In this document: positions 1 through 64,000 of the stretch, one piece after another
Numbering within the stretch: position 1 is the stretch's first letter
Layout of the letters: each line of letters begins with the position of its first letter
NCBI GenBank assembly: GCA_903955385.1
Contig: CAJBNH010000024.1
Coordinates: 1-64,000 of the forward strand
DNA from: an uncultured Myxococcales bacterium
GTDB lineage: Bacteria > Myxococcota_A > UBA9042
DNA length: 64,000 nt
Direction: 5' to 3'
Translations under genes and position numbers: made by a program
The notes under the pieces: model-generated
Told to the model about the DNA's origin: nothing
Seen by the model: only the letters and a program-made list of their open reading frames with translations
Databases searched by the model: none

Positions 1-355
1 CGCCGAAGCCGCCACGACCGCCGCGGTCGCCGCCGCCGCCGTAGCCGCCACCACCGCCGCCGCCGCCGCCGAAGCCGCCACCGCCGCCGCCGCCGCCGCT
101 ACGGGGGCTGCGCTCCTGCGCCTCGCTGACCTTGACGGTGCGACCGTCGATCGCCTGGCCGTCCATGCGGCTCACCGCCTCGCGAGCGCTGGCGTCGTCC
201 GCCATCGTAACGAAGCCGAAACCGCGCGAGCGGCCGGTCTCACGATCCGTGATGACCTTGGCGTCCGTCACATCCCCACACTCTGCGAAGGCCGAGCGCA
301 ACGACTCGTCCGTCGTTCCCCAGCTCAGGCCACCGACAAAAAGCTTGTTTCCCAT
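1..355 (-). CDS. Gly-rich RRM RNA-binding protein, 3' end cut by the window edge
   Basis: Single-stranded RNA-binding protein of the small bacterial RRM type. Translation from the ATG at 355 gives KLFVGGLSW (RNP2) at the N-terminus and RGFGFVTM (RNP1) about 40 residues later, the two signatures that contact RNA. After about 85 residues the protein becomes almost pure glycine with scattered Arg, Tyr and Phe (RGG/FGG type), and this tail runs off the window. Proteins of this family often act as RNA chaperones or are cold-inducible; that role is inferred. The GGC/CCG triplet repetition at 1-105 is the coding for this tail, not a separate repeat element. No strong Shine-Dalgarno is visible. Confidence 0.9.
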   Translation of the reverse strand, partial: MGNKLFVGGLSWGTTDESLRSAFAECGDVTDAKVITDRETGRSRGFGFVTMADDASAREAVSRMDGQAIDGRTVKVSEAQERSPRSGGGGGGGGFGGGGGGGGGYGGGGDRGGRGGFG

Positions 356-400
356 CTGCACGTACCCATTTCCTGGCACCGTTGTCCGGCGCGGTTGTCA

Positions 401-423
401 CTCTCACGAAGCGTTCATGAGAG
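401..423. other. Hairpin in the leader of the RRM gene
   Basis: CTCTCA and TGAGAG form a 6-bp stem, extended by 3 bp after one mismatch around a GCG loop. It lies between the barrel gene stop (466) and the RRM start (355), 46 bases before that start. There is no T-run on either side, so it is more likely a leader structure or an RNA-processing site than an intrinsic terminator. RRM and cold-shock genes are often controlled through their 5' leaders; applying that here is inference. Confidence 0.4.
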
Positions 424-465
424 CGTCCGGCGACAGTAGCACAGCTTGGCTCGTTTGCCGAATCG

Positions 466-1377
466 TTACAGGTCGAAAGGGACTTGCCAGACGAATCCGA
501 CCGTCGCCGTAAAGTCCTGCGCTTGCTCCACATCGAAGGCGGCAGCGGCTCCCAGCCCGATCGAGGCCGTGTTCCAGGCGAGTCCTGCGGTGACCCAATG
601 CCGCGATCGTCGTGAAGCGTCGGCGTCGTCGAAAGCGTACCCGGCGCGCAGCTGAAGGCCCTCGTCGGACGGTTGCCATGCTGCACCGACGCGCACGGCG
701 GGCTGGGCGCCATCTTCAAGCCCCCAGGACCCGTCGCCTTCAATCAGGAAGGTCTGTTGCACCAGAGCGATGCCGGCGACGACTCGGCGGGGGGCTTCCA
801 CGGGGTCGAGCTCAAGGCCGTTGCGCACGACGCCGGCCAGTCGCAAGCCGCCCAAGGCGATGGTCACGCCGGCGTCGCCCGTCCAGCCGGCCACGTCGCG
901 TCGGTTTCCTGTGGGGTCTTCGGTCGTTGTGTCCATGCGCCGCGCCGAGGCTCCGACCATCACGCGGGCGCTGTCGCCCTCCATCGCGGCCGCAAGCCCA
1001 AGTCGCAGATCGGTGCCGCCCCGGGTGCCTTTCGACAGCGTCCAGTCGGTGTCGTAGCTGTAGCCGATGCCACCCGCGATTCCCCAGCCCGAGGTGGCGT
1101 CCACGGACGTGACATAGAGCGGCGTGCGGCCGTCCAGCGGTGCCCGCGTCACACCAAATTCGATGGTGTTCTGACGCAGTTGGATCATGCTGGCGGGGTT
1201 GGCGTACAACGCCGCCGCGCCAGACCCTGCCGCAGCCAGCGCATCGGCCGAACCGAGGGAAGCAAAGCCCGCAGCCGGGGGGCGCACCGGGCCGAAGCCC
1301 GTCAGCACGGCCGCCGTCGCCAGCAAGCCGGCCACGCGAACGAGGGGGAGGCGGCACACCGCTGCGAGTCGGGTCAT
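466..1377 (-). CDS. Outer-membrane beta-barrel protein, PorV/FadL-like in style
   Basis: 303 residues. An N-terminal signal sequence (about residues 1-32) is followed by ALYANPASMIQL, which resembles the N-terminal 'NPA' plug motif of PorV/FadL-type barrels. The rest is a run of amphipathic beta strands ending in a strand-like GFVWQVPFDL terminus. The ATG overlaps the stop of the MlaC-like gene (ATGA at 1374-1377), so the two are translationally coupled. A longer in-frame extension to 1428 exists but would put residues ahead of the signal peptide. The substrate is unknown. With TolC and an MlaC-like protein upstream it probably belongs to an envelope lipid or hydrophobic-compound handling set (inference). 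Confidence 0.7.
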   Translation of the reverse strand: MTRLAAVCRLPLVRVAGLLATAAVLTGFGPVRPPAAGFASLGSADALAAAGSGAAALYANPASMIQLRQNTIEFGVTRAPLDGRTPLYVTSVDATSGWGIAGGIGYSYDTDWTLSKGTRGGTDLRLGLAAAMEGDSARVMVGASARRMDTTTEDPTGNRRDVAGWTGDAGVTIALGGLRLAGVVRNGLELDPVEAPRRVVAGIALVQQTFLIEGDGSWGLEDGAQPAVRVGAAWQPSDEGLQLRAGYAFDDADASRRSRHWVTAGLAWNTASIGLGAAAAFDVEQAQDFTATVGFVWQVPFDL

Positions 1378-2063
1378 CCGGCCTTCTTCTGGCCAGCCTT
1401 GCGCATCCGCTGCACCAGGCCGGGCCAACCTTCCTTGTCCAGAATCTTCTTGAACGACTGCCGGTAGGTCTGCACCTGGCTAGCGTCGTCCACCACGATG
1501 TCGAAGACCCACCACTGGCCTCCGCGGGGCAGCAGGGCGTACTGCACGTCAGCCGAGGTCTTCTTTACCGTGATGGTGCTGGTGATCTTGACCTTGCCTT
1601 CGGACAGCGTCTTGGGCGCGGCACCCCAAGTGATCTCGACGGCGCTGCCCGGCTTGAACCTGCGGACGTACGTGTTCAGCACCATTTTGGCGAGCAGGTC
1701 GGTGAACTCGGTGCGTTGCACGGGCGTGACCTCATCCCACTTGGCCCCCAGCGTCAGGCGCGCCATCTCGGTGTAGTCGACGATGGTGTTCAATTCCTTG
1801 CCGATTTGGCCGTGGAGCACGTCGAGGTTGGGCGCCTTCTGGCTCAGCTGATTCAGGCGGTCGTACAGGCCGGAGATGAACTTCTGCGGGTCCCCCGGGT
1901 TGCCTGCGGGCTTGGCTTCAGGGGCAGGCTGGGCGGGAACGGCCTCTGCGGGCTTCGTCTTGGCCTTCGGCTTGGCGGCCTGGGCGTTGAAAGCGACCGC
2001 GAGGCTGCAGATGGTCAGCAGCACAACGGCGAGCTGCGGACGGTGGCGGGCTGGGGTGAGCAT
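1374..2063 (-). CDS. MlaC/Ttg2D-like periplasmic phospholipid-binding protein
   Basis: 229 residues with a cleavable signal (about 1-29, ending NAQA), a Lys/Ala/Pro linker, then the MlaC family core: a helical start ending in LDVLHGQI, then LTLGAKWDEVTPVQRTEF, then TYVRRF, and a C-terminal sheet with WWVFDIVVDDASQVQTYR. MlaC family proteins carry phospholipids across the periplasm between the Mla outer-membrane complex and an inner-membrane ABC transporter. No mlaDEF genes are present here, so it may serve a transporter encoded elsewhere. The start at 2063 is chosen because GAAGGAG lies just upstream; an in-frame start at 2132 would precede the signal peptide. It follows the TolC gene by 69 bases. 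Confidence 0.85.
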   Translation of the reverse strand: MLTPARHRPQLAVVLLTICSLAVAFNAQAAKPKAKTKPAEAVPAQPAPEAKPAGNPGDPQKFISGLYDRLNQLSQKAPNLDVLHGQIGKELNTIVDYTEMARLTLGAKWDEVTPVQRTEFTDLLAKMVLNTYVRRFKPGSAVEITWGAAPKTLSEGKVKITSTITVKKTSADVQYALLPRGGQWWVFDIVVDDASQVQTYRQSFKKILDKEGWPGLVQRMRKAGQKKAG

Positions 2064-2132
2064 GGGACTCCTTCGGAGGGCGGGGGCGATCTGGTCTCTT
2101 GATGGCTGCAACGCCAGCGGGTCCCGGAACAT

Positions 2133-3767
2133 TCACTTCGCGGGTGCCGCGTCGGTCGCAGGGGCAGGGACGTGAACGGTCTCGACACGGGTCACGTCCA
2201 TGCCGACGGCGCGCGAAAGGGCCGCGACGGCAAGGTTGTGGTTGTACATCGCGTCCAACCAAGCGAGCCGGCGTCGATAGTAGGCCTCGAGCGCAGAGAG
2301 GACCGGAGCGAATTCCTGAAACCCGTTCTCGTACATCTCGTTTTCGGCGTTCAGCGTGCCTCGGGCGGCCTTCATCGCCTGCTCGTGAATCGGCAGCATG
2401 GCGCGGGCATCGACCAGCTCGCGGTACAACTGCCGAACTTCCATGCGCAACTTCTCGCGCTCGCCACGCTCTTGCGCGGTCTGGGTGGCCAGATCGATGC
2501 GCGCCTGCTTGAGCTTCACGATGTTGCGGAAGATGTCGAGGCTCCAGCTCACCGCGATGCCAGCGCCGCTCTGCGCGATGTTGTTGGGGTTCGAGGCGAT
2601 CGAGCTGGTGTCCGTATCGCGGGTCGGGGCGTAGGTGCCGGCGAGTCGAGCAACCGCTGCGAAGTCAGGGAGCAGATTGGCCTTTGCCAGCTCGACCTGC
2701 TGCAGCCGGGCCGACACACCATGGCGCATCGCGATCAGGCGCGGGTGGTTGGCCAGTGCGGTGGTCTCATAGGCCTCGGTGGGCAGGATGTTGAACAGGA
2801 TCGGCTTCAGGTCGGTGTCCCGCGGCACGATGACGACGTCGGTGCCGTCGTCCATCGCCATTCGCAAACCGTCCATCGCCTGAGCCCGCGAGCGCTCGGT
2901 CACGCGGATCTTGTCCTCGAAATCCGCCGTATACATCTGCAGCTTGGCCAGATCGGACTGGTTGAACTTCTCGTCGCCCTCGTCGCGCTGCTTCTCCAGC
3001 TTCTCGCGCTGCTCGACCATCATCTTCTTGCCGTCGCGAATCATGTCGTCCATGGCCGCGATCAGCACGAGCCCCCAATAGGCGCGGGCGACCTGATAGC
3101 GCATCTCGTCTTCGGCGATCCGCCGCGTCGCCTTGCCGATCTCGACGCCTTGGCTGGCAAGGCGGCGCAGGATGTCCAGCTTGCCGAAGGTGTAAAGCGG
3201 TTGCGTCACGGACACTTCGGTCACGGCCAACGGACCCAGCTTGTTGAGCGAGAAGTCGTAATCGGTCCAAGGGGCAGAGCCGTCGCGGTTCTCCTTGAGC
3301 GTGGGCAGGATCGAGAAGAAGCCGGTCATCGTGATCTTGGGCCACCGGGCGGCTCTGGCTTCTCGAAACTTGGCGGAGTACGAGTCGAAGCTGAGCGAAG
3401 CGGCGCGGACGAGCGGCGAGCGGCGGATGGCGCGCTGGGTACACTGTTCGTGGTTGCAACGCAGGATGCGGCCGCCCAGGGGCGACACCACCGGCTGCAC
3501 CAAGGGGGCATTGGGGCCCGCGGGTTCCATCGGTTCGTCTTCGGACGGCGCGGCCTCAGGCGGAGGGGTGTCGGCGGGCGGCACCAGCGGCTCGTTCATC
3601 GGCGGCGCGAGCGGGGGGACCAGAGGGGCGGCGTCTGCGGCATCGTCGGTGACGGCAGGGGTGGCTGCCGGTTCGCCGACGGCTGCGGCCGATACGCAGC
3701 ACACAGCTGAGACTACAGCCCAGAGGCTGAGGCGTCGGAGGGAGGAGGGGCGGGACGCGCGAGTCAT
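2133..3767 (-). CDS. TolC-family outer membrane efflux protein
   Basis: 544 residues. Signal peptide about 1-31, then a Pro/Ala/Glu-rich stretch (about 35-95), then a TolC fold with long heptad-rich helices (EQREKLEKQRDEGDEKFNQ, QTAQERGEREKLRMEVRQ) and the NPNNIA-type strand regions. TolC proteins form trimeric channel-tunnels for efflux or type I secretion with an inner-membrane partner. None of the usual partners (RND pump, membrane-fusion protein) is next to it. The two helical repeats are recognisable but the low-complexity N-terminal extension is unusual. The start at 3767 is the ATG directly before the signal sequence. It is 58 bases after the oxidoreductase gene and 69 bases before the MlaC-like gene, so likely co-transcribed with both. 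Confidence 0.88.
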   Translation of the reverse strand: MTRASRPSSLRRLSLWAVVSAVCCVSAAAVGEPAATPAVTDDAADAAPLVPPLAPPMNEPLVPPADTPPPEAAPSEDEPMEPAGPNAPLVQPVVSPLGGRILRCNHEQCTQRAIRRSPLVRAASLSFDSYSAKFREARAARWPKITMTGFFSILPTLKENRDGSAPWTDYDFSLNKLGPLAVTEVSVTQPLYTFGKLDILRRLASQGVEIGKATRRIAEDEMRYQVARAYWGLVLIAAMDDMIRDGKKMMVEQREKLEKQRDEGDEKFNQSDLAKLQMYTADFEDKIRVTERSRAQAMDGLRMAMDDGTDVVIVPRDTDLKPILFNILPTEAYETTALANHPRLIAMRHGVSARLQQVELAKANLLPDFAAVARLAGTYAPTRDTDTSSIASNPNNIAQSGAGIAVSWSLDIFRNIVKLKQARIDLATQTAQERGEREKLRMEVRQLYRELVDARAMLPIHEQAMKAARGTLNAENEMYENGFQEFAPVLSALEAYYRRRLAWLDAMYNHNLAVAALSRAVGMDVTRVETVHVPAPATDAAPAK

Positions 3768-3825
3768 GGGTGCTGTCCTGGGTGCGCCGGGCACTTGTCG
3801 GCGGCTGGCGGGGGCACGGGGCGGG

Positions 3826-5334
3826 TCAGAAGACGCTCTTGAGCGGCACGCGCTCGAGCACCTGACCAAACATGTTCAGCGCTGCGACGTAGGGGCCGTC
3901 GGTACCCAGACCGGCAAATGCAGCGTCGGAGCCCATGAGGATGTTGCGATATCCGGTCGCCGTGGCGATGGGACTCGTTCCGAGCGTGTGCGGGATGGCT
4001 TCTCCGTAGGCGGGCTGAAGCTCGTTGGGGTCTACGTCCTCGTCGCCGGCGTCGTCGCCAGTGCGCACCCACGGGGTGTGCCGCGCAAGGAGGTGCTCAC
4101 CCAAGAAGGGCAGGGTGTCCTCGACCCGCCGCTGCAAGCGATCCAGCAGGACCTCTGCGGCCGCCACACCGCCCGAGGCTGCATTCAACGGCACGCGCAT
4201 GGCCGCCGTCACCAAGCGGACTTCGCGGTCGTCGGTGGCCACGGCGACGTCAAGGTCCCGGGCGATGTGCACCAGGTTGTCTTCCTCAAGCGGCTGCGTC
4301 AGGTCGGCCACGGCGAACACGTGGCGGGCCATTGCTTCGGGGATTGCCCGAGCGCGCACCACAAAGTTGCCCACGAACGTGTAGTAGACGGGCTGCAGTG
4401 TGTGGATCGTGTGGTGGTATTCGTCGTTCTGCTGTTCTTGCGGGATCAGCGCCGCAAACCGCTTGGGGTCGGTGTTGCAGACCAGCAGATCGCAGCCGAT
4501 CTGGCGCTTGTCGCGCAGGACCACTTGGGTGGCTTTGCCGCGCTGCACCTCGATCTGCTGCACGTGTCCGCGAGGCAGGACGTCACCTCCTGCCGCGACC
4601 ATGTTCAGGAACAGGCTGCGCAGGGTGTTGGGCCCTTGGTCGAAGGTCCACGCGCCCTTGAACAGCTCAGTGATCGACCGCACGAAGGTCGCCGGGTACG
4701 GACGCGCCGGCAACATCCCGCAGGTAAAGCGGAAAGCCGCGAGGGCAAACGCGCGAAACGGGTGGCCGTGGGGGAAGATCGACAGTGGGTCCTCGATGGC
4801 CCACTCGTCGTCGAGAAACGGGAAGCGCTTGACCAGACGCCGGAACTTGAAGGTCTCGACCACGCCCACCGGGGGCAGATTCGGACGCAGCTTCAGAAGT
4901 TCCTCGACTTCCTCGTCGATCTCGTGGACTCGGCGGAAGAACGTCTCGATATCTTTGGCATCGTTGGGGAATTCGCGCTGCAACTCGCGCTCGAACAGCC
5001 GCGGGTCGGTCGAGGCGTTGATGCGGGAGCGCGGCAGCACCACTTGGAAGGCAGGCTCGATCGGCTTGGGCAGGTTGCGCAACTCAAGACCAAGACTGAG
5101 TTCTTCGAACACGCGTCGCACCGGAGGGCTGGCCAGACCGTGCACCAGCTCGGGGCGCCGGCACATGGTGTAGCCGCCGTGCTCGTACAGGCTGCCCTGG
5201 CTGCCCTGACCGACCACCAGAACCCGATAGCCCTTCTTGGCGCACAGGGCTCCCAACACCAGACCCGCGAGGTCGGTGCCGACGATGACGACCTGATAGT
5301 GGGCGTGGGTGGACGTCACGTTGGTTTGGTTCAC
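3826..5334 (-). CDS. Phytoene-desaturase-like FAD/NAD(P)-binding protein
   Basis: About 502 residues with the layout of the carotenoid desaturase/amine oxidase superfamily: an N-terminal dinucleotide fold (YQVVIVGTDLAGLVLG), a central substrate region, and the C-terminal FAD motif NILMGSDAAFAGLGTDGP. Two usual FAD-binding features are altered: GxGxxG reads GTDLAG, and the acidic residue ending the second strand is replaced (VLVVGQG instead of VLVLE). Either it binds FAD atypically or it is a divergent member. No other carotenoid genes are nearby, so the substrate is unknown. The start is uncertain: GTG at 5334 or 5319 fits the fold best; in-frame GTG at 5421 is also open. It lies 118 bases after purM. 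Confidence 0.75.
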   Translation of the reverse strand: MNQTNVTSTHAHYQVVIVGTDLAGLVLGALCAKKGYRVLVVGQGSQGSLYEHGGYTMCRRPELVHGLASPPVRRVFEELSLGLELRNLPKPIEPAFQVVLPRSRINASTDPRLFERELQREFPNDAKDIETFFRRVHEIDEEVEELLKLRPNLPPVGVVETFKFRRLVKRFPFLDDEWAIEDPLSIFPHGHPFRAFALAAFRFTCGMLPARPYPATFVRSITELFKGAWTFDQGPNTLRSLFLNMVAAGGDVLPRGHVQQIEVQRGKATQVVLRDKRQIGCDLLVCNTDPKRFAALIPQEQQNDEYHHTIHTLQPVYYTFVGNFVVRARAIPEAMARHVFAVADLTQPLEEDNLVHIARDLDVAVATDDREVRLVTAAMRVPLNAASGGVAAAEVLLDRLQRRVEDTLPFLGEHLLARHTPWVRTGDDAGDEDVDPNELQPAYGEAIPHTLGTSPIATATGYRNILMGSDAAFAGLGTDGPYVAALNMFGQVLERVPLKSVF

Positions 5335-5452
5335 ACGGAGTTGAGGGCCTGATGCCACCGAGCCGGAGCGAAAGCGGCGCAAGCCTACCCGAACCGCGAC
5401 GGAGGCGAAACACTCCCGCACCGAACCGGCGCCGACAACGGGACCTACCGGT

Positions 5453-6499
5453 TCACGACGCCTGTGGACCCACGAGCGCGCACCCTCGGTCTCCCGATTC
5501 GATGGAGCCGATGGCCCAAGCGCGCTCCCCGCTTGCGGTCAGCCGCTCCAGCGTGGCCCCCGCGTGTTCCGGGGGCACCACAAGCACCAGACCGATGCCC
5601 AGGTTGAAGACGCGCTGCAGCTCGGTCTCTGGGACGCCGGCGGAGCGAATCGCACCGAAAATCGGCGGCTCGGGCCAGTTTGCGCGGTCAAGTACCGCCC
5701 GGCGGCCCGTCGGCAGCATCCGCGGCACATTGTCGACCAGCCCACCGCCGGTGATGTGGGCGATGGCGTGTACCGGCTGGACGGCCAGCAGGTCCAGCAC
5801 GGGACGGACGTAGATGCGCGTCGGCGCAAGCATTTCCGCCGCGAGGTCAGGGAAGTCTCCGAACGCCGGGCCGGCCGGGTCGCGCTGCAGCACCTCGAAC
5901 ACGGCCTTGCGAGCGAGTGAAAAGCCGTTGGCGTGCAAGCCGTTGGAGGCCAGCCCGACCACCACGTCGCCGGTCATGACTTGGCGGCCATCGATCAACC
6001 GATCGCGCTCGACCGCACCCAAGGCGAACCCGGCCACCTCGTAGCCATTGCCCGTGAACACGCCGGGCAGCTCGGCGGTCTCGCCGCCGATCAACGCACA
6101 ACCCGCCTCGCGGCAGCCTTGGGCGATGCCGGCGACCACCTGCGCGGCGACCTCGACGTTCAGGCGGCCCGAGGCGAAATAGTCCAGGAAGAACAGGGGC
6201 TCCGCGCCGTGGCACAGGATGTCGTTGACGCACATCGCGACCAGATCGATGCCAATGCCGTAGTGGCGTCCGGCGGCGATGGCCACCGCCAGCTTGGTTC
6301 CGACGCCGTCGGTGCCTGAGACGAGGACGGGGTCCTTCCAGCCGCGCCCCAGCTGAAACAGGCCGCCAAATCCGCCCAAACCGCCCAATACCCCGGGGCG
6401 GTGGGTGGTTTGCGCCAGCGGGGTGATGCGATCGATGAACGCGCCGGCCCGGTCGAGATCGACCCCAGCATCAGCATAGGTCAGCGGTTTCGAGGACAT
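5453..6499 (-). CDS. purM: Phosphoribosylformylglycinamidine cyclo-ligase (AIR synthetase)
   Basis: 348 residues, the usual PurM length. It converts FGAM to AIR with ATP, the fifth step of purine synthesis, in the cytoplasm. Family motifs are intact: SGTDGVGTKL, the Asp-rich DLVAMCVNDIL, GGETAELPG, SNGLHANGFSL, and HITGGGLVDNVPRMLP. ATG at 6499 is preceded by GGAGG at proper spacing. It sits 31 bases after a lipoprotein gene and before an unrelated oxidoreductase; no other purine gene is in the window. It is probably the one housekeeping gene of a mixed minus-strand operon. Confidence 0.97.
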   Translation of the reverse strand: MSSKPLTYADAGVDLDRAGAFIDRITPLAQTTHRPGVLGGLGGFGGLFQLGRGWKDPVLVSGTDGVGTKLAVAIAAGRHYGIGIDLVAMCVNDILCHGAEPLFFLDYFASGRLNVEVAAQVVAGIAQGCREAGCALIGGETAELPGVFTGNGYEVAGFALGAVERDRLIDGRQVMTGDVVVGLASNGLHANGFSLARKAVFEVLQRDPAGPAFGDFPDLAAEMLAPTRIYVRPVLDLLAVQPVHAIAHITGGGLVDNVPRMLPTGRRAVLDRANWPEPPIFGAIRSAGVPETELQRVFNLGIGLVLVVPPEHAGATLERLTASGERAWAIGSIESGDRGCALVGPQAS

Positions 6500-6530
6500 G
6501 CAGGCCTCCGGCGCCTTTGCGTGCCGGTGT

Positions 6531-7499
6531 TCAGTAGACGTAGGCGCGGTCCGTCAGTTCCAGACGCAGGGGCCTGCCACCGAAGCCGGGCACTTTGGCC
6601 TCACGCGACCGAATCACCATGATCAGCCAAGGCTTGTCGGGTCCGCGTAGGGGCAGCGACGCCACCAGCTCGGCTGGAACGGCGAACGCCCCGTCGTCCT
6701 GCAGTCGGCAGCGGAGCCAGCCCAGACCGCCGGGCAGCTCTGCGCCCAACTGGACTTCGAGTTCGGCTGAACCGTCCACCGAGCCCCAGCGCAGCAGAAG
6801 CTCCTCGCCGTCCTTGGGAAGCGTCACCCGTCCCCCTCGCACCGGCGCGTTGCCCACGTAGGTCAGCCGCACCGGCCGAGGCACGGTCACGGTAGCTTGG
6901 AAGGGGGCAATCCCGTCGCCCCCCGTCGCCGCCAGCGACAGCTCGCCCATCGCCAGCCAAGGGCGGCCCATGTCCAGATCGGCGTCGTAGCGCACGCCGC
7001 GCACCGACGCGAACAGGCTGGGGACCATTTGGACCCGCAAGGGCAATTCCGAGTCGCGCGCGCGCAGGGCGACGTTGCCGACGTCCAGCAGCTGCGCCCA
7101 AGCGTGCGGCGGCGTTCCCGGTCGACCGTCCAACTGATGCAACAGCCCTGCCTGACGCACGCACGTGTCGACGGCTGGGACGGAGGGTGCCTCGAGCGAT
7201 TGGCCCACCAGATCGCCCAGAAAGATGACGTCGCGGCGATCGATGTCGGCGAACACTGCGGCGACCTGCAAGCGGTCGGCGCCCAGCGCGACACTGCCCG
7301 GTTCGAGCTGACCGGAGGTGAACCGGATCGTCACGGCCGCCTGACGCGTGCGCTGGTCGTCGGTATCCGCAGCGGGGCGCGCAGCGGCAGAGACAGGCGT
7401 GCTGTTGGGTGCCGGGGCACGTGAGCAGCTGGACGCGACGACGACCAACGCGATGACCGACAGCCAACCGAGCAGTCGATGGGCCAGAATCCCTTGCAT
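6531..7499 (-). CDS. Putative lipoprotein of unknown function
   Basis: 322 residues, not recognised. It starts with a hydrophobic segment ending LVVVASSC, a weak lipobox, so it is probably a lipoprotein, though the -3 position is Ala rather than Leu. The mature part is beta-rich with alternating hydrophobic residues and no obvious catalytic motif; a segment near the middle (VSLFASVRGVRY-like alternation, about 160-190) resembles a carbohydrate- or lipid-binding sandwich only loosely. ATG 7499 has AAGGAAG upstream. It is the first gene of the minus-strand run leading into purM, and its start is divergent from rsmD (7612). Confidence 0.65.
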   Translation of the reverse strand: MQGILAHRLLGWLSVIALVVVASSCSRAPAPNSTPVSAAARPAADTDDQRTRQAAVTIRFTSGQLEPGSVALGADRLQVAAVFADIDRRDVIFLGDLVGQSLEAPSVPAVDTCVRQAGLLHQLDGRPGTPPHAWAQLLDVGNVALRARDSELPLRVQMVPSLFASVRGVRYDADLDMGRPWLAMGELSLAATGGDGIAPFQATVTVPRPVRLTYVGNAPVRGGRVTLPKDGEELLLRWGSVDGSAELEVQLGAELPGGLGWLRCRLQDDGAFAVPAELVASLPLRGPDKPWLIMVIRSREAKVPGFGGRPLRLELTDRAYVY

Positions 7500-7611
7500 G
7501 CCCGCTTCCTTCCATCGCCGGACCCGGCACCCGCTGGCCGGCCGCGACCTTCCGTGGCAACCTCGGCGCCGCCGCGGAGCCTGTCGCTCCGTTGGAGGCC
7601 GGGAAGCGACC

Positions 7612-8199
7612 ATGCGCATCATCGCGGGAGAACGCAAGGGAATGCGCCTGGAGGCGCCGCCGGGACGCGACGTTCGGCCGTCCTCCGACATGCTGCGAGG
7701 CGCAGTGATGAGCATTCTGGGCGGTCGCTTCTACGGCGAGCGGCTGCTGGACGTGTGCGCGGGCACCGGCGCGATGTCACTGGAATTCCTGTCGCGCGGT
7801 GGGGCGGGGGCGGTGGCGATTGAACGGGATCCGGTGGCCCTTGATGTGCTGCGCCGCAACGCCCATCACACGCGGCTGGCCGATCGGCTGGATGTGCAGG
7901 TGGGCGATGCGGTGGCCGTGCTGGACCGACTTGGACAGCGGGGAGAGCAGTTCGCCTTTGCCTATGTCGATCCACCCTACGATGCCGGATTGTATCCGCC
8001 GATCCTGCAGGCGCTGGCGTGTCATCGCCTCATCGAGTCGGGAGGGCGGCTGCTGGTCGAGAGCCGTCGCGGGCTGGAGGACGCCTGGATGGTGACAGGG
8101 TTTCGCTTGGTGGACCGGCGGCGCTACGGCTCGACGACGCTGGACCTGTTGCAGCCCTGCGACACCCCTGCCGATGAGCAAGCGGACGGTACGTCATGA
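7612..8199 (+). CDS. rsmD: 16S rRNA (guanine(966)-N2)-methyltransferase RsmD
   Basis: 195 residues. SAM-dependent methyltransferase for G966 of 16S rRNA (E. coli numbering). It opens with the family N-terminus MRIIAGERKGMRLEAPPG and RPSSDMLRGAVMSIL; the SAM-binding motif is LDVCAGTGAMSLEFLSRG and the catalytic motif is YVDPPYD (DPPY form of NPPY). The start at 7612 matches this N-terminus; the longer in-frame upstream extension lies in the divergent promoter region. The stop overlaps the queA start (ATGA, 8196-8199), so the two RNA-modification genes are translationally coupled. Confidence 0.95.
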   Translation: MRIIAGERKGMRLEAPPGRDVRPSSDMLRGAVMSILGGRFYGERLLDVCAGTGAMSLEFLSRGGAGAVAIERDPVALDVLRRNAHHTRLADRLDVQVGDAVAVLDRLGQRGEQFAFAYVDPPYDAGLYPPILQALACHRLIESGGRLLVESRRGLEDAWMVTGFRLVDRRRYGSTTLDLLQPCDTPADEQADGTS

Positions 8200-9317
8200 T
8201 CCTGAACCCGGACGCGGCCTTGCTCGACCTCACCGCCGAAGACCTCTCGCACGACCTGGCCGACTACGACTTCGACCTGCCGGACGACCTGATCGCGCAG
8301 ACGCCGATCGAGCCGCGTCATGCCAGCCGGCTGCTGGTGCTCAACCGGCATTCGGGCGTCGTGGACCATCGAGGGGTTGCTGACTTACCGACGCTGCTGA
8401 CTCCGGGGACCCTGCTGGTGGTCAACGACACGCGGGTGGTGCCGGCGCGGCTGCTGGCGCACAAGGACACCGGTGGCAAGGTCGAGCTGCTGCTGACCCG
8501 GCCGTTCGCGAGTGAGGGCGCGGACCTCACGGGCCATGAGGTGCTGGTCAAGTCGAGCAAGGGGCTGCACGTGGGGCAGAAGCTGCTTCTGGACGGCGTG
8601 ACGGCGGGTCCCACCGCCCGCGTGATGGCGGTCGAGGCGGGCGGCAAGGCGCGGGTCGACTTTGCGGGCGTGGCGAACCTGACCGACCTGCTGGAAGGTT
8701 GGGGCCATGTGCCGCTGCCGCCGTACATCCGAGGCGGCAAGGACGACCCGTCGATCGACAGGCCGCGCTACCAATGCACGTTTGCGGACCGACCGGGAGC
8801 CGTCGCTGCTCCCACGGCGGGATTGCACCTGTCGCAGGCCTTGTTGCAGGACCTCGCAAGTGCGGGCATCGAGCTGTGTCGGATCACGCTGCACGTCGGT
8901 CCGGGGACCTTTCTGCCGGTGCGAACCGACGATCTGAGGCAGCACGCGGTGTTGCCAGAGCGGTATGACGTCGGGGCGCTGGCGGCCGAGCAGCTGGAGC
9001 GGGCGCGGCGGGCCGGGCGGCCGATTGTGGCGGTGGGGACGACGACGACCCGAACCTTGGAGACCGTGATCCTGCGCAACGACGGCGTGTTTCGCGAGAG
9101 CTGTGGGGACGCCGACCTGACGATCCTGCCCGGCCACCGCTTCGGCGGGATCCGCGGGCTGATGACGAACTTTCACTTGCCGAAGTCCAGCCTGCTGGTG
9201 CTGGTGTGCAGCTTCGCCGGAAGGTCGCGGGTGCTTGCTGCCTACCGACAGGCCGTGGCCGAGCGTTACCGCTTCTACTCGTACGGCGACGCGATGCTGA
9301 TCCGCGAGGACCCATGA
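8196..9317 (+). CDS. queA: S-adenosylmethionine:tRNA ribosyltransferase-isomerase QueA
   Basis: 373 residues. QueA transfers and isomerises the ribosyl part of SAM onto preQ1 in tRNA to form epoxyqueuosine. Family signatures are present: DYDFDLPDDLIAQTPIEPR near the N-terminus, VVNDTRVVPARL, AAPTAGLHLS, HVGPGTFLPV, GTTTTRTLE, and the C-terminal FHLPKSSLLVLVCSFAG with YGDAMLI. An N-terminal extension of about 20 residues precedes the usual start of the family. It overlaps rsmD by four bases and is followed 28 bases later by selB. Confidence 0.96.
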   Translation: MILNPDAALLDLTAEDLSHDLADYDFDLPDDLIAQTPIEPRHASRLLVLNRHSGVVDHRGVADLPTLLTPGTLLVVNDTRVVPARLLAHKDTGGKVELLLTRPFASEGADLTGHEVLVKSSKGLHVGQKLLLDGVTAGPTARVMAVEAGGKARVDFAGVANLTDLLEGWGHVPLPPYIRGGKDDPSIDRPRYQCTFADRPGAVAAPTAGLHLSQALLQDLASAGIELCRITLHVGPGTFLPVRTDDLRQHAVLPERYDVGALAAEQLERARRAGRPIVAVGTTTTRTLETVILRNDGVFRESCGDADLTILPGHRFGGIRGLMTNFHLPKSSLLVLVCSFAGRSRVLAAYRQAVAERYRFYSYGDAMLIREDP

Positions 9318-9345
9318 AGATCAGCGGGTTGGACAAGGAGGAGAC

Positions 9346-11343
9346 GTGTTGACGCTGGGCGTGGCCGGCCACGTGGACCACGGCAAGACGTCGCTGGTGC
9401 GTGCGCTGACCGGCATCGAGACCGACCGCCTGCCAGAGGAGCAGCGCCGCGGCATCAGCATCGAGCTGGGGTTCGCCTGGCTGGATCTGCCTTGCGCGGA
9501 CGGGACTTCGACGCGACTGGCCCTGGTCGACATGCCGGGTCACGAGCGGTTCGTGCGGCGCATGATCTCGGGGGCGGCGGGCATCGATGCCGTGCTGCTG
9601 ATCGTGGCCGCCGACGAGGGCGTGATGCCTCAGGGACGCGAGCACCTGGCGATCTGCCGACTGCTGGGCGTGCGCCGTGGGGCCGTGGTGCTGACCAAGG
9701 CAGATCTGGTCGATGACGAGATGCTGGAGCTGGTGCGCGAGGACGTCGCCGGACTGACCGAAGGGACCTTCCTTGCGGAGGCTCCGGTGTGGACCTGCTC
9801 TGTGCGCGACCCGGCATCGATCGCCGCACTTCAGAGGCAACTGTCTGCGTTTGCAGCGGATCTGCAGCTGGAGCACGCGACGGCCTTGGGCCATGATCGC
9901 CCGTTCCGGCTGGCGGTCGACCGGGCCTTCACGCTGCACGGACGCGGTACCATCGTCACGGGAACGGCGACCGGCGGCGAGGTGCAAGTCGAGCAGCAGC
10001 TTCAGGTTCTTCCCTCCGGACAGCTGGTGCGCGTGCGTGGGCTGGAGCAGCAGGGGCAGGCTTTTGCGACGGTGCGAGGTCCTGGGCGTCTGGCGATCAA
10101 CCTGGCCGCCGTATCGGTAGACGAAGTGGCGCTGGGGACGGTGCTGGCGACCGAGGGGAGCCTGCCCGTCACCGACCGCATCGACGCCTTGCTGCACCTG
10201 CTGGGACCGGGTCGGGACGAGCTGCCCCTGAGGCGGCGTGCGATGCTGCACGTGGGCACCACCCAAGTGGAAGGCACGATCGTGCAGCTGACGGGTGAGC
10301 CGCAGCTGTCGGGAACCGACGCGTTGGTGCAGGTCCACCTGGATCGCAAGCTGCCGATCGCGCCGGGAGAGGGCTTCGTGGTCCGTGGCTCGCAGGCCGA
10401 CCCTCGCAACGGCCAGACGCTGGCGGGCGGCCGTGTGCTGCACCCGGTGCCGCGGCGACACAAGCTGGGTGATCCCGAGATGTTGGCTGCCCTGACCGAG
10501 CTGGCCCAAGGGGGGCCCGAGGCGCAGGTGGCGGCCCTGGTCGAGCTCTCAGGCGTGCGCGGCGAGACCGAGGCGTCGCTGGCCCAGAGCAGCGCCCTGC
10601 CGCTGTCGGTGTTGGCCCGGGCGTTGCGGCAGCTGCTGGCGTCGGGTCGCTTGCGCAAGCTGGGGTCGCCGCCGCGGCTGTTGGCGCCACCGGCGTTGGC
10701 GGTTCTGGAGGAGCGTATTCTCTCGATCATCCAAGCCTTTCACGCACAGTCGCCCCACCGAACCGGCATCGAGCCGGACCAGCTGCATCGGCTGGTGGGC
10801 GGTTGGCTGGACGCCTCGGCGGTGGGGCAGGTGGCAGCGGGTCTGGTCAAGCGCGGTCGCTTGGAGGCGCGAGGCGCGGTACTGGCTGACATCGGCTTCC
10901 AGCCGAAAGTCGCGGTGACGGCGCAGGCGATCGACGCGGCGGTACTGGCGCTGGCGTCCGCCGGGCTGACGCCGCCATCCCAAGCCGAGCTCGCGGAGCA
11001 ACTTAGCGTGGATGCACGGGAATTGGCGGCATCGCTGCAAGCAGGTCAGGCGGCGGGCAGACTTGTGCGACTGCCGGGAGAGGACTGGATCACGACCGAG
11101 GTGGCCCGCGAAGCGATCGACCGCGTGATCGAGCACTTCGCAGATCGGGCCAGCTTCACGACCGGCGAGCTGAAGGAGTTGCTGGGGTTGACCCGCAAGT
11201 ACCTGATTCCGTTTGCAGAATACTTGGACGCGGAACGGATCACCGTACGCGATCTCAGCGGCAACCGGCGCATTCGCGACAAGGCGCGCGACGCGTGGCG
11301 AATCAGGTCGGCGGAAAAGGGCGAGCAGGGCGCGGAAAGTTAG
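9346..11343 (+). CDS. selB: Selenocysteine-specific elongation factor SelB
   Basis: 665 residues. GTPase that delivers Sec-tRNA to UGA codons marked by a SECIS hairpin. G-domain motifs: [10 protein letters not shown] (residues 8-17), [24 protein letters not shown]. The EF-Tu-like beta-barrel domains follow ([10 protein letters not shown]), and the long C-terminal half holds the winged-helix domains that bind SECIS RNA, ending with [21 protein letters not shown] and NRRI. These separate it from EF-Tu and IF2. It starts with GTG at 9346 after a strong AAGGAGG. selA, selD and tRNA-Sec are not in the window. It converges with the next gene, six bases from its stop. Confidence 0.95.
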
Positions 11344-11349
11344 GCGGAA

Positions 11350-11784
11350 TCAGCGGCTGCGCGACGGGCGGGCCGATGCCTTCTCTTCGGATGTCTCGAT
11401 CGGCGGCGGCGGCGGAGCAGCGGTCACGACCTGTCCGGCAACGTACGGCACCGGCGTCCACGGGTCCCACCTGCCTTCGCTGCGCATCCGCATCCGAATC
11501 GGGGCCAAGCCGCGGTGCTCCAGCTGCTTGACGAAGCGCTGCAGCAGCGTGTCGAAGTCGGGCGCCTCGCGGATGATGAACTGGATCACCAGGTGGAAAG
11601 GATCGGAACACTGGGTTTCGGCAAACAGCTTGCGCCGCTTGCGTTCTTCCCGCTCGAACACCGTGACCTGAAACACGAGGTCACGGCCGAGCTTGGTCGC
11701 TTCGAGCTGGAATCGCGAATGTTCAGTGATCACGCGGGCCTCGCACGCCGGTTGCATCCCGATGGGCAGGTGGGCGTCCGGCAT
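11350..11784 (-). CDS. Hypothetical protein
   Basis: Up to 144 residues, not recognised. Composition is Arg/Glu-rich in the middle (TVFEREERKRRKLF), with a predicted mixed alpha/beta core and a disordered Pro/Ser/Glu tail (APPPPPIETSEEK). No signal peptide. It is a lone minus-strand gene pinched between selB and the DUF177 operon. The start is uncertain: the ATG at 11784 lacks a Shine-Dalgarno, and a possible promoter (TTGACA at 11812-11807 with a weak -10, GAGAAT, at 11788-11783) would make that ATG part of the -10 region, leaving ATG 11757 as the alternative. Confidence 0.6.
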   Translation of the reverse strand: MPDAHLPIGMQPACEARVITEHSRFQLEATKLGRDLVFQVTVFEREERKRRKLFAETQCSDPFHLVIQFIIREAPDFDTLLQRFVKQLEHRGLAPIRMRMRSEGRWDPWTPVPYVAGQVVTAAPPPPPIETSEEKASARPSRSR

Positions 11785-11859
11785 TCTCGACAGCCCTGCG
11801 CGATAGTGTCAAGCGAGACGATTCGGGAGGATAGCCCCGGTCCCGGCTGCTCGCCGAGA

Positions 11860-11888
11860 TTGACACCCCGCACCCCTGCACCTAGCAT
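11860..11888 (+). promoter_or_regulatory. Promoter of the DUF177-rpmF operon
   Basis: TTGACA at 11860-11865, a 17-base spacer, and TAGCAT at 11883-11888. Transcription should begin near 11895. The -10 box contains the ATG at 11887, which is therefore outside the transcript. The same TTGAC(A/G)/TAGCAT pairing recurs upstream of the PEGA gene and the AgmX-like gene. Confidence 0.65.
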
Positions 11889-11919
11889 GCACGCCCCTCG
11901 AAGTCCCGGAGGCCGTTCC

Positions 11920-12465
11920 TTGCCGTTGACGATCGACATCGCTCCGCTGACGAGCACGCCAACCACCCGCGAGGAATCGATCGGGACGGACTGGTGCGCC
12001 GAACGCTTGGGGCCGGTCTACCGTCCGGTCGGCGACTCGCTTGCCGTCCACGTCAAGGTGTCGCGCGTTGCTGATCTGGTGGAAGCCAGTGGTCGCGTCA
12101 CGGGGCGCTTTGCCTTTGACTGCAGCCGTTGCGCCGCCGAGGCCGAGCTGGCCGTTGACGCCGAGTTCGAGCACCACTTTGTGGGCGAAGGGCAGCTGGA
12201 CGCAGGTGGAGAGGACGACGACGGCTTTGACGCCGACCCGGATGTCAGCGAGCACGATGGTGCGCGCGTCGACATCGAAGAAATCGCCATTCAGCACGTG
12301 CTGTTGGCCCTGCCCGAGGCCCCCGTGTGCGCCGAGGATTGCAAGGGCCTCTGCCCCGTGTGCGGCACCGATCGCAACCGCGAGAGCTGCTCGTGTGCCT
12401 TGCCCAAGTCCGCGGACTCGCGGTGGGCAGGCCTGAGCCAGATCAAGATCGACCCCAAGGGCTGA
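11920..12465 (+). CDS. DUF177/YceD-family protein, rRNA-accumulation factor type
   Basis: 181 residues. DUF177 (YceD) proteins sit before rpmF in many bacteria and affect 23S rRNA accumulation. Seen here: a beta-rich N-terminus, the FDCSRCAAEAEL element, an acidic insert, and the C-terminal Cys motif CKGLCPVCGTDRNRESCSC, typical of the family and likely zinc-binding. The start is set at TTG 11920, with GGAGG seven bases upstream; the in-frame ATG at 11887 overlaps the promoter -10 box and has no Shine-Dalgarno. rpmF follows after 43 bases, the classic pairing. Confidence 0.9.
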   Translation: MPLTIDIAPLTSTPTTREESIGTDWCAERLGPVYRPVGDSLAVHVKVSRVADLVEASGRVTGRFAFDCSRCAAEAELAVDAEFEHHFVGEGQLDAGGEDDDGFDADPDVSEHDGARVDIEEIAIQHVLLALPEAPVCAEDCKGLCPVCGTDRNRESCSCALPKSADSRWAGLSQIKIDPKG

Positions 12466-12508
12466 CCAGCCCCTACCGAGACCGAGTCCGAAGTCCGAGG
12501 AGAATCCG

Positions 12509-12715
12509 ATGGCTGTTCCGAAGAAGCGCATGTCCAACTCGAAGACCGCGATGCGCCGCGCCCACCATGACATCCTGACGCCGCCGACCCTGGGCAAGTG
12601 CCCCGACTGCGGCGCGGCCGTGCGCCCGCACCACGTGTGCGGCACTTGCGGCAAGTACAAGGGCCGCGTCGTGATCGCTGGGCTGGCCGAGCAGACTGAG
12701 ACGCCTGCCGAGTGA
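12509..12715 (+). CDS. rpmF: 50S ribosomal protein L32 (zinc-binding type)
   Basis: 68 residues. Begins MAVPKKRMSNSKTAMRRAHH, the invariant start of bacterial bL32. Two cysteine pairs (CPDC and CGTC) make the zinc-ribbon form. GAGGAGA lies upstream of the ATG. The C-terminal tail is slightly longer and more acidic than usual. It is co-transcribed with the DUF177 gene from the promoter at 11860. Confidence 0.97.
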   Translation: MAVPKKRMSNSKTAMRRAHHDILTPPTLGKCPDCGAAVRPHHVCGTCGKYKGRVVIAGLAEQTETPAE

Positions 12716-12740
12716 CCCGGTCCCCGCGAAGGACCAGCCC

Positions 12741-13964
12741 ATGTCGCGTCGCCCCCCCGTGATGCTCTGCCCCGAGTGGGCCCCGTGGCTGTTCGCTGCA
12801 GCCCTGGGTGCATCGGCTTGCGCGACCGAAGGCAGCGACACCCCCGCTTCCACCTCCGACGTCAGCTCCGGCGACGCGACCGACGTCTCGTCCGTACCTT
12901 GGACGGGACCGCTGCTGGTCGACGTGAAAGACCGAGCCGTCACCTTCCGCTGGGAAGAGGACGAATTCCTCTCGCATTGTCTGGTGTTCCGGCAGCAGAA
13001 GTCCGGCGCCACCAAGCCGGTCGAAGTGCTGCTGTGCCCGAAGAAGCCGGCGCAGACCACCGTCACGATTGGGGATGGTCAGGCGACGGGCGTGGACTAC
13101 CCGTGGACCGCGATGGCCGGCTTTCAGCAGGGGCCGGCGACGTGGGAGCTGCGCGGCGGCGACCAGCTCGGCTGGGCTGCGACCCCGGTCTCGTCCGGAA
13201 ACCTGAATCTGGGTCCGCACTTCAACGGGCCGTGCGTGTCGCAGCAGGCGAAAGCCACCGGATTGCAGGAGTGGCACGCCAAGGCTCCCGTCAAGCTGGA
13301 CGTGTCGGTCAAGCTGGGCGTTGCCGTGCGGCAGACGGTGGAAGTTTCGACGCCTGAGATCTGGGTCGACTCGATCCCGACCCAAGGCAGCACGTCGCCC
13401 GGTGGAACCTTGCAGTTCGCCTACACATTCGACACGCCGGGGATGTACACGGTCGAAGTCAATGATCTGGGCGGCGGCGCGGTGCTGAACTGCGCAGTCT
13501 ACGTCGGCGCGGCGGTGCCCTTGGTGCCGGTCGAGGTCAGCGGAGGCAAGGGACTCGCCGCAGCGCCGTCGGCAGACCAGTTGGCGTCCATGCGGCAGAA
13601 GCTGCTCGCGCTGGTCAATGCGGAGCGCGCCACGGTCGGGCTGGCACCGCTGCAACTGAACGACAAGCTCAACGAGATCGCCCAGTACCACTCGGACAAC
13701 ATGAGCAAGCTCAAGTTCTTCGGCCACACCGACCCGATGGGGATGGGGCCGGGCGAGCGCGCAGCAAAGTTCGGCTTCACCGACGCCATCGGCGAGAACA
13801 TCGCGATGGACATGAGCGTCGAGGGCGCCCACAACGGCCTGTTTTGGAGTGCCGGGCATCGCAGCAACATGCTCGGAAAGACATGGGGCAGAGCCGGCTT
13901 CGGTTTCGCCAAGGCAGGAGACGGCCCCAGCTTGCTGGTGACCGAGAACTTTTCGACCCCGTGA
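12741..13964 (+). CDS. CAP/SCP-domain (PR-1-like) lipoprotein
   Basis: 407 residues. N-terminal lipoprotein signal ending in LGASAC, a Ser/Thr/Asp-rich linker, a beta-rich middle region with an immunoglobulin-like segment (GGTLQFAYTFDTPGMYTVEVND, in part), and a C-terminal CAP domain (about 280-407) with LVNAERATVGLAPL, YHSDNMSKLKFFGHTDPMG, GENIAMD and FWSAGHRSNML. The His and Glu residues of the CAP cavity are present. CAP proteins are secreted and often bind lipids or glycans; the function here is unknown. It sits between rpmF and rpiB with a GAAGGA ribosome site. Confidence 0.88.
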   Translation: MSRRPPVMLCPEWAPWLFAAALGASACATEGSDTPASTSDVSSGDATDVSSVPWTGPLLVDVKDRAVTFRWEEDEFLSHCLVFRQQKSGATKPVEVLLCPKKPAQTTVTIGDGQATGVDYPWTAMAGFQQGPATWELRGGDQLGWAATPVSSGNLNLGPHFNGPCVSQQAKATGLQEWHAKAPVKLDVSVKLGVAVRQTVEVSTPEIWVDSIPTQGSTSPGGTLQFAYTFDTPGMYTVEVNDLGGGAVLNCAVYVGAAVPLVPVEVSGGKGLAAAPSADQLASMRQKLLALVNAERATVGLAPLQLNDKLNEIAQYHSDNMSKLKFFGHTDPMGMGPGERAAKFGFTDAIGENIAMDMSVEGAHNGLFWSAGHRSNMLGKTWGRAGFGFAKAGDGPSLLVTENFSTP

Positions 13965-14001
13965 CCCGTCCCGACCCCGTTCGGGTCGTCAGGAAGCCGC
14001 C

Positions 14002-14436
14002 ATGCGCATCGCCCTTGCCTCGGACCACGCCGCAGTCGCCCTTCGGCAGGCGATTGGCCAGCACTTGCAGAAGCTTGGCCACACGATCGAGGACTTGGGC
14101 TGTGACGCCGACGACCGCGTCGACTACCCGCAGTACGCGGCTGCCGTCGCTGGTGCGGTGCTGCACGGCGGTTGCGACAAGGGCGTCCTGCTTTGCGGCA
14201 CCGGCATCGGTATGAGCATCGTTGCCAACAAGTTCGAGGGGATACGCGCGGCGCTGGTGCATGACGTGACAACCGCGCGACTCGCCTCTGAGCACAACGC
14301 CGCCAACGTCCTGTGCCTGGGCGCGCGCACGACGGGGCCGCTGGTCGCCACCGAGTGCGTGACGGTGTGGATTGAGACGCCGTTCGATGCGCGCCATCAG
14401 GTGCGCCTGGACCTCATCGCCAAGATCGAGGGCTGA
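14002..14436 (+). CDS. rpiB: Ribose-5-phosphate isomerase B
   Basis: 144 residues, the usual RpiB length. It interconverts ribose 5-phosphate and ribulose 5-phosphate in the pentose phosphate pathway. Signatures: IALASDHAAVALR at the N-terminus, VDYPQYA, the catalytic-Cys motif GVLLCGTGIGMSI with NKFEGIRAAL, and SEHNAANVLCLGAR. It heads rpiB-nrdR-ribD-ribE, an order common in proteobacteria, where ribulose 5-phosphate also feeds riboflavin synthesis. Confidence 0.96.
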   Translation: MRIALASDHAAVALRQAIGQHLQKLGHTIEDLGCDADDRVDYPQYAAAVAGAVLHGGCDKGVLLCGTGIGMSIVANKFEGIRAALVHDVTTARLASEHNAANVLCLGARTTGPLVATECVTVWIETPFDARHQVRLDLIAKIEG

Positions 14437-14460
14437 GCCCACAGAGAGGAGCGAGCCACC

Positions 14461-14934
14461 ATGCGCTGCCCCCGGTGCACCCACCCGTCCGACCGCGTCG
14501 TGGATTCCCGCGTCACGCCTTTGGGAGACGCGATTCGCCGTCGCCGGGAGTGCGAGCAGTGCGGGCATCGCTTCACGACCTATGAGCGCGTCGAGATCCA
14601 ACCGTTGCTGGTCGTGAAGAAGGACGGGGTGCGCGAGGCGTTTCTGGCCGACAAGCTGTTGAACGGGATGCTGAAAGCCCTGCATCGTCGCCCTGTGCCC
14701 GCCGATGTGTGCCACGAGTTTGTGAGCGGCCTGGAGCAGAAGCTGGTCGACGCTGGTGTGCGAGAGATCACGTCTTCCGAGCTGGGGGACAGGGTGATGG
14801 AGTTCCTGAAGCGGCAGGATCACATCGCGTATGTGCGGTTTGCCAGCGTCTATCGAGAGTTTCGCGACATTACCGAGCTGTTGCAGGAAGTGCGCGGACT
14901 GGCTGAGGCGCCGCCGGAGGTGACCGAGCCGTGA
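14461..14934 (+). CDS. nrdR: Transcriptional repressor NrdR
   Basis: 157 residues. NrdR is an ATP/dATP-sensing repressor of ribonucleotide reductase genes. It has the N-terminal zinc ribbon (C3, C6, C31, C34; MRCPRC and CEQCGHRFTTYER) and the ATP-cone domain from about residue 46 (VVKKDGVREAF). No NrdR-box pair or nrd gene is in the window, so its targets lie elsewhere. AGAGGAG precedes the ATG. The stop overlaps the GTG start of ribD (GTGA). Confidence 0.96.
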   Translation: MRCPRCTHPSDRVVDSRVTPLGDAIRRRRECEQCGHRFTTYERVEIQPLLVVKKDGVREAFLADKLLNGMLKALHRRPVPADVCHEFVSGLEQKLVDAGVREITSSELGDRVMEFLKRQDHIAYVRFASVYREFRDITELLQEVRGLAEAPPEVTEP

Positions 14935-16109
14935 TCTCCCGCGACGATGCCACTTGGATGCGGCGAGCCGTCGAGCTGGGTGCGCGAGGGACGCGGGACG
15001 TGCGCCCGAATCCCCTTGTGGGCTGCGTGATTGTCCAAGACGGTCAGGAGATTGCGAGCGGCTGGCACGCCAAGGTGGGGGGGCCTCACGCTGAGGCCGC
15101 TGCGCTTGCCGAGCTTGCCGGGCAGGCCCCCGGGGCGACCGCGTACGTGACGCTGGAACCCTGTGCGCACTTTGGTCGCACCCCACCGTGTGCCCAAGCA
15201 CTTGTTCATGCTGGGATTGCTCGCGTCGTGATCGGCGCGCTGGACCCGAATCCTCAGGCGGCGGGCGGCGTGGCGACCTTGCGGGCGGCAGGCGTCGAGG
15301 TGGTCACAGGAGTCGAGGAGGAGGCCTGCCGCGCGCTGGCCGAGGTGTTCCTGACGCGCATGGAGCGTGGGCGACCGCTGGTGCAGGCGAAGCTGGCCAT
15401 GACGCTGGACGGGCGCATCGCCGCCAAGGACGGCACTTCCCGGTGGATCTCGGGGCCCGAAGCGCGGCGGCGCGTGCATCTGTGGCGGGCCGAAGCCGAG
15501 GCCGTCCTGACGGGCAGCGGTACGGCGCAAGTCGATGATCCGACGCTGGATGTGCGCGACGTGGATGACCCGTCCACCGCAAGCCAGCCCCTGCGCGTGG
15601 TGCTGGACCGGCGCTTGCGGCTGGACCCGGAGAGTCGTCTGGCTGACACCGCGCGACAGCGGACGCTCGTGTTCGTCGATGACCCGGTAGTGCTGGCGAC
15701 GGACCGTGCGCGGGCGTTGCGCGACCGCGGCGTCGAGCTGGTGTGCCTGGTGGCGGGGACGGCCCCAACTGTAGGTGACGTCGACGGATCCTGGTTGACC
15801 GACGTGCTGCGTGCGCTGGCTGCCCGCGGCGTGCACCACGTTCTGGCAGAGGCGGGACCTGGGCTGACGTCGGCGCTGCTGCGACAAGACTTGGTGGACC
15901 GGCTGGACCTGTTCATCGCACCGAAATTGTTGGGCGCTGGCGTGCCGGTCGTCGGCGACCTTGGCGTTGCATCGCTGGATCAGGCCCTGCAGTGGCGGTT
16001 GGATGGGACAGAGAGGCTGGGCGACGACGTGCTCCTGACGCTGCGTCCGCGGCGGACAGTCAGCAACATCCACAGAAATTCACCCTTCGGGCAGTCGCCC
16101 GCGCGCTGA
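14931..16109 (+). CDS. ribD: Bifunctional riboflavin deaminase-reductase RibD
   Basis: 392 residues. It carries out the deaminase and reductase steps that turn the GTP-derived pyrimidine into the riboflavin precursor. Deaminase half (about 1-145): RPNPLVGCVIV, the zinc motif HAEAAAL, and PCAHFGRTPPC. Reductase half: KLAMTLDGRIAAKDGTSRWISG, DDPTLDVR, and the C-terminal LAEAGPGL and LFIAPKLLGAG. GTG start overlapping the nrdR stop, with GGAGGTGA upstream. The C-terminal 20 residues (SNIHRNSPFGQSPAR region) are beyond the family core. Confidence 0.96.
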   Translation: MISRDDATWMRRAVELGARGTRDVRPNPLVGCVIVQDGQEIASGWHAKVGGPHAEAAALAELAGQAPGATAYVTLEPCAHFGRTPPCAQALVHAGIARVVIGALDPNPQAAGGVATLRAAGVEVVTGVEEEACRALAEVFLTRMERGRPLVQAKLAMTLDGRIAAKDGTSRWISGPEARRRVHLWRAEAEAVLTGSGTAQVDDPTLDVRDVDDPSTASQPLRVVLDRRLRLDPESRLADTARQRTLVFVDDPVVLATDRARALRDRGVELVCLVAGTAPTVGDVDGSWLTDVLRALAARGVHHVLAEAGPGLTSALLRQDLVDRLDLFIAPKLLGAGVPVVGDLGVASLDQALQWRLDGTERLGDDVLLTLRPRRTVSNIHRNSPFGQSPAR

Positions 16110-16237
16110 CCAGCAGAGGTTTTTGTCGCTGTCTGGCCAGCTTACCCCGATCAGCTTTGCGTTTTCCTGCGAATTGCGATTCACTTCTCGGCCAAGTCGG
16201 CACCCCAATGGCCGCGACCTCTCTCTGGAGGCTCTCC

Positions 16238-16927
16238 ATGTTTACCGGGCTCGTGGAAGCCACCGGGCAATTCCGCTCGCTCACCCGTCAGGCTGGCAGC
16301 GCGCGGATGGCCGTGTCCGTTCGCTGGCCCGACGCCGGCCCCAGCGGCACCCGCATCGGGGACAGCGTGGCCGTCAACGGCGCGTGCCTGACGGTCGTCG
16401 CTTTGGATCCGCAGCCCGCGGGCGAGACGCTGACGTTCGACCTCTCCCACGAAACGCTTGCATTGACGGCGTTTCCGGACCTGGCGTCAGGCGACGCCGT
16501 GAACCTCGAGCGCGCCCTGAAGCTGGGCGACCGTCTGGGGGGCCACATCGTCAGTGGACACGTCGACGGCGTGGCGACGCTGGTGCGCAAGGTGGCGAAC
16601 GGACCCGCATGGGACCTGACCTACCGCGTGTCGCCAGAGCTTGAGCCGGAAATCGTGACCAAGGGCAGCATCACCGTGGATGGCGTGTCGCTGACGGTCA
16701 ATTCGACGCCGGCAGGACACTTCACCGTGACCCTGATTCCGCACACTTCGGTCGCGACGCAGCTGCTGACAGGGCGCGAGGGCAAGCGGGTGCATTTGGA
16801 GACCGACCTGTTGGCGCGCTATGTGCGACGGTTGCTGGAATTCGGAGTGGGTCCGACGGCTTCTGGTTCACGTGTGGACATGGACTTGTTGGACCGCTCG
16901 GGTTTTCTTGCCCCACGCGGCTATTAG
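16238..16927 (+). CDS. ribE: Riboflavin synthase alpha subunit
   Basis: 229 residues. It dismutates two lumazines to riboflavin. MFTGLVEATG is the classic N-terminus; the two lumazine-binding repeats are seen in VAVNGACLTVV and VDGVSLTVN, with LGGHIVSGHVDGVA in between. GGAGG precedes the ATG at 16238. The 128 bases after ribD hold no recognisable FMN riboswitch. ribBA and ribH, which usually follow, are absent; the glycan-related block begins instead. Confidence 0.96.
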   Translation: MFTGLVEATGQFRSLTRQAGSARMAVSVRWPDAGPSGTRIGDSVAVNGACLTVVALDPQPAGETLTFDLSHETLALTAFPDLASGDAVNLERALKLGDRLGGHIVSGHVDGVATLVRKVANGPAWDLTYRVSPELEPEIVTKGSITVDGVSLTVNSTPAGHFTVTLIPHTSVATQLLTGREGKRVHLETDLLARYVRRLLEFGVGPTASGSRVDMDLLDRSGFLAPRGY

Positions 16928-16995
16928 AAGCGAGGCGACCCCCGGCGCCGACGGACGATTTCAACTCCCTGGCCGGTTTCTTCAAGGTGACGCGT

Positions 16996-18336
16996 ATGCC
17001 TGCCCCGCTCTACCCACGCCCGCGGCGGCTGTTCGCGGTTTCGTCGCGCAGCCACGCGATCGGCGTTGGCATGGTCGTGTGCTTGCTGGGTGTACAGGGG
17101 GCTCACGCGGCCACGCCACGGGGTCCGAAGGCCCTGCCTCCTGCCGGCGTCGTGATGCCGGTGGAGGAGCCGCGCAAGGTCGTCGAGCCGACGGTCGTCG
17201 TGGTGCGGACGCCCGCCCAGTCGGTCAGGGGCCTGATTCGCAAGGGCAAGTTTGTTGAGGCGCTGGCCGAGATCGACAAGCTGCTCGCCGTTTCGCCTCA
17301 CGACGACGAATTGCGTGTTCAGCGGGCGCGGCTGTTGTACTGGCTCAATCGGCGGGCAGAGGCAGAGACCGAGCTGCGAGGCCTGCGTGCGCGGCATCCG
17401 GCCGATCTGGATGTGCTTGAGCTGTTGGCCAGAGTTCGACTTGCGTCGGGTGACTCCCACGGTGCGCTGGAGGCCTACCTGCAGATGGAAGCCGTCGGCG
17501 GCGTAAGTCCTCAGGTCCACCAGCGGATCATCGATCTCTTGGTGGAGGCGGGCGAAGCGGACAAGGCGCGACAGGCCCTTGCGTTGGGCGGCGTGCTCAG
17601 CGACGAGCAAGAGCTTCGGTTGGTGCATCAGGAACGGCCGTGGACGGCCGATCTGGGTTCGAGCTTGACGTTGCACAAGGGCCAGTACTGGCCCCGCGTC
17701 GAAGCCATGGCGGGGCGGCGGGTGACGCCGGCGCTGACGCTGGCGGGCGGTGCGGTGTACGAGAAACGCGACGTGGCGGAGGCCGTGTCGGGCAAGTTGG
17801 AGGCCTACTTGAGCTTCTGGCGGATCGACGCGATGGCCCACCTTTCCGGCTCGGCGTCGAATACCTTCCTGCCGCAGGTCGATGCCCGGCTCGACGGCGC
17901 TGTTGGCGTGTGGCGGCAAAAGCTCTCACTAGGCGTTTACGGCCGCTTCGCGCACTACCAGTACGCCAACCTGTTGAGTGGCGGCCCCTATGTGCAGATG
18001 AACTGGCGAGGCTGGACGCTGACCCCCGGATTCTTCCTGAACGAGACCAGCTACGCCAACCTGCCCAGCCGACTCGACCCGACCGGCTACTTGAAGCTGC
18101 GTTGGGAACAGAGCGCCCGTACCGCTTGGATCCTTTGGGGTTATTGGGGCCGTGACCAGACGTTTGTCGAACGGTTCGGTGCGACGGAAACCGGAGAGGC
18201 CGTGTCCGGCGTGTTCGGCGTGGACCACTGGTGGACCGGGCGTTGGGGAACGCGGGCCACCGTGTCGACCGCACGGCCGCTTGCCGGTGGCGAACCGTAC
18301 AGCGAGTTGAGCGTGATGTTGCGAGGCCGGCTGTGA
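16996..18336 (+). CDS. TPR protein with C-terminal YaiO-type outer-membrane barrel
   Basis: 446 residues. N-terminal signal (about 1-39, ending AHAA), then TPR-like helical repeats (about 75-205: VRGLIRKGKFVEALAEIDKLL, then RAEAETELRGLRARHPADLD), then a beta-rich domain from about residue 215 to the end with aromatic alternating strands (VGVWRQKLSLGVYGRFAHYQY, then GWTLTPGFFLNETSYAN). This TPR plus barrel layout matches exporters of synthase-dependent polysaccharides (PgaA, BcsC) in plan and YaiO in the barrel. Start ATG 16996 with AAGG upstream; GTG 16987 is an alternative. The stop overlaps the next gene by four bases. Role as a glycan-export pore is inferred. Confidence 0.8.
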   Translation: MPAPLYPRPRRLFAVSSRSHAIGVGMVVCLLGVQGAHAATPRGPKALPPAGVVMPVEEPRKVVEPTVVVVRTPAQSVRGLIRKGKFVEALAEIDKLLAVSPHDDELRVQRARLLYWLNRRAEAETELRGLRARHPADLDVLELLARVRLASGDSHGALEAYLQMEAVGGVSPQVHQRIIDLLVEAGEADKARQALALGGVLSDEQELRLVHQERPWTADLGSSLTLHKGQYWPRVEAMAGRRVTPALTLAGGAVYEKRDVAEAVSGKLEAYLSFWRIDAMAHLSGSASNTFLPQVDARLDGAVGVWRQKLSLGVYGRFAHYQYANLLSGGPYVQMNWRGWTLTPGFFLNETSYANLPSRLDPTGYLKLRWEQSARTAWILWGYWGRDQTFVERFGATETGEAVSGVFGVDHWWTGRWGTRATVSTARPLAGGEPYSELSVMLRGRL

Positions 18337-19406
18337 CCATGGACCAACTCAGCTTTTCTGAGCTCGTGATCATCGTCATCGTGGCGATCGAGCTGGTGAT
18401 CGTGGTCTTCGCGCTGGCCGCGATGCTCGTCGTGCGCAACCGCGCGATTCGTCGCGATGCGTCGTTCTCTGCCGTCCGCAAGGCCCTGGTCGACGTCGTC
18501 ACGCGCATCGGCTCGGATAGCGATCTGGGGCTGCGGGCGCAGGCCCTGACCGTGCTGGCGACGATCTCCAAGGACCACGCCAGACGGCTGTTGACCGAAA
18601 TGGCGGAGCTGGCTGGACAGGGAAAATCCTCCATTTTCGAAGACTTGTACGCGGGAGCCAACCTGGCCGACGAGGCGCGCGCCAATGCCGCCAGTCGTCC
18701 GTGGGAGCGTCTGCGGGCCATTCGTGAGGCTCGCGCGCTCTCGGATCCGGCGCGGCTGCTGCACGGGTTGGTGCGCGATGAGGTGCCCGACGTTCGTTTG
18801 GCAGCTTTCGAGGCGCTGTGCGTCCTTGGCCGTGCCGACGAGGCCGTGGTGGCACTGCCCGCGGTGGCTGGCGATGGGCGACTCAACCGCATGAGGTCGA
18901 CCGATGCCCTCTCGGCCGCGACGCCCTTCCCTGACCAGCAGGTGATTGCGCTGGTGGCTACGTCGACTCCGGAGATGCGTCAGGTCATCGTGGCCGCACT
19001 GGGCATTGCCAAGTCGCGGGCGGGCATCGACGTGATGGTCGCCTCGGTCACCGACCCCGATGCTGAGGTCCGCATCCAGGCGTTGCGGGCGCTGCGCGAG
19101 CTGGCCGACCGCTCTGCGCTGACCGCGAGCTTGGCCGCGCTGAAGGATGAACGCTGGGAAGTGCGCTCTGAGGCCACCCGCACCTGCGCCGCGCTGGGGC
19201 AGGGCGGTGCCGCGGAGGCCATCGCTGAGCTGCTGGACGACTCAGCCGAGTGGGTGCGTCACAACGCGGCGCTGGGCCTGACCCGCTGCGGACCCGCCGG
19301 CATCGGTGCCCTGCGAGCGGCTGCGGGTCGAGGCAACACCGCCGCCAGCAGCGCGTTGGCAGAGGCCCGCCTGACCGTCGCCGACCCCGCCGTCCAGCCG
19401 GGCTAA
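18333..19406 (+). CDS. Membrane-anchored HEAT-repeat protein of the glycan locus
   Basis: 357 residues. One N-terminal transmembrane helix (about 8-34, LVIIVIVAIELVIVVFALAA) followed by RNRAIRR, so the rest faces the cytoplasm. Then about five HEAT-like repeats of 30-35 residues (DPDAEVRIQALRALRELAD, then DERWEVRSEATRTCAALGQ, then DSAEWVRHNAALGLTRC). HEAT repeats are protein-binding scaffolds. Position between the pore and the synthase suggests it couples the synthase to export machinery or regulates it. The start at GTG 18333 (GTGA overlap) has GAGG six bases upstream; ATG 18339 is the alternative. Confidence 0.75.
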   Translation: MTMDQLSFSELVIIVIVAIELVIVVFALAAMLVVRNRAIRRDASFSAVRKALVDVVTRIGSDSDLGLRAQALTVLATISKDHARRLLTEMAELAGQGKSSIFEDLYAGANLADEARANAASRPWERLRAIREARALSDPARLLHGLVRDEVPDVRLAAFEALCVLGRADEAVVALPAVAGDGRLNRMRSTDALSAATPFPDQQVIALVATSTPEMRQVIVAALGIAKSRAGIDVMVASVTDPDAEVRIQALRALRELADRSALTASLAALKDERWEVRSEATRTCAALGQGGAAEAIAELLDDSAEWVRHNAALGLTRCGPAGIGALRAAAGRGNTAASSALAEARLTVADPAVQPG

Positions 19407-19419
19407 GGAGCGCAGACCC

Positions 19420-21909
19420 TTGATCGAGTTCTTCAACATTCTGGTGCTGCTGTACTTCGTCACGCTGACGGCGGGCTACATCGCCCTGTTCGTCTCGGCG
19501 GCGGTCGGCATCATCCGCGTGCGGCGGGAGCTCGAGGGCAGCTCACCGGAGAGCGTCAGCACCCGCGGGCGGGCGACACTGCCCATCTCGATTCTGGTGC
19601 CCGCCCACAATGAGGAGAAAACGGTCGTCGAGTCGGTTCGCGCCCTGCTGAAGCTGCGGTACCCCGAGCATGAAGTGGTGGTCGTCAACGACGGCTCGAC
19701 CGATCGCACGATGGCGCGTCTGCGGGCGGCGTTTGCGCTCGAGGCGGTGCCGCTGGACATCCGGCTGGAGCTGTCCTGCAAGCCGGTGCGCGCGACCTAC
19801 CGGTCGGCCATCTACAAGCGCCTGATCGTGGTGGACAAGGACAACGGCGGCAAGGCTGACGCCCTGAACTGCGCGATCAACGCGTCGCGCTTTCCCTTGG
19901 TCTGCGCCATCGACGCCGACACGCTGATCCTGCCCGATGCGCTGCTGCGCTTGGTCCGACCGTTCCTGACCGACGTCGATGTCGTGGCGGTCGGCGGCAC
20001 GATTTGCCTGGCCAATGGCTGCAAGATCGAGCACGGCACCGTGGTCGAGATGGGGCTGCCGCAGTCCTGGCTCGCTCGATTCCAGGTGGTTGAGTACCTG
20101 CGCGCGTTTCTGGTGGGTCGCCTCGGCTGGGACCGGATGGGCGGAAACCTTATCATTTCAGGCGCATTTGGGCTGTTCCGCCGCAGCGCGGTCACGGGTG
20201 CCGGCGGCTACGCCCACGACTCGGTCGGCGAGGACATGGAACTGGTGGCCCGCTTGCGCCACCAAGTGCCCAGCTGGCTGCAGGGCCGCGCGATCTGTCA
20301 CCTGCCCGACCCGGTCAGCTTCACGGAAGCTCCTGAAAGTCTTCGCATCCTTGGCAACCAGCGCGACCGCTGGCAGCGCGGTCTGGCCGACACGCTGTGG
20401 CGCCACCGCTCGATGAACTTCAACCGTCGCTACGGCGCGGTCGGCCTCGTCGTCATGCCGTTCTACATCGTGTTCGAGCTGTTCGGCCCGATCATCGAGA
20501 TGCTCGGCTACATCTACTTTGTCCTGATGGCGGTCGGTGGTGTTCTGGAACCGGTCTTTGCGTCGCTGTTCTTCGTCCTCGCGCTGCTGATCGGCTTCCT
20601 GTTGTCGTTGGGCAGCATCCTGCTCGAGCAACTCTCGCTGTCGTTCTATCGGGCGCGCGGCGACCTGTGGAAGCTGGTTGGCGTGGCTCTGTTCGAGAAC
20701 ATGGGCTACCGCCAGATGATCCTGTGGTACCGGTTGCGCGGGCTGTGGGGCTATTTCCGCAAGAAGAAGACTTGGGGACGCATGGTCCGCTTGGGCTTCG
20801 GCGCGCCGACTGCACGCAAGCGTGACCGCAGCAGGGCAATTCCGTTCCTCGTCGTGTCGCTGCTGTTGGGTGTCATCGCATTGCCCGTCACCTGGCTGCT
20901 CAAGCCGCGTCCCGACGCCAACGTCGTGCTGGTCGACAAGACCGTGCCGTTCACCAACTACCGGGAGCACGCTCGGTTGATGTGGTTGTTGTCGCAGGCC
21001 AAGGTTGAGCCGCCGGTCTCCAAGCTGCTGTGGGACCCCAAAGCGGACTACATCGGCTTCGACCCCGTGGCCAGGCGGATGCGCTTCCTGCAAGACGCGG
21101 ACTTGGAGAAGGCGACCCTGCTCTTCATCGCCGACACGTACGGGGTGTACACCGACGACTTTGACGCGATGCCGCGACCAGTGGCGCATCTCGAGCTCTC
21201 CAAGCGCGTTGCGGGGGGGCTGACCGAAGCTGAAGTCGCGGCGATCGAGCGTTACACGCTTCGCGGCGGCCGGATCATGGCGGAATTCAACACCTTCGCC
21301 ACGCCGACAGAGGAACTCCTGCGGCACCGGATGGAGACGGTGCTGGGCGTGCGCTGGAGCGGCTGGGCCGGTCGACGCGTGGACGAGTTCGGCGACCGGC
21401 TGGAGATTGCGCAGTGGGTGCAGCGTCGTTGGGCTCAAGAGACCGGCAAGCCGTACGATCTGCACGGCCCGGGCATTCTGATGATCCATGAGGACGGCCG
21501 CGTCCTTTGCCTGCAAGAAGGGCTGGACATCCCCGTCTCGCCGATGACCCTGCACATGGGCGAAGACGTGATTCCATTTACGTATTGGTTCGACGTCATC
21601 GCGGCTGAGCGGCCGGCCGAGGTGCGCGCCGAATTCCAGATCAAGACGACTCCCGCCGGGGCAAAGTTACTGGCGCATTTTGGCATTCCGAAACAGTTCC
21701 CAGCGGTTGTCCATGATGAAGCCTACCGACGTGTCTACATCGCCGGCGACATGGCAGATGGTGACGGAGCGCTCGGGCCTGCGTGGTTCTCTCTGATGCC
21801 GGAGATCCGAGCCGCCATGGCGCGCGCGGGCATGGTTCCTGAGGACGTGCGGCTGTTCTGGACCATCTATGCTCCTCTGGTGCGCCGTACGATCGAGGGC
21901 GGTTCGTGA
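19420..21909 (+). CDS. Processive family-2 glycosyltransferase fused to an extracytoplasmic domain
   Basis: 829 residues, TTG start with AAGGAG nine bases before. Membrane segment 5-30, then a GT2 catalytic domain (about 55-330) with ILVPAHNEE, VVVNDGSTD (Asp91), DAD (165-167), GED (270-272) and QRDRW (314-318), the set of processive beta-synthases such as BcsA, HasA and PgaC. Membrane helices occur at about 340-410 and 473-494. A 330-residue C-terminal domain then lies outside the inner membrane; its GLTEAEVAAIERYTLRGGRI pattern recalls GATase-like folds, but I cannot name it. The synthase should polymerise and extrude a glycan of unknown composition. Fusion to the C-terminal domain is unusual. 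Confidence 0.9.
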   Translation: MIEFFNILVLLYFVTLTAGYIALFVSAAVGIIRVRRELEGSSPESVSTRGRATLPISILVPAHNEEKTVVESVRALLKLRYPEHEVVVVNDGSTDRTMARLRAAFALEAVPLDIRLELSCKPVRATYRSAIYKRLIVVDKDNGGKADALNCAINASRFPLVCAIDADTLILPDALLRLVRPFLTDVDVVAVGGTICLANGCKIEHGTVVEMGLPQSWLARFQVVEYLRAFLVGRLGWDRMGGNLIISGAFGLFRRSAVTGAGGYAHDSVGEDMELVARLRHQVPSWLQGRAICHLPDPVSFTEAPESLRILGNQRDRWQRGLADTLWRHRSMNFNRRYGAVGLVVMPFYIVFELFGPIIEMLGYIYFVLMAVGGVLEPVFASLFFVLALLIGFLLSLGSILLEQLSLSFYRARGDLWKLVGVALFENMGYRQMILWYRLRGLWGYFRKKKTWGRMVRLGFGAPTARKRDRSRAIPFLVVSLLLGVIALPVTWLLKPRPDANVVLVDKTVPFTNYREHARLMWLLSQAKVEPPVSKLLWDPKADYIGFDPVARRMRFLQDADLEKATLLFIADTYGVYTDDFDAMPRPVAHLELSKRVAGGLTEAEVAAIERYTLRGGRIMAEFNTFATPTEELLRHRMETVLGVRWSGWAGRRVDEFGDRLEIAQWVQRRWAQETGKPYDLHGPGILMIHEDGRVLCLQEGLDIPVSPMTLHMGEDVIPFTYWFDVIAAERPAEVRAEFQIKTTPAGAKLLAHFGIPKQFPAVVHDEAYRRVYIAGDMADGDGALGPAWFSLMPEIRAAMARAGMVPEDVRLFWTIYAPLVRRTIEGGS

Positions 21910-23219
21910 CCCAGAAGTGGCCGCGTGCACTGGCGTGGGGGCTACTGGTCGTCCTGACGTCGGGTTGCAGTGCGGCCTTGGTGCGACCTGACGAGGGCGA
22001 GTGCCGCGGAGCCGATGTCGCCACATGGGCGAAGCGCGCGGCGGCCTCCCTCGTGACCCGCCCCTATCGCCCCGCGGTGATTTACGACGTCGGCCGACAA
22101 GGCCTCTCGACCGTCTTTCGTGCAGGCCCCCTCGACCCTGACGCCCGTGCGGTCGTCAGCTACCCCGACGTTGCGCGGTTTCCCGGGCAGGGCCCGGGGT
22201 TCGACCGTGTTCAGGACCGCAGCTTCGTGTACGACGACGCGCTGGTGGCGCTGTGGCTGACTTCCCGAGGCGACCGGGACGGTGCCCGCCGCATTCTCTC
22301 GACCCTGGCTGCCTTGCAGCGGCCCGACGGCGCGTGGGGCTTCAGCTTCCAGACCGGCCGTGACGGCTTCTACAACGCGGGCTACGTGCGGGCTGGCACT
22401 GTCGCCTGGGTCGTTTACGCCTTCGCACGCTACGCCAGCAAGTTCGACGAGATGCGCTGGTCTTCAACCATCGACCGCGGCGTGGCGTGGCTGGTACGCC
22501 AGCACGACCCGGTGACCGGTCTGGTGTCCGCCGGACTGGGGCGCTGGGTGTCGTCCGACGTCTTCGACCCCGACTGGGTCGGCAGCTTCGCGTCGACGGA
22601 GCATCAACTCGACATCTGGTTCGCATTTCAGGCCGCGCAGCAGGCGGACCCGGCCGTGGCCAGTCGCTGGCAGCTGGCGCGGGCTGCGCAGGCGCTCGTC
22701 GCGGCGGTCGACGCATTCCTGTGGCGCGCGGAAGAGGGGCGATACGTGCAGGGCATCGCAGGGACGCGAATCGATGAGGGAAGCGCGCTGGACGCAAGCG
22801 GTACGTGGGCGGCGCTCTACGACGTTGCGGTGGGGAGAAACGTCAGGAGCGACTCGGCGTTGCAGTGGGTCGAGGCGCACCACGGCATCGACGTGCAGGG
22901 GTGGGCAGGGCTGCGACCTTACGAAGGCCTGCCGCCCGATACGTGGTTCGTCGAGGCGTCGGTGGCCGTACCGCTGGCGCTGTCCCGCTTGGGGCGGCGG
23001 CAACAGGCCTTGGAGGCACTGCAGCCGTTCGCCGATCTGGCTTGCGCCGGAGGGGTCCCCTTGGTCTACTCGCCCGTCTGGGCGACAGACTTCCCCTTCA
23101 GCCCAGCGACCGCGCCAACCGTCTGGTTCCTGTTTGCGGCCGCCGAAGTGGTGGGAGGGGAGGCGCCGTTTCTGTGGAGCGAGCGCCTCAACGTCCCGAT
23201 CGGCCCCGCAGCGAGGTGA
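21906..23219 (+). CDS. Lipoprotein with alpha/alpha-barrel-like glycan-active fold
   Basis: 437 residues, GTG start overlapping the synthase stop. Lipobox VVLTSGC. The mature part is all-helical with repeated aromatic/acidic segments (FVYDDALVALWLTSRGDRDG, LAALQRPDGAWGFSFQTG, YVRAGTVAWVVYAFARYASK) of the kind seen in alpha/alpha-barrel glycoside hydrolases and polysaccharide lyases. Export loci of this type often carry a periplasmic hydrolase or lyase (BcsZ, PgaB, AlgL), and this is the best candidate for that part. Catalytic residues cannot be assigned from sequence alone. Family not recognised. Confidence 0.7.
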   Translation: MTQKWPRALAWGLLVVLTSGCSAALVRPDEGECRGADVATWAKRAAASLVTRPYRPAVIYDVGRQGLSTVFRAGPLDPDARAVVSYPDVARFPGQGPGFDRVQDRSFVYDDALVALWLTSRGDRDGARRILSTLAALQRPDGAWGFSFQTGRDGFYNAGYVRAGTVAWVVYAFARYASKFDEMRWSSTIDRGVAWLVRQHDPVTGLVSAGLGRWVSSDVFDPDWVGSFASTEHQLDIWFAFQAAQQADPAVASRWQLARAAQALVAAVDAFLWRAEEGRYVQGIAGTRIDEGSALDASGTWAALYDVAVGRNVRSDSALQWVEAHHGIDVQGWAGLRPYEGLPPDTWFVEASVAVPLALSRLGRRQQALEALQPFADLACAGGVPLVYSPVWATDFPFSPATAPTVWFLFAAAEVVGGEAPFLWSERLNVPIGPAAR

Positions 23220-23224
23220 TGGCC

Positions 23225-24220
23225 ATGGCGACACCGGCCTCTCCTTGGCTCGACACGACGCGTTTCCCCGGCCGCCGATTTCTCGACTCGGTGGGTCGAA
23301 CCCACGGCATCGCGGGCGCCTCGACACCGGCCGTCGCGGCGGAAGCGGAACTGCGACGCGCCTGGGCCGCCCAACTCGCCGTCGATCCTGCAGACCTCGT
23401 CCCTGTTGCCACCGGGGCCGACGCCCTGCGGTTGGTCTTTCAGTCGCTGCTGGCGCCGGGTGACACGGTCTTGCTCGCTGAGCCAGCGCCGGCAGACGCG
23501 CTGCAAGCGATTCTGGCGACTGGCGCGCGTTATGTGGACGTCGGCCGGGGGGCTCAAGGCGACGTCGATGCGGCCGGACTGCACCGGGCCTTGGGATGGC
23601 ACGCTTCACCGGTCCTGTTCGGACAGGCTCCCGGGCTGTTCGGTGCAAGCGACGTCCCGGCCCTTGGCGCGCAGTCACGGGCGCGAGCCGTCGTGATCGA
23701 TGCGCGCATGGACGCTCGCTGGGCTGGGCCACCGCTTTTCGGCGATCGGCCGCTCGCGACGGTGGTGGCGCTGCGAGACCTTGCGGACCCCAGACTTGGC
23801 GTTGCCCATGCCGTCGTGTGTGCGACGGGAACGGGCGCCCAGCTGGCAGGCCTTCGCGGTACTGAGGCTCTGCCGGTGCCCCTTTCGCGCGCGGCGCTCG
23901 CGGTGCTGCAGGAGCTTGCCCAATCTCCCGCGCGGGTGGTCGACGCCGAGCTGGCGATGCAAGCCTGCTACGATGAATTCACCAGCCTAATCAGCAGGAT
24001 GGGCCGTCCGGGTGTGACCGTTCTGCCGCGAGCCGGTACCGTGGCATCGGCAGAGTGCGCGGCGGGCGACGCCCCTGAGGTCGCCGTGTCGCTGGCGCGC
24101 TCTGGTCTGCTGGTCGTGGGTGGTCATGGCGCTTGGCCGATGCGGAATCTGGTCGTCATCGACCTTGCACCCGCTGCGGCAACAGCCCCTTGGGACTACC
24201 AAGATTCCCATCGAGTTTGA
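23225..24220 (+). CDS. Aminotransferase-fold protein with no lysine (likely pseudoenzyme)
   Basis: 331 residues. The middle matches fold-type I aminotransferases: VATGADALRLVFQSLLAPGD, then VLLAEPAPADALQAILATGA, then AVVIDARMD (where VVDEAY is expected) and ATVVALRDLADPRLGVAHAV (where a TLSK PLP-lysine motif is expected). The catalytic lysine is absent, and the whole 331-residue product contains no lysine at all, so it cannot form the internal aldimine. It is probably non-catalytic, perhaps a binding or regulatory protein in the glycan locus. Start 23225 is chosen for GAGGTGA spacing; ATG 23219 overlaps the previous stop. Confidence 0.7.
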   Translation: MATPASPWLDTTRFPGRRFLDSVGRTHGIAGASTPAVAAEAELRRAWAAQLAVDPADLVPVATGADALRLVFQSLLAPGDTVLLAEPAPADALQAILATGARYVDVGRGAQGDVDAAGLHRALGWHASPVLFGQAPGLFGASDVPALGAQSRARAVVIDARMDARWAGPPLFGDRPLATVVALRDLADPRLGVAHAVVCATGTGAQLAGLRGTEALPVPLSRAALAVLQELAQSPARVVDAELAMQACYDEFTSLISRMGRPGVTVLPRAGTVASAECAAGDAPEVAVSLARSGLLVVGGHGAWPMRNLVVIDLAPAAATAPWDYQDSHRV

Positions 24221-24253
24221 CCCCTCGCCTGCGCGTGGGTAACCTGCCGCCCG

Positions 24254-25387
24254 ATGTCGAGATTGCGTTGCTCAGACCCGATCGTGCTGCTTGGGGTGGC
24301 CCTTGCCACCCTTGTCGCCGTCGGCTGCAACAGCAACGACCCCGAATCGCAGAAACCTCCCGCAGATATTCCACTTTCTGCGCGGGTCGAACGCGTCCTC
24401 AACGACCCCCAGGCACTGCCAAGACCCGTTGCGCTGCCCGTCGCCGCTACGTCGGCCGCAGCGCCCTTGGCTGTCGAGCCGACTCCGGCGGCACCAGAGC
24501 CTCCCGTGGCCGCTGCACCGGCCGCAGAAGCTCCGGCGGCGCCTGCGACGCAGCCCCCGCAAGCTGTGGATGCCCCGATCCTGCCCGTGCCGATCGTTCC
24601 CCGCGCAGTGCAGTCTGCAGTCGCTGTCGATACCCAGCATCCGGTCAAGCTTTCCGCCAAGGCCAAGCGGATTGCTGCGCGAAAGGCCAAGGCAGAAAAG
24701 GCAAAGGCGGCGAAGGCTGCGAAGGCGGCGAAGAACAAGGCCGCAAAAGCCGCGAAAGCCGCGAAACTCAAGGCGGCGAAGGCTGCCAAGGCCGCGAAGA
24801 TCAAGGCTGCGAAAGCCGCCAAGGCCGAGAAATTGGCTGCCGCCAAGTCCGCACAGGCCTCTCCGGTGTCAGGAACCAAGCTGTCGAAGGCCAAGGCGAA
24901 GGCCAAGGCAAAGGCGGACGCCAAAGCAGCAAAGGCCAAGGCGACCAAGGCAACCAAAGCAACCAAAGCAACCAAGACCGTCCAAGCGACGTCCAAGAAG
25001 TCTACGCCCCCGGCGCAGTCTGAGCCGGCCGTCGAGGCGCCCGCCGGGGCGGACGCAACCGACTTGTACTACTCCGGAAAGCGCAAACTCGACGCCGGAG
25101 ACTACAAGGGCGCCATCGCCGACCTGAAGGTCTCGCAGCAGCTGCGTCCCAGCGCGCGCACCCTGACGCTGCTTGGGCGTGCCTACTTCGACGGCAACAA
25201 GCTCCCGGAGGCAGAGAAGGTGCTCAAGCAAGCAGGGGCGCACGACGAGGCCCAGCTGCTGCTCGCCAACCTGTATCAGCAGCGTGGCAAGATTGCGGAT
25301 GCCCGGCGCGTCTATCAGGCCTTCCTGCAAGCGCATCCGGACCATGCCAAGGCCGGTTGGGTCCGCAACCTGCTCCAGACGCTTTGA
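24254..25387 (+). CDS. Lipoprotein with Lys/Ala-rich repeat and C-terminal TPRs
   Basis: 377 residues. Lipobox ATLVAVGC (Cys25), a Pro/Ala-rich section (about 70-110), then about 125 residues built of KAAKAAK-type units (histone H1-like composition), then two or three TPR-like repeats to the end (YYSGKRKLDAGDYKGAIADL, then LLANLYQQRGKIADARRVYQ). The basic segment could bind peptidoglycan, acidic glycans or DNA at the cell surface. It follows the glycan locus by 33 bases. TGATG joins its stop to the rhomboid start. Confidence 0.75.
   Translation: MSRLRCSDPIVLLGVALATLVAVGCNSNDPESQKPPADIPLSARVERVLNDPQALPRPVALPVAATSAAAPLAVEPTPAAPEPPVAAAPAAEAPAAPATQPPQAVDAPILPVPIVPRAVQSAVAVDTQHPVKLSAKAKRIAARKAKAEKAKAAKAAKAAKNKAAKAAKAAKLKAAKAAKAAKIKAAKAAKAEKLAAAKSAQASPVSGTKLSKAKAKAKAKADAKAAKAKATKATKATKATKTVQATSKKSTPPAQSEPAVEAPAGADATDLYYSGKRKLDAGDYKGAIADLKVSQQLRPSARTLTLLGRAYFDGNKLPEAEKVLKQAGAHDEAQLLLANLYQQRGKIADARRVYQAFLQAHPDHAKAGWVRNLLQTL
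24655..24995 (+). repeat. Degenerate Lys/Ala codon repeat inside the lipoprotein gene
   Basis: A run of AAG/AAA GCN GCN units codes for lysine- and alanine-rich heptad-like blocks, some nearly identical (GCCAAGGC and AACCAAAGC units recur). It is coding repeat DNA, prone to length change, not an intergenic repeat. Confidence 0.7.
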
Positions 25388-26631
25388 TGGCCGACCTCCG
25401 TCCCGACGACCCCGATTTCCAGTACATGCAGAAGCTCGCCTTTCGCGCGCTGCTGGCTGCTGTGATGCGCCGGCCGCCCAGGGTCGTGTTCGTGTTCATG
25501 GGCGTCCTGCTGGCGGGCGGGGTCGTGCGAGGCACCGCCGATCGCTGGCTTGGACCCCACGGCAGCGAGAAGATCCTCTTGGCCGCCGCCCACATCCCGG
25601 AGTTCGTGCGTCAGGGGGAGTGGTGGCGTCTGATCACGGCGACGCTGTTGCACGCCAACCCCTCGCATCTGCTGCTGAACATCGTCGGCTTGTTTGTGTT
25701 GGGGCGTCCGGTCGAGGCGGCGTGGGGGCCCGCGCGCTTCACCTTGCTGACGGCAGGTGCGGCGCTGGGCGGCAGCCTGGTCGCCCTGCCGCAGGACGGC
25801 TTGGTGTCGGTGGGGGCCTCTGGCGCTCTGTTCGGGCTGCTGGCCGCCCTTGCGATGTTGGGCGTGCGGCTGTGGTCCCGGCTGACTCGCGGCTTGCAGC
25901 TGTCGATGGTCGTTGCCCCGACGGTCCTGCTGATCGCGATGCTGACGATCGGTGCCGTCATCCAGCAGGGATCGGGACGGGTCGACCTGCACGCGCACTT
26001 GGGCGGAGCGTTTGTCGGAGCGGCCCTGGCGCTTGTTCTGAGGCCGCAGCTGCCCTTGGGGGAACTCAGACCCGCTCAGCCAGGGCGTGAGCACGTCATG
26101 ACCTCGCTGGCCATCGCGGTGAGCTTGCTGGTGTTGCTTGCCGTCGGGCTCGCCGCCGTTCGCGTGGGAGCGTCGCTGCCGATGCCGCCCGTGCGCAAGA
26201 CCTCGTTTGCCTATGCAGGCCAGCAGATCGCGATCCCTGCCGGTTTGCCGCGTGGGGTTTGGCGCGGCCGCAGCTGCGTGGGTCAGGGCGTCGACAGTGC
26301 GTGGGCACTGACGAGTGATCGCACGCCGTGTGTGCAGCTGCCTTTGGGAAGCGTGCTCCTGATCGACCGTCGTGAGCGGCAACTCACTATGGATGCTGGG
26401 GATTGGTCGGCACTACGGACGGCAGCGCGGACGGGCCAGTTCGTTTATCGTCAGGAGTCCGTGATGGTGCACCCCCTCGCCGGCGGGTTGGTGTACCTGT
26501 TGTTTGCGGCCGAACCGCTGTTGCGTCCCCAAGCACTGGCCTTGCTGCCGTTGCTGCCGCCGCCCGGAACCGTCCGTGTGGAGTCCGTGTCGCTACCGGC
26601 CGCCGCTAGCGCCACCGTCGGAAACGAATAG
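25387..26631 (+). CDS. Rhomboid-family intramembrane serine protease
   Basis: 414 residues. Rhomboid signature: LLHANPSHLLLNIVG gives H89, H94 and N98; GASGALFG gives the nucleophile Ser145; and HAHLGGAFVG gives the catalytic His204. Six membrane helices fit the minimal fold, followed by a further helix and a C-terminal extracytoplasmic part of about 160 residues. Rhomboids cut membrane-anchored proteins within or near the membrane; the substrate here is unknown. ATG overlaps the preceding stop by one base. Confidence 0.93.
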   Translation: MADLRPDDPDFQYMQKLAFRALLAAVMRRPPRVVFVFMGVLLAGGVVRGTADRWLGPHGSEKILLAAAHIPEFVRQGEWWRLITATLLHANPSHLLLNIVGLFVLGRPVEAAWGPARFTLLTAGAALGGSLVALPQDGLVSVGASGALFGLLAALAMLGVRLWSRLTRGLQLSMVVAPTVLLIAMLTIGAVIQQGSGRVDLHAHLGGAFVGAALALVLRPQLPLGELRPAQPGREHVMTSLAIAVSLLVLLAVGLAAVRVGASLPMPPVRKTSFAYAGQQIAIPAGLPRGVWRGRSCVGQGVDSAWALTSDRTPCVQLPLGSVLLIDRRERQLTMDAGDWSALRTAARTGQFVYRQESVMVHPLAGGLVYLLFAAEPLLRPQALALLPLLPPPGTVRVESVSLPAAASATVGNE

Positions 26632-26686
26632 CAGGCCCTGTTGCCGCGTTGCGATGGCAGACTGGTCGTCACGCCCGGAGGACTCC

Positions 26687-27424
26687 ATGACCGCCCCCCG
26701 CTTCGTTGCCCTCGGTGTTGCCGCGCTTGCCCTGCTTTCGGCGACTGCCCAAGCGCAACCGTATCCGCCCGCGTATCCCTCGCGGCCCGTCGCGTCCCCG
26801 CATCACCCGATGGGCCGCAGCTCATTCGGCCTGCGTCTGGTGGGCGCTTCTGCTGGCGGCGATGTGACGAATGACCCTGCCGTGGATGGCGGTCCGACCC
26901 TGCTGGGCTTGGGGATGCAGTCGCGCTGGCGGGTGTCGCCGCACTGGTCTCTCGAGCTGGGGTTGGACTTCCTGACCGGCAAGACCTCGAGCGGCAACAC
27001 CATCCTTGTGAACGAGAACGGCGTCGACGTGGCCTATCCCGACACGTTTCGCCAATCGTCCGTGCCGGTCGGCCTCGCCTTGATGTTCCATCTGCTGCAG
27101 AACTCGGTGATCGACCCTTACCTCTTGGGCGGTCTGGGGTTGCAGTGGACCAGCCTGTCCTACGAGGACTCGGTGTTCCAGACTGACCTGACCGAGAGCT
27201 ATGGCCAGCTGGGTGCCGGCGCTCAGGTCTGGCTGGGCCGCGACGTTGCGCTTCACGCCGACGTCCGTTCGATGACCATGCTGCAAACGCTCAGCGTGTA
27301 CCAATCGACGAAGAGCGAGTGCCAGGATGCGTGGGTCTGCGAGGGCACAAACCGCGTGCCGGACCCGAGCGAAAAGTTCCGCACGGGCCTGCAGTTTCAG
27401 GCGGGACTGACGCTGTACTGGTAG
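26687..27424 (+). CDS. Small outer-membrane beta-barrel protein
   Basis: 245 residues. Signal peptide about 1-24 (ending AQAQ), a Pro/Tyr-rich spacer, then about eight amphipathic strands (SSFGLRLVGASAGGD, then WSLELGLDFLTGKT, then SYGQLGAGAQVWLGRDVALH) ending with FQAGLTLYW, a C-terminal aromatic typical of BAM substrates. OmpA/OmpW-like size, but no family is recognised. One Cys pair (CQDAWVC) may form a disulfide in an outer loop. GGAGG precedes the ATG. Confidence 0.8.
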   Translation: MTAPRFVALGVAALALLSATAQAQPYPPAYPSRPVASPHHPMGRSSFGLRLVGASAGGDVTNDPAVDGGPTLLGLGMQSRWRVSPHWSLELGLDFLTGKTSSGNTILVNENGVDVAYPDTFRQSSVPVGLALMFHLLQNSVIDPYLLGGLGLQWTSLSYEDSVFQTDLTESYGQLGAGAQVWLGRDVALHADVRSMTMLQTLSVYQSTKSECQDAWVCEGTNRVPDPSEKFRTGLQFQAGLTLYW

Positions 27425-27443
27425 CCCGACCGAAGCTGTGTGC

Positions 27444-27471
27444 TTGCAGCCGGGGCGCGGCCTGCTACCCT
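27444..27471 (+). promoter_or_regulatory. Candidate promoter of the TlpA-like gene
   Basis: TTGCAG at 27444-27449, 16-base spacer, TACCCT at 27466-27471, in the 106-base gap before the ATG at 27531. Both boxes are imperfect, so the call is tentative. Confidence 0.4.
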
Positions 27472-27530
27472 CGCGCGCTTGTCCGGTCGCGTGGACTTCC
27501 TCCGCGTGCCGCCCGCCCCAACGGTGATCG

Positions 27531-28208
27531 ATGTCCGGAAACGAGCTGCCCTTGCCTGCCCCCTCCACACCGTCGCGTGACGCCTCTTGGTCATGGCGCC
27601 AGAAATTGCTGATGACGTCTGCGATCTTGCTGGTCGGCGGCGTCCTGCTCGTGCGTTTTCTGGCTCCGCTGCACCCCGAAGCGCAAGCCGTGGACCTGCT
27701 GGCGGATCTAGGGGCAGAGCTGCCCGGTCGGCCGCTGAGCCAGACCGAAGCGTCCTTGGCCCTCGAACCGCCGCCAGAGCAGAAGGGCGGTCCGCAGCGT
27801 CTTGCTGAGCACGTGGACTCTGGCGACCTGATTTTGCTGCACTTCTGGGCCAGCTGGTGCCCGCCGTGCATCACCGAGTTGCCTGACCTGATGTCGCTGG
27901 CCAATGCCATGAAAGGACGTAAATTTCGTCTGATTGCAGTCAGCTATGACGACGACTGGGCTGCCCAGGACGACGCGCTGCGGCGCACCGTGGGCTCAGC
28001 ACGGCCGGCGAACGTGATCTGGCTGCGCGACACCGAAGGGCAAGACGGCGACCCCACCAAGATGCTGCGGACTCGCTTGGGAACCGACCAACTTCCTGAG
28101 ACTTATGTCATCGCGGGCGGCAAGGTCCTTGCGCGCTTCATCTCGTCGCAGCCGTGGACCAGTCCCAGAATGTTGCGGATGTTCGAGGTCCTGACCTCGC
28201 CCCGCTGA
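27531..28208 (+). CDS. TlpA/ResA-like membrane-anchored thioredoxin
   Basis: 225 residues. One N-terminal membrane helix (about 27-46) then an extracytoplasmic thioredoxin fold with LLHFWASWCPPC as active site (CPPC) and ETYVIAGGK carrying the expected region after the cis-Pro loop. TlpA/ResA proteins reduce disulfides for cytochrome c maturation or other periplasmic proteins; the client is unknown. An unusually long acidic/proline linker precedes the domain. A co-transcribed gene follows 18 bases later. Confidence 0.88.
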   Translation: MSGNELPLPAPSTPSRDASWSWRQKLLMTSAILLVGGVLLVRFLAPLHPEAQAVDLLADLGAELPGRPLSQTEASLALEPPPEQKGGPQRLAEHVDSGDLILLHFWASWCPPCITELPDLMSLANAMKGRKFRLIAVSYDDDWAAQDDALRRTVGSARPANVIWLRDTEGQDGDPTKMLRTRLGTDQLPETYVIAGGKVLARFISSQPWTSPRMLRMFEVLTSPR

Positions 28209-28226
28209 GTCGGAGGTAGCCGAGGC

Positions 28227-29210
28227 ATGTCGACCGCTCCTGTCCCCAATGAGCCCGTTCTACAAGCTCCGCGCGGGTTAACCGCTGCCTGGCTGGCCGC
28301 GCTGGCGATTGGCGCAGGGCTGTCGCTGTGGCTGGGTTGGCCGACAGAGCAGCCCCTGCAACCGCAGCTGCAGCTGGAGTTCTGGAGGGGAACCCCCTTG
28401 GAGATCGAGGACATGCGCACGCGCGACGACGCTTTGCTGCGCGCGATGCAGCAGCCGGCGTTGGTGCAGGTCGAGCGCGAGTGGCGACTGGGTGTCGAGC
28501 GGTGGTGGGCCGACGGGCGCCGCCTTGGGGAGGAAGCGGCCGCAAGCGATCCGGAATTCACCAAGCGAAAAGCGGACCTGCAGTCACTGGCCGCGGGCGT
28601 CGTGGCCAAGGCCGGGCCTGACGGACTGCGCTGGATTGCGGTTCGCCATGGACGGTCGGTGCGCGAGCGCTTCGAGCACGGCCTTCGGGCGGCTCAGGCA
28701 CGTCGCGAGGGCATCGCGGCCTATGTCAGGCACCGGCCGATGTCCGCCGAGGTGGCCGAGCTGCAGCGCACCGCAGGCCCGTTGACCGAGGCTTTGGCCG
28801 CTGCGGGTCTGGGGCGATTCCTTCGCGACGGCCAGTTGGACCCGGCCGCCGCGCGCGTCGTCGAAGCGTATGCCGCACGGCAACTACTGGCATTTGCTTC
28901 GCAAGCTCCGGGACCGCCGGTGGACTTGCCGACCGACGTGACCATGCTGTTGACGCGGTTTGAGGTCGAGGCGCACCCGGGGCTCAGCCTGCCGCAGAAG
29001 TTTGCGAAGCTGGAACAGGTGAGCCGGGAAGACGCCAGCTATCCCGCGGCGTTTGTCAGCGCAGTGTTGCTGGCCAGGGCAGGACGCTGTGCACAGGCCG
29101 TGCCGTTGTTCCAGATGGCGGTGAAGGAAGACCAGGAGCGCGAGCGGGCCGCGGTCAACGCCAAGTGGTGCGAACTCCAACGTCGTCCGCAGGCTCCGCC
29201 AGTACCCTGA
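28227..29210 (+). CDS. Membrane-anchored helical protein of unknown function
   Basis: 327 residues, not recognised. One N-terminal transmembrane helix (about 19-38, AAWLAALAIGAGLSLWLGW), then an all-helical body with many Arg/Glu/Ala and a C-terminal TPR-like pair (FVSAVLLARAGRCAQAVPLF, then EDQERERAAVNAKWC). Likely a partner of the adjacent thioredoxin (gap 18 bases). Its TGA (29208-29210) touches the TCA stop complement of murD without any spacer (TGATCA), so the two convergent genes share no intergenic DNA. Confidence 0.65.
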   Translation: MSTAPVPNEPVLQAPRGLTAAWLAALAIGAGLSLWLGWPTEQPLQPQLQLEFWRGTPLEIEDMRTRDDALLRAMQQPALVQVEREWRLGVERWWADGRRLGEEAAASDPEFTKRKADLQSLAAGVVAKAGPDGLRWIAVRHGRSVRERFEHGLRAAQARREGIAAYVRHRPMSAEVAELQRTAGPLTEALAAAGLGRFLRDGQLDPAAARVVEAYAARQLLAFASQAPGPPVDLPTDVTMLLTRFEVEAHPGLSLPQKFAKLEQVSREDASYPAAFVSAVLLARAGRCAQAVPLFQMAVKEDQERERAAVNAKWCELQRRPQAPPVP

Positions 29211-30695
29211 TCAGGTCTTGGCAGCCATCGCTTGGGCCAGCGCCGCCACTGCGAGGCGGAACACGTCACCTCGGTGGGCGTAGCTCTTGAACATGTCGTA
29301 GGAAGCGCAGGCCGGGCTCAGCAGGACGACGCCGGCCCCCTGGGCCAGCTGCAGGCCGCGCGGCACGCAGTCCTCCAGCCGCTCGCAGTGTTCGACGTGC
29401 AGGTGTGGGGGCAGCGTCCCGGCGATGCGCTGCGCCGTCTGGCCAATCAGCAACGCCGCAGCCGACTTGCGCCCGACCAGCTCGCCCAACTCTGCAAAAT
29501 CTGCGTCCTTTTCGCTCCCGCCGCCGATCCAGACCAGCCGGTCGCCGGGGGCCAACTGCACGGCTTCCAGCCCGGCCGCCGCCGCGTGGGGGTTGGTGGC
29601 CTTGGAGTCGTCGATGAAGCGCACGCCGCCGATCTGCCCCACCGGCTGCATCCGATGCGCGGGCAGCTCAAACGTGCGAAGACCCTGACGAATCGCGTCC
29701 AGCGGGATGCCCAGCGCCAAGGCCATGCCGACGGCGCCCAACGCGTTCTCGACGTTGTGCAGCCCGGTGATCGGGTGGGGTCCCAGGCTCCCGAATTCAG
29801 ACATCGGCAGGATCGCAACCCTTGCTCCGTCGCCCGGCGCCCACCACATCACGCCGTCCTCAAAGCCGAAGCCGCGCGCTGGCACGCCGCGGGTCGTGAA
29901 CACCGCGTGGGCAAACGGCACGCCGGCGGCCAGACGGTCGCGGTGCGGTCCCAGCTCCGGGTCGTCGCCGTTGATCAGCAGCATGTCGCCCGCGCCCATG
30001 CGGTCGGCGACCTTCAGCTTGGTATCGATGTAGGCTTGGGTATCGCCTGCGAAATAGTCGATATGGTCGGCGCCGATGTTGGTCACGACCGCCACGCGAG
30101 GGCGCAGGGCCGAGCATGTCACCAGCTGAAACGCGCTGACCTCCGCCACCACTACGTCGTCGGGTCCCATCGTGTCGAGGAAATCGCACAGCGGGTCGCC
30201 GATGTTGCCGGCCACCACCGCGTTCAACCCCGCCTGCCGCACCAGATGTCCCATCAGCAGGGTCGTCGTCGTCTTGCCGTCGGTGCCTGAGATCGCGGCG
30301 ATCGGATGTCCGCGGCCGTCCATCGCGGCCCGGTCCAATCGGTAGAACAGCTCGACTTCACTCAAGATAGCGTGTGCCAGCGCCTGGATCTCATGGAACC
30401 GCTTGGTGTGCGGCCCGACCCCCGGTGACAGGATGAACAGGTCGCCTCGCCGCCCCGCCGGACCACCGCCGCACTGCACCGACACGCGTCGGTCCAGCTC
30501 AGACAGCGGCCCCGCCAGCTCGGCCTCTGGCTTGTCGTCGACCGCCAGTACGTTCGCGCCTCGCCGCGCAAGGGCATTCGCCGCCGCGATTCCGGACTTG
30601 CCGAGACCGAAGACGGTGAACATCGCGCCCGCGACGTCGTCCCAGCACGTGCGCGCGGCCAGATACGCCTGTCGGCTCTCGTGATCCAGCGTCAT
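29211..30695 (-). CDS. murD: UDP-N-acetylmuramoylalanine--D-glutamate ligase MurD
   Basis: 494 residues. Adds D-Glu to UDP-MurNAc-L-Ala. Motifs: FTVFGLGKSGIAAANALA (N-terminal), AISGTDGKTTTTLL (P-loop), DNIGADHID-type segment NIGADHIDYF, DDSKATNPHAAAAGL, and the C-terminal LLSPACASYDMFKSYAHRGDVF. The N-terminus has about 24 residues before the usual start. Overlaps murC by four bases (ATGA), giving the order murC-murD. No other dcw-cluster gene is next to it. Confidence 0.95.
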   Translation of the reverse strand: MTLDHESRQAYLAARTCWDDVAGAMFTVFGLGKSGIAAANALARRGANVLAVDDKPEAELAGPLSELDRRVSVQCGGGPAGRRGDLFILSPGVGPHTKRFHEIQALAHAILSEVELFYRLDRAAMDGRGHPIAAISGTDGKTTTTLLMGHLVRQAGLNAVVAGNIGDPLCDFLDTMGPDDVVVAEVSAFQLVTCSALRPRVAVVTNIGADHIDYFAGDTQAYIDTKLKVADRMGAGDMLLINGDDPELGPHRDRLAAGVPFAHAVFTTRGVPARGFGFEDGVMWWAPGDGARVAILPMSEFGSLGPHPITGLHNVENALGAVGMALALGIPLDAIRQGLRTFELPAHRMQPVGQIGGVRFIDDSKATNPHAAAAGLEAVQLAPGDRLVWIGGGSEKDADFAELGELVGRKSAAALLIGQTAQRIAGTLPPHLHVEHCERLEDCVPRGLQLAQGAGVVLLSPACASYDMFKSYAHRGDVFRLAVAALAQAMAAKT

Positions 30696-32113
30696 GCCGC
30701 CCCCCTGCGCCCGGCGATGTAGCCGTCGGCCATGCGGAACAGGTCGTCACCGCCGAAGAACAGCACGGTCGCGGGAGCCTCCACCTCGCGCAATAGCCAC
30801 GGCGGGATGTCCTGCAGCGCGTGGATGTACGTCACGTCGGGGCAGACCTCGCGGATCTTCTCGCACAGAAAGTCGGTATCGATGCCCGGGATCGGTACCT
30901 CGCCGGCCGTGTACAGCTCGGTGATCACCACCCGATCGGCGTCACGGAAGGCCTCGCGGTAGTCGTCCTGCAGGTAGTGGATCATGGTGAAACGGTACGG
31001 CTTGAAGACCGCCACCACTTGCCCTTCCGCCTGACTGCGCGCCGCCTCCAGCACCCGCTTGATGCCCGTGGGGTGCGAGATGTAGTCCTTGACCACCTCG
31101 ACTCCGTCGGCATCGACCAAGGTGAAGCGATTCTCCAGACCCTTGTAGCCGGGTGCAGCGGTCTGGATCGTCGGGAATGGCACGCCCACGGCCAGCGCAG
31201 TCGCCATCGCGCCCAGCAAATTCGAGGCGTTGTAGCTTCCCGGCAGGTTCACCGTCACGTCGCCCAGCCGCACGCCGCCAGCCTGCACACCGAAGGTGCC
31301 GCCCATGCGCCGGGTCTGCAGGTCCAGGCCGCGCACGTCCACGTCAGCCGACTCGAAGCCGAACGTGACCAAGCGCACTTGTCCGTCCTTCAACGGTGCC
31401 GTGCCGCGCACGTACCGCTCCGGCGTCAGCTGGGCCAGGATCTTGCGAGCGCCTGCGTCGTCGGCGTTGACCACGGCGGTGCGCAACCTTGGATTGCCGT
31501 GGAAGAAAGTCAGGACGGCGGACTCGAGCTTGTCCCAAGACGGGTAGTAGTTCAGGTGGTCGAGCTCCAGATTGTTCAGGACCGCCACCTCGGGTCGGCT
31601 GTTGACCAGCGAGCCATCGGACTCGTCGACCTCGGCGACCAGCCACGGCGCGCCGTCGCGGGCGTTCATGTGGTAGTTCTCGAGCAGCCCGCCAATCACG
31701 AAACCGGGTTTCAGACCGGCCTGATCCAGCAGCCAGGTGACCGCCGCGCTGACGGTGCCTTTGCCGTGGGTGCCAATGATGCCGATGCCGCGGCGATCTT
31801 CCAGAAGCGCGCCAAGGGCTTGCGACCGGTGGAGGATGCGCAGCCCCAAGGCAGTAGCGGCGACGACCTCAGGATTGGTCGCGGGGATGGCGGTCGAAAC
31901 GACGACGGTGTCGACGCCTGTCAGGTTGGCCGCGTCGTGACCGATGAACACGCGGATGCCCGCGTCTCGCAGCGACAGCGTCAGCTGGGACTCACGCACG
32001 TCGGAGCCCTGGACGTCCAGCCCACGCGCGTGCAGCAGGCGGGCCACGCCGGAAACGCCGATGCCACCGATGCCGATCAAGTGCCAGGTGCCGGGAGTCA
32101 AGAGAGAAGCCAT
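30692..32113 (-). CDS. murC: UDP-N-acetylmuramate--L-alanine ligase MurC (divergent P-loop)
   Basis: 473 residues. It adds L-Ala to UDP-MurNAc. N-terminal HLIGIGGIGVSGVA, EVDESDGSL, LNNLELDHLNYYPSWDKLE, HPTGIKRVLEAARS, VFKPYRFTMIHYLQDD and ITELYTAGEVPIPG follow the MurC pattern. The P-loop reads GTHGKGTVS where GTHGKTTT is expected; the Gly after the Lys is shared with FolC-type ligases. It could be a divergent or substrate-shifted MurC. Start ATG 32113 is preferred to GTG 32122; no clear Shine-Dalgarno. murD is coupled downstream. Confidence 0.82.
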   Translation of the reverse strand: MASLLTPGTWHLIGIGGIGVSGVARLLHARGLDVQGSDVRESQLTLSLRDAGIRVFIGHDAANLTGVDTVVVSTAIPATNPEVVAATALGLRILHRSQALGALLEDRRGIGIIGTHGKGTVSAAVTWLLDQAGLKPGFVIGGLLENYHMNARDGAPWLVAEVDESDGSLVNSRPEVAVLNNLELDHLNYYPSWDKLESAVLTFFHGNPRLRTAVVNADDAGARKILAQLTPERYVRGTAPLKDGQVRLVTFGFESADVDVRGLDLQTRRMGGTFGVQAGGVRLGDVTVNLPGSYNASNLLGAMATALAVGVPFPTIQTAAPGYKGLENRFTLVDADGVEVVKDYISHPTGIKRVLEAARSQAEGQVVAVFKPYRFTMIHYLQDDYREAFRDADRVVITELYTAGEVPIPGIDTDFLCEKIREVCPDVTYIHALQDIPPWLLREVEAPATVLFFGGDDLFRMADGYIAGRRGAA

Positions 32114-32151
32114 GGCGATCACTCAGTTGGAAGGGGGAGGGAAGGGGCGGA

Positions 32152-33147
32152 TCAGGGTAGTCGCGGACCGGTCGGACGGGCGGCGCGCTCCTGTAGCAGA
32201 GCGGCGGCACGCTGTCGAACCGCCGCCTCCGGGTGCTGGGCGGCCGCCTGTCGCAGCTGAGCCAAGGCCGCCTCGTCGCCGATGTCGGCCAGCGAGGCCA
32301 GCGCGGCATCGACGACGGCGGAGTGGTCGCTGTCGATGAGCTCTGTCAACACGGGCACGCTCTCGGCGCGTCCCAGCCGACCCAGCGCGGCCGTGGCCAC
32401 GGCGGCCAGATCCTGTCGTGGGTCTCGCGCGGCCGCCTCCAGATCCACGCGGGCCTGCGTCAACCGGCGCTCGCCAACCTCGCGCGCCGCAGCGACCTTG
32501 CGCCAAAGCACGCGGGTGTCCATGAGGTCAAGGACTTGCGCGTCGTTCAGTTGTCGGGCCCAAAGCTCGGCCAGAACGTCGGTGGTTGCCATCTCAACCG
32601 CTCGGTCCAGACGTGCGAGCAGGAACTGGGGCAGGGTGGCCGAGCGCTCTGGCGGCATCGGCACGGTCGCCTGGAACGTCCGCTCGGCCACTGGGGCCTG
32701 ATCGTCGGCGACGGCCCGCTCTGCGTGCGCGATGACCGTCAGAATCAGGGATCCCCACTCGGGTGGCGCGGAAGCGGGCTTCAGCGTGCCCTCCAGGTCC
32801 ACGACCTGCCACGACACCGCGATGTCCACCCCCACCTGATCGGTCGGCAGGGCTCCTTTGGGCAGCGGACCCACTCCGCGCACTTGCGGCAACTTCGCGA
32901 TCGTCGGCCGGAATTCCCGGTCCAGCCGCGCGTTGTCTACCCCGGGCACGGCCTGATCCGCTCCCACGTGTTGCTCGATTTGCAGGTCGACGATGTGAAA
33001 GCCAAGGGTCTGCGGAGGCTTGCGTATGGGAACGACTTTCTGCACCACCCGCGGAATCGCGACGTCGGCTTCGGGAGCCTGACGGTCACAGGCGAAGGCG
33101 CTCGCCAGCGCGAGTGCGGTCGTCCCGACCATGGCCCAGCGCCTCAT
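32152..33147 (-). CDS. HEAT-repeat lipoprotein
   Basis: 331 residues. Lipoprotein signal ending ASAFAC, then a mixed alpha/beta domain (about 30-200) not recognised, then HEAT-like repeats (DLAAVATAALGRLGRAESVP, then HSAVVDAALASLADIGDEAA, then EAAVRQRAAALLQER). It overlaps the helicase gene by four bases and precedes murC by 38 bases. Lipoprotein HEAT scaffolds near Mur genes suggest an envelope role; nothing more can be read. Confidence 0.7.
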   Translation of the reverse strand: MRRWAMVGTTALALASAFACDRQAPEADVAIPRVVQKVVPIRKPPQTLGFHIVDLQIEQHVGADQAVPGVDNARLDREFRPTIAKLPQVRGVGPLPKGALPTDQVGVDIAVSWQVVDLEGTLKPASAPPEWGSLILTVIAHAERAVADDQAPVAERTFQATVPMPPERSATLPQFLLARLDRAVEMATTDVLAELWARQLNDAQVLDLMDTRVLWRKVAAAREVGERRLTQARVDLEAAARDPRQDLAAVATAALGRLGRAESVPVLTELIDSDHSAVVDAALASLADIGDEAALAQLRQAAAQHPEAAVRQRAAALLQERAARPTGPRLP

Positions 33148-34847
33148 CGCGTCTCCCCCTGCGGCAGAGTGGCTGGAGCGGCCTCCGGAAGGGTTACGAT
33201 GGCGTCGCCCAGCACGATCAGGTGGTGGATCGCTCGCGACGCGCCCACGTAATACAGCTGCCTCGCCCGGTCCGGCGCGTAGCCGTCCAGCTCGGTCAGG
33301 ATGACCACCGGCGCTTCCATGCCCTTGAACGAGTAGACGCCCCGCACCCGAATGCAGCCCGGCTCGTCCTGCGCCGTCAGGCGGAACGGCGAGATCTGCC
33401 CGCCCAACGTCATCACCTTGGACTTGGCGGGGGAACGTCCCACCAGAATCACCACGTCGTCGGGCCGGACTCCGCCCTCGTGGCAGATGCGGTCCAGCAC
33501 GCGCTTGAGCGATCTGGGCAGGTTCGGGCGCAGCGGCACGAATTCGACCGGAGCCCCGGGCGGAGAAATGCAGCGCACGCCCCGCAGCCTCGGCTGAACC
33601 TCGAGCAGGTGGTCGTGGATGTGGCGGGTGTTGCGCCAGTTGGTCTGCAGCTCGATGGCGTGCTCAGCGCCCTCGACCGGCGCAGCGTCCGGTCGCAGCC
33701 GCTGCGCGTCGTCGAAGAACAGGTAGCGGATCGAGCGCCCAGGGTCGGTGCACAGCGACTCGAGCGCCTGCCACCACAGCGCAAGGAAGTCCTGCGCCTC
33801 GTCCACCACGATGGCGTCGTACTGCAGCCCGCGTTCCGCCGCCGCGTCGATCAGATGTTGGGCAAGGTCGGCGTTGAACCAGTGGTCAGCACCCTCGCGG
33901 TCGGTCGGCTTCTCGACGCCCTTTGACCGCAAATCGGCGATCTCGTAGCACAATTCGTGAAAGTGCAGCGCCTTGACGTTCGGCACGTCGGCCATGGCGT
34001 CGCGCAGGTGATGTCCCAACGCCTTGTTGTAGCAGGTCAGCAGCACGTTCATGCCCTGAGCCGCCAGTTGCCTCGCTTTGTGCATGGCCAGCAGCGTCTT
34101 GCCCGTGCCCGCCGGCCCGTAGACCGCGACCCGCCGCACGCGACCCAGCATGTCCAGCACTTCCATCTGGTGCTCGCTCAGGGCCACCAGCTGCGCCTGC
34201 TCGTCGGCAATCCGCTGTCGCAGCAGGACCTTGGCCTCACGCGGCGCCAGAAACAGGTCCTCAAATGCGCGCCACCACCACCGCGACGGCGCGTTGCCCA
34301 CCGACGGGTACCGCCGGCCCCACGCGGCCAGCAACTGCTCCACAGCTTGGGGGAAGTGGTCTCGCGCACTCAGATCCAGCGTCAGCTCCGAAGGCGCGTG
34401 CGGGGCGAACCCTCGCGTGGGGGCCTGAATGTCCGGGAACACCACGCCGTGGCCGTGCACCGGGCGCGAGGGGGTGGCGTGGGGGCTCTCTCCCAGCTTG
34501 GCCATCAGCACGTGCATCGACTGTTCGGACTGCCGATACGGATCGCGCACCGGGTGCACCGCGCCCGTTCCGTCGGTGCTGGTCCAGCGGTCGGTGCTGG
34601 GGTCGTAGCGGATGCCGCCGCCCTTGACCTCGAGGACGAGCAGCCCGTGTTCGGCGTGAGCGACCAGAAAATCCGCCTCGCCGTCGCGCAGGGGCTCGTT
34701 CGGCCGACTGCGTCCCACCCAGCGGGCGGCGTGCACCACGATCCAATCGGGCCCCAGGCCCCGTCGGAGCTGATCGTAGACCCAAGCCTCGCTGCGGGGG
34801 CAGTCGCTCCCTCCGCGAGGTCCGTTGGCTGGGATCATGCGTGCCAT
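33144..34847 (-). CDS. NERD-domain superfamily-1 helicase/ATPase
   Basis: 567 residues. N-terminal NERD nuclease-related domain (about 20-120, with GEADFLVAHAEHGLLVLEVKGG giving the Glu/Glu-X-Lys pattern), then a UvrD-like helicase core: VAVYGPAGTGKTLLA (motif I), AIVVDEAQDF (motif II), TNWRNTRHIHD (motif IV), VYSFKGMEAPVVIL (motif V), QLYYVGASRAI (motif VI). Similar proteins are linked to DNA repair or defence; this one sits in an operon with a lipoprotein and murC/murD, which is odd. Start ATG 34847 with AAGG upstream. Confidence 0.88.
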   Translation of the reverse strand: MARMIPANGPRGGSDCPRSEAWVYDQLRRGLGPDWIVVHAARWVGRSRPNEPLRDGEADFLVAHAEHGLLVLEVKGGGIRYDPSTDRWTSTDGTGAVHPVRDPYRQSEQSMHVLMAKLGESPHATPSRPVHGHGVVFPDIQAPTRGFAPHAPSELTLDLSARDHFPQAVEQLLAAWGRRYPSVGNAPSRWWWRAFEDLFLAPREAKVLLRQRIADEQAQLVALSEHQMEVLDMLGRVRRVAVYGPAGTGKTLLAMHKARQLAAQGMNVLLTCYNKALGHHLRDAMADVPNVKALHFHELCYEIADLRSKGVEKPTDREGADHWFNADLAQHLIDAAAERGLQYDAIVVDEAQDFLALWWQALESLCTDPGRSIRYLFFDDAQRLRPDAAPVEGAEHAIELQTNWRNTRHIHDHLLEVQPRLRGVRCISPPGAPVEFVPLRPNLPRSLKRVLDRICHEGGVRPDDVVILVGRSPAKSKVMTLGGQISPFRLTAQDEPGCIRVRGVYSFKGMEAPVVILTELDGYAPDRARQLYYVGASRAIHHLIVLGDAIVTLPEAAPATLPQGETR

Positions 34848-34892
34848 CAAAGCCTTGCCTGAGACCGAAAATCGGGTGCGCGGCAACCGGAA

Positions 34893-34921
34893 AGGATAGC
34901 CCGCTCAGCCGGATCCGTCGA
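34893..34921 (-). promoter_or_regulatory. Candidate promoter of the helicase-HEAT-murC-murD operon
   Basis: On the minus strand TCGACG (34921-34916), a 17-base spacer, and TATCCT (34898-34893), with the ATG 46 bases beyond. The -35 is imperfect. The rest of the 186-base gap to the kelch gene stop shows nothing else convincing. Confidence 0.4.
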
Positions 34922-35033
34922 GGCGCGCGCCACGCACCGCCATCGACCCGGCGGACAGCCAGCGCGTGTCACCAAAGCGGAAAGCAGGGGATTGTAAGGC
35001 AGGGATGTCGTCCGCGCAGGGTCCGGCTGTTCG

Positions 35034-36923
35034 CTAGGGCGCCGACGGGCAGAAGACTTCGACGCGGTTCTGCGGCTGCACAAAGCCGTTCGGCAGGGCG
35101 AAGCCGCCGGCCAGCAGGACGCAGCCGCCCAGGGGGCCCTTGCCGGTGATGCGCGCCGCTCCGGCTCCGAAGCGCCCGACATTCAGCGGAATTCGCGCCT
35201 TGGCCTGACCGTCCGCGCCGAACCACAGTGCGTCGTCTACCGTCTTCAGGTTGGGACCGATGCCGCCGATCAGCAGCGCGGAACCGTCGGCAAGGCTGAC
35301 GGTCGTGGCGAGCAGCCGCTTGCCACCATCCTGTCCCGCAAACACGCCCAGCTCGGCCGCAGCCATCACCAGCGACGGCGCGGTGCCGCCCTGCCACGTC
35401 AGCAGCATCGGGGCCAAGTCGCCGCCGCCCGTGATCTCGTTGTCTTCCAGATACAACCGTCGGGTCGACGCGCCCAGCAGCAGGAACTTCTGGCCTCCCA
35501 GCGGCAGGATCTGACCACCGTGCAGGGTCGCCGGGGCTGCGCCGGTCGTGACGACGGGCAGGAAGACGTTGGTGTCGCCGTCATAGACCTCTGCGAGCGG
35601 TGCCACTGCAGCCTGTCGCGTGCCTCCAACGATCAACAGGCGCTTGCACACGCCGCCCACGGTCTCGACGCACCCGACGGCCGCGCGGGCGCGGGCCACG
35701 GCCAGCGTGGGTCCAGACGCGGGGGGACAGACGACCTTGCCAGCCTCGACGGCGCACAGCATCGACGTGTTGACGCGAGGGTCCAGGGCCACGGAAGCGG
35801 GCACCTTGGCACCACCGGCGATCAGCAGGCGGTCGCCAGCGGTCGTGCGGACCCTGCCGATGGCGGGAAATGCGAGCGGCGCGTCCATCGCTGCCGCCAA
35901 GGCCGTCGCGCTGCTACCCTTGAGGTCCCAGCGGGTTACCGCGCTGGAGACCGGGCACTTGCCCGCAGGGTCGGCGCACTCGGCGGCGTCCAAACCTGTG
36001 GTCAGTGACTTGCCGGCGACGAGGTCCAGCTTGGCGCGGGTGGTGCCGCCGACCTGGGCAAACGCCGCGGTCGTCAGGGTCGTGGACTCCGCAAGACCGA
36101 CGGCGGCGCTGTTCTTGACCAGCCGTGACACGAACAGGCCGACGCCGGGGTCGAACACTTCGATCAGGTCGACGGTGGCGGCCCAGCGGTTGTCGATCAG
36201 GGTGTTCAGTCCACCGACGATCGCGATGCGTCCGTCGTCCAACGACGTGACGACCGGGAAACCGCGGCGGCCGTAGCCGTTCAATGGAAACAGGTGATCG
36301 ACCTCGCAAATCGAGGACTTGGAACACGTCGCGTTCGGGTGGATGCCCTTGCAGTCCAGATCGGTCGCGCAGTTCTTTACGACCTCGCAGGTCGAGGAGG
36401 TCGAGCACGTCGCATCTGGGTGGAACCCTTTGCAGTCCGCGCTCGTCGAGCACTTGACCACCGGGAAGGTGGCGAGGCTGGAGAACGCACCCAGTTGATA
36501 CGGCTGCAAATAGTACGGGCTGGAAGCGACCGACTCGCCCGAGCCCGCTTTGACCGTGATGCCGCCGCGATAGGCGCGGTAGCGGAGCTTGGTGCAGGCG
36601 GAGTCCTCATACAGCTCGACGAGCAGCGAATAGGTCGTGTCGGACTTGAGGTTCGAGATCACGAGCTTGTTGCGGCTCTCAGAGTACCCCTGGCAGCTGG
36701 CAGGCACGAAGCTTGCCGTGGCCGCAAGGTCCTTCAAGGGAGCGTCGTAGATCTTGACCGTCAGCTTGGTCGCGCCCGGGAACGCCCCGGTCAGCGCGAA
36801 CGCGACAGTGCCGTAGCCCTGTTCGCTGCAACCGCCGTCGGCGCACTTGTCGGCGGTCGAGCATCCTGCGAACAGCAGGAGCGCCAGCACGGTCGTCAGG
36901 GTCGTCGCGGTGAAGGCTCGCAT
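35034..36923 (-). CDS. Cys-rich kelch/propeller-like lipoprotein
   Basis: 629 residues. Lipobox LLLFAGC. An N-terminal beta-sandwich (about 30-140), then two near-identical Cys repeats (CSTSADCKGFHPDATC and CATDLDCKGIHPNATC), then six or so blade-like repeats containing GGxN/IVGG and LLIGG/LLIAGG patterns, as in kelch-type beta propellers. Likely surface protein. Follows the PEGA gene by 18 bases, so probably in the same transcript. Function unknown. Confidence 0.75.
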   Translation of the reverse strand: MRAFTATTLTTVLALLLFAGCSTADKCADGGCSEQGYGTVAFALTGAFPGATKLTVKIYDAPLKDLAATASFVPASCQGYSESRNKLVISNLKSDTTYSLLVELYEDSACTKLRYRAYRGGITVKAGSGESVASSPYYLQPYQLGAFSSLATFPVVKCSTSADCKGFHPDATCSTSSTCEVVKNCATDLDCKGIHPNATCSKSSICEVDHLFPLNGYGRRGFPVVTSLDDGRIAIVGGLNTLIDNRWAATVDLIEVFDPGVGLFVSRLVKNSAAVGLAESTTLTTAAFAQVGGTTRAKLDLVAGKSLTTGLDAAECADPAGKCPVSSAVTRWDLKGSSATALAAAMDAPLAFPAIGRVRTTAGDRLLIAGGAKVPASVALDPRVNTSMLCAVEAGKVVCPPASGPTLAVARARAAVGCVETVGGVCKRLLIVGGTRQAAVAPLAEVYDGDTNVFLPVVTTGAAPATLHGGQILPLGGQKFLLLGASTRRLYLEDNEITGGGDLAPMLLTWQGGTAPSLVMAAAELGVFAGQDGGKRLLATTVSLADGSALLIGGIGPNLKTVDDALWFGADGQAKARIPLNVGRFGAGAARITGKGPLGGCVLLAGGFALPNGFVQPQNRVEVFCPSAP

Positions 36924-36941
36924 GCGCTTCCCCTTGCTCAG

Positions 36942-37991
36942 CTAGTTGCCGGACGCGCCGCCGAAGACGGGGTCCTTGTGGGCGTCGTTTTGGTCCATCG
37001 AGAAAGCGGCCGTGCCCGTGGGTACGTTGTCCGTCTGGGAGGTCGCGAGTCCCACGCCGACTGCGGCGCCGACCACGACGACTCCCAAGGCCGTCCAGAA
37101 CCACCACTGACGCGTGATCGAGTCTCCGCCGCCATCGTCCTCGCCGGCAGGCTGCGGGGTGGCCGGGGCCACGGGCGTGGGGGCCTGCGTCGCCTCTTTC
37201 AGCTGTTCCAGCATCACCGACTGCATCACGGTCTCGCCGGCGCGCGCCACGACGCGTCCCGACCACTCTCGGTAGCCCGACCGCACCACTCGAACCGTGT
37301 GCGGGCCAGCCGTCACCGACACCTTCAAGCCGCTGACGGAGGTGCGGCCTGCCAGCTTTTCGTCGACGTACACAAGCGCCACACCGCCGCCGAACAACAG
37401 CACGTGCAACGTCCCCGGCTGCTGCTCAGAGGTGGCATCGACGGCAGGTTCTGTCGGGCCCAAGACGGCGGTCAACGCCTTGGTCACCGCGGCGCCGGGC
37501 TTGTCGGGATTCTCGAGTGGCTGCTGCGTGGTCTGCACGACCTTGGAGGCCGCGACATCGACAAGCCGCAGTCCGAGTGCAAGCGTGCCAGCAGGCGTCT
37601 TCACGACCTCGCTGTACAGGACCAGCTGTGCGCCTTCCTTGCGACCGATGCGCGTCAGGCAGTCTGTGCCCGCCTCGGTGCATTCGAATTCGAACATCTG
37701 CTCGACCAGATCCGCACCCGAAATCTGCGCGTCGAGACGCTTGTAGCGCAGGGTCTGCGAGTGGATTTCTTTCGTCAGGCCACTGCGCGCGGAGTCGGCC
37801 ATCGCCGCACTCTCAGCGCGCAGCACCAGCAGTTTCTGGCGCGCGGCGGCCGGGTCGCCAGGGGCGGAGGGCAGCGCAGTCGGCTGGGCCGACACTGATG
37901 CAGTTGGCAAGACGCCCATCATTCCGGCCAGAACCGTGGCCACAAGACGAACGACAACTCTTCGACTGGACTGGAAAGTCGAGGGATGCAA
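36942..37991 (-). CDS. PEGA-domain protein with C-terminal membrane anchor
   Basis: 349 residues, TTG start with GAGGAGG five bases before it; no ATG precedes the signal sequence in frame. A signal peptide (about 1-36) is followed by a mixed region with a Cys pair (FECTEAGTDC), then a PEGA-like repeat (LYVDEKLAGRTSVSGLKVSV-style, TAGPHTVRVVRSGYREWSGRV), and a C-terminal transmembrane helix (about 307-327). PEGA domains are common in surface layers of delta-type bacteria. Its own promoter lies at 38022-38051. Confidence 0.82.
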   Translation of the reverse strand: MHPSTFQSSRRVVVRLVATVLAGMMGVLPTASVSAQPTALPSAPGDPAAARQKLLVLRAESAAMADSARSGLTKEIHSQTLRYKRLDAQISGADLVEQMFEFECTEAGTDCLTRIGRKEGAQLVLYSEVVKTPAGTLALGLRLVDVAASKVVQTTQQPLENPDKPGAAVTKALTAVLGPTEPAVDATSEQQPGTLHVLLFGGGVALVYVDEKLAGRTSVSGLKVSVTAGPHTVRVVRSGYREWSGRVVARAGETVMQSVMLEQLKEATQAPTPVAPATPQPAGEDDGGGDSITRQWWFWTALGVVVVGAAVGVGLATSQTDNVPTGTAAFSMDQNDAHKDPVFGGASGN

Positions 37992-38021
37992 AGCGGCCTC
38001 CTCGGGCTGACGCCAGCGAGA

Positions 38022-38051
38022 ATGCTAGGGTTGGCCTTCCCATGGTGTCAA
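38022..38051 (-). promoter_or_regulatory. Promoter of the PEGA-kelch operon
   Basis: Minus strand: TTGACA (38051-38046), 18-base spacer, TAGCAT (38027-38022). The predicted transcript starts near 38015, giving a 24-base leader to the TTG at 37991. One of three matches to the TTGAC(A/G)/TAGCAT pattern in the window. Confidence 0.65.
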
Positions 38052-38105
38052 CCGCCGAACGCGTAAGCTGAATGCCTTTCCGTTTCCCGGACACGTCACG
38101 CCCGC

Positions 38106-38121
38106 CCGCGGTCGACCGCGG
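38106..38121. other. 16-bp perfect palindrome between two divergent promoters
   Basis: CCGCGGTC and its complement GACCGCGG meet with no spacer. It lies about 55 bases upstream of the leftward promoter and about 97 bases upstream of the rightward one, the position of a shared operator. The surrounding 308-base gap (37992-38299) holds both promoters and otherwise nothing I recognise. Confidence 0.4.
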
Positions 38122-38217
38122 TTTCCGGCATACCCGCACAGCGTTGCCCGCAGGGGCCTCGAATCATGGGGAATCGACACTATCGCCGCCGGGCCGTGGG
38201 GTGGCCGATCGCGCTCC

Positions 38218-38247
38218 GTGACACGCCTGCGCACCTCGGTGTAGAGT
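38218..38247 (+). promoter_or_regulatory. Candidate promoter for the gene at 38300
   Basis: GTGACA at 38218-38223, 18-base spacer, TAGAGT at 38242-38247, 52 bases before the ATG. Confidence 0.45.
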
Positions 38248-38299
38248 CCCCGTCGGTCAGGCCAGCCGAACGACGACGGCAAGGCGAAGCGGAGGACCC

Positions 38300-40084
38300 A
38301 TGACGCAACGCGTGGACTATTCGGTGTTCCCCGGAGTGAGAGAAGACGCCTACGTCGCGACGATCAACAAGATCATCGGCCACATCCGCCGGTCGCAGCT
38401 CACTGCGCGAGACTTTCGCGAGTGGATGAAGGACGAAGGGCTGTGGCTGAAGGAAGAAGCGCCGCACTTGCTGTCGTTTCTGGACATCCACACCGAAGGG
38501 CAGGTGCATCTGGGGCCGTTTGCGGAACGCTTTTTCGCCGCGCCGGACGAGGATGTCGCCCGCGAGCTGCTCTACAAGCGGATGGTCGACGAGAACACGC
38601 TGCTGATGAAATACGCGCTCGAAGCCTTGGACACCGAAGGCGGCGGGCGGCTGCACTCGACCAACGAGCTGCACCGGATGCTGACCAGCTACGTGTATCC
38701 GGGCAAACAGGTCGGTCTCGTTCAATTCCAGAACTGGATCAAGTGGATCGTCGCGTCGGGCCGCGTCAAGCTGATCGGCATCCGCTGGGGCCTCACCGAT
38801 CTGGGCAAGCAGGCCGTGCCGCGCTTGCGGGCCCTCGATGCAGACGAGTTCCTGGAGGACGAAGCCGCCGACGCAGCCGCCCCGCAAGTTCCTGTCGCTG
38901 CTGCGGTTCCGGCGCCTCCTCCTCCCGCGGCGGTTCCGGTCGCAGCTCCCGCGCCAGTGTCCGCCGCAAAGGCCAAGGCCCCCAAGCCCGCAGCCGCCCA
39001 AGCCGAAGACCCCGACTCCGAAGACTTTCTGGATCTGCCGCCTGAATCCGAACCCGTGGACGAGTCGGTCTTCACCAAGTACGAACACCAGTTCGACGAA
39101 GTGCCTCCGACGTCTGCGGTTCCTGAGGCAGCGCCTCGCCCCTCGTCCAAGCGCGCGGCTCCTGCCCCTGCACCAGCCCCGGCGGTCGTGACGGCGGCTG
39201 CAGACGCCCCCGCCGCGGTCATCCGCCAGCCCCGCCACACCACGCCGCCGGCTACGGTGGCGCGCCAGATGCAGACCGAAGCCGCGTGCACCGGTCAGCC
39301 GCTGGACGTGGGGGATATCGTCGCTGCCTTGCGCAACCATGCACGAAGCAACGGGATCGTCGGTGGTGGGTCGCTGCTGCTAGCCCACGGCCTCGAGTCG
39401 CGGATGGCGCAAAGTGAGGCCGCACGTCACCTGTTGCTGGCAAGCCTGCTCGCCAGGCTGTACGCCGTTCGTCCCGACGGGTCGCTGGCCGAGCTGCTGG
39501 TCGAACGTGTGGGGGGCCTGGGGCCCGTCGCGGTGCTGCTGGACCGCCCGGAGGCGCTGGCAGAGGTCATCGTGCGCTGGGGTCTGGCGCAAGGCGACCC
39601 GTCGTCCACGGCGCTGCGCTCTGCGTTGCTGGAGACCGTGTTGGGTGGCCGCGCGCTGAAGGCTCAGGCCGACCTGCCGACCGCGCTGGCCGAGGCGCCC
39701 TCCAGCGAGGTGCTGCTGGGCATGCTGGGGCAGGGTCTGATGCGCGCCGCGCCGTTGCCCGCTCACTTCTGGCTGGTGCGAGAGATGGTGCGCGCCGGTC
39801 TGTGGACACGTCAGTCCGCCACCGAGATCGCGTTCGTGCCCAGCCGCCCGGTGCGCCTGATGGCCTATCGTTTGCGCATGATCGACAGTCACTTCGCGCA
39901 GGGAGCGGCCATGATGCTGCAGGTGGCGCGTCGCATGTGCACGCTGTTGCCGCCAGGTTCCGTCGAGGCGATGGCGTTCGAGGCCCTGGCACCCTCGGAC
40001 CACCTGCGCTTCGATTGCGTGCGCGTGCCGATTTGCCAGCAACCGTGCTCGCTGGCGCCCACCCATGGCGAACAGGCGGTTTAG
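38300..40084 (+). CDS. Modular protein of unknown function with Ala/Pro-rich linker
   Basis: 594 residues, not recognised. Residues 1-180 form a compact helical domain rich in Arg and aromatic residues with a winged-helix-like flow (INKIIGHIRRSQLTARDFRE; GLTDLGKQAVPRLRALD). About 190-330 is Ala/Pro/Glu-rich and probably disordered. The C-terminal 250 residues are helical with Ala/Leu repeats (EAARHLLLASLLARLYAV; VAVLLDRPEALAEVIVRW). No signal peptide. GGAGG precedes the ATG. It might be a regulator or scaffold; no function can be assigned. Confidence 0.6.
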   Translation: MTQRVDYSVFPGVREDAYVATINKIIGHIRRSQLTARDFREWMKDEGLWLKEEAPHLLSFLDIHTEGQVHLGPFAERFFAAPDEDVARELLYKRMVDENTLLMKYALEALDTEGGGRLHSTNELHRMLTSYVYPGKQVGLVQFQNWIKWIVASGRVKLIGIRWGLTDLGKQAVPRLRALDADEFLEDEAADAAAPQVPVAAAVPAPPPPAAVPVAAPAPVSAAKAKAPKPAAAQAEDPDSEDFLDLPPESEPVDESVFTKYEHQFDEVPPTSAVPEAAPRPSSKRAAPAPAPAPAVVTAAADAPAAVIRQPRHTTPPATVARQMQTEAACTGQPLDVGDIVAALRNHARSNGIVGGGSLLLAHGLESRMAQSEAARHLLLASLLARLYAVRPDGSLAELLVERVGGLGPVAVLLDRPEALAEVIVRWGLAQGDPSSTALRSALLETVLGGRALKAQADLPTALAEAPSSEVLLGMLGQGLMRAAPLPAHFWLVREMVRAGLWTRQSATEIAFVPSRPVRLMAYRLRMIDSHFAQGAAMMLQVARRMCTLLPPGSVEAMAFEALAPSDHLRFDCVRVPICQQPCSLAPTHGEQAV

Positions 40085-40123
40085 CTCCCTCGTCTACAGG
40101 GTTTCCATGTCGCGATCGGCGTC

Positions 40124-40151
40124 TTGACTCCGACACACGCACCGTTACACT
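40124..40151 (+). promoter_or_regulatory. Candidate distal promoter of rho
   Basis: TTGACT at 40124-40129, 16-base spacer, TACACT at 40146-40151. About 490 bases upstream of the rho start. Confidence 0.45.
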
Positions 40152-40382
40152 TCGCTCGCTTCTGTGCTGCTGCTGCTCCGGCCCCTCGAGAATCCCAGCC
40201 GGCGCTCACCCGGGACCGCGCGCTTCTGCGCCGGTCGAGCTGGTTGTTCCGAAGCTGCCGCCGCCAAGCAACGTCCTGCCCGCGTCCTTTCCGCCCGTTC
40301 CCGCCCGTGACAGACACCTTGATTCCCCTATCGATTTCACATGCATCCGGGGCGCCGCTGCTCCGGAGTCTACGTACGGGTC

Positions 40383-40411
40383 TTGACGACCGCACAGGTT
40401 CTCATTAGCGT
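40383..40411 (+). promoter_or_regulatory. Candidate proximal promoter of rho
   Basis: TTGACG at 40383-40388, 17-base spacer, TAGCGT at 40406-40411. It lies between the two C-rich tracts. Confidence 0.45.
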
Positions 40412-40639
40412 GCTTCCTACCTCAGTTGTTCTGCCGATTCGCTCCGAGGGTTCGCGCCGACACCGGCAGAACCCTGCAAGAGGCTCGCAGCCCCGACTTC
40501 GTGTTGGGGAGGGCGCGCCAAGAATCCATCGATGATGTTCCCCAAGGCTTCTCCCTCCCGCCGCGTCCCGGCACTCTGGCCGAGTCGCAACCTTCGTCCG
40601 CCCGCCTCCTCTCGACGACCCCCCTCCCCCAGGTGAAGT

Positions 40640-41887
40640 ATGAATCTGAATGATCTCAAGCACATGAAAATGGCCGAACTCGTCACGCTCGCCAATGAGC
40701 TGGGCATCGAGGACGCCGCAAGCCTGCACCGCCAGGACCTGATCTTTGCCCTGCTGCAGGCGCAGACCAGCCGCGAGGGCGCAATTTACTCGGAGGGTGT
40801 GGTTCAGGTGCTGCCGGACGGCTACGGCTTCCTGCGCTCGCCCGACTACAACTACTTCCCCGGTTCCGACGACATCTACGTGTCGCCCTCGCAGATCCGC
40901 CGCTTTGGCCTGCGCAACGGCGACACGGTGTCCGGCGAGATCCGTCCCCCCAAGGAGGGCGAGCGCTACTTCGCGCTGCTCAAGGTCGACGAGATCAACT
41001 TCGAGGACCCGGAGCGGGCGCGCCACAAGATCCTGTTCGACAACCTGACGCCGCTGTATCCCACCGAGCGCTTGCGCTTGGAGTACACGCCCAAGAGCTA
41101 TACGACCCGTGTCGTCGACCTGCTCTGCCCCCAGGGCAAGGGCCAGCGCACGCTGATCGTCGCGCCGCCGCGCACCGGCAAGACCGTGTTGCTGCAGGAG
41201 ATCGCGCACGCGGTCGCCGCCAACCACAAGGAGGTCTACCTCATCGTGCTGCTCATCGACGAGCGCCCCGAGGAAGTGACCGACATGCAGCGCACCGTGC
41301 AGGGAGAGGTCGTCAGCTCGACGTTCGACGAGCCCGCCAGCCGGCACGTGCAGGTCGCCGAGATGGTGATCGAAAAGGCCAAGCGCCTGGTCGAGCACGG
41401 CCGCGACGTCGTGATCCTGCTCGACTCGATCACGCGTCTGGCGCGCGCCTACAACACCGTCGTGCCGCCTTCCGGCAAGATCCTGTCCGGCGGTGTCGAC
41501 TCCAACGCACTGCACAAGCCCAAGCGCTTCTTCGGCGCGGCGCGCAACATCGAGGAAGGCGGGTCGCTGACGATCATCGGCACCGCGCTGATCGACACCG
41601 GCAGCCGCATGGACGAAGTGATCTTCGAAGAGTTCAAGGGTACCGGCAACTGCGAGATCCACCTGGACCGCAAGCTGATGGAGAAGCGCATCTACCCGTG
41701 CCTCGACATCAACAAGTCCGGAACCCGCAAGGAAGACCTGCTGTTCGACGAGCGCACGTTGAACCGGGTGTGGCTGCTGCGCCAGCTGCTGCATCCGCTC
41801 AACGTCATCGACTCGATGGAGTTCCTGCTCGACAAGGTCCGCAAGTACGAGACCAACCAGCAGTTCCTGGACGGCATGAACCAGTAG
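40640..41887 (+). CDS. rho: Transcription termination factor Rho
   Basis: 415 residues, normal Rho length. Hexameric RNA-dependent ATPase that ends transcription. N-terminal RNA-binding domain (about 1-125) with [21 protein letters not shown]; ATPase core with [13 protein letters not shown] (Walker A), [14 protein letters not shown] (Walker B and neighbours), [13 protein letters not shown] (Q- and R-loop region) and [11 protein letters not shown]. No long N-terminal insertion of the actinobacterial type. Preceded by a 555-base leader. Confidence 0.98.
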
Positions 41888-41942
41888 CCGTTCGGTCGCT
41901 TCGGGTTCGACTTCGTCCATCCATCCTGACAAGGGGTTCGCC

Positions 41943-42884
41943 GTGGCCACGGTCGTCATCACCGGCGGAGCCGGCTTCATCGGTTCCAACCTCGCCCATG
42001 CGCTAGTAGAACGCGGCGACACGGTTCGCGTGTTGGACGACCTGTCGTCCGGGCGGCGCGAGAATCTTGCGGACATCGCCGACCACGTCGAGCTCATCGT
42101 CGGCGACATCCGCAACCGCGCGGACGTCGACCGGGCGATGCAGGGGGCGGACTACGTGCTGCATCAGGCGGCGCTGCCCTCGGTCGTTCGGTCGGTCGCG
42201 GACCCAGTCACTTCCCATGACGTGAATGTAAACGGTATGTTGCAGGTGCTCGAGGGCGCACGTCGGGCCGGCATCCAGCGGCTGGTCTATGCGGCTTCGT
42301 CCAGCGCGTATGGCGAGACACCGGTGCTGCCCAAGGTGGAGACGATGACGCCGCAGCCCATCAGCCCGTACGGCGTGCAGAAGCTGTTGGGCGAGTTGTA
42401 TGCCGCGGTCTACACGCGGGTTTATGGTCTGGACTGCGTCGCGCTGCGGTACTTCAACGTGTTTGGTCCGCGACAGTCGCCGAAGAGCGAGTACGCGGCG
42501 GTGATTCCGCGCTTCATCACGTTGATGCAGGCGAGCAAGCGGCCGACGCTGTACGGTGACGGCGGCCAGACGCGCGACTTCTGCTTCATCGCCAATGTGG
42601 TCGAGGCGAACCTGAAGGCGCTGGCGGCGCCCGCGGCTCCGGGCAACGTTTACAACGTCGCGTGCGGAAACCGGTATTCGCTGCTCGACCTTGTGGCGTC
42701 GATCAACGCGGCGCTGGGCTCCCACATCGAGCCCATCTTCGAGCCGGCGCGCTCAGGCGACATTCGCGACAGCTTGGCCGATATCACGGCGGCGCGGCGC
42801 GATCTGGGCTACACCGCGTCGGTCGACTTCGCTGAGGGCCTGCGTCGCGCCGTGACGTGGTACGCCGCCCATCCGGCCGGCTAA
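41943..42884 (+). CDS. NAD-dependent UDP-sugar 4-epimerase/dehydratase family protein
   Basis: 313 residues, GTG start with AAGGGG upstream. Extended SDR: TGGAGFIGSNLAHAL (NAD-binding), SSAYGETPVL, catalytic YGVQK (Tyr-x-x-x-Lys), ALRYFNVFGPRQ and GDGGQTRDFCFIANVV. Fits UDP-GlcNAc/GlcUA 4-epimerase or related surface-sugar enzymes (WbpP/CapD type). It may supply nucleotide sugar to an envelope glycan; the partner synthase is not established, and the glycan locus is 18 kb away. Stands alone after rho. Confidence 0.88.
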   Translation: MATVVITGGAGFIGSNLAHALVERGDTVRVLDDLSSGRRENLADIADHVELIVGDIRNRADVDRAMQGADYVLHQAALPSVVRSVADPVTSHDVNVNGMLQVLEGARRAGIQRLVYAASSSAYGETPVLPKVETMTPQPISPYGVQKLLGELYAAVYTRVYGLDCVALRYFNVFGPRQSPKSEYAAVIPRFITLMQASKRPTLYGDGGQTRDFCFIANVVEANLKALAAPAAPGNVYNVACGNRYSLLDLVASINAALGSHIEPIFEPARSGDIRDSLADITAARRDLGYTASVDFAEGLRRAVTWYAAHPAG

Positions 42885-42920
42885 CCCAACCAAGCTTCGC
42901 TCCAAGAGATTGTGCGGAAT

Positions 42921-45053
42921 TCAGCGGGCCACGGTGGGCTGCACCGGCGCGGCTTCGCTCGCGGCCGGCGTTGCCGGCAGGGCCGTCGGCGGCATCGTCG
43001 GCACCGGCAGCCTTGGCATTGGGATCTGATGCGGCGCGAAGGTCGGAGGCGCCGTCGGTTGCCGCAGCGAGGGTGCCGGACCGCCAAAAATGGGCACCGA
43101 CGCCGGCTTGGGGCGTGGGGCGAAGGCGGGCTTCTCGGTGTCGGCGGCAGCCTCGGTCGGCACGACGGCTTCGGGCGCCAGACCAGCGGTCGACGGTGCG
43201 ACCAGCATCGCCAGCAGCACGGACGCCGGCGCGTTCAGGGACCACACCACCCGGGTCGTCTCGACACGCGCCGAAGACACGGCGGGAGGCCGCACGGCCA
43301 TGGCGAGCGGGCCCAGTCCTTCGACCAGCGCATTGGCGTGTTTGGTTGTGCCGAGCTGTCGCGCAAGCGCCAGAGCCTCATTGCCGGCGTTCAGCAGGAC
43401 CTGATGGTCGCGCGAGCCCTGAGGAATCGCCCGAGCCCCGGACTCCGACACCCGCGCGACCAGCAGCGCCAGCTCGCGGGTCCGGTTGGTCAGCTCATCG
43501 ACGCGGCCATCTTCCGGCCGCACCTGAGCGCGGCGGGTGTCGGCCACCCACGACTCGATGCGGTCCCGCAGCGACAGCGCGGTCTCAGGGCCCTTGCAAT
43601 CGAAGCGCACCACCAACTCGCCCTTGTCGCCGCTGACCACGGCCGTGGCCACGCGCACGTTCTGGCCCAGCGCACCGCCCGGCAGCCACTCGGCGATGCC
43701 CGCTTCGGTCGGGGCGAGGCTCCACAGCGACCCTTCGGCGCGCAACGCGGCCAGCCGGTCGCGCAACACAGGGTCGTCCACCAGCGCCGGAGTCAATCCA
43801 CGACGCACCGCACCCAGCCGCTCCAACGCCGAGTCCGTGCCCAACCACAGGACCTGCTTCGACGCCGCAACTCCGCGCCAGCGTTCGCCTCTTGGGCCGA
43901 TGGGCAGCCAGATCGACGGACCACTGGGCGACGCGACGATGCTCGCCTGCCACCGGTCGGCCAACCGCTTCAGAATCGCTGGCGCGTCGCGGACTTGCAC
44001 CAGCAGCGCCACGCCATCCTGCCAGCGCACCAGCATTGCCACGGGATCGGCCAACGGACGCAGCTTCAGCGCCTCGACCAGGGCAAACGGTCCCAGCCCG
44101 AAGGCCGCCGAGATCGAGTCGTCGGCACGTTGCAGCGTCTTGGTCAGATCGTTGATGTGCAGGCCGACAACCTGCCGGGCGTCGGCCGGGATGTCGTCGG
44201 ACGCATCGCGCTCTGCCCCCCGCAGCGCCAGCGCGACGCCACCTGCGGCCAGTAGCACCAGAACGACGGCGACGGAGGCCAGGGTCTTGCCAGAGGCGCG
44301 TTCCCCCGGCTTGCGCTGCACAAACCAGGCGATGCCCATGCCGACGGCGTACAGCACGACCAGCGGCCCCGCCATCAGCGTCTGGTTGATGGGGTCGGGC
44401 GTAGGAGTCAGCACGGCGCCGATGACGAACGAGACGACGATCCAGTAGCGGAAGAAGCGCAGCAGCCCGCCGGGCGTGACCAGACCCAACGATGCGAGCA
44501 CATAGAGGAACAGCGGCAGCTCAAACACCGCGCCGAACGCCAGCAGCATCAGCAGCGAAAAGGACACCGTGCTGGCCAGCGTCGGCTCGAGCGACATGCC
44601 TGGCGCATCGAGCGTCATCTTGATCAGGAAGTCGGTCATGAACGGCAGCACGACCAGGTAGCAAAACGCGGCGCCGAGCACGAAACACGCGACGGAGCCC
44701 GTGACCACAGGCGTGATGAGTCGCCTTTCCTTCTTCAAGAGGCCGGGCGCGACGAAGGCCCAGATCTGGTAGAAAACCCAAGGACTTGCAAGGAAGAGGC
44801 CGCCGACCACCGAGATCCGCATGTAGACCTCGATGCTCTCCGTGATCTGCAATGCCTTGATGGTGAAGAGGTTGTTGTTGGCCAGCGCCTCGCGCACCGG
44901 CCTGCTGAGCCAGTCGTACAGCTCGATGTGGTAGGTCCACGCGACGAAAAACGCGACCACCACGCCCAGCATGGCCCGCAGCAGCCGCTGCCGCAGCTCG
45001 ACCAGGTGGGCGCGAAACGACATCGTGCCCTTGTCGGGTTCGGTGGCTTCCAT
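42921..45053 (-). CDS. tatC: TatC fused to a large extracytoplasmic domain
   Basis: 710 residues against about 250-300 for normal TatC. Residues 1-247 are TatC: FRAHLVELRQRLLRAM, FYQIWAFVAPGLLKKERR, six membrane helices, cytoplasmic end. An extra helix (about 258-277) follows, which would put the C-terminus in the periplasm. Residues 280-630 form a beta/alpha domain of DUF3352-like appearance (PADARQVVGLHINDLTKTLQ at its start); 630-710 is Pro/Ala/Thr-rich. TatC is the twin-arginine receptor and works with TatA/B, which lies just upstream. Start ATG 45053 is eight bases after the tatA stop. A fusion of this kind is not known to me. Confidence 0.9.
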   Translation of the reverse strand: MEATEPDKGTMSFRAHLVELRQRLLRAMLGVVVAFFVAWTYHIELYDWLSRPVREALANNNLFTIKALQITESIEVYMRISVVGGLFLASPWVFYQIWAFVAPGLLKKERRLITPVVTGSVACFVLGAAFCYLVVLPFMTDFLIKMTLDAPGMSLEPTLASTVSFSLLMLLAFGAVFELPLFLYVLASLGLVTPGGLLRFFRYWIVVSFVIGAVLTPTPDPINQTLMAGPLVVLYAVGMGIAWFVQRKPGERASGKTLASVAVVLVLLAAGGVALALRGAERDASDDIPADARQVVGLHINDLTKTLQRADDSISAAFGLGPFALVEALKLRPLADPVAMLVRWQDGVALLVQVRDAPAILKRLADRWQASIVASPSGPSIWLPIGPRGERWRGVAASKQVLWLGTDSALERLGAVRRGLTPALVDDPVLRDRLAALRAEGSLWSLAPTEAGIAEWLPGGALGQNVRVATAVVSGDKGELVVRFDCKGPETALSLRDRIESWVADTRRAQVRPEDGRVDELTNRTRELALLVARVSESGARAIPQGSRDHQVLLNAGNEALALARQLGTTKHANALVEGLGPLAMAVRPPAVSSARVETTRVVWSLNAPASVLLAMLVAPSTAGLAPEAVVPTEAAADTEKPAFAPRPKPASVPIFGGPAPSLRQPTAPPTFAPHQIPMPRLPVPTMPPTALPATPAASEAAPVQPTVAR

Positions 45054-45060
45054 CGTCAGT

Positions 45061-45576
45061 TCATGCCTCGCCGTCGGGCGTCTGCGCCCCGTCCGCCAGG
45101 TCGTCGGCTCCGGGGGCGGCGTTGGCGGTTCTTGGGTCCGCGGCGTCGGGTTCACCTTCAGACAGGGAGGTGCGCATCCGGCGGGGCGGGGTCGTGCGGG
45201 GCTGCACACCGTCTCCAGACGTCAGGGGCAGGGGGCGCGACGTCTCGCTCTCCACCGGATCTGCGGTAGAATCTGTAGGAGAAACAGATGTTTCTGGTGT
45301 GATGGCGTCGTTCGGCGCTTCCGCCAGTGCGCCGGCGATGCTCGGCGGCGTAACCGGCGCGCGAGGCGGCGGGGCGGGCTCAAGAGGCCGCTCGACCTCC
45401 TTGGTCAGCTCGTCCAGGCTGCCACGGAGTTCCGCTTGAGCAAGGTTGGCGGCGCGGCGCAGGTCGCGCAGGCCGGTGCCGAGGGTCTTGGCAACCTGCG
45501 GCAGCTTGTCCGGGCCGACGAACAGCAGTGCGATGATCAAGATGATGATGAGCTCTGGACCACCGATGCCAAACAC
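45061..45576 (-). CDS. tatA: TatA/TatB-type twin-arginine translocase subunit
   Basis: 171 residues, start set at GTG 45576 to give MFGIGGPELIIIL with GAGG five bases upstream; GTG 45582 is six bases earlier. One N-terminal transmembrane helix, hinge GPDKLPQVAKTLGTGL, an amphipathic helix, then a 110-residue disordered Pro/Ser/Thr tail. FGPDKLP-type hinge is TatA/B; TatA and TatB cannot be separated with certainty. Directly precedes tatC. Confidence 0.92.
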   Translation of the reverse strand: MFGIGGPELIIILIIALLFVGPDKLPQVAKTLGTGLRDLRRAANLAQAELRGSLDELTKEVERPLEPAPPPRAPVTPPSIAGALAEAPNDAITPETSVSPTDSTADPVESETSRPLPLTSGDGVQPRTTPPRRMRTSLSEGEPDAADPRTANAAPGADDLADGAQTPDGEA

Positions 45577-45602
45577 GACCACCTCGTCAAACGCCGGAGG
45601 GC

Positions 45603-45631
45603 AGCCTAGGGCAGCAGCGGGAGCGGGTCAA
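45603..45631 (-). promoter_or_regulatory. Promoter of the tatA-tatC genes
   Basis: Minus strand: TTGACC (45631-45626), 17-base spacer, TAGGCT (45608-45603). Starts near 45596, about 20 bases before the GTG. It sits in the gap after the methyltransferase gene. Confidence 0.5.
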
Positions 45632-45643
45632 TTCGAGTCGTCA

Positions 45644-46540
45644 CTAGAGGATACGCGGGCCGGCCAGCGACCGCCGAGCGACAAGCCCGAGCACTCGCGG
45701 TGCCGTTCGGCCCAGATCGGCGGCGTCGGCCTCTTGCGGCAGCATGTCCAGCAATCGCCGCAAACCCTGCCGAACCGGACCCACGGTGCCGTACAGGGCA
45801 TCGCAAGTGCGCAGACGCACTGAATGGCCGATGGTGACCCGCTCAATCGGCATCACGCTGGCCATCTGCGTCAGCACCGCTCCAATGCCGGGGGCAAAGC
45901 GCATGGTCTCGAGGTGGGCGCCGCGCTCGATGGCCTCAAGAGCCATCGGACCTGCGAGCAGGGGCGCGAGTCGCGTGTGCAGCAGCCTCTCGAACCCGCT
46001 GAGGCCCTGACCCACGGCCATCGACACGGCCTGCAAGGGGCGGGGCGTCACCGGGGCGGCGGCCTGGCTGCGGCACGGCGCCGTGTCGCCTTGGGCAAGT
46101 ACGCGAGCGACCAGCATGCCATCGGGTTTCAGCTCGCGGTGGGCCTTGTTCACCAGCCACATAGGGTCGACGTAGGTGTGCAGGACGTCGGACAGCACGA
46201 CGAGGTCGAACGACGACGGGGTCAGGGACGCCTGTCCGTACGTGCGGTTGACCAGCGTCAGCCGACCGGCCTCACTGGGTCCCAGCGTTGCGTGCAGGGC
46301 TGCCACGCCGTCGTCGTCCAGATCGCAAAGCGTCACCCAGTGCCCAGCACGGGCCAGCGCGATCGCCAGATCCGGCCGCGGCGCACCGGCCAGCAAGACC
46401 CGTCCCGGCTCCAGCTGGCGCAACCAGGCGTCCAGACCGGGCAGCACGGCGGCCATGCCGACGGGATCCTGGGCGTAGGAAGGCAGCGGAACCGCAAGGT
46501 TGCGCCGCACTCCCTCGATTTCGCGTTTCAGTCGCACCAT
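45644..46540 (-). CDS. Class I SAM-dependent methyltransferase
   Basis: 298 residues. Motif I region RVLLAGAPRPDLAIALAR (G-rich but degenerate), then TLCDLDDDGVAAL, SFDLVVLSDVLHTYVDP (motif post-I) and MLVARVLAQG. Substrate unknown. ATG 46540 has GGAG at seven bases. Its stop is 37 bases before the tatA promoter -10. Preceded by the HIT gene with a 19-base gap. Confidence 0.72.
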   Translation of the reverse strand: MVRLKREIEGVRRNLAVPLPSYAQDPVGMAAVLPGLDAWLRQLEPGRVLLAGAPRPDLAIALARAGHWVTLCDLDDDGVAALHATLGPSEAGRLTLVNRTYGQASLTPSSFDLVVLSDVLHTYVDPMWLVNKAHRELKPDGMLVARVLAQGDTAPCRSQAAAPVTPRPLQAVSMAVGQGLSGFERLLHTRLAPLLAGPMALEAIERGAHLETMRFAPGIGAVLTQMASVMPIERVTIGHSVRLRTCDALYGTVGPVRQGLRRLLDMLPQEADAADLGRTAPRVLGLVARRSLAGPRIL

Positions 46541-46559
46541 GGGCGCACTCCGCGGGCGG

Positions 46560-46916
46560 TCAGCCGGGAGGCCAGGCGAGATCGCGCCCGGCCAGCACAT
46601 GCAGGTGCAGGTGGGCCACCGACTGTCCGGCGTCAGCACCCGTGTTGGCGACCGTGCGATAGCCGGTCTCAGCGACCCCGAGCTGGCGCGCCACTTGACC
46701 CGCAGCCAGCAGCAGCTTGCCCAGCAGCGCGGCTTGGTCAGGTGAGGCTTCGGCCAGACTCTTCAAGTGCCTGCGCGGGATGACCAGCACATGCACCGGG
46801 GCCTTGGGGGCGATGTCGTGAAACGCCACGATGTCGGGATCTTCATACAGGAAGCGCACGCCGAACTCGCCGTTGGCGATCCGACAGAAGGCGCAACCCT
46901 CCGTATCCGCGGACAT
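46560..46916 (-). CDS. HIT-family (Hint) nucleotide-binding protein
   Basis: 118 residues. CAFCRIANGE (Cys8/Cys11, zinc site), VPVHVLVIPRRHLKSLAE-like segment APVHVLVIPRRHL, and the histidine triad QSVAHLHLHVL. HIT proteins hydrolyse AMP-linked or dinucleotide substrates. Its ATG is two bases after the stop of a 41-residue basic protein gene, suggesting coupling. Confidence 0.94.
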   Translation of the reverse strand: MSADTEGCAFCRIANGEFGVRFLYEDPDIVAFHDIAPKAPVHVLVIPRRHLKSLAEASPDQAALLGKLLLAAGQVARQLGVAETGYRTVANTGADAGQSVAHLHLHVLAGRDLAWPPG

Positions 46917-46918
46917 GG

Positions 46919-47044
46919 CTAGCGGGCCACCGGACGCTTCTGCGTCGTGGTCTTGGCCGCGCTGATGCGACGCTTGATGCGGGCGATCTTCTTGTTGCGC
47001 GAGATCGTGCGAAGCATCTTGAGCGAACGGCTGCCAGCACCCAT
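46919..47044 (-). CDS. 41-residue highly basic small protein
   Basis: Opens with ATG 47044 after an ideal GGAGG six bases upstream. Sequence has eight Arg and six Lys and no acidic residue; the segment LRTISRNKKIARIKRRIS looks amphipathic and RNA-binding. It stops two bases before the HIT gene. It is too short to recognise. Similar compact basic peptides occur as ribosome-associated proteins, but that is inference. The 104 bases before it are AT-richer than the surroundings and hold a plausible promoter (TAGCTT/CATAGA boxes) I cannot place firmly. Confidence 0.7.
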   Translation of the reverse strand: MGAGSRSLKMLRTISRNKKIARIKRRISAAKTTTQKRPVAR

Positions 47045-47148
47045 GAAAAACCTCCGAATCTCTATCAGTTCTATGAAGCTAGCGGTCCTGCGGTGGAACG
47101 TGGCGCTTGCCAGCCCTGCCGTGCGAATGGACCACGGGGGGCAAAAGG

Positions 47149-49785
47149 CTACAGCGGCAACCCATGCGGCGTCAATGACAGACCGCTTTCGCCGACTTGC
47201 GCGAGCATCAGCGACCACGCGCCACCATGGGCGCGGCACAACAGGACGGCCCCGTCCTCGACCGACTGGATGGCGACGATGCGCTGGATGCCGGCCAGCG
47301 GGATCGGTCGATCGGCTCGCAGCGTTCGGGCGTCCACACCCAGCAAACAGGCGTCGCGCTCGCCCTCGCCCTCCAGCGGCACTGCGGCGAACCAGAGGCG
47401 GCCAGCGGCCGGGTCCAGCGTCCAGGGTTGGTCCACTGCGAGTCGATCTGCCGGCGCGAATCGCTTGCGCAGGTCACTGGAGGCAAACGTCACCCGGCCC
47501 GCACGCAGCACCAGCAGCGAGGCCCCAGTGTGCAACACCCCGGGTTCAAACGGATCGAACACGTTGAAGCTCGCGTAGATGCGGTCCTGCGCCGGCCAGG
47601 CCACTGCCGCCCGGAAGCCGGCGATCTGTTCGCCCAAATCGGCGGCCGCGAATTTGTGCTGCGGCTCACCCCGGCCGTCCGTCAGCGCGACGATCCAGGC
47701 GGCGCGGTTGCGCTCGCGGGCGGAGGTCGCCACCAGTAGCGGACCCGGCATGCCTTCGATACCACACAGGTTCTCGAGACTGGGCTGCGACTTGCGCTGA
47801 TCCACCACCTCAAGCGTTCGGGCGTCCACGCGCGTCCACGTGGTCGCTGGGCCGCGCTGGGTTGAGCGGCTCAACAAGGTCCAGATCGCAGCGTCCGGCT
47901 GCAACGCCGCCCCCACGAGTTGATCGTCGCCACGCAAGAGGTCGGCCAGCGGTGCTGCCGCCGTGACGGCGGGGGGCTGGCCGGCGAGTTGCTCGATCAC
48001 GACCAGACGGTGTTGGCTGATGCCGACCAGCCGAACCACTTCGCCCACCTGCGCCAGCCTGGCGAACCCGTTGGCCTGAACCGGCCACTCCTTGGGCAGC
48101 TCGTAAGGTTGCAGTCCGCGGGTCGTCAGGTTGACGGCAATCCAGATGCGGTCCTGCACCAACAGCAGCCGCCCGTGTGCGATGCCACTGACCAGCGGGG
48201 CCTGCGCCAGCTTCTGCACCCCCGGCGGCAGCGGACGGCCGCGCAGGGTGGGGGCCGCCGCTTCGTCGATCTTCTGAGTCAGCTCGGTGCGTTGCGCCAA
48301 GGGCAGCAGCGGCCCCAGATCGCCCAAGCGGGCGCGGGCGCGGAACCAGTCCTGACGCCCGATGGCCTCATCGACCTCCATCTGCAGGCGGGCGCGGCGG
48401 GCATCGACCTGCCGGGCTGCGGCCAGCTCTGCGCGCAGGGCCTTGATCTCGGGCGACACTTGCGGCGTCTGTCGGGTCCATTCCGCCAGCAGATCTGCGG
48501 CGACGTCCAACTCTCCTGCCTCCAGCCGCCGTGCCACCGCTTCGGCGACCTCCGCTTCCCGTGCACGCTGCCGGACGTCGTCCTGAGTGCGCAGCCAGAC
48601 GGCGGCTCGGGTCGCGGTCGGCGCGGTCGTCCATGGGGGCGCCAGCCCGGACAGTCGCTGTCGAGCGGTCTCCGTGTCGCCGCGCACCAACGCTTCCCGC
48701 AGGGCCAACAGCGCCTCCAGGCCCGCAGCTTGTGTCGCCAAGGGACCGATGTTCTTCAGCGCGGCGGCCTCGCGGACCACCGACCACTGCTGGGCCGTCT
48801 CGAGGTCCTCGTCGGGCCATGCGTCCGGCCCGTGCTCGTCGGCCAGTTGCCCCAGCGCACGCAGTCGCGTCAGGCGGTCCGTGGCCGCACGGACCTGCTG
48901 CAGCCGCTCGCGCAGGGCGACGTCCTTGCGGGATTGCGCGATGAAGGTCAGGTAGTTGCGGTCGGCATCGGTGGCGACGTCCAGGGCGACCAGCAGGCGA
49001 ACCGCGTCGTGCGCGGCCCCCAGATCGTTGGCGTCCAGTGCCTCGTCGATGCGTTGCCGCAGCGCACTCGCGCGGCCTTGCTCTTCCGCTTCACGCACCC
49101 GACCTTCCGCAGTCGCAAACGCCGGGTGGGCGTGCCAGTCGGCGCGCAAGGTCTCCAGCGCAAGTCGGGCACCGCCGACGTCGCGAGTGGCGAGCGCGGA
49201 TTCCACAGGCAGCAGCGCCTGCTGCCCGCGCAGGGCCTCGTCGGCGCGCAGGTGCTCCAGCAGACGCTGGGCGGGTCCCAGAGGCGGCAGCTGCCCCGCA
49301 AATCGCTCCAGTAGGGTACGGGCCTGCTCGACGCGTCCCGACTGCACCTGCTGCGTCGCTACCCGCGCAACGGCGTCCGGATCCCCTTGCAGGGCCAAGG
49401 CTTCGTCCAGCTCGGCAGCGCGGGGATGGCCGGTCTCCCGTGCCGCGCGGGCCAGCAGCTGGACCAGACGCGGGGCGTCGGCGCCTGCCAAACCCATCGG
49501 CGGCTCAAAGGCTGGGTCGTTCAACCAGGCAGCGACTTCAGGGAACTGGCCGTATCGCTCGACCAGGAACTCCGCATACCGCCGCGTCAGGGTCAGCGAC
49601 TCGGCACCTTGGGCAGCGTGAGCGGCGGCCAGATACCGGTCGCGCGCCACCTCGAAGTCATAGGCGGCCTCGGCCTTTTCGCCTTGGGTCCACAGGTCTG
49701 TGGCGCGACCCGAGCGGACGTCAGCAGGCAGCGGCGCAAGCGAGGGACGCGACCAATTTCGGGTCTTTGCGGGGGGCTTGGACAT
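47149..49785 (-). CDS. 878-residue helical/propeller protein of unknown function
   Basis: No signal peptide. Residues 1-490 are helical with TPR-like repeats (DPDAVARVATQQVQSGRVEQ; EEALDANDLG-type runs), many Ala/Leu/Arg. From about 500 a beta-rich part follows with blade-like repeats (RIWIAVNLTTRGLQPYEL; RLWFAAVPLEGEGERDACLL), like a WD/propeller. Probably a cytoplasmic or periplasmic scaffold working with the large lipoprotein encoded 39 bases upstream; not recognised. Confidence 0.6.
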   Translation of the reverse strand: MSKPPAKTRNWSRPSLAPLPADVRSGRATDLWTQGEKAEAAYDFEVARDRYLAAAHAAQGAESLTLTRRYAEFLVERYGQFPEVAAWLNDPAFEPPMGLAGADAPRLVQLLARAARETGHPRAAELDEALALQGDPDAVARVATQQVQSGRVEQARTLLERFAGQLPPLGPAQRLLEHLRADEALRGQQALLPVESALATRDVGGARLALETLRADWHAHPAFATAEGRVREAEEQGRASALRQRIDEALDANDLGAAHDAVRLLVALDVATDADRNYLTFIAQSRKDVALRERLQQVRAATDRLTRLRALGQLADEHGPDAWPDEDLETAQQWSVVREAAALKNIGPLATQAAGLEALLALREALVRGDTETARQRLSGLAPPWTTAPTATRAAVWLRTQDDVRQRAREAEVAEAVARRLEAGELDVAADLLAEWTRQTPQVSPEIKALRAELAAARQVDARRARLQMEVDEAIGRQDWFRARARLGDLGPLLPLAQRTELTQKIDEAAAPTLRGRPLPPGVQKLAQAPLVSGIAHGRLLLVQDRIWIAVNLTTRGLQPYELPKEWPVQANGFARLAQVGEVVRLVGISQHRLVVIEQLAGQPPAVTAAAPLADLLRGDDQLVGAALQPDAAIWTLLSRSTQRGPATTWTRVDARTLEVVDQRKSQPSLENLCGIEGMPGPLLVATSARERNRAAWIVALTDGRGEPQHKFAAADLGEQIAGFRAAVAWPAQDRIYASFNVFDPFEPGVLHTGASLLVLRAGRVTFASSDLRKRFAPADRLAVDQPWTLDPAAGRLWFAAVPLEGEGERDACLLGVDARTLRADRPIPLAGIQRIVAIQSVEDGAVLLCRAHGGAWSLMLAQVGESGLSLTPHGLPL

Positions 49786-49824
49786 GTCGCGGAATCCTGG
49801 CCGGTGCGGTGTTGCCGGGCATGG

Positions 49825-52800
49825 CTACTGGCAGACCCCGGCCTGGCAGGTCACGCCGTCGCCGCATGGCGTGGCATCGGTGACGGGCGTGGAGACGCAG
49901 CCCTGTCCCGGGTCGCACGCGTCGGTGGTGCACGGGTTGTCATCGTTGCACTTTACGGGGGGCGGGATGGCGCACACGCCGCCCGCTTCGCACGCCTCGC
50001 CCTCGGTGCAGGCGTTGCCGTCGCTGCAAGGGGTGCCGACGGTATCCTGCCACGTGCACTGCAGGTTCTCGTTGCAGCCCTCGACCGTACACGCGTTGCC
50101 GTCGTCGCACGGCGTCAGGTCCTCAGGCGTGCACTTCTTGGTGACGCACATCGTGGTGGTAGGGTCGCAGGACTGCAGCTCGCCGCACCCGGCGTCGTTG
50201 GCGCACTCGACACACTTGCCCGTCATGCTTTTGCAGGCGTACAGCGTGTAGGCGTTGGCGTCGCCGCTGAAGCCGTTGATGCGCAAATAGTATTTCCCAG
50301 CAACCGCAGCTCCGAACACCAGCTGCTCCGGCGCCTGCTTGGTCGCCGCAGTGGCCACGGGCGAAGCGAACTTGCCCGCCGCATACAGGCGCATGTCCAG
50401 ATCGCCGACCGCCGTGTCGAATTCCAGCGTGACGGTCAGCGTTTCACCCTGCGCGAGCGACACAACCTGCCAGTCGAAGTCGTAGGGACACAGCGACAGG
50501 TCCACCGTCTTGCCCATGGGCAGCGGCGTGGCGATCTGCGGACTGCCGTTGGGCTCCAGCGCATCGGCCAGACACAGCTGGATCACCTCGACCGCGGTGG
50601 AGGCGGTGTTGTTCAGCTCTTGGGTCTCTGCGACGGACTGGGTGGCGTCGGCGGCCAGGATCAGGAATGCAGGTCCGGGCTTGGCATCGACCGGCAGCGC
50701 CGCTTTGTCGTCCATGCTGACCATCGACTTGCCGGCGACGCCGCTCAGCGGCTTGGTCAGCAGCAGGTGGTCTCCCGAGTCCAGCTTGGCGTCGAGCGAG
50801 TAGTAGTACGCGTACTCGAAGGCGCCCGCGGGGTCCTTGCACTCGTTGCGGATCTCGGACGTCAGGTACACGTCCTCTCCCTGCACCACTTGCGCGGGGA
50901 ACAGGCTGGCAATCTTGGCCGTCAGGTCGATGCCCTTGCCGCCGTCGACTTGCAGCTTGTAGGCAAATGTCGAGGGCTTCACGTCGGGCGTCTTGTAGAC
51001 CACCTGCATGTAGTAGTCCCCCGTCTCTGGCGCGACGAACTTTACGGTTCCATTGGTGTTTTGCGTCTGGATCGGCGGCAGGTTCGGGTCGCTGTAGTAC
51101 TTCAACGCAAACGCTTGGGTCGTGTGCTCGAAGCCGATCTGCACGCTCTCGCCCTTGTTCATCGCCAGACGGAACCAGTCCTCGTCGCCCAGACACAGGG
51201 TCAGCTCCGACAGTCCGCACCCCAGCTCGGCGGCCGACTGCGCGCTGTTGTTGGCCTCGAAGTAGTCGGCCAGGCACACGTCCGTGGGGTCGGGGTCGGC
51301 CACCTCCAGCGTCAGCGTGTAGTCATGCGGCAGCGCCTGGCCGCTCTCGGGCAGAACGTAGACGTGCACGTAGAAAGTGCCGCCCGACTGCACATAGGGC
51401 AGACGCGCTTGTGTTTTCATTGGGTTGGCAGATCCGGCGACGACGCCCGTCTTGCTGGCATCGACCAGCTGCACGCCGATCACGCCCTGACCGGCGACGT
51501 AACTCCACGCGATGGTGGCGGAGATCATCTTGCCGGTCGGGACCTCGACGCGGAACCAGTCCTCGAGCCCAGGGCAAACGTTCAGATTCTTGTAGGTGGC
51601 CATCTGCGAGGGCAGCAGTGCGGCCTCGTCGACGGTGTGGTTGCCGGTGAAGGCGTCGGTTGCGCACGAGGCGGTCGTGCTCAGCACCAGCTGGGACGAC
51701 ATCGCAGCGTTGTTCGTCTCGTCCACTTCGACGACCGTCGAGGTCGGGTCTGCCAGTACGCCGACGTAGTAGTTGCCGCCCGGCACCACCGGCAACAGCA
51801 AATTCGTCAGCACTTCCTGCGAGCTTGCGGCGGGGATGCCCTGGTCGAAGGTCACGTTCTTCAGCACAGCATCCTTCGAGTCCAGCACGGCGTCGGTCGA
51901 CAGGACGTACTTCAGACCGAAAGCGCCGCTGGGCTGGTCGCCCAAATTCGCCAAGCGGAACTTGGACTTGACCAAACCACCGGGCCAAGTTGCCTGCGGA
52001 GTGACCGTCAGGTTGGCCGTCAACAGGTCAATGCCCGCTGCCGGGGGAACGACCTTGACGTCCAGCGCGTACTTGGCGCGCGCCTCTGCCGTGTGACCGT
52101 AGACGCGGATGTACCAAGTGCCGGCTTGCGCCACCGACAGGGCGGTCGCCTTCTTGACCGGGGCCATGTACTTCAGCGAATCCGCAAGCGTTTTTCCGTC
52201 GGGCGCCACCAAGTCGAGGTCCAGCAGCGCCGGCACCGGAGTCGTCCACAGGATCTCCTGCGCCGTCAGGGTCACCAGCAGGGAATGGCCCAGCGGCACC
52301 TGCACCTTCCACCAATCCTCGTCGCCGCACGCGCCCAGTCCCTGGGTCACGCCGGGCTGCACTTCAGCGGCCGCTGCCAGCGTGTCGTTGCTCTTGCCTG
52401 CGGTGTCGGCGGCGTCCTCGAAGCAGCCGCCCTTCGGGTCCAGCACCTTCACGGGCACTGCCGACACCGAGATGTTGTTGGTTTTATTGGTGTCTTTGGT
52501 CAGGGCACCGTCACCGTCGGCGAACACGCAGACGTACCAGTCGGAGACCGAGTGGTCCAGGCCGACGGGCACCGGGACCGTGGCGTTGACCTGCGTGGAC
52601 TCCAACCCGTCGACCCCCGAGAACGAGACCTTGCCCAGCAGTGGGCTCTTGCCGCTGGCGACGCTGGCCAGCGTGCATGTGTTCGTGGCCGACAGCGCGT
52701 ACCAGGTGTTCGACGCTCCAGCTCCGGTCGAACCGTCGTTGTAGACCATGTGGCTGATCTTCAGCGCGCCACCCGCGGCGACCGACTCCGGGTGGAAGCC

Positions 52801-54477
52801 GACGCTGTCGGTGCGCAGATCGACGTTGGCCTGCAGTGCGACCGAAAGCGCGTCGAACATCTTGGCATTGTTCCCTTCATCCAGTTCGGCGATCTTCTGA
52901 TCGGGGTCCAGCAGCAGGTAGACGTACCACTTCTGCGCGGGCGTTTGCGGACTGATCGTCACCACTTGCGAGCCAGACTTCGCCTCGCCAGCGACTAGTG
53001 GCGCGACGCTGAAGTTGGTCTGGTTGATGTTGCAGGTCGTTTTCGAGAACGCCTTGGTCGGACAGAGGTAGATCGAGGCGGGAAAGGACGGCGAAGCGTC
53101 GGTTCCCGTGTTCAGCACCGACCACTCGACCGTGACGGCGCCGTTCAGGTAGGTCCCCTTGGGCTTGACCGCCATCGAGGTCAGCGCGAGGTCTATGCCC
53201 TTCTTCACCACCTTCTGGATCTTCAGCAGGTTGGCGCTGACGGCGAGGTTGTTGTCCTCGTTGGTCTCGTGGATGGCCTCGGTCGTGTCCACCTTGGCGA
53301 TCAGGTACCAGCTGCCGTCCGCCAGCTCTGGCACACCCGTGCTGTGCAGCAGGGGCAGCGAAGACATCGGAGCGATCTTTTGCAGGTTCGAGTCGGCGAG
53401 CTTGGTGATGCGCTTGTCGATCTGCTTGGGGTCCTCGACGCAGACCTTCTTGCCTGCGACGGTCTGGCAGACCTCGGGCAGGGTGAAGTCGTAGTCCAGC
53501 TTCTGGTCCAGCGACGCAAAGACGCCGAACTTCACGGCCTTGGCCTCGCCCTCGCCGGCGTTGCCGATGGTCAGCGTGTAGCCCAGCGCCTGTCCGGGCG
53601 AATAGGTTTCGTCCGACGCGAACTCTGGCGCCGTGATCGACAGGTCGGGCTCCGCCGCCGCCTTGGAGTCGACCACCAGCTGGTCCGTAGCGAAATTCTC
53701 ATTGTCGGTTCGGTTGATCTCGTTGATGACCTGCTTGTCGTCGACCCGCAACAGCACCCAGTAGCTGCCGTCGACCAAGTTCTTCGGCAGGTAGAAGGTG
53801 GCCTTGAGGTTCTCGGTCACGGGAGAGAGCTTTCCGGACCCGATGCCTTGGTGCTCAAACGTATGCAGCACGACGTCACCGTCATCGATCACGGCGTCGG
53901 TGGACATGCGGATCACGGTCTGGAACGGCGTCGTCACCGCATCGCCCTCGTTGGTGATGCTGAAAGCGACCGAGACCTCATCGCCTGATTTCACCGCGAC
54001 GGGGGCCATCAGGGTCGCGAGGCTGACCGACAACGCAGCGGGGTCCTGCACTTTGATCGTGTGCATCGCCTCTGCACGGTACTTCTTCGGGTTCACCTTC
54101 CAGTTGACGGTGACCTTGACGGTGTACTCGGCCATGGCGTTGAACGTGTGGGTGACCTTCCACGCATCCGGCTCTTTCTCCAGATCGGCCAGCTGGGTCA
54201 CGCCGTCGCCGAAGTCCCACGTCAGGAACAGCTGACTGGGCTCGATCCCCGAGATGTCCGCCACCAGATCGACGGTCAGCGGTGCGTTGCCGGTGTCCGG
54301 CGTGGCCGTCAGCGTCACGTCGATCTGCGGCGGCACGAACGCTTCCGCAACATCCAGCGTGTCGTCCACGTCCACGGCGACGTCGGTCACCGCGTCCGTC
54401 GGCTCCGCAGAGCAGGCAGCAAGAAACACCGCGCACCCAAGGGCGAGAGCGGCGATGGACAAGGAAGTGATTCGCAT
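49825..54477 (-). CDS. 1,550-residue surface lipoprotein with CARDB, PPC and Cys-rich domains
   Basis: Signal with lipobox VFLAAC. Domains in order: PKD-like (about 55-125, FLTWDFGDGVTQL), four CARDB-like repeats (each near SLATLMAPV / ITNEGDA / TDNENFA patterns), one PPC domain (DEDWWKVQVP), a fifth CARDB, two PPC domains (LEDWFRVEVP, DEDWFRLAMN), a sixth CARDB, a fourth PPC (DFDWQVVSL), then a C-terminal Cys-rich region with DDGNACT and DDNPCTTDACDP repeats. The DDGN repeats are typical of myxobacterial surface proteins. Probably an adhesin or binding lipoprotein. ATG 54477. Confidence 0.85.
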   Translation of the reverse strand: MRITSLSIAALALGCAVFLAACSAEPTDAVTDVAVDVDDTLDVAEAFVPPQIDVTLTATPDTGNAPLTVDLVADISGIEPSQLFLTWDFGDGVTQLADLEKEPDAWKVTHTFNAMAEYTVKVTVNWKVNPKKYRAEAMHTIKVQDPAALSVSLATLMAPVAVKSGDEVSVAFSITNEGDAVTTPFQTVIRMSTDAVIDDGDVVLHTFEHQGIGSGKLSPVTENLKATFYLPKNLVDGSYWVLLRVDDKQVINEINRTDNENFATDQLVVDSKAAAEPDLSITAPEFASDETYSPGQALGYTLTIGNAGEGEAKAVKFGVFASLDQKLDYDFTLPEVCQTVAGKKVCVEDPKQIDKRITKLADSNLQKIAPMSSLPLLHSTGVPELADGSWYLIAKVDTTEAIHETNEDNNLAVSANLLKIQKVVKKGIDLALTSMAVKPKGTYLNGAVTVEWSVLNTGTDASPSFPASIYLCPTKAFSKTTCNINQTNFSVAPLVAGEAKSGSQVVTISPQTPAQKWYVYLLLDPDQKIAELDEGNNAKMFDALSVALQANVDLRTDSVGFHPESVAAGGALKISHMVYNDGSTGAGASNTWYALSATNTCTLASVASGKSPLLGKVSFSGVDGLESTQVNATVPVPVGLDHSVSDWYVCVFADGDGALTKDTNKTNNISVSAVPVKVLDPKGGCFEDAADTAGKSNDTLAAAAEVQPGVTQGLGACGDEDWWKVQVPLGHSLLVTLTAQEILWTTPVPALLDLDLVAPDGKTLADSLKYMAPVKKATALSVAQAGTWYIRVYGHTAEARAKYALDVKVVPPAAGIDLLTANLTVTPQATWPGGLVKSKFRLANLGDQPSGAFGLKYVLSTDAVLDSKDAVLKNVTFDQGIPAASSQEVLTNLLLPVVPGGNYYVGVLADPTSTVVEVDETNNAAMSSQLVLSTTASCATDAFTGNHTVDEAALLPSQMATYKNLNVCPGLEDWFRVEVPTGKMISATIAWSYVAGQGVIGVQLVDASKTGVVAGSANPMKTQARLPYVQSGGTFYVHVYVLPESGQALPHDYTLTLEVADPDPTDVCLADYFEANNSAQSAAELGCGLSELTLCLGDEDWFRLAMNKGESVQIGFEHTTQAFALKYYSDPNLPPIQTQNTNGTVKFVAPETGDYYMQVVYKTPDVKPSTFAYKLQVDGGKGIDLTAKIASLFPAQVVQGEDVYLTSEIRNECKDPAGAFEYAYYYSLDAKLDSGDHLLLTKPLSGVAGKSMVSMDDKAALPVDAKPGPAFLILAADATQSVAETQELNNTASTAVEVIQLCLADALEPNGSPQIATPLPMGKTVDLSLCPYDFDWQVVSLAQGETLTVTLEFDTAVGDLDMRLYAAGKFASPVATAATKQAPEQLVFGAAVAGKYYLRINGFSGDANAYTLYACKSMTGKCVECANDAGCGELQSCDPTTTMCVTKKCTPEDLTPCDDGNACTVEGCNENLQCTWQDTVGTPCSDGNACTEGEACEAGGVCAIPPPVKCNDDNPCTTDACDPGQGCVSTPVTDATPCGDGVTCQAGVCQ

Positions 54478-54529
54478 GGGCTCTCTCGGTCCGCGCGGGA
54501 CATGGTTCCGCCTGCTGGACGAACGATCC

Positions 54530-54558
54530 AGTATAGGCAAAGCCGTGACGCGGGTCCA
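54530..54558 (-). promoter_or_regulatory. Candidate promoter of the CARDB lipoprotein gene
   Basis: Minus strand: TGGACC (54558-54553), 17-base spacer, TATACT (54535-54530), giving a leader of about 45 bases. Confidence 0.45.
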
Positions 54559-54625
54559 CGACCCGATGGGGGGGCTGAACGGCATTCGCTGCCCGCTGCC
54601 GGTGGTCTGCCGGGCGCGGGGCCGC

Positions 54626-54631
54626 TATGCT
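54626..54631 (+). promoter_or_regulatory. -10-like TATGCT close to a start codon
   Basis: TATGCT ends eight bases before the ATG at 54640 (GTG at 54634 is also in frame). Transcription would begin at or next to the start codon, so the message may be leaderless. No good -35 is visible. Confidence 0.3.
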
Positions 54632-54639
54632 CTGTGACC

Positions 54640-55998
54640 ATGCAAGCTGCCGCACACGTTGAACTGCACGCGACCCCGGCGAGCCAAGCGGCGGTCGAAG
54701 TGGTGCGCCGGCTGCGCGAAGCTGGACATTCCGCTTATCTGGTAGGCGGTTGTGTGCGCGACCTTGTGCTGGGACTGGTACCGAAAGACTACGACGTCGC
54801 CACGGCCGCGACCCCGGATCAGGTGCGCGCGCTGTTTCGCAACATCGTCGAGGTGGGCGCGGTGTTCGGCGTGCTGCGCGTGCGGCTGGCCCCGGCTGCG
54901 GGTCTGGCGGTGCAGGAAATCGAGGTCGCCACCTTTCGCGCCGAAGCCGCCTACACCGATGGTCGTCGCCCCGACGTGGTCCGCTTCACCGATGCGCGTG
55001 AGGACGTGGTCCGCCGCGACTTCACCATGAACGGCCTGCTCTTGGACCCGCTGGATTCGTCCGGGCAGCCCGCTGAACTGGGCGTGGTCGTCGATCTGGT
55101 GGAAGGGATGCCCGACCTGCTGGCGCGGCGTTTGCGGGCGATTGGCAGTCCTTTCGAGCGGTTCGAGGAGGACGCGCTGCGACTGTTGCGGGCACCCCGC
55201 TTTGCCAGCCGCTTTCGGATGGTGATCGACCCTGCCACCGCCCAAGCGATCCGGGCCGCCGCGCCCACGTTGCAGCGCGTCTCGGCAGAGCGGATCAGCG
55301 CCGAGTGCGCCGCCATGTTGACGGGCGAGCACGTGGACCTTGCGTTGGACCTGATGGTGGACTTGGGACTTGCCGCGGTGATCTGGCCGCTCGTGCTCGC
55401 AGCAGATCCCGACCTTGGGCGCGCCAAGGCCCGGTTTGCCTCTGCCCGACGCGAGCTGGAACTGCAGCCCGCAACCGCGCCGAACGCCTTTGCGCCCGAG
55501 ACGACGTTGCGGCTGCCCTTGGCGCTTGCGCTGCTGTTCGCCGACGCCCGGCCGGTGGCCCGCGAGCTGGGGCGGGCGTGGCGATTGTCACACGCTGATA
55601 TTCAGGAACTGTCCAAGATCCAAGAGCTTGTCGATGGCCTGCGGACTCGGGCCGAGGCTGCAGAGCGGCCCTTGTCGGCCGCGCTCGTGCGCTTGCTGCG
55701 GGAGCCGATGTCGGACGCGGCGCTGCTGGTCCTCCTTGCCGCGACCGACCTGGACGGCGACGGGCAGGGCACGGTTCACGTCTGTCGCGAGCTGAGGCGT
55801 CTGCGCGCCATGACGCAGCGGAGTGTGTGGTGGCCCGAGCTGGCCGTCACCGGCGACACCCTGCAGGCGTGGGGCCACTCGCCGGGGCCCGGCTTCCGGT
55901 CCGTGTTGCAGGCGGCTGAGGACGTGCAGCTGCGCGGCGGCGACGCAGAGACCGCACGGGCCGAAGCGCGTCGCCGGTTGGGCAACGAAACCGCATGA
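54640..55998 (+). CDS. CCA-adding/poly(A)-polymerase family tRNA nucleotidyltransferase
   Basis: 452 residues. Class II nucleotidyltransferase with HSAYLVGGCVRDLVLG, the catalytic Asp pair in PKDYDVATAATP, RRDFTMNGLL and LRLLRAPRFASRF. It adds CCA to tRNA 3' ends or adds poly(A); the two are not separable by eye. A C-terminal helical region of about 200 residues follows. No Shine-Dalgarno. Confidence 0.9.
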   Translation: MQAAAHVELHATPASQAAVEVVRRLREAGHSAYLVGGCVRDLVLGLVPKDYDVATAATPDQVRALFRNIVEVGAVFGVLRVRLAPAAGLAVQEIEVATFRAEAAYTDGRRPDVVRFTDAREDVVRRDFTMNGLLLDPLDSSGQPAELGVVVDLVEGMPDLLARRLRAIGSPFERFEEDALRLLRAPRFASRFRMVIDPATAQAIRAAAPTLQRVSAERISAECAAMLTGEHVDLALDLMVDLGLAAVIWPLVLAADPDLGRAKARFASARRELELQPATAPNAFAPETTLRLPLALALLFADARPVARELGRAWRLSHADIQELSKIQELVDGLRTRAEAAERPLSAALVRLLREPMSDAALLVLLAATDLDGDGQGTVHVCRELRRLRAMTQRSVWWPELAVTGDTLQAWGHSPGPGFRSVLQAAEDVQLRGGDAETARAEARRRLGNETA

Positions 55999-56017
55999 AA
56001 CAAGACAGGTTGGCTGG

Positions 56018-56224
56018 CTAGAGCGACGGGCGCGACGAAGACCTGCCCAAGCGAAGGTCGCTAACCGGTCGATGCACAGCCGAGGCTGACTTCTCTTGAC
56101 CAGGCGCGCACTTGGCCCCCGCGGCGCACTGCGAGCACGCGCCCGCCGGACTGCGCAGCCGCCGCACCAGCACCCACACGGCACCGGCGACGATGGCCGC
56201 AACGATGGGCAGGTCCCAGATCAT
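56018..56224 (-). CDS. FeoB-associated Cys-rich membrane protein
   Basis: 68 residues. One N-terminal transmembrane helix (LPIVAAIVAGAVWVLVRRL) then a Cys-rich tail (CSQCAAGAKC). Matches the small FeoB-associated family. It overlaps the feoB stop by four bases (ATGA), so is translated with it. Partner in Fe(II) uptake, perhaps stabilising or feeding the channel. Confidence 0.85.
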   Translation of the reverse strand: MIWDLPIVAAIVAGAVWVLVRRLRSPAGACSQCAAGAKCAPGQEKSASAVHRPVSDLRLGRSSSRPSL

Positions 56225-58371
56225 GCGTACCCCAGCGCAGCGCCGATCTGGTAGACCACGAACGACGCGATCCAAGCCAGCGCGTTCAGATAAGTCAGCG
56301 CAAAGACAGGCCACTTCCAGCCATTCGTCTCGCGCTTCAGGGTCGCCACCGTGCTCAGGCACTGCATGGCGATGGCAAAGAACACCATCAGGCTCACCCC
56401 CCGCAGGGGCGTCAGTGTCCCGGATCGCAGCATCGTTTGGCCCACGGCACTGACGGCCTCGTCGCTGTCGTCATGGCCGCGCCCGTAGACCTGCGCCATG
56501 ACGGGCACCAGCACCTCGCGGGCGGCAAACGAGCCAATCAGGCCGATGCCGATGCGCCAGTCGAAACCCAAAGGCGCAATCAGGGGTTCGATGGCCTTGC
56601 CCAGATGCCCGGCGATGCTTTGCTCCAGCTGGCGGCGCTCGACGTCCCGCTCAATGACGCGCAGGGCCTCCACGCGCTGTGGCGAGTCCGGCGCGGTCGT
56701 CTGCGCAACCACGGCCTGGCGGGAGGCCAGCTCTTCCGCCGGCAGCTGGAACCTCGGGAACGCCATCAGCACCCACAGCAGCACCGAAAGCGCCACGATC
56801 ACGGCGCCCGTCTGCGTTACGAACACCCAAGCACGATCCTTCAGCGCGCGCAGGATGTTGCGCGGCCTGGGCCAGCGATAGGGCGGCATCTCGAGCAGCA
56901 GCGGTGCTCCCCCGCCCTTGACTGCCGTGCGTCGCAGCACGAACGCCGCCGCGACGGCCAGCAGAAAGCCCAGACCGTACATCGCCGCCACCACCAGACC
57001 GCCGACGGACAGAAACCCGAGGACCGGCGCGGTGCCAGCGAACACAGCAGCCGTCACCAGCGTGTAGACCGGCAGGCGGGCCGAGCAGCTCATCAGCGGC
57101 GCCACCAGCATCGTCAGCAGTCGGTCGCGGCGGTCGCCCATCGTGCGCGTGGCCATGATGCCGGGGACCGCGCAGGCAAACGAGCTCAGCAGCGGCACAA
57201 ACGCCTTGCCCGGCAGCCCCACCCGCGCCATCAGCCGGTCGACCAGAAAAGCGGTGCGCGCGAGATAGCCGCTGTCCTCCAGCAGCGCGATCCCCAAGAA
57301 CAGCATCAGGATTTGCGGCAGGAAGACGAGGGTGCCGGCCACCCCGGACAATACGCCGTCGACCAGAATGTCACTGAGCAGTCCGGGCGGCAGCGCACCG
57401 TGCACCAGACCCGTCACCCAGGCCATGCCGTGGTCCACCGCCTCGATGGCGGGATTCGCCCACAGAAATACGGCCTGAAACAGCAGCGCCATCGCGACCA
57501 CGAACAGGCCCGTACCGATCACCGGGTGCAGCGCCCAACGGTCGATGCGCTCGCTGGGCGTCTGGGCGCGCGGCCGCACCCGCCTGACTCGCCGCATCAC
57601 GATCGGGTCGATGCGGGCGTACCGACTCTCAGTCACCTGACGGCGCACGTCCCGCGTCGGGTCCTGCGCCCGGGGCACCGCCAGCTCCAGGCGCTTGCCC
57701 AGCCCCGGCTGCAGCCGGTCGACGATGGAGCGGTCGCTGCACAGCCACCACAACACCTCGCCGTCGCTGCGGCCGTCCACCAGATCCCCAAGGACCACGC
57801 GGGCTTGTTCGATGGCGCGGCGCATCTCAGCCGACGGGACCGACACCAGCGACGGCTTAACTTGTCGGCGACCGGCGACGTCGCGAACCGCCTGTTCCAA
57901 CAACGGAATGCCGATCCCCTTGCGGGCGATCATCGGTACACAGGGACAGCCGAGATCCGCTGCAAGTCCGACGAGGTCCAGGTCCAGACCCTCTGCCGCG
58001 GCCGCATCCATCATGTTCAGCGCGGCGATCACCGGCAGGTCCAGCTCGGCAATCTGCACCAGAAGCAGCAGGTTGCGGGCCAGATTGGTGGCGTCCAGCA
58101 CCACGACCACGGCGTCGAATGGCGCGTCGCCCAGCCGACCCGTCAGCGCCTGATGCGCGATTTCCTCCTCCGGGCTGTGGGCGGCGAGGCTGTAGCAGCC
58201 GGGCAGGTCGTGGACCCGCCACGTCTCGCCGTTGGCGCAAGTGCGCGTGCCGACTCGGCGTTCGACCGTGATGCCCGGGTAGTTGCCGACGTGCGCGTGG
58301 GCGCCGGTCAGCGTGTTGAAGAGGGTGGTCTTGCCGGTGTTGGGATTGCCGGCGAGCGCGACCTCAAGCAT
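56221..58371 (-). CDS. feoB: Ferrous iron transporter FeoB
   Basis: 716 residues. G-domain: GNPNTGKTTLFN (G1), DLPGCYSL (G3), NMMD (G4), then helical region and polytopic core with LSSFACAVPGIMATRTM and LMSCSARLPVYTL, the FeoB signatures (the first has ACAVP where GCNVP is common). It transports Fe(II) across the inner membrane using GTP. ATG 58371 lies inside the end of feoA (8-base overlap). The long upstream in-frame extension is not supported. Confidence 0.97.
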   Translation of the reverse strand: MLEVALAGNPNTGKTTLFNTLTGAHAHVGNYPGITVERRVGTRTCANGETWRVHDLPGCYSLAAHSPEEEIAHQALTGRLGDAPFDAVVVVLDATNLARNLLLLVQIAELDLPVIAALNMMDAAAAEGLDLDLVGLAADLGCPCVPMIARKGIGIPLLEQAVRDVAGRRQVKPSLVSVPSAEMRRAIEQARVVLGDLVDGRSDGEVLWWLCSDRSIVDRLQPGLGKRLELAVPRAQDPTRDVRRQVTESRYARIDPIVMRRVRRVRPRAQTPSERIDRWALHPVIGTGLFVVAMALLFQAVFLWANPAIEAVDHGMAWVTGLVHGALPPGLLSDILVDGVLSGVAGTLVFLPQILMLFLGIALLEDSGYLARTAFLVDRLMARVGLPGKAFVPLLSSFACAVPGIMATRTMGDRRDRLLTMLVAPLMSCSARLPVYTLVTAAVFAGTAPVLGFLSVGGLVVAAMYGLGFLLAVAAAFVLRRTAVKGGGAPLLLEMPPYRWPRPRNILRALKDRAWVFVTQTGAVIVALSVLLWVLMAFPRFQLPAEELASRQAVVAQTTAPDSPQRVEALRVIERDVERRQLEQSIAGHLGKAIEPLIAPLGFDWRIGIGLIGSFAAREVLVPVMAQVYGRGHDDSDEAVSAVGQTMLRSGTLTPLRGVSLMVFFAIAMQCLSTVATLKRETNGWKWPVFALTYLNALAWIASFVVYQIGAALGYA

Positions 58372-58687
58372 CGCCCTTGCCCTCGGCGGGGCGCACTCGG
58401 ATGGCGTCGGCCTGCTCGCGCCGCAGCGAGAGCATGAAATCGCGAAGGCGGACCTGCAGAGGACCGCCAAACGGTGCGCGACGCAGCACAGTGACCGGGG
58501 CGCCGTGGGTAAAGCCCAACTCGACCAGCCGTTCGCCCATCGCGCCCGCCAGCTCGACACCCTGCACCCGGCCCAAAACGCCCACCGCAAGGTCGGTCAG
58601 CGCATGGCGTTCCTTCCCCTGACGGTCGCCAGAACGCGCGACCAACGGGTGCAGCAGGGGGGCGGGCAGGGCGACGACCGGGTCCAT
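58364..58687 (-). CDS. feoA: Ferrous iron transport protein A
   Basis: 107 residues, with an N-terminal addition before the SH3-like FeoA core (MGERLVELGFTHGAPVTVL, FGGPLQVRLRDFMLSLRREQ). FeoA modulates FeoB activity in the cytoplasm. ATG 58687 has GAGG eight bases before. Followed by feoB with an 8-base overlap. Confidence 0.92.
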   Translation of the reverse strand: MDPVVALPAPLLHPLVARSGDRQGKERHALTDLAVGVLGRVQGVELAGAMGERLVELGFTHGAPVTVLRRAPFGGPLQVRLRDFMLSLRREQADAIRVRPAEGKGDA

Positions 58688-58716
58688 GTCAGCAGCCTCG
58701 CGATTCAAACGAGACT

Positions 58717-58746
58717 AATGATAGCGACTTTCACTTTCATTCGCAA
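58717..58746 (-). promoter_or_regulatory. feo promoter overlapped by a Fur-box-like operator
   Basis: Minus strand: TTGCGA (58746-58741), 17-base spacer, TATCAT (58723-58718). The -10 and spacer are overlaid by an inverted repeat AATGATAG (58717-58724) and CTTTCATT (58734-58741) with further TGAAAGT copies between, close to Fur-type boxes. Iron-loaded Fur would block the promoter. A fur gene lies 1.3 kb away. Confidence 0.6.
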
Positions 58747-58763
58747 GCCCAGTCGCCTCAGGA

Positions 58764-59792
58764 TCAGCCAACGGAGGGCTCAGCGGCGGGTGCGAGGTCG
58801 GCAACTGCCTCAGCCGCGGGGGCTTCTACGGGCTCGGCGGCCGGAGCGACTTCGACGGCGGGAGTCACGTCACTTGGGGCGTCGGCGATGGCGACGGTCT
58901 CGGCGCGAGGAGCACGAGGCGCGCGTGCCGGGCGGGCGGGCGCGGGGGCCGGGGCCTCAGGGGCGGGGCGCTCGGTCTCGACCTCGTCCGCCGCATCATT
59001 CTGCTGGCGAGCGTCGAATTCCGGACGCTCGCGGCCGTGCTTCATGCGATAGACCTCTTCTTCGGCCAGATCCAGGGCGCTCATCGTCATCAGGTAGGCG
59101 CGCCGGTTGTCCTCGGCCTTCTTGCGGAAGATGCGCAGGTCCAGCTCGCGGTCAAACACCATGCGCGCCAGCCGCTCGCGCTCGACCAGCACCTGCTCCA
59201 GCCGCTCGTGCTCGCTCGAGGCCTGCTGCTCGGCCCGCATCGCTTCGCGCTCCAACCTCAGCTTCTGGACCTCGATCTGGCGCTGCTCACGCTCTGCATC
59301 CAACTCCGCACGGCGCAAGGCGATCTTGGGATCCTCCTCGACCGGCACGGGGGGCGGCGCGTCTTGCACGGGGGCGACAGGCGCGGGCGTCGGCGGGGCG
59401 ACGGGCTTCTTGCCCATGCGCTCTGCCAGCACCGCGTTCAGTTCCTCTGCGCGCGCTTCGGCCCTGCGGGCGGCCACAGCCTGTTCTTCAGCCGTCTGTT
59501 CGGCCTTCTTCAGGGCCGCCGCCAGACGACGTGCCTCTTCCTTGGCCTCGGCCGCACGGGTTCGCAGGTCGCGTGTCGCCTTGTCCTCGCGACCACCGGC
59601 TTCGCGAGCCGTTTCGAGCTTCTTGCGCAGCGTCTCGGCGCGGTCATTGTGCTTGGCAGCGTCGCCCTCGACCTGGGTCAAGCGGTTCTGCAGCTTGGAG
59701 ATTTCGTCTTGCAGCTTACCGGTTCCCAACCAGAACCAGATAGCGGCGCCGCCGCAGGCAAATGCGAGCGCGGCCAGGGTGATGACGTCCAT
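58764..59792 (-). CDS. Membrane-anchored coiled-coil protein
   Basis: 342 residues. One N-terminal transmembrane helix (about 4-24), a long coiled coil (about 25-120, heptads of Glu/Lys/Arg/Leu), a proline-rich section, another coiled coil (about 150-215), then Ala/Pro/Glu-rich disorder to the end. Composition resembles zipper-type envelope scaffolds; no enzyme motif. ATG 59792 with GAGG upstream. Confidence 0.75.
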   Translation of the reverse strand: MDVITLAALAFACGGAAIWFWLGTGKLQDEISKLQNRLTQVEGDAAKHNDRAETLRKKLETAREAGGREDKATRDLRTRAAEAKEEARRLAAALKKAEQTAEEQAVAARRAEARAEELNAVLAERMGKKPVAPPTPAPVAPVQDAPPPVPVEEDPKIALRRAELDAEREQRQIEVQKLRLEREAMRAEQQASSEHERLEQVLVERERLARMVFDRELDLRIFRKKAEDNRRAYLMTMSALDLAEEEVYRMKHGRERPEFDARQQNDAADEVETERPAPEAPAPAPARPARAPRAPRAETVAIADAPSDVTPAVEVAPAAEPVEAPAAEAVADLAPAAEPSVG

Positions 59793-59899
59793 GACGAGTC
59801 CTCTCATTGGTTCGACCCCAGGGGGAGGGGCCGCAGGTCCAGGGCGGCAAGGCCATCGGATCTGCGTAGATGCAGGGTGTCGTGCCTTGCGCGCATCGC

Positions 59900-59941
59900 C
59901 TTCGTATCACGCGCGCCAGTGGCGAGACAAGCGATACGAAG
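59900..59941. promoter_or_regulatory. 9-bp inverted repeat between coiled-coil and fur genes
   Basis: CTTCGTATC (59900-59908) and GATACGAAG (59933-59941) are exact complements 24 bases apart in the 242-base divergent region. It could be a paired operator or a stem-loop in the leader of fur. No classic Fur box is visible here. Confidence 0.4.
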
Positions 59942-60034
59942 CCGAAACGCTTGCCGATTCGCAGCGGTTGCGACAGACTTTCTGCCCTTGCTGCGCGTGT
60001 TTGCCGGGAAGGTGGCGTTGGCGGACCGTCCGCC

Positions 60035-60508
60035 ATGAGAGGCACCGACGTGACGAGCCAAGCCAAGCTGGACTTCGATGCGTGGCGTTCTCGCGTCGTG
60101 GAGCGACTGGCCCGCGACCACCAACGCCCCACGCCACAGCGGCTGCTGGTCGCTGAAACCCTCTTCCATCACGGCCACCAGAATCTGGACGAGCTGCACC
60201 AGCACGCGCGGCGCGCGGACCCCACGCTTGGGTACGCGACGGTCTATCGGACGCTGAAACTACTGGAGAAGTGCGGTCTGGTGAACTGCTCGAATTTCGG
60301 CGATGGGACGGCCAGGTACGAGATCAACCTGCACGCTGCCGAGCACCACGACCACATGATCTGTACCGGCTGCGGTCGCATCGTCGAGTTCGAGAATGAC
60401 GCGATCGAGGCCATGCAGCGCCAGATCGCCCTCGCCCACGGCTTCGAGCTGACGTCGCACCGCATGGACCTGTACGGCGTGTGTCCTCGCTGCCAGCGCC
60501 GCAAGTAG
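60035..60508 (+). CDS. fur: Ferric uptake regulator family protein
   Basis: 157 residues. Winged-helix DNA-binding domain (LFHHGHQNLDELHQHARR; GYATVYRTLKLLEKCGLV), metal-binding HHDHMICTGCGRIVEFEND, and C-terminal CPRC (structural zinc). Fur or PerR type; iron role is inferred from the neighbouring feo operon. ATG 60035 has a poor ribosome site, while GTG 60050 has AGAGG seven bases before; either could be used. Confidence 0.9.
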   Translation: MRGTDVTSQAKLDFDAWRSRVVERLARDHQRPTPQRLLVAETLFHHGHQNLDELHQHARRADPTLGYATVYRTLKLLEKCGLVNCSNFGDGTARYEINLHAAEHHDHMICTGCGRIVEFENDAIEAMQRQIALAHGFELTSHRMDLYGVCPRCQRRK

Positions 60509-60555
60509 TTCCGCTGCGGCGACTCGCCTCTCTCGACCCTTCCAAAAGCAGGAAA

Positions 60556-60581
60556 CCCCGGCCGCCTTGCAGCGACCGGGG
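60556..60581. terminator. Bidirectional terminator candidate between fur and the AgmX-like gene
   Basis: CCCCGG (60556-60561) and CCGGGG (60576-60581) form a 6-bp GC stem, extended after a mismatch by CGC/GCG. The T-run is better on the minus strand (TTTCCTGCTTTT after the stem), so it mainly serves the AgmX-like gene. Confidence 0.55.
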
Positions 60582-60611
60582 CCTCCCGACTTCTTCTGAC
60601 GTCCTGCCGAC

Positions 60612-62369
60612 CTAGCCCGGCGAGAACACGAACGGCCACTGGATCACGCAGATGCCGGCCTCAGGCTTGGCAAAGCGGATGCGGCCGATCGAGCGCAGCA
60701 CGCAGTCGGTCACCGCGTTGCTGTCCAGCGAGTCGTTGACCGTCTTGGGGTTCGAGACGCTGCCGTCGGTCGTGATCGTCCACTGCACGGTGATCTTGCC
60801 CGAGAGGTCGGGCTTGCTCATCAACTGCGTCTCGTAGCAGGCACGCAGGGCGCTGGCACGGGAACGCACGTTCTTGGCGATGTCACCCTTGTCGCAGCCG
60901 CCGGTCGATACGCCGCTGGCGATGTTCAACCTCGCGACCTTCTTGGCAGTCTTGCGGCCGATGCCGATGTTGGCGCCGCGGCCCAAGCCACCGCCCGTGT
61001 CGATGTTGCCCAAGCCATGCAGACGTCCGTAACCGCTGCCGCCGCCGCCGGAACCCGTGCCTCGGAAGCCCATGCCGCCGGAACCCGAGCCGATGACGAG
61101 CTCGCTGCCCTCACCCGACATGGCCACGGCCATCTTCGAGTTGATGGCACCCGTGTCGCCGGCCATGATCGTGCCGAGCGCGCCGGTCAGGGCCTGCTGG
61201 CCGCCCAGAACCTTGGCGATACCCAAGTTCTTGACGTCGATCTTGTCGACCATCTTGCCGTCCATCTTCGGAACCTTGGACACCTTGTTCGGGTCGACGT
61301 CGGGGTCGCCGAACTTGCCTTCCTCGCCGCCCGCCTTCTTGCCGGTGGTGTCCTCTTCGTCGCCTTCGGGCTTGATCTCGTCGGTCTTTTCCTCGACGTC
61401 CTCGAGCGTGACCTCGATCAGCTCGCGGCCGCGGGCTTCCAGCGCCTCTTCAGCCTCCTGACGGTCGCGGGCGCGCATGCCGCTCATCATGCCGGTCATC
61501 AGCACCAGGAAGACGGCTGCGACGGCCGAGAACGACACGGCCAGCGCCACGTCGCGACCCACGCCTGCCGCCACCAGACCGCCTGTCTCGGCGCCCGTGA
61601 ACTGGAAGACGACATCGACGCCGTTGTCGAAGCTGAACACGCCAGCGTCCTGCCGGCTGATCTGGACGTTCTGCAGCGTGGCAGCGTCCTTGACCTCACC
61701 CTTCAGATTGACCTTGCCCTGAATGCCGCGCGGCACGTCCAGCGTGTAGGTGTCCTTGGTCTTGGCGACCGGGGTGAACAGGGTGTGCTTGGCCATGCCG
61801 TTGGCGGCCAGCTGGAACGTAGCCTCGTCCGACTCGCCCACGGTGATCGCGACGGGCTGGAAGAAGACGCGCTCGAAGACGATGTGGCCGCCCCAGGTCA
61901 GCATGACGCGCAGGAAGCGCTCGTCCTTCTTGTATTCGGCGTGTGAGGCCACGACGATCAGGCCACCGAAGAACGTCAGCACCGACGCGAGCACCACCAG
62001 CACGACGCCCCAGTCCAGGGTGACGAGGGTCTGGTCGATCAGGCCGCCGGTCTCTGGGTCGCAGAGCGACATGCCCATGCTCTCGCAGGGGACCAGATTC
62101 CAGACATTGGCGTAGGTCACGGCCATGATGGCGATCTGCGCCACCGACAGCACGGCGATGATCCAGCCGAGGTCGCGCCGCCGCTTCTTGAAGACCGCTG
62201 CCGCCAGACCGATCACGCCCATCGAGAGCAGGATCGAGATGAGGCCGGTCATCACGTGGAAGCTGCGCAGGGCGACTTCCTCCTCATCGACCGTGATGAA
62301 GGGCAGCACCAACGGCCCAAACAGGGCCACGATTCCGCCGATGATCGCAAGGATGCTTCCGCCGCTCAT
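60612..62369 (-). CDS. AgmX/PglI C-terminal-domain envelope protein
   Basis: 585 residues. Four N-terminal membrane helices (about 5-165), a beta-rich insertion (about 170-265), another helix (about 275-297), a long charged, Gly/Asp-rich linker with GSGSGGMGFRGTGSGGGGSG, then the AgmX/TonB-like C-terminal domain (CDKGDIAKNVRSRASALRAC; GKITVQWTITTDGSVSNPK; CVLRSIGRIRFAKPEAGIC). Such proteins are linked to gliding motility and envelope energy transfer in delta-type bacteria. Its promoter is at 62462-62491. Confidence 0.88.
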   Translation of the reverse strand: MSGGSILAIIGGIVALFGPLVLPFITVDEEEVALRSFHVMTGLISILLSMGVIGLAAAVFKKRRRDLGWIIAVLSVAQIAIMAVTYANVWNLVPCESMGMSLCDPETGGLIDQTLVTLDWGVVLVVLASVLTFFGGLIVVASHAEYKKDERFLRVMLTWGGHIVFERVFFQPVAITVGESDEATFQLAANGMAKHTLFTPVAKTKDTYTLDVPRGIQGKVNLKGEVKDAATLQNVQISRQDAGVFSFDNGVDVVFQFTGAETGGLVAAGVGRDVALAVSFSAVAAVFLVLMTGMMSGMRARDRQEAEEALEARGRELIEVTLEDVEEKTDEIKPEGDEEDTTGKKAGGEEGKFGDPDVDPNKVSKVPKMDGKMVDKIDVKNLGIAKVLGGQQALTGALGTIMAGDTGAINSKMAVAMSGEGSELVIGSGSGGMGFRGTGSGGGGSGYGRLHGLGNIDTGGGLGRGANIGIGRKTAKKVARLNIASGVSTGGCDKGDIAKNVRSRASALRACYETQLMSKPDLSGKITVQWTITTDGSVSNPKTVNDSLDSNAVTDCVLRSIGRIRFAKPEAGICVIQWPFVFSPG

Positions 62370-62461
62370 GATTCCTCTGGTGGGCTAGGGCTTTGGCCGA
62401 AGCCGCTCGTTCTGGGGCTCGCTCGCCAAGTCTGGGATCCAAACGTGACAAGCCGGGCGGG

Positions 62462-62491
62462 ATGCTAGTTTCGCGTCGTCCCTCGCGTCAA
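62462..62491 (-). promoter_or_regulatory. Promoter of the AgmX-like gene
   Basis: Minus strand: TTGACG (62491-62486), 18-base spacer, TAGCAT (62467-62462). Transcript starts near 62455, about 86 bases before the ATG. It lies in the 309-base gap 62370-62678, which otherwise holds only a T-rich patch and no gene. Confidence 0.62.
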
Positions 62492-62678
62492 GGGTCGAGA
62501 TGGCTTCGGGCGATTCTTCTTTTCGCCCCGACATCCGACCGGATCCAGCATCGGGCAAGGCCGCGACACACCAATACCGTCACTTCCGACGCACGACGCT
62601 GCGAAAGGATCTGCATCATCGCGCAGAAGCCTCTTCGCCGACCGCTGTTTTGCGGACAAAAAAGGCTGCCGACAAATC

Positions 62679-63842
62679 TCACAGGAAGGCGCGGACAAGC
62701 GCCTGCTCCAAGTCTGCCAGCTGGTCCTGCACGTGCTCCACACCGACGCTCAGCCGGACCAGAGAATCGTCGATGCCGATGGCCGCCCGCCGCTCTGGCG
62801 GAATCGACGCGTGGGTCATGATGCCGGGGTGCTCGATCAAACTCTCGACGCCGCCCAAGCTCTCAGCCAGCGTAAAGACCCGCACGGTGGACAGGAATTT
62901 GCGCGCCTGATCGATGCCGCCGTCCAGCACCGCCGTGACCATGCCGCCGCCTGCGCGCATTTGGCGCTGAGCCAGGGCGTGCTGCGGGTGCGAGGGTAGG
63001 CCCGGGTACACAACCTTGCGGACGCGCGGGTGTTGCTCCAGCCACTCAGCCACGGTCTGGGCGTTCTGGCAGTGGCGCTCCATTCGCAGGCCCAGCGTCT
63101 TGACGCCTCGCAACGTCAGCCACGAGTCGAACGGGCCCGGGGTGCCACCGTTCGCGTTTTGCAGAAAGGCCACCCGGTCGCCCAGCGCTGCTTCGTTCAC
63201 GATGACTGCGCCACCCACGACGTCCGAATGGCCGCCCAGGTACTTGGTGGTCGAATGAACGACAAGATCCGCTCCCAGCGCGAGGGGTTGCTGCAGGTAC
63301 GGCGTGGCGAACGTGTTGTCGACCGCCACCAGCACGCCGTGCGCGTGGGCCCGCCGCGCCAGATCGGCGATGTCGACGAGCTTGAGCATCGGGTTGGTGG
63401 GCGTCTCGATCCACAGCAGCTTGGTGCGCGGCGTGACGGCGGCTTCGAAGGCATCCGGGTCACGCAAGTCGGCATAGCTGAAGGTCAAACCGTGCCGCCG
63501 CCAGACCTTGTCGAACTGGCGGAACGTGCCGCCGTACATGTCGTCCATCGCCACGACATGGTCACCCGCATCCAGCATCGCCAGCACGCCATGGGTGGCC
63601 GCCAGACCAGAGGCGAACGCCATCGCCCGGGAGCCGCCTTCCAGCGCCGCCAGGCACTCTTGCAGCGCGTCGCGGGTGGGGTTGCTGGTGCGGCTGTACT
63701 CGTGCCCCAAGTGCTCGCCCGGCGCGGGCTGCGCGAACGTCGAGGTCTGGAAGATCGGCACGACGACCGCGCCGGTGCGGGGTTCGGGGTCTTGCCCGGC
63801 GTGAATGGCCAACGTCTCGAAGCGGGCGTGCTTCCAGTCCAT
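62679..63842 (-). CDS. Cystathionine gamma-synthase/lyase family PLP enzyme
   Basis: 387 residues, the usual length. PLP motif VVHSTTKYLGGHSDVVGG with the aldimine Lys, VDNTFATPYLQQPL, IETPTNPMLKL and VESLIEHPGIMTHASIP. Transsulfuration enzyme; with the CBS-domain gene next to it, reverse transsulfuration (cystathionine lyase) is likely, but synthase cannot be excluded. Confidence 0.93.
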   Translation of the reverse strand: MDWKHARFETLAIHAGQDPEPRTGAVVVPIFQTSTFAQPAPGEHLGHEYSRTSNPTRDALQECLAALEGGSRAMAFASGLAATHGVLAMLDAGDHVVAMDDMYGGTFRQFDKVWRRHGLTFSYADLRDPDAFEAAVTPRTKLLWIETPTNPMLKLVDIADLARRAHAHGVLVAVDNTFATPYLQQPLALGADLVVHSTTKYLGGHSDVVGGAVIVNEAALGDRVAFLQNANGGTPGPFDSWLTLRGVKTLGLRMERHCQNAQTVAEWLEQHPRVRKVVYPGLPSHPQHALAQRQMRAGGGMVTAVLDGGIDQARKFLSTVRVFTLAESLGGVESLIEHPGIMTHASIPPERRAAIGIDDSLVRLSVGVEHVQDQLADLEQALVRAFL

Positions 63843-63870
63843 GCGGGTATCCTTTGTGGCGGAGAGAGAA

Positions 63871-64000
63871 CTAGCCGCGGCGGCTGAGGTAATCGATCAG
63901 GTCGATCTTGGTGATGATGCCCAACACGCGGCCCGACTGGACCACGACCGCGACGTTGTCCTGAGCGAACACCTGACGCAGCTGCTCCAGATTGGCCTCG
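63871..64000 (-). CDS. C-terminus of a CBS-domain protein, probably cystathionine beta-synthase
   Basis: Only the last 42 residues are inside the window: an end of a CBS domain with VLGIITKIDLIDYLSRRG. Such a CBS tail beside a cystathionine gamma-enzyme is typical of cystathionine beta-synthase. The 5' end lies outside, so the identity is inferred from neighbour and tail alone. Confidence 0.7.
   Translation of the reverse strand, partial: EANLEQLRQVFAQDNVAVVVQSGRVLGIITKIDLIDYLSRRG

Follow-up and report, generated by a model that had tools for sequence, protein, structure and literature searches.

A myxococcal gene cluster as a probable divergent member of a widespread synthase-dependent exopolysaccharide system built on HEAT, GT2 and Cx proteins

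The window analysed here is a whole stretch of 64,000 nucleotides from an uncultured Myxococcales bacterium (contig CAJBNH010000024.1, positions 1 to 64,000), for which a first-pass annotation had proposed an exopolysaccharide export locus of five tightly packed genes. The five genes, named A to E (Table 1), do lie close together on the same strand, with gaps of 2 bp between A and B and 13 bp between B and C, a 4 bp overlap between C and D and a 1 bp overlap between D and E. The open reading frame of C, which extends over 19420–21909, has a TTG start with AAGGAG upstream of it. Promoter and terminator scans gave no signal above that of shuffled sequences. Downstream of the locus (24254–25387) is a gene for a Lys/Ala-rich TolA-like protein with a C-terminal TPR, which is kept downstream in several relatives.

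Table 1. Genes and domains of the locus, with predicted roles and the evidence used to assign them.
Feature	Predicted product	Coordinates	Strand	Basis
A	Signal-bearing protein with TPR repeats and a YaiO-type outer-membrane barrel at its C-terminus (putative export pore)	16996..18336	+	TPR_19, profile comparison
B	HEAT-repeat protein facing the cytoplasm, with one TM helix at its N-terminus; conserved synthase partner	18339..19406	+	HEAT_2, positive-inside
C, N-terminal part	Membrane-spanning processive GT2 polysaccharide synthase	19420..20913	+	Glycos_transf_2, motifs
Cx, C-terminal part of C	Extracytoplasmic domain, widespread family	20914..21909	+	no Pfam/NCBIfam/PDB relative
D	Lipoprotein, (alpha/alpha)-barrel glycosidase-like	21906..23219	+	AF2, Foldseek, lipobox
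E	Lysine-free aminotransferase-fold protein; peripheral, lineage-specific	23219..24220	+	weak AT large-domain match

The N-terminal part of C matches Glycos_transf_2 of Pfam (E 5e-21), keeps the processive GT2 signatures DADT, GED and QRDRW and is predicted to cross the membrane several times, the final helix being at residues 476–494, in agreement with its earlier description as a processive synthase carrying an additional domain. The ~330–350 residues that follow this helix, hereafter Cx, have no match in Pfam or NCBIfam; the AF2 model of full-length C reached a mean pLDDT of 57, being fair only in parts of Cx, and Foldseek returned nothing below E 0.2. The best NCBIfam profile for C is PgaC/IcaA, at 119.6 bits against a cut-off of 422, and the equivalog models PgaA (25 against 367 bits) and CelA (37 against 699 bits) were missed by wide margins too. 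On the family HMM, all 24 rows grouping with the window GT2 scored at least 348 bits, compared with 68 for PgaC, 31 for YaiP, 17 for BcsA and 3.5 for NfrB of Escherichia coli. The enzymes of the system from several phyla also cluster in a GT2 tree (92/99), apart from these four E. coli proteins; the E. coli rows of this tree are long-branched, however, and L146, a GT2 linked to Cx, is not in the cluster.

The neighbouring products were likewise close to what had been read from the sequence at first. B matches HEAT_2 (E 6e-20) and has a single helix at residues 9–27 with four K/R after it and none before, which by the positive-inside rule predicts that its repeats face the cytoplasm. A combines a hydrophobic N-terminal segment with TPR_19 repeats (E 4e-12). 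The YaiO model TIGR04390, whose curated cut-off is 32 bits, gave no match to A of the window at E<1, this protein being too diverged for it, and matched A orthologues in 11 genomes of the same family, four above and seven below the cut-off. When the barrel columns of A were compared with those of YaiO barrels, a full-length alignment was obtained with an hhalign probability of 93.6, the control with the TPR half giving 0; on this profile evidence, A is predicted to be a divergent YaiO barrel. D possesses a lipobox (LTSGC) with a nearly invariant Cys21 and no Pfam match, and its AF2 model (mean pLDDT 93.1) adopts an (alpha/alpha) fold, for which the best Foldseek match was the polysaccharide hydrolase MmpH (7qsj, E 1.3e-9, TM ~0.5–0.65), followed by many (alpha/alpha) glycosidases, phosphorylases and epimerases. 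Residues D110, E232, H233, D236, D296, E350 and D395 are invariant in 19 sequences of D. We thus consider D a putative periplasmic polysaccharide hydrolase, of a fold that serves epimerases and phosphorylases too.

A search with C found a homologue in all 21 genomes of the same family (60–79% identity), and the order A-B-C-D is identical in the 20 loci that could be read through A; in the 21st genome, B-C-D are present on a 3.6 kb contig that stops before A. Overlaps of 4 bp occur between A and B in 17 of the 20 loci and between C and D in six. Because C is conserved and the four genes keep their order, often with such overlaps, chance is excluded as the origin of this arrangement. The first-pass annotation had also described the cluster as displacing ribBA-ribH after ribE. 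It is correct that ribH and ribBA are on other contigs, and the ribE-A adjacency is common to most of the family, but it is missing near A-D in three genomes that keep the four genes (L047–L049); the adjacency is therefore incidental, and we do not assign the rib genes a part in the system.

Some loci of this group deserve separate mention. Another family of the same class (G023, L056) has the genes as A-B-GT2-Cx-D, and a GH-like gene runs towards the cluster. A metagenome-assembled genome titled 'Klebsiella pneumoniae' (L070, CAMDBH010000018.1) carries a myxococcal A-D locus that matches the same-family genome G001, so that its public label looks wrong. Besides its A-D locus, genome G011 has on separate contigs a second GT2 (C16, L057) and a second, stand-alone Cx (C75, L059), which suggests a paralogous system that was split or rearranged. 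Finally, a GT2 of this group lies beside a gene for a divergent YaiO-like barrel in a genome with no Cx match (L058, G040:C23).

Cx sequences from across phyla had no relative in Pfam or the PDB, and NCBIfam likewise has no entry for the family. When a single genome of each species was scanned, Cx was encoded in 417 genomic stretches from many phyla, 80 of which were kept, 59 of the kept loci being outside the family of the window. At these 59 loci, a GT2 of the subfamily of C was found in 44, a HEAT gene in 46 and both in 43, and a GH-like domain was present in 43. The system occurs in Bacillota, Bacteroidota, Spirochaetota, Acidobacteriota, Sericytochromatia and Myxococcota and is thus not specific to delta-type genomes. 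The linkage of homologues was recovered both within the family and beyond it. By sequence comparison, A-D is one version of a gene set present, partly or wholly, from Bacillus to Bacteroidota.

The arrangement of the set varies among these groups. Bacillota typically have GGDEF, HEAT and GT2 genes in this order, followed by a gene in which Cx and the GH-like domain are fused; Spirochaetes have a GGDEF gene, then a HEAT-GT2 fusion and then a Cx-GH-like fusion. Cx, which in the window is joined to the synthase, is elsewhere either fused to a glycosidase-like domain or a separate anchored protein. The latter is the case in L056, where Cx is anchored by its N-terminus, which shows it to be an independent unit and supports an extracytoplasmic position. 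For the GH-like domain that is joined to Cx in Bacillota, the PDB has no relative, and 4 of 15 members gave weak hints of GH113; its homologues are on other contigs in 14 of the 21 same-family genomes and none was found in the genome of the window, so that we do not claim it as part of the window system. In three Lysinibacillus loci (L116, L130, L143), HEAT-GT2-Cx is accompanied by another, divergent Cx-GH fusion encoded on the other strand. Moreover, four Cx genes from Acidobacteria and Gemmatimonadales (L091, L092, L093, L120) have no GT2 or HEAT gene within ~8 kb; the stand-alone genes of Acidobacteria may reflect other uses of the Cx family.

The HEAT and GT2 proteins are fused into a single polypeptide in four Spirochaete loci (L117, L118, L125, L140), an argument for a direct cooperation of B with the synthase at the cytoplasmic face. 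No PilZ, MshEN or PgaD match was obtained in the window locus, which thus holds no recognised c-di-GMP receptor domain, and the eight GGDEF proteins of the genome are encoded elsewhere. Among the 59 loci outside the family, GGDEF is present at 34, and 16 of 37 GGDEF matches in relatives are without the canonical motif. The HEAT protein is a candidate for the c-di-GMP-linked part of the system, and the HEAT protein and synthase would probably be tuned by this messenger, given that a GGDEF protein adjoins them in many relatives. Three of the Spirochaete operons (L118, L125, L140) start with a GGDEF-type protein, and the first gene of the fourth (L117:3053-4819) encodes an ODP (flavo-diiron beta-lactamase-like) sensor domain together with a receiver and a GGDEF domain, a hint that the polysaccharide may be controlled by oxygen or redox state.

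Between Cytophagales and Bacillota, the distribution of YaiO follows the organization of the cell envelope. TPR proteins linked to Cx scored on TIGR04390 204 bits in Algoriphagus, 164 in Aminicenantes and 116 in Sericytochromatia, and less in Myxococcota. Sampling of the orders to which Algoriphagus and Priestia belong detected Cx in 17 of 241 and in 67 of 199 genomes, respectively. In Cytophagales, YaiO is present at 16 of 16 further Cx loci and hence, with Algoriphagus, at 17/17; the 16 further loci include HEAT in 14 and GT2 in 15 (one of them only a fragment at a contig end). The order there is mostly HEAT-GT2-YaiO-Cx, two loci having the order of the window, YaiO-HEAT-GT2-Cx. On the monoderm side, YaiO was near Cx in 0/38 Bacillota loci and was absent from one whole Priestia genome. 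These are raw counts that ignore relatedness, and the split they show between Cytophagales and Bacillota is what an outer-membrane exporter predicts. The Spirochaete Cx loci, though from diderms, have no YaiO at the locus.

We therefore propose, with a probability of about 0.8, that A-B-C-D belongs, in divergent form, to a broad synthase-dependent exopolysaccharide system whose shared core of HEAT, GT2 and Cx proteins is joined by YaiO in many diderms. The genes make it very probable that the set synthesises a sugar polymer and exports it. At the inner membrane, the GT2 would polymerise a sugar nucleotide and thread the chain out, with the HEAT protein as a scaffold or regulatory subunit on the cytoplasmic face. 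Cx would receive or modify the chain leaving the synthase and the lipoprotein D would trim it, after which the TPR part of A could guide it to the outer-membrane barrel of the same protein. A bolder proposal, to which we give even odds, is that HEAT-GT2-Cx is a further class of synthase-dependent polysaccharide machine, shared by monoderms and diderms. A membrane-anchored HEAT protein would here stand in for PilZ, PgaD or MshEN as the subunit linked to c-di-GMP in the cytoplasm, Cx would act at the exit of the synthase as a new enzyme or as a new fold that binds polysaccharide, and YaiO barrels would be the outer-membrane exporters.

GT2 enzymes serve many pathways and Cx stands alone in some Acidobacteria, both of which would suit an envelope glycan that is not secreted. 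The enzyme would then build a short glycan on lipid, protein or peptidoglycan, Cx and D would remodel the envelope and A would have a structural or delivery role. We regard this as unlikely, since C carries the QxxRW processive signature and has PgaC/IcaA as its best NCBIfam profile, a YaiO-type barrel is tied to Cx in Cytophagales as well as in Myxococcota, and GGDEF and GH-like domains are repeatedly linked to the set.

E had been described as a lysine-free protein of aminotransferase fold, and it indeed has zero Lys and a weak match to the aminotransferase large domain, with no match in Pfam; eight orthologues share no Lys column, hence the Schiff-base lysine of fold-type I PLP enzymes is absent. 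The protein could be a full fifth subunit of the system that senses, for instance, an amino-sugar precursor, as its 1 bp overlap with D and its position within ~50 bp after D in five relatives would allow. We consider this very unlikely: E is found in eight genomes of the family (seven of the 20 loci plus the window), which leaves out most genomes with A-D, and in two relatives it lies 589–723 bp from D; outside the family, to which the search for E was confined, none came to notice. E is thus an accessory, lineage-specific addition, and on this distribution we rejected it as a core subunit, contrary to its inclusion in the original five-gene set.

Synthase-dependent exopolysaccharides, five of which were counted in a 2020 survey (PMC7112194) and to which NfrBA was added in 2021 (PMC8669469), are defined by an inner-membrane synthase, a c-di-GMP domain or co-polymerase, a periplasmic modifying enzyme and a TPR protein with an outer-membrane pore (PMC7112194). 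The initial plan of a TPR-barrel, a GT2 and a hydrolase agrees with this definition for the synthase (motifs and membrane helices), the modifying enzyme (D, by fold only) and the TPR-pore (A, by profile); a c-di-GMP part is hinted at by the GGDEF genes of relatives. We give almost no credence to the locus being a diverged variant of Pga/PNAG, Bcs/cellulose or Nfr, since, despite this common plan and the PgaC/IcaA match of C, the equivalog cut-offs are missed widely, the E. coli PgaC, BcsA and NfrB score far below the grouped GT2s on the family HMM, and PilZ, MshEN and PgaB-type deacetylase matches are lacking in the locus. The system is best read as distinct from Bcs, Pga, alginate, Pel and Nfr; its GT2 subfamily is different and its Cx family is new to Pfam, NCBIfam and the PDB. 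Searches of the open-access literature found no description of the set, one elsewhere being possible. The proposal of an undescribed exopolysaccharide locus is thus partly supported: its core reading, the linkage of the genes and, by profile, the barrel stand, whereas E is a lineage addition, the system reaches beyond delta-type genomes and Cx is elsewhere found apart from the synthase.

Pga/Ica (PgaABCD) resembles the locus in its TPR-barrel porin, GT2 synthase and periplasmic hydrolase, and Gram-positive ica operons have no outer-membrane pore (PMC7112194), just as YaiO is absent in Bacillota. The locus differs in having HEAT and Cx in place of PgaD and the PgaB deacetylase, for whose domain no Pfam match was found there, and in falling far below the PgaC/IcaA and PgaA cut-offs. 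NfrBA-YbcH, which produces the NGR glycan of E. coli, also combines a GT2 synthase, a TPR-barrel and an anchored periplasmic protein, and in some genomes DGC genes are linked to it (PMC8669469); in contrast to NfrB, C has no MshEN match, and NfrB is remote from it on the family HMM. Bcs and Pel share the plan of TPR, outer-membrane pore and glycoside hydrolase, but the CelA score and the lack of a PilZ match in the locus separate it from Bcs, and the Pel synthase is a GT4 enzyme. B. subtilis YdaJKLMN and Listeria Pss are c-di-GMP-linked GT2 exopolysaccharide operons of Bacillota and similar in this respect, but are not known to have HEAT or Cx. The E. coli region yaiS-yaiP-(yaiX)-yaiO has a YaiO-family barrel near a GT2 gene, as here, although yaiO is not directly beside yaiP, as had been stated, an IS2-split yaiX lying in between; no HEAT or Cx is annotated in the region read and YaiP is outside the GT2 group. 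The gene set suggests a function for YaiO barrels that is directly testable in harmless cultivable bacteria: if our reading is true, this orphan family would gain a role as the outer-membrane exporter of the HEAT-GT2-Cx machine.
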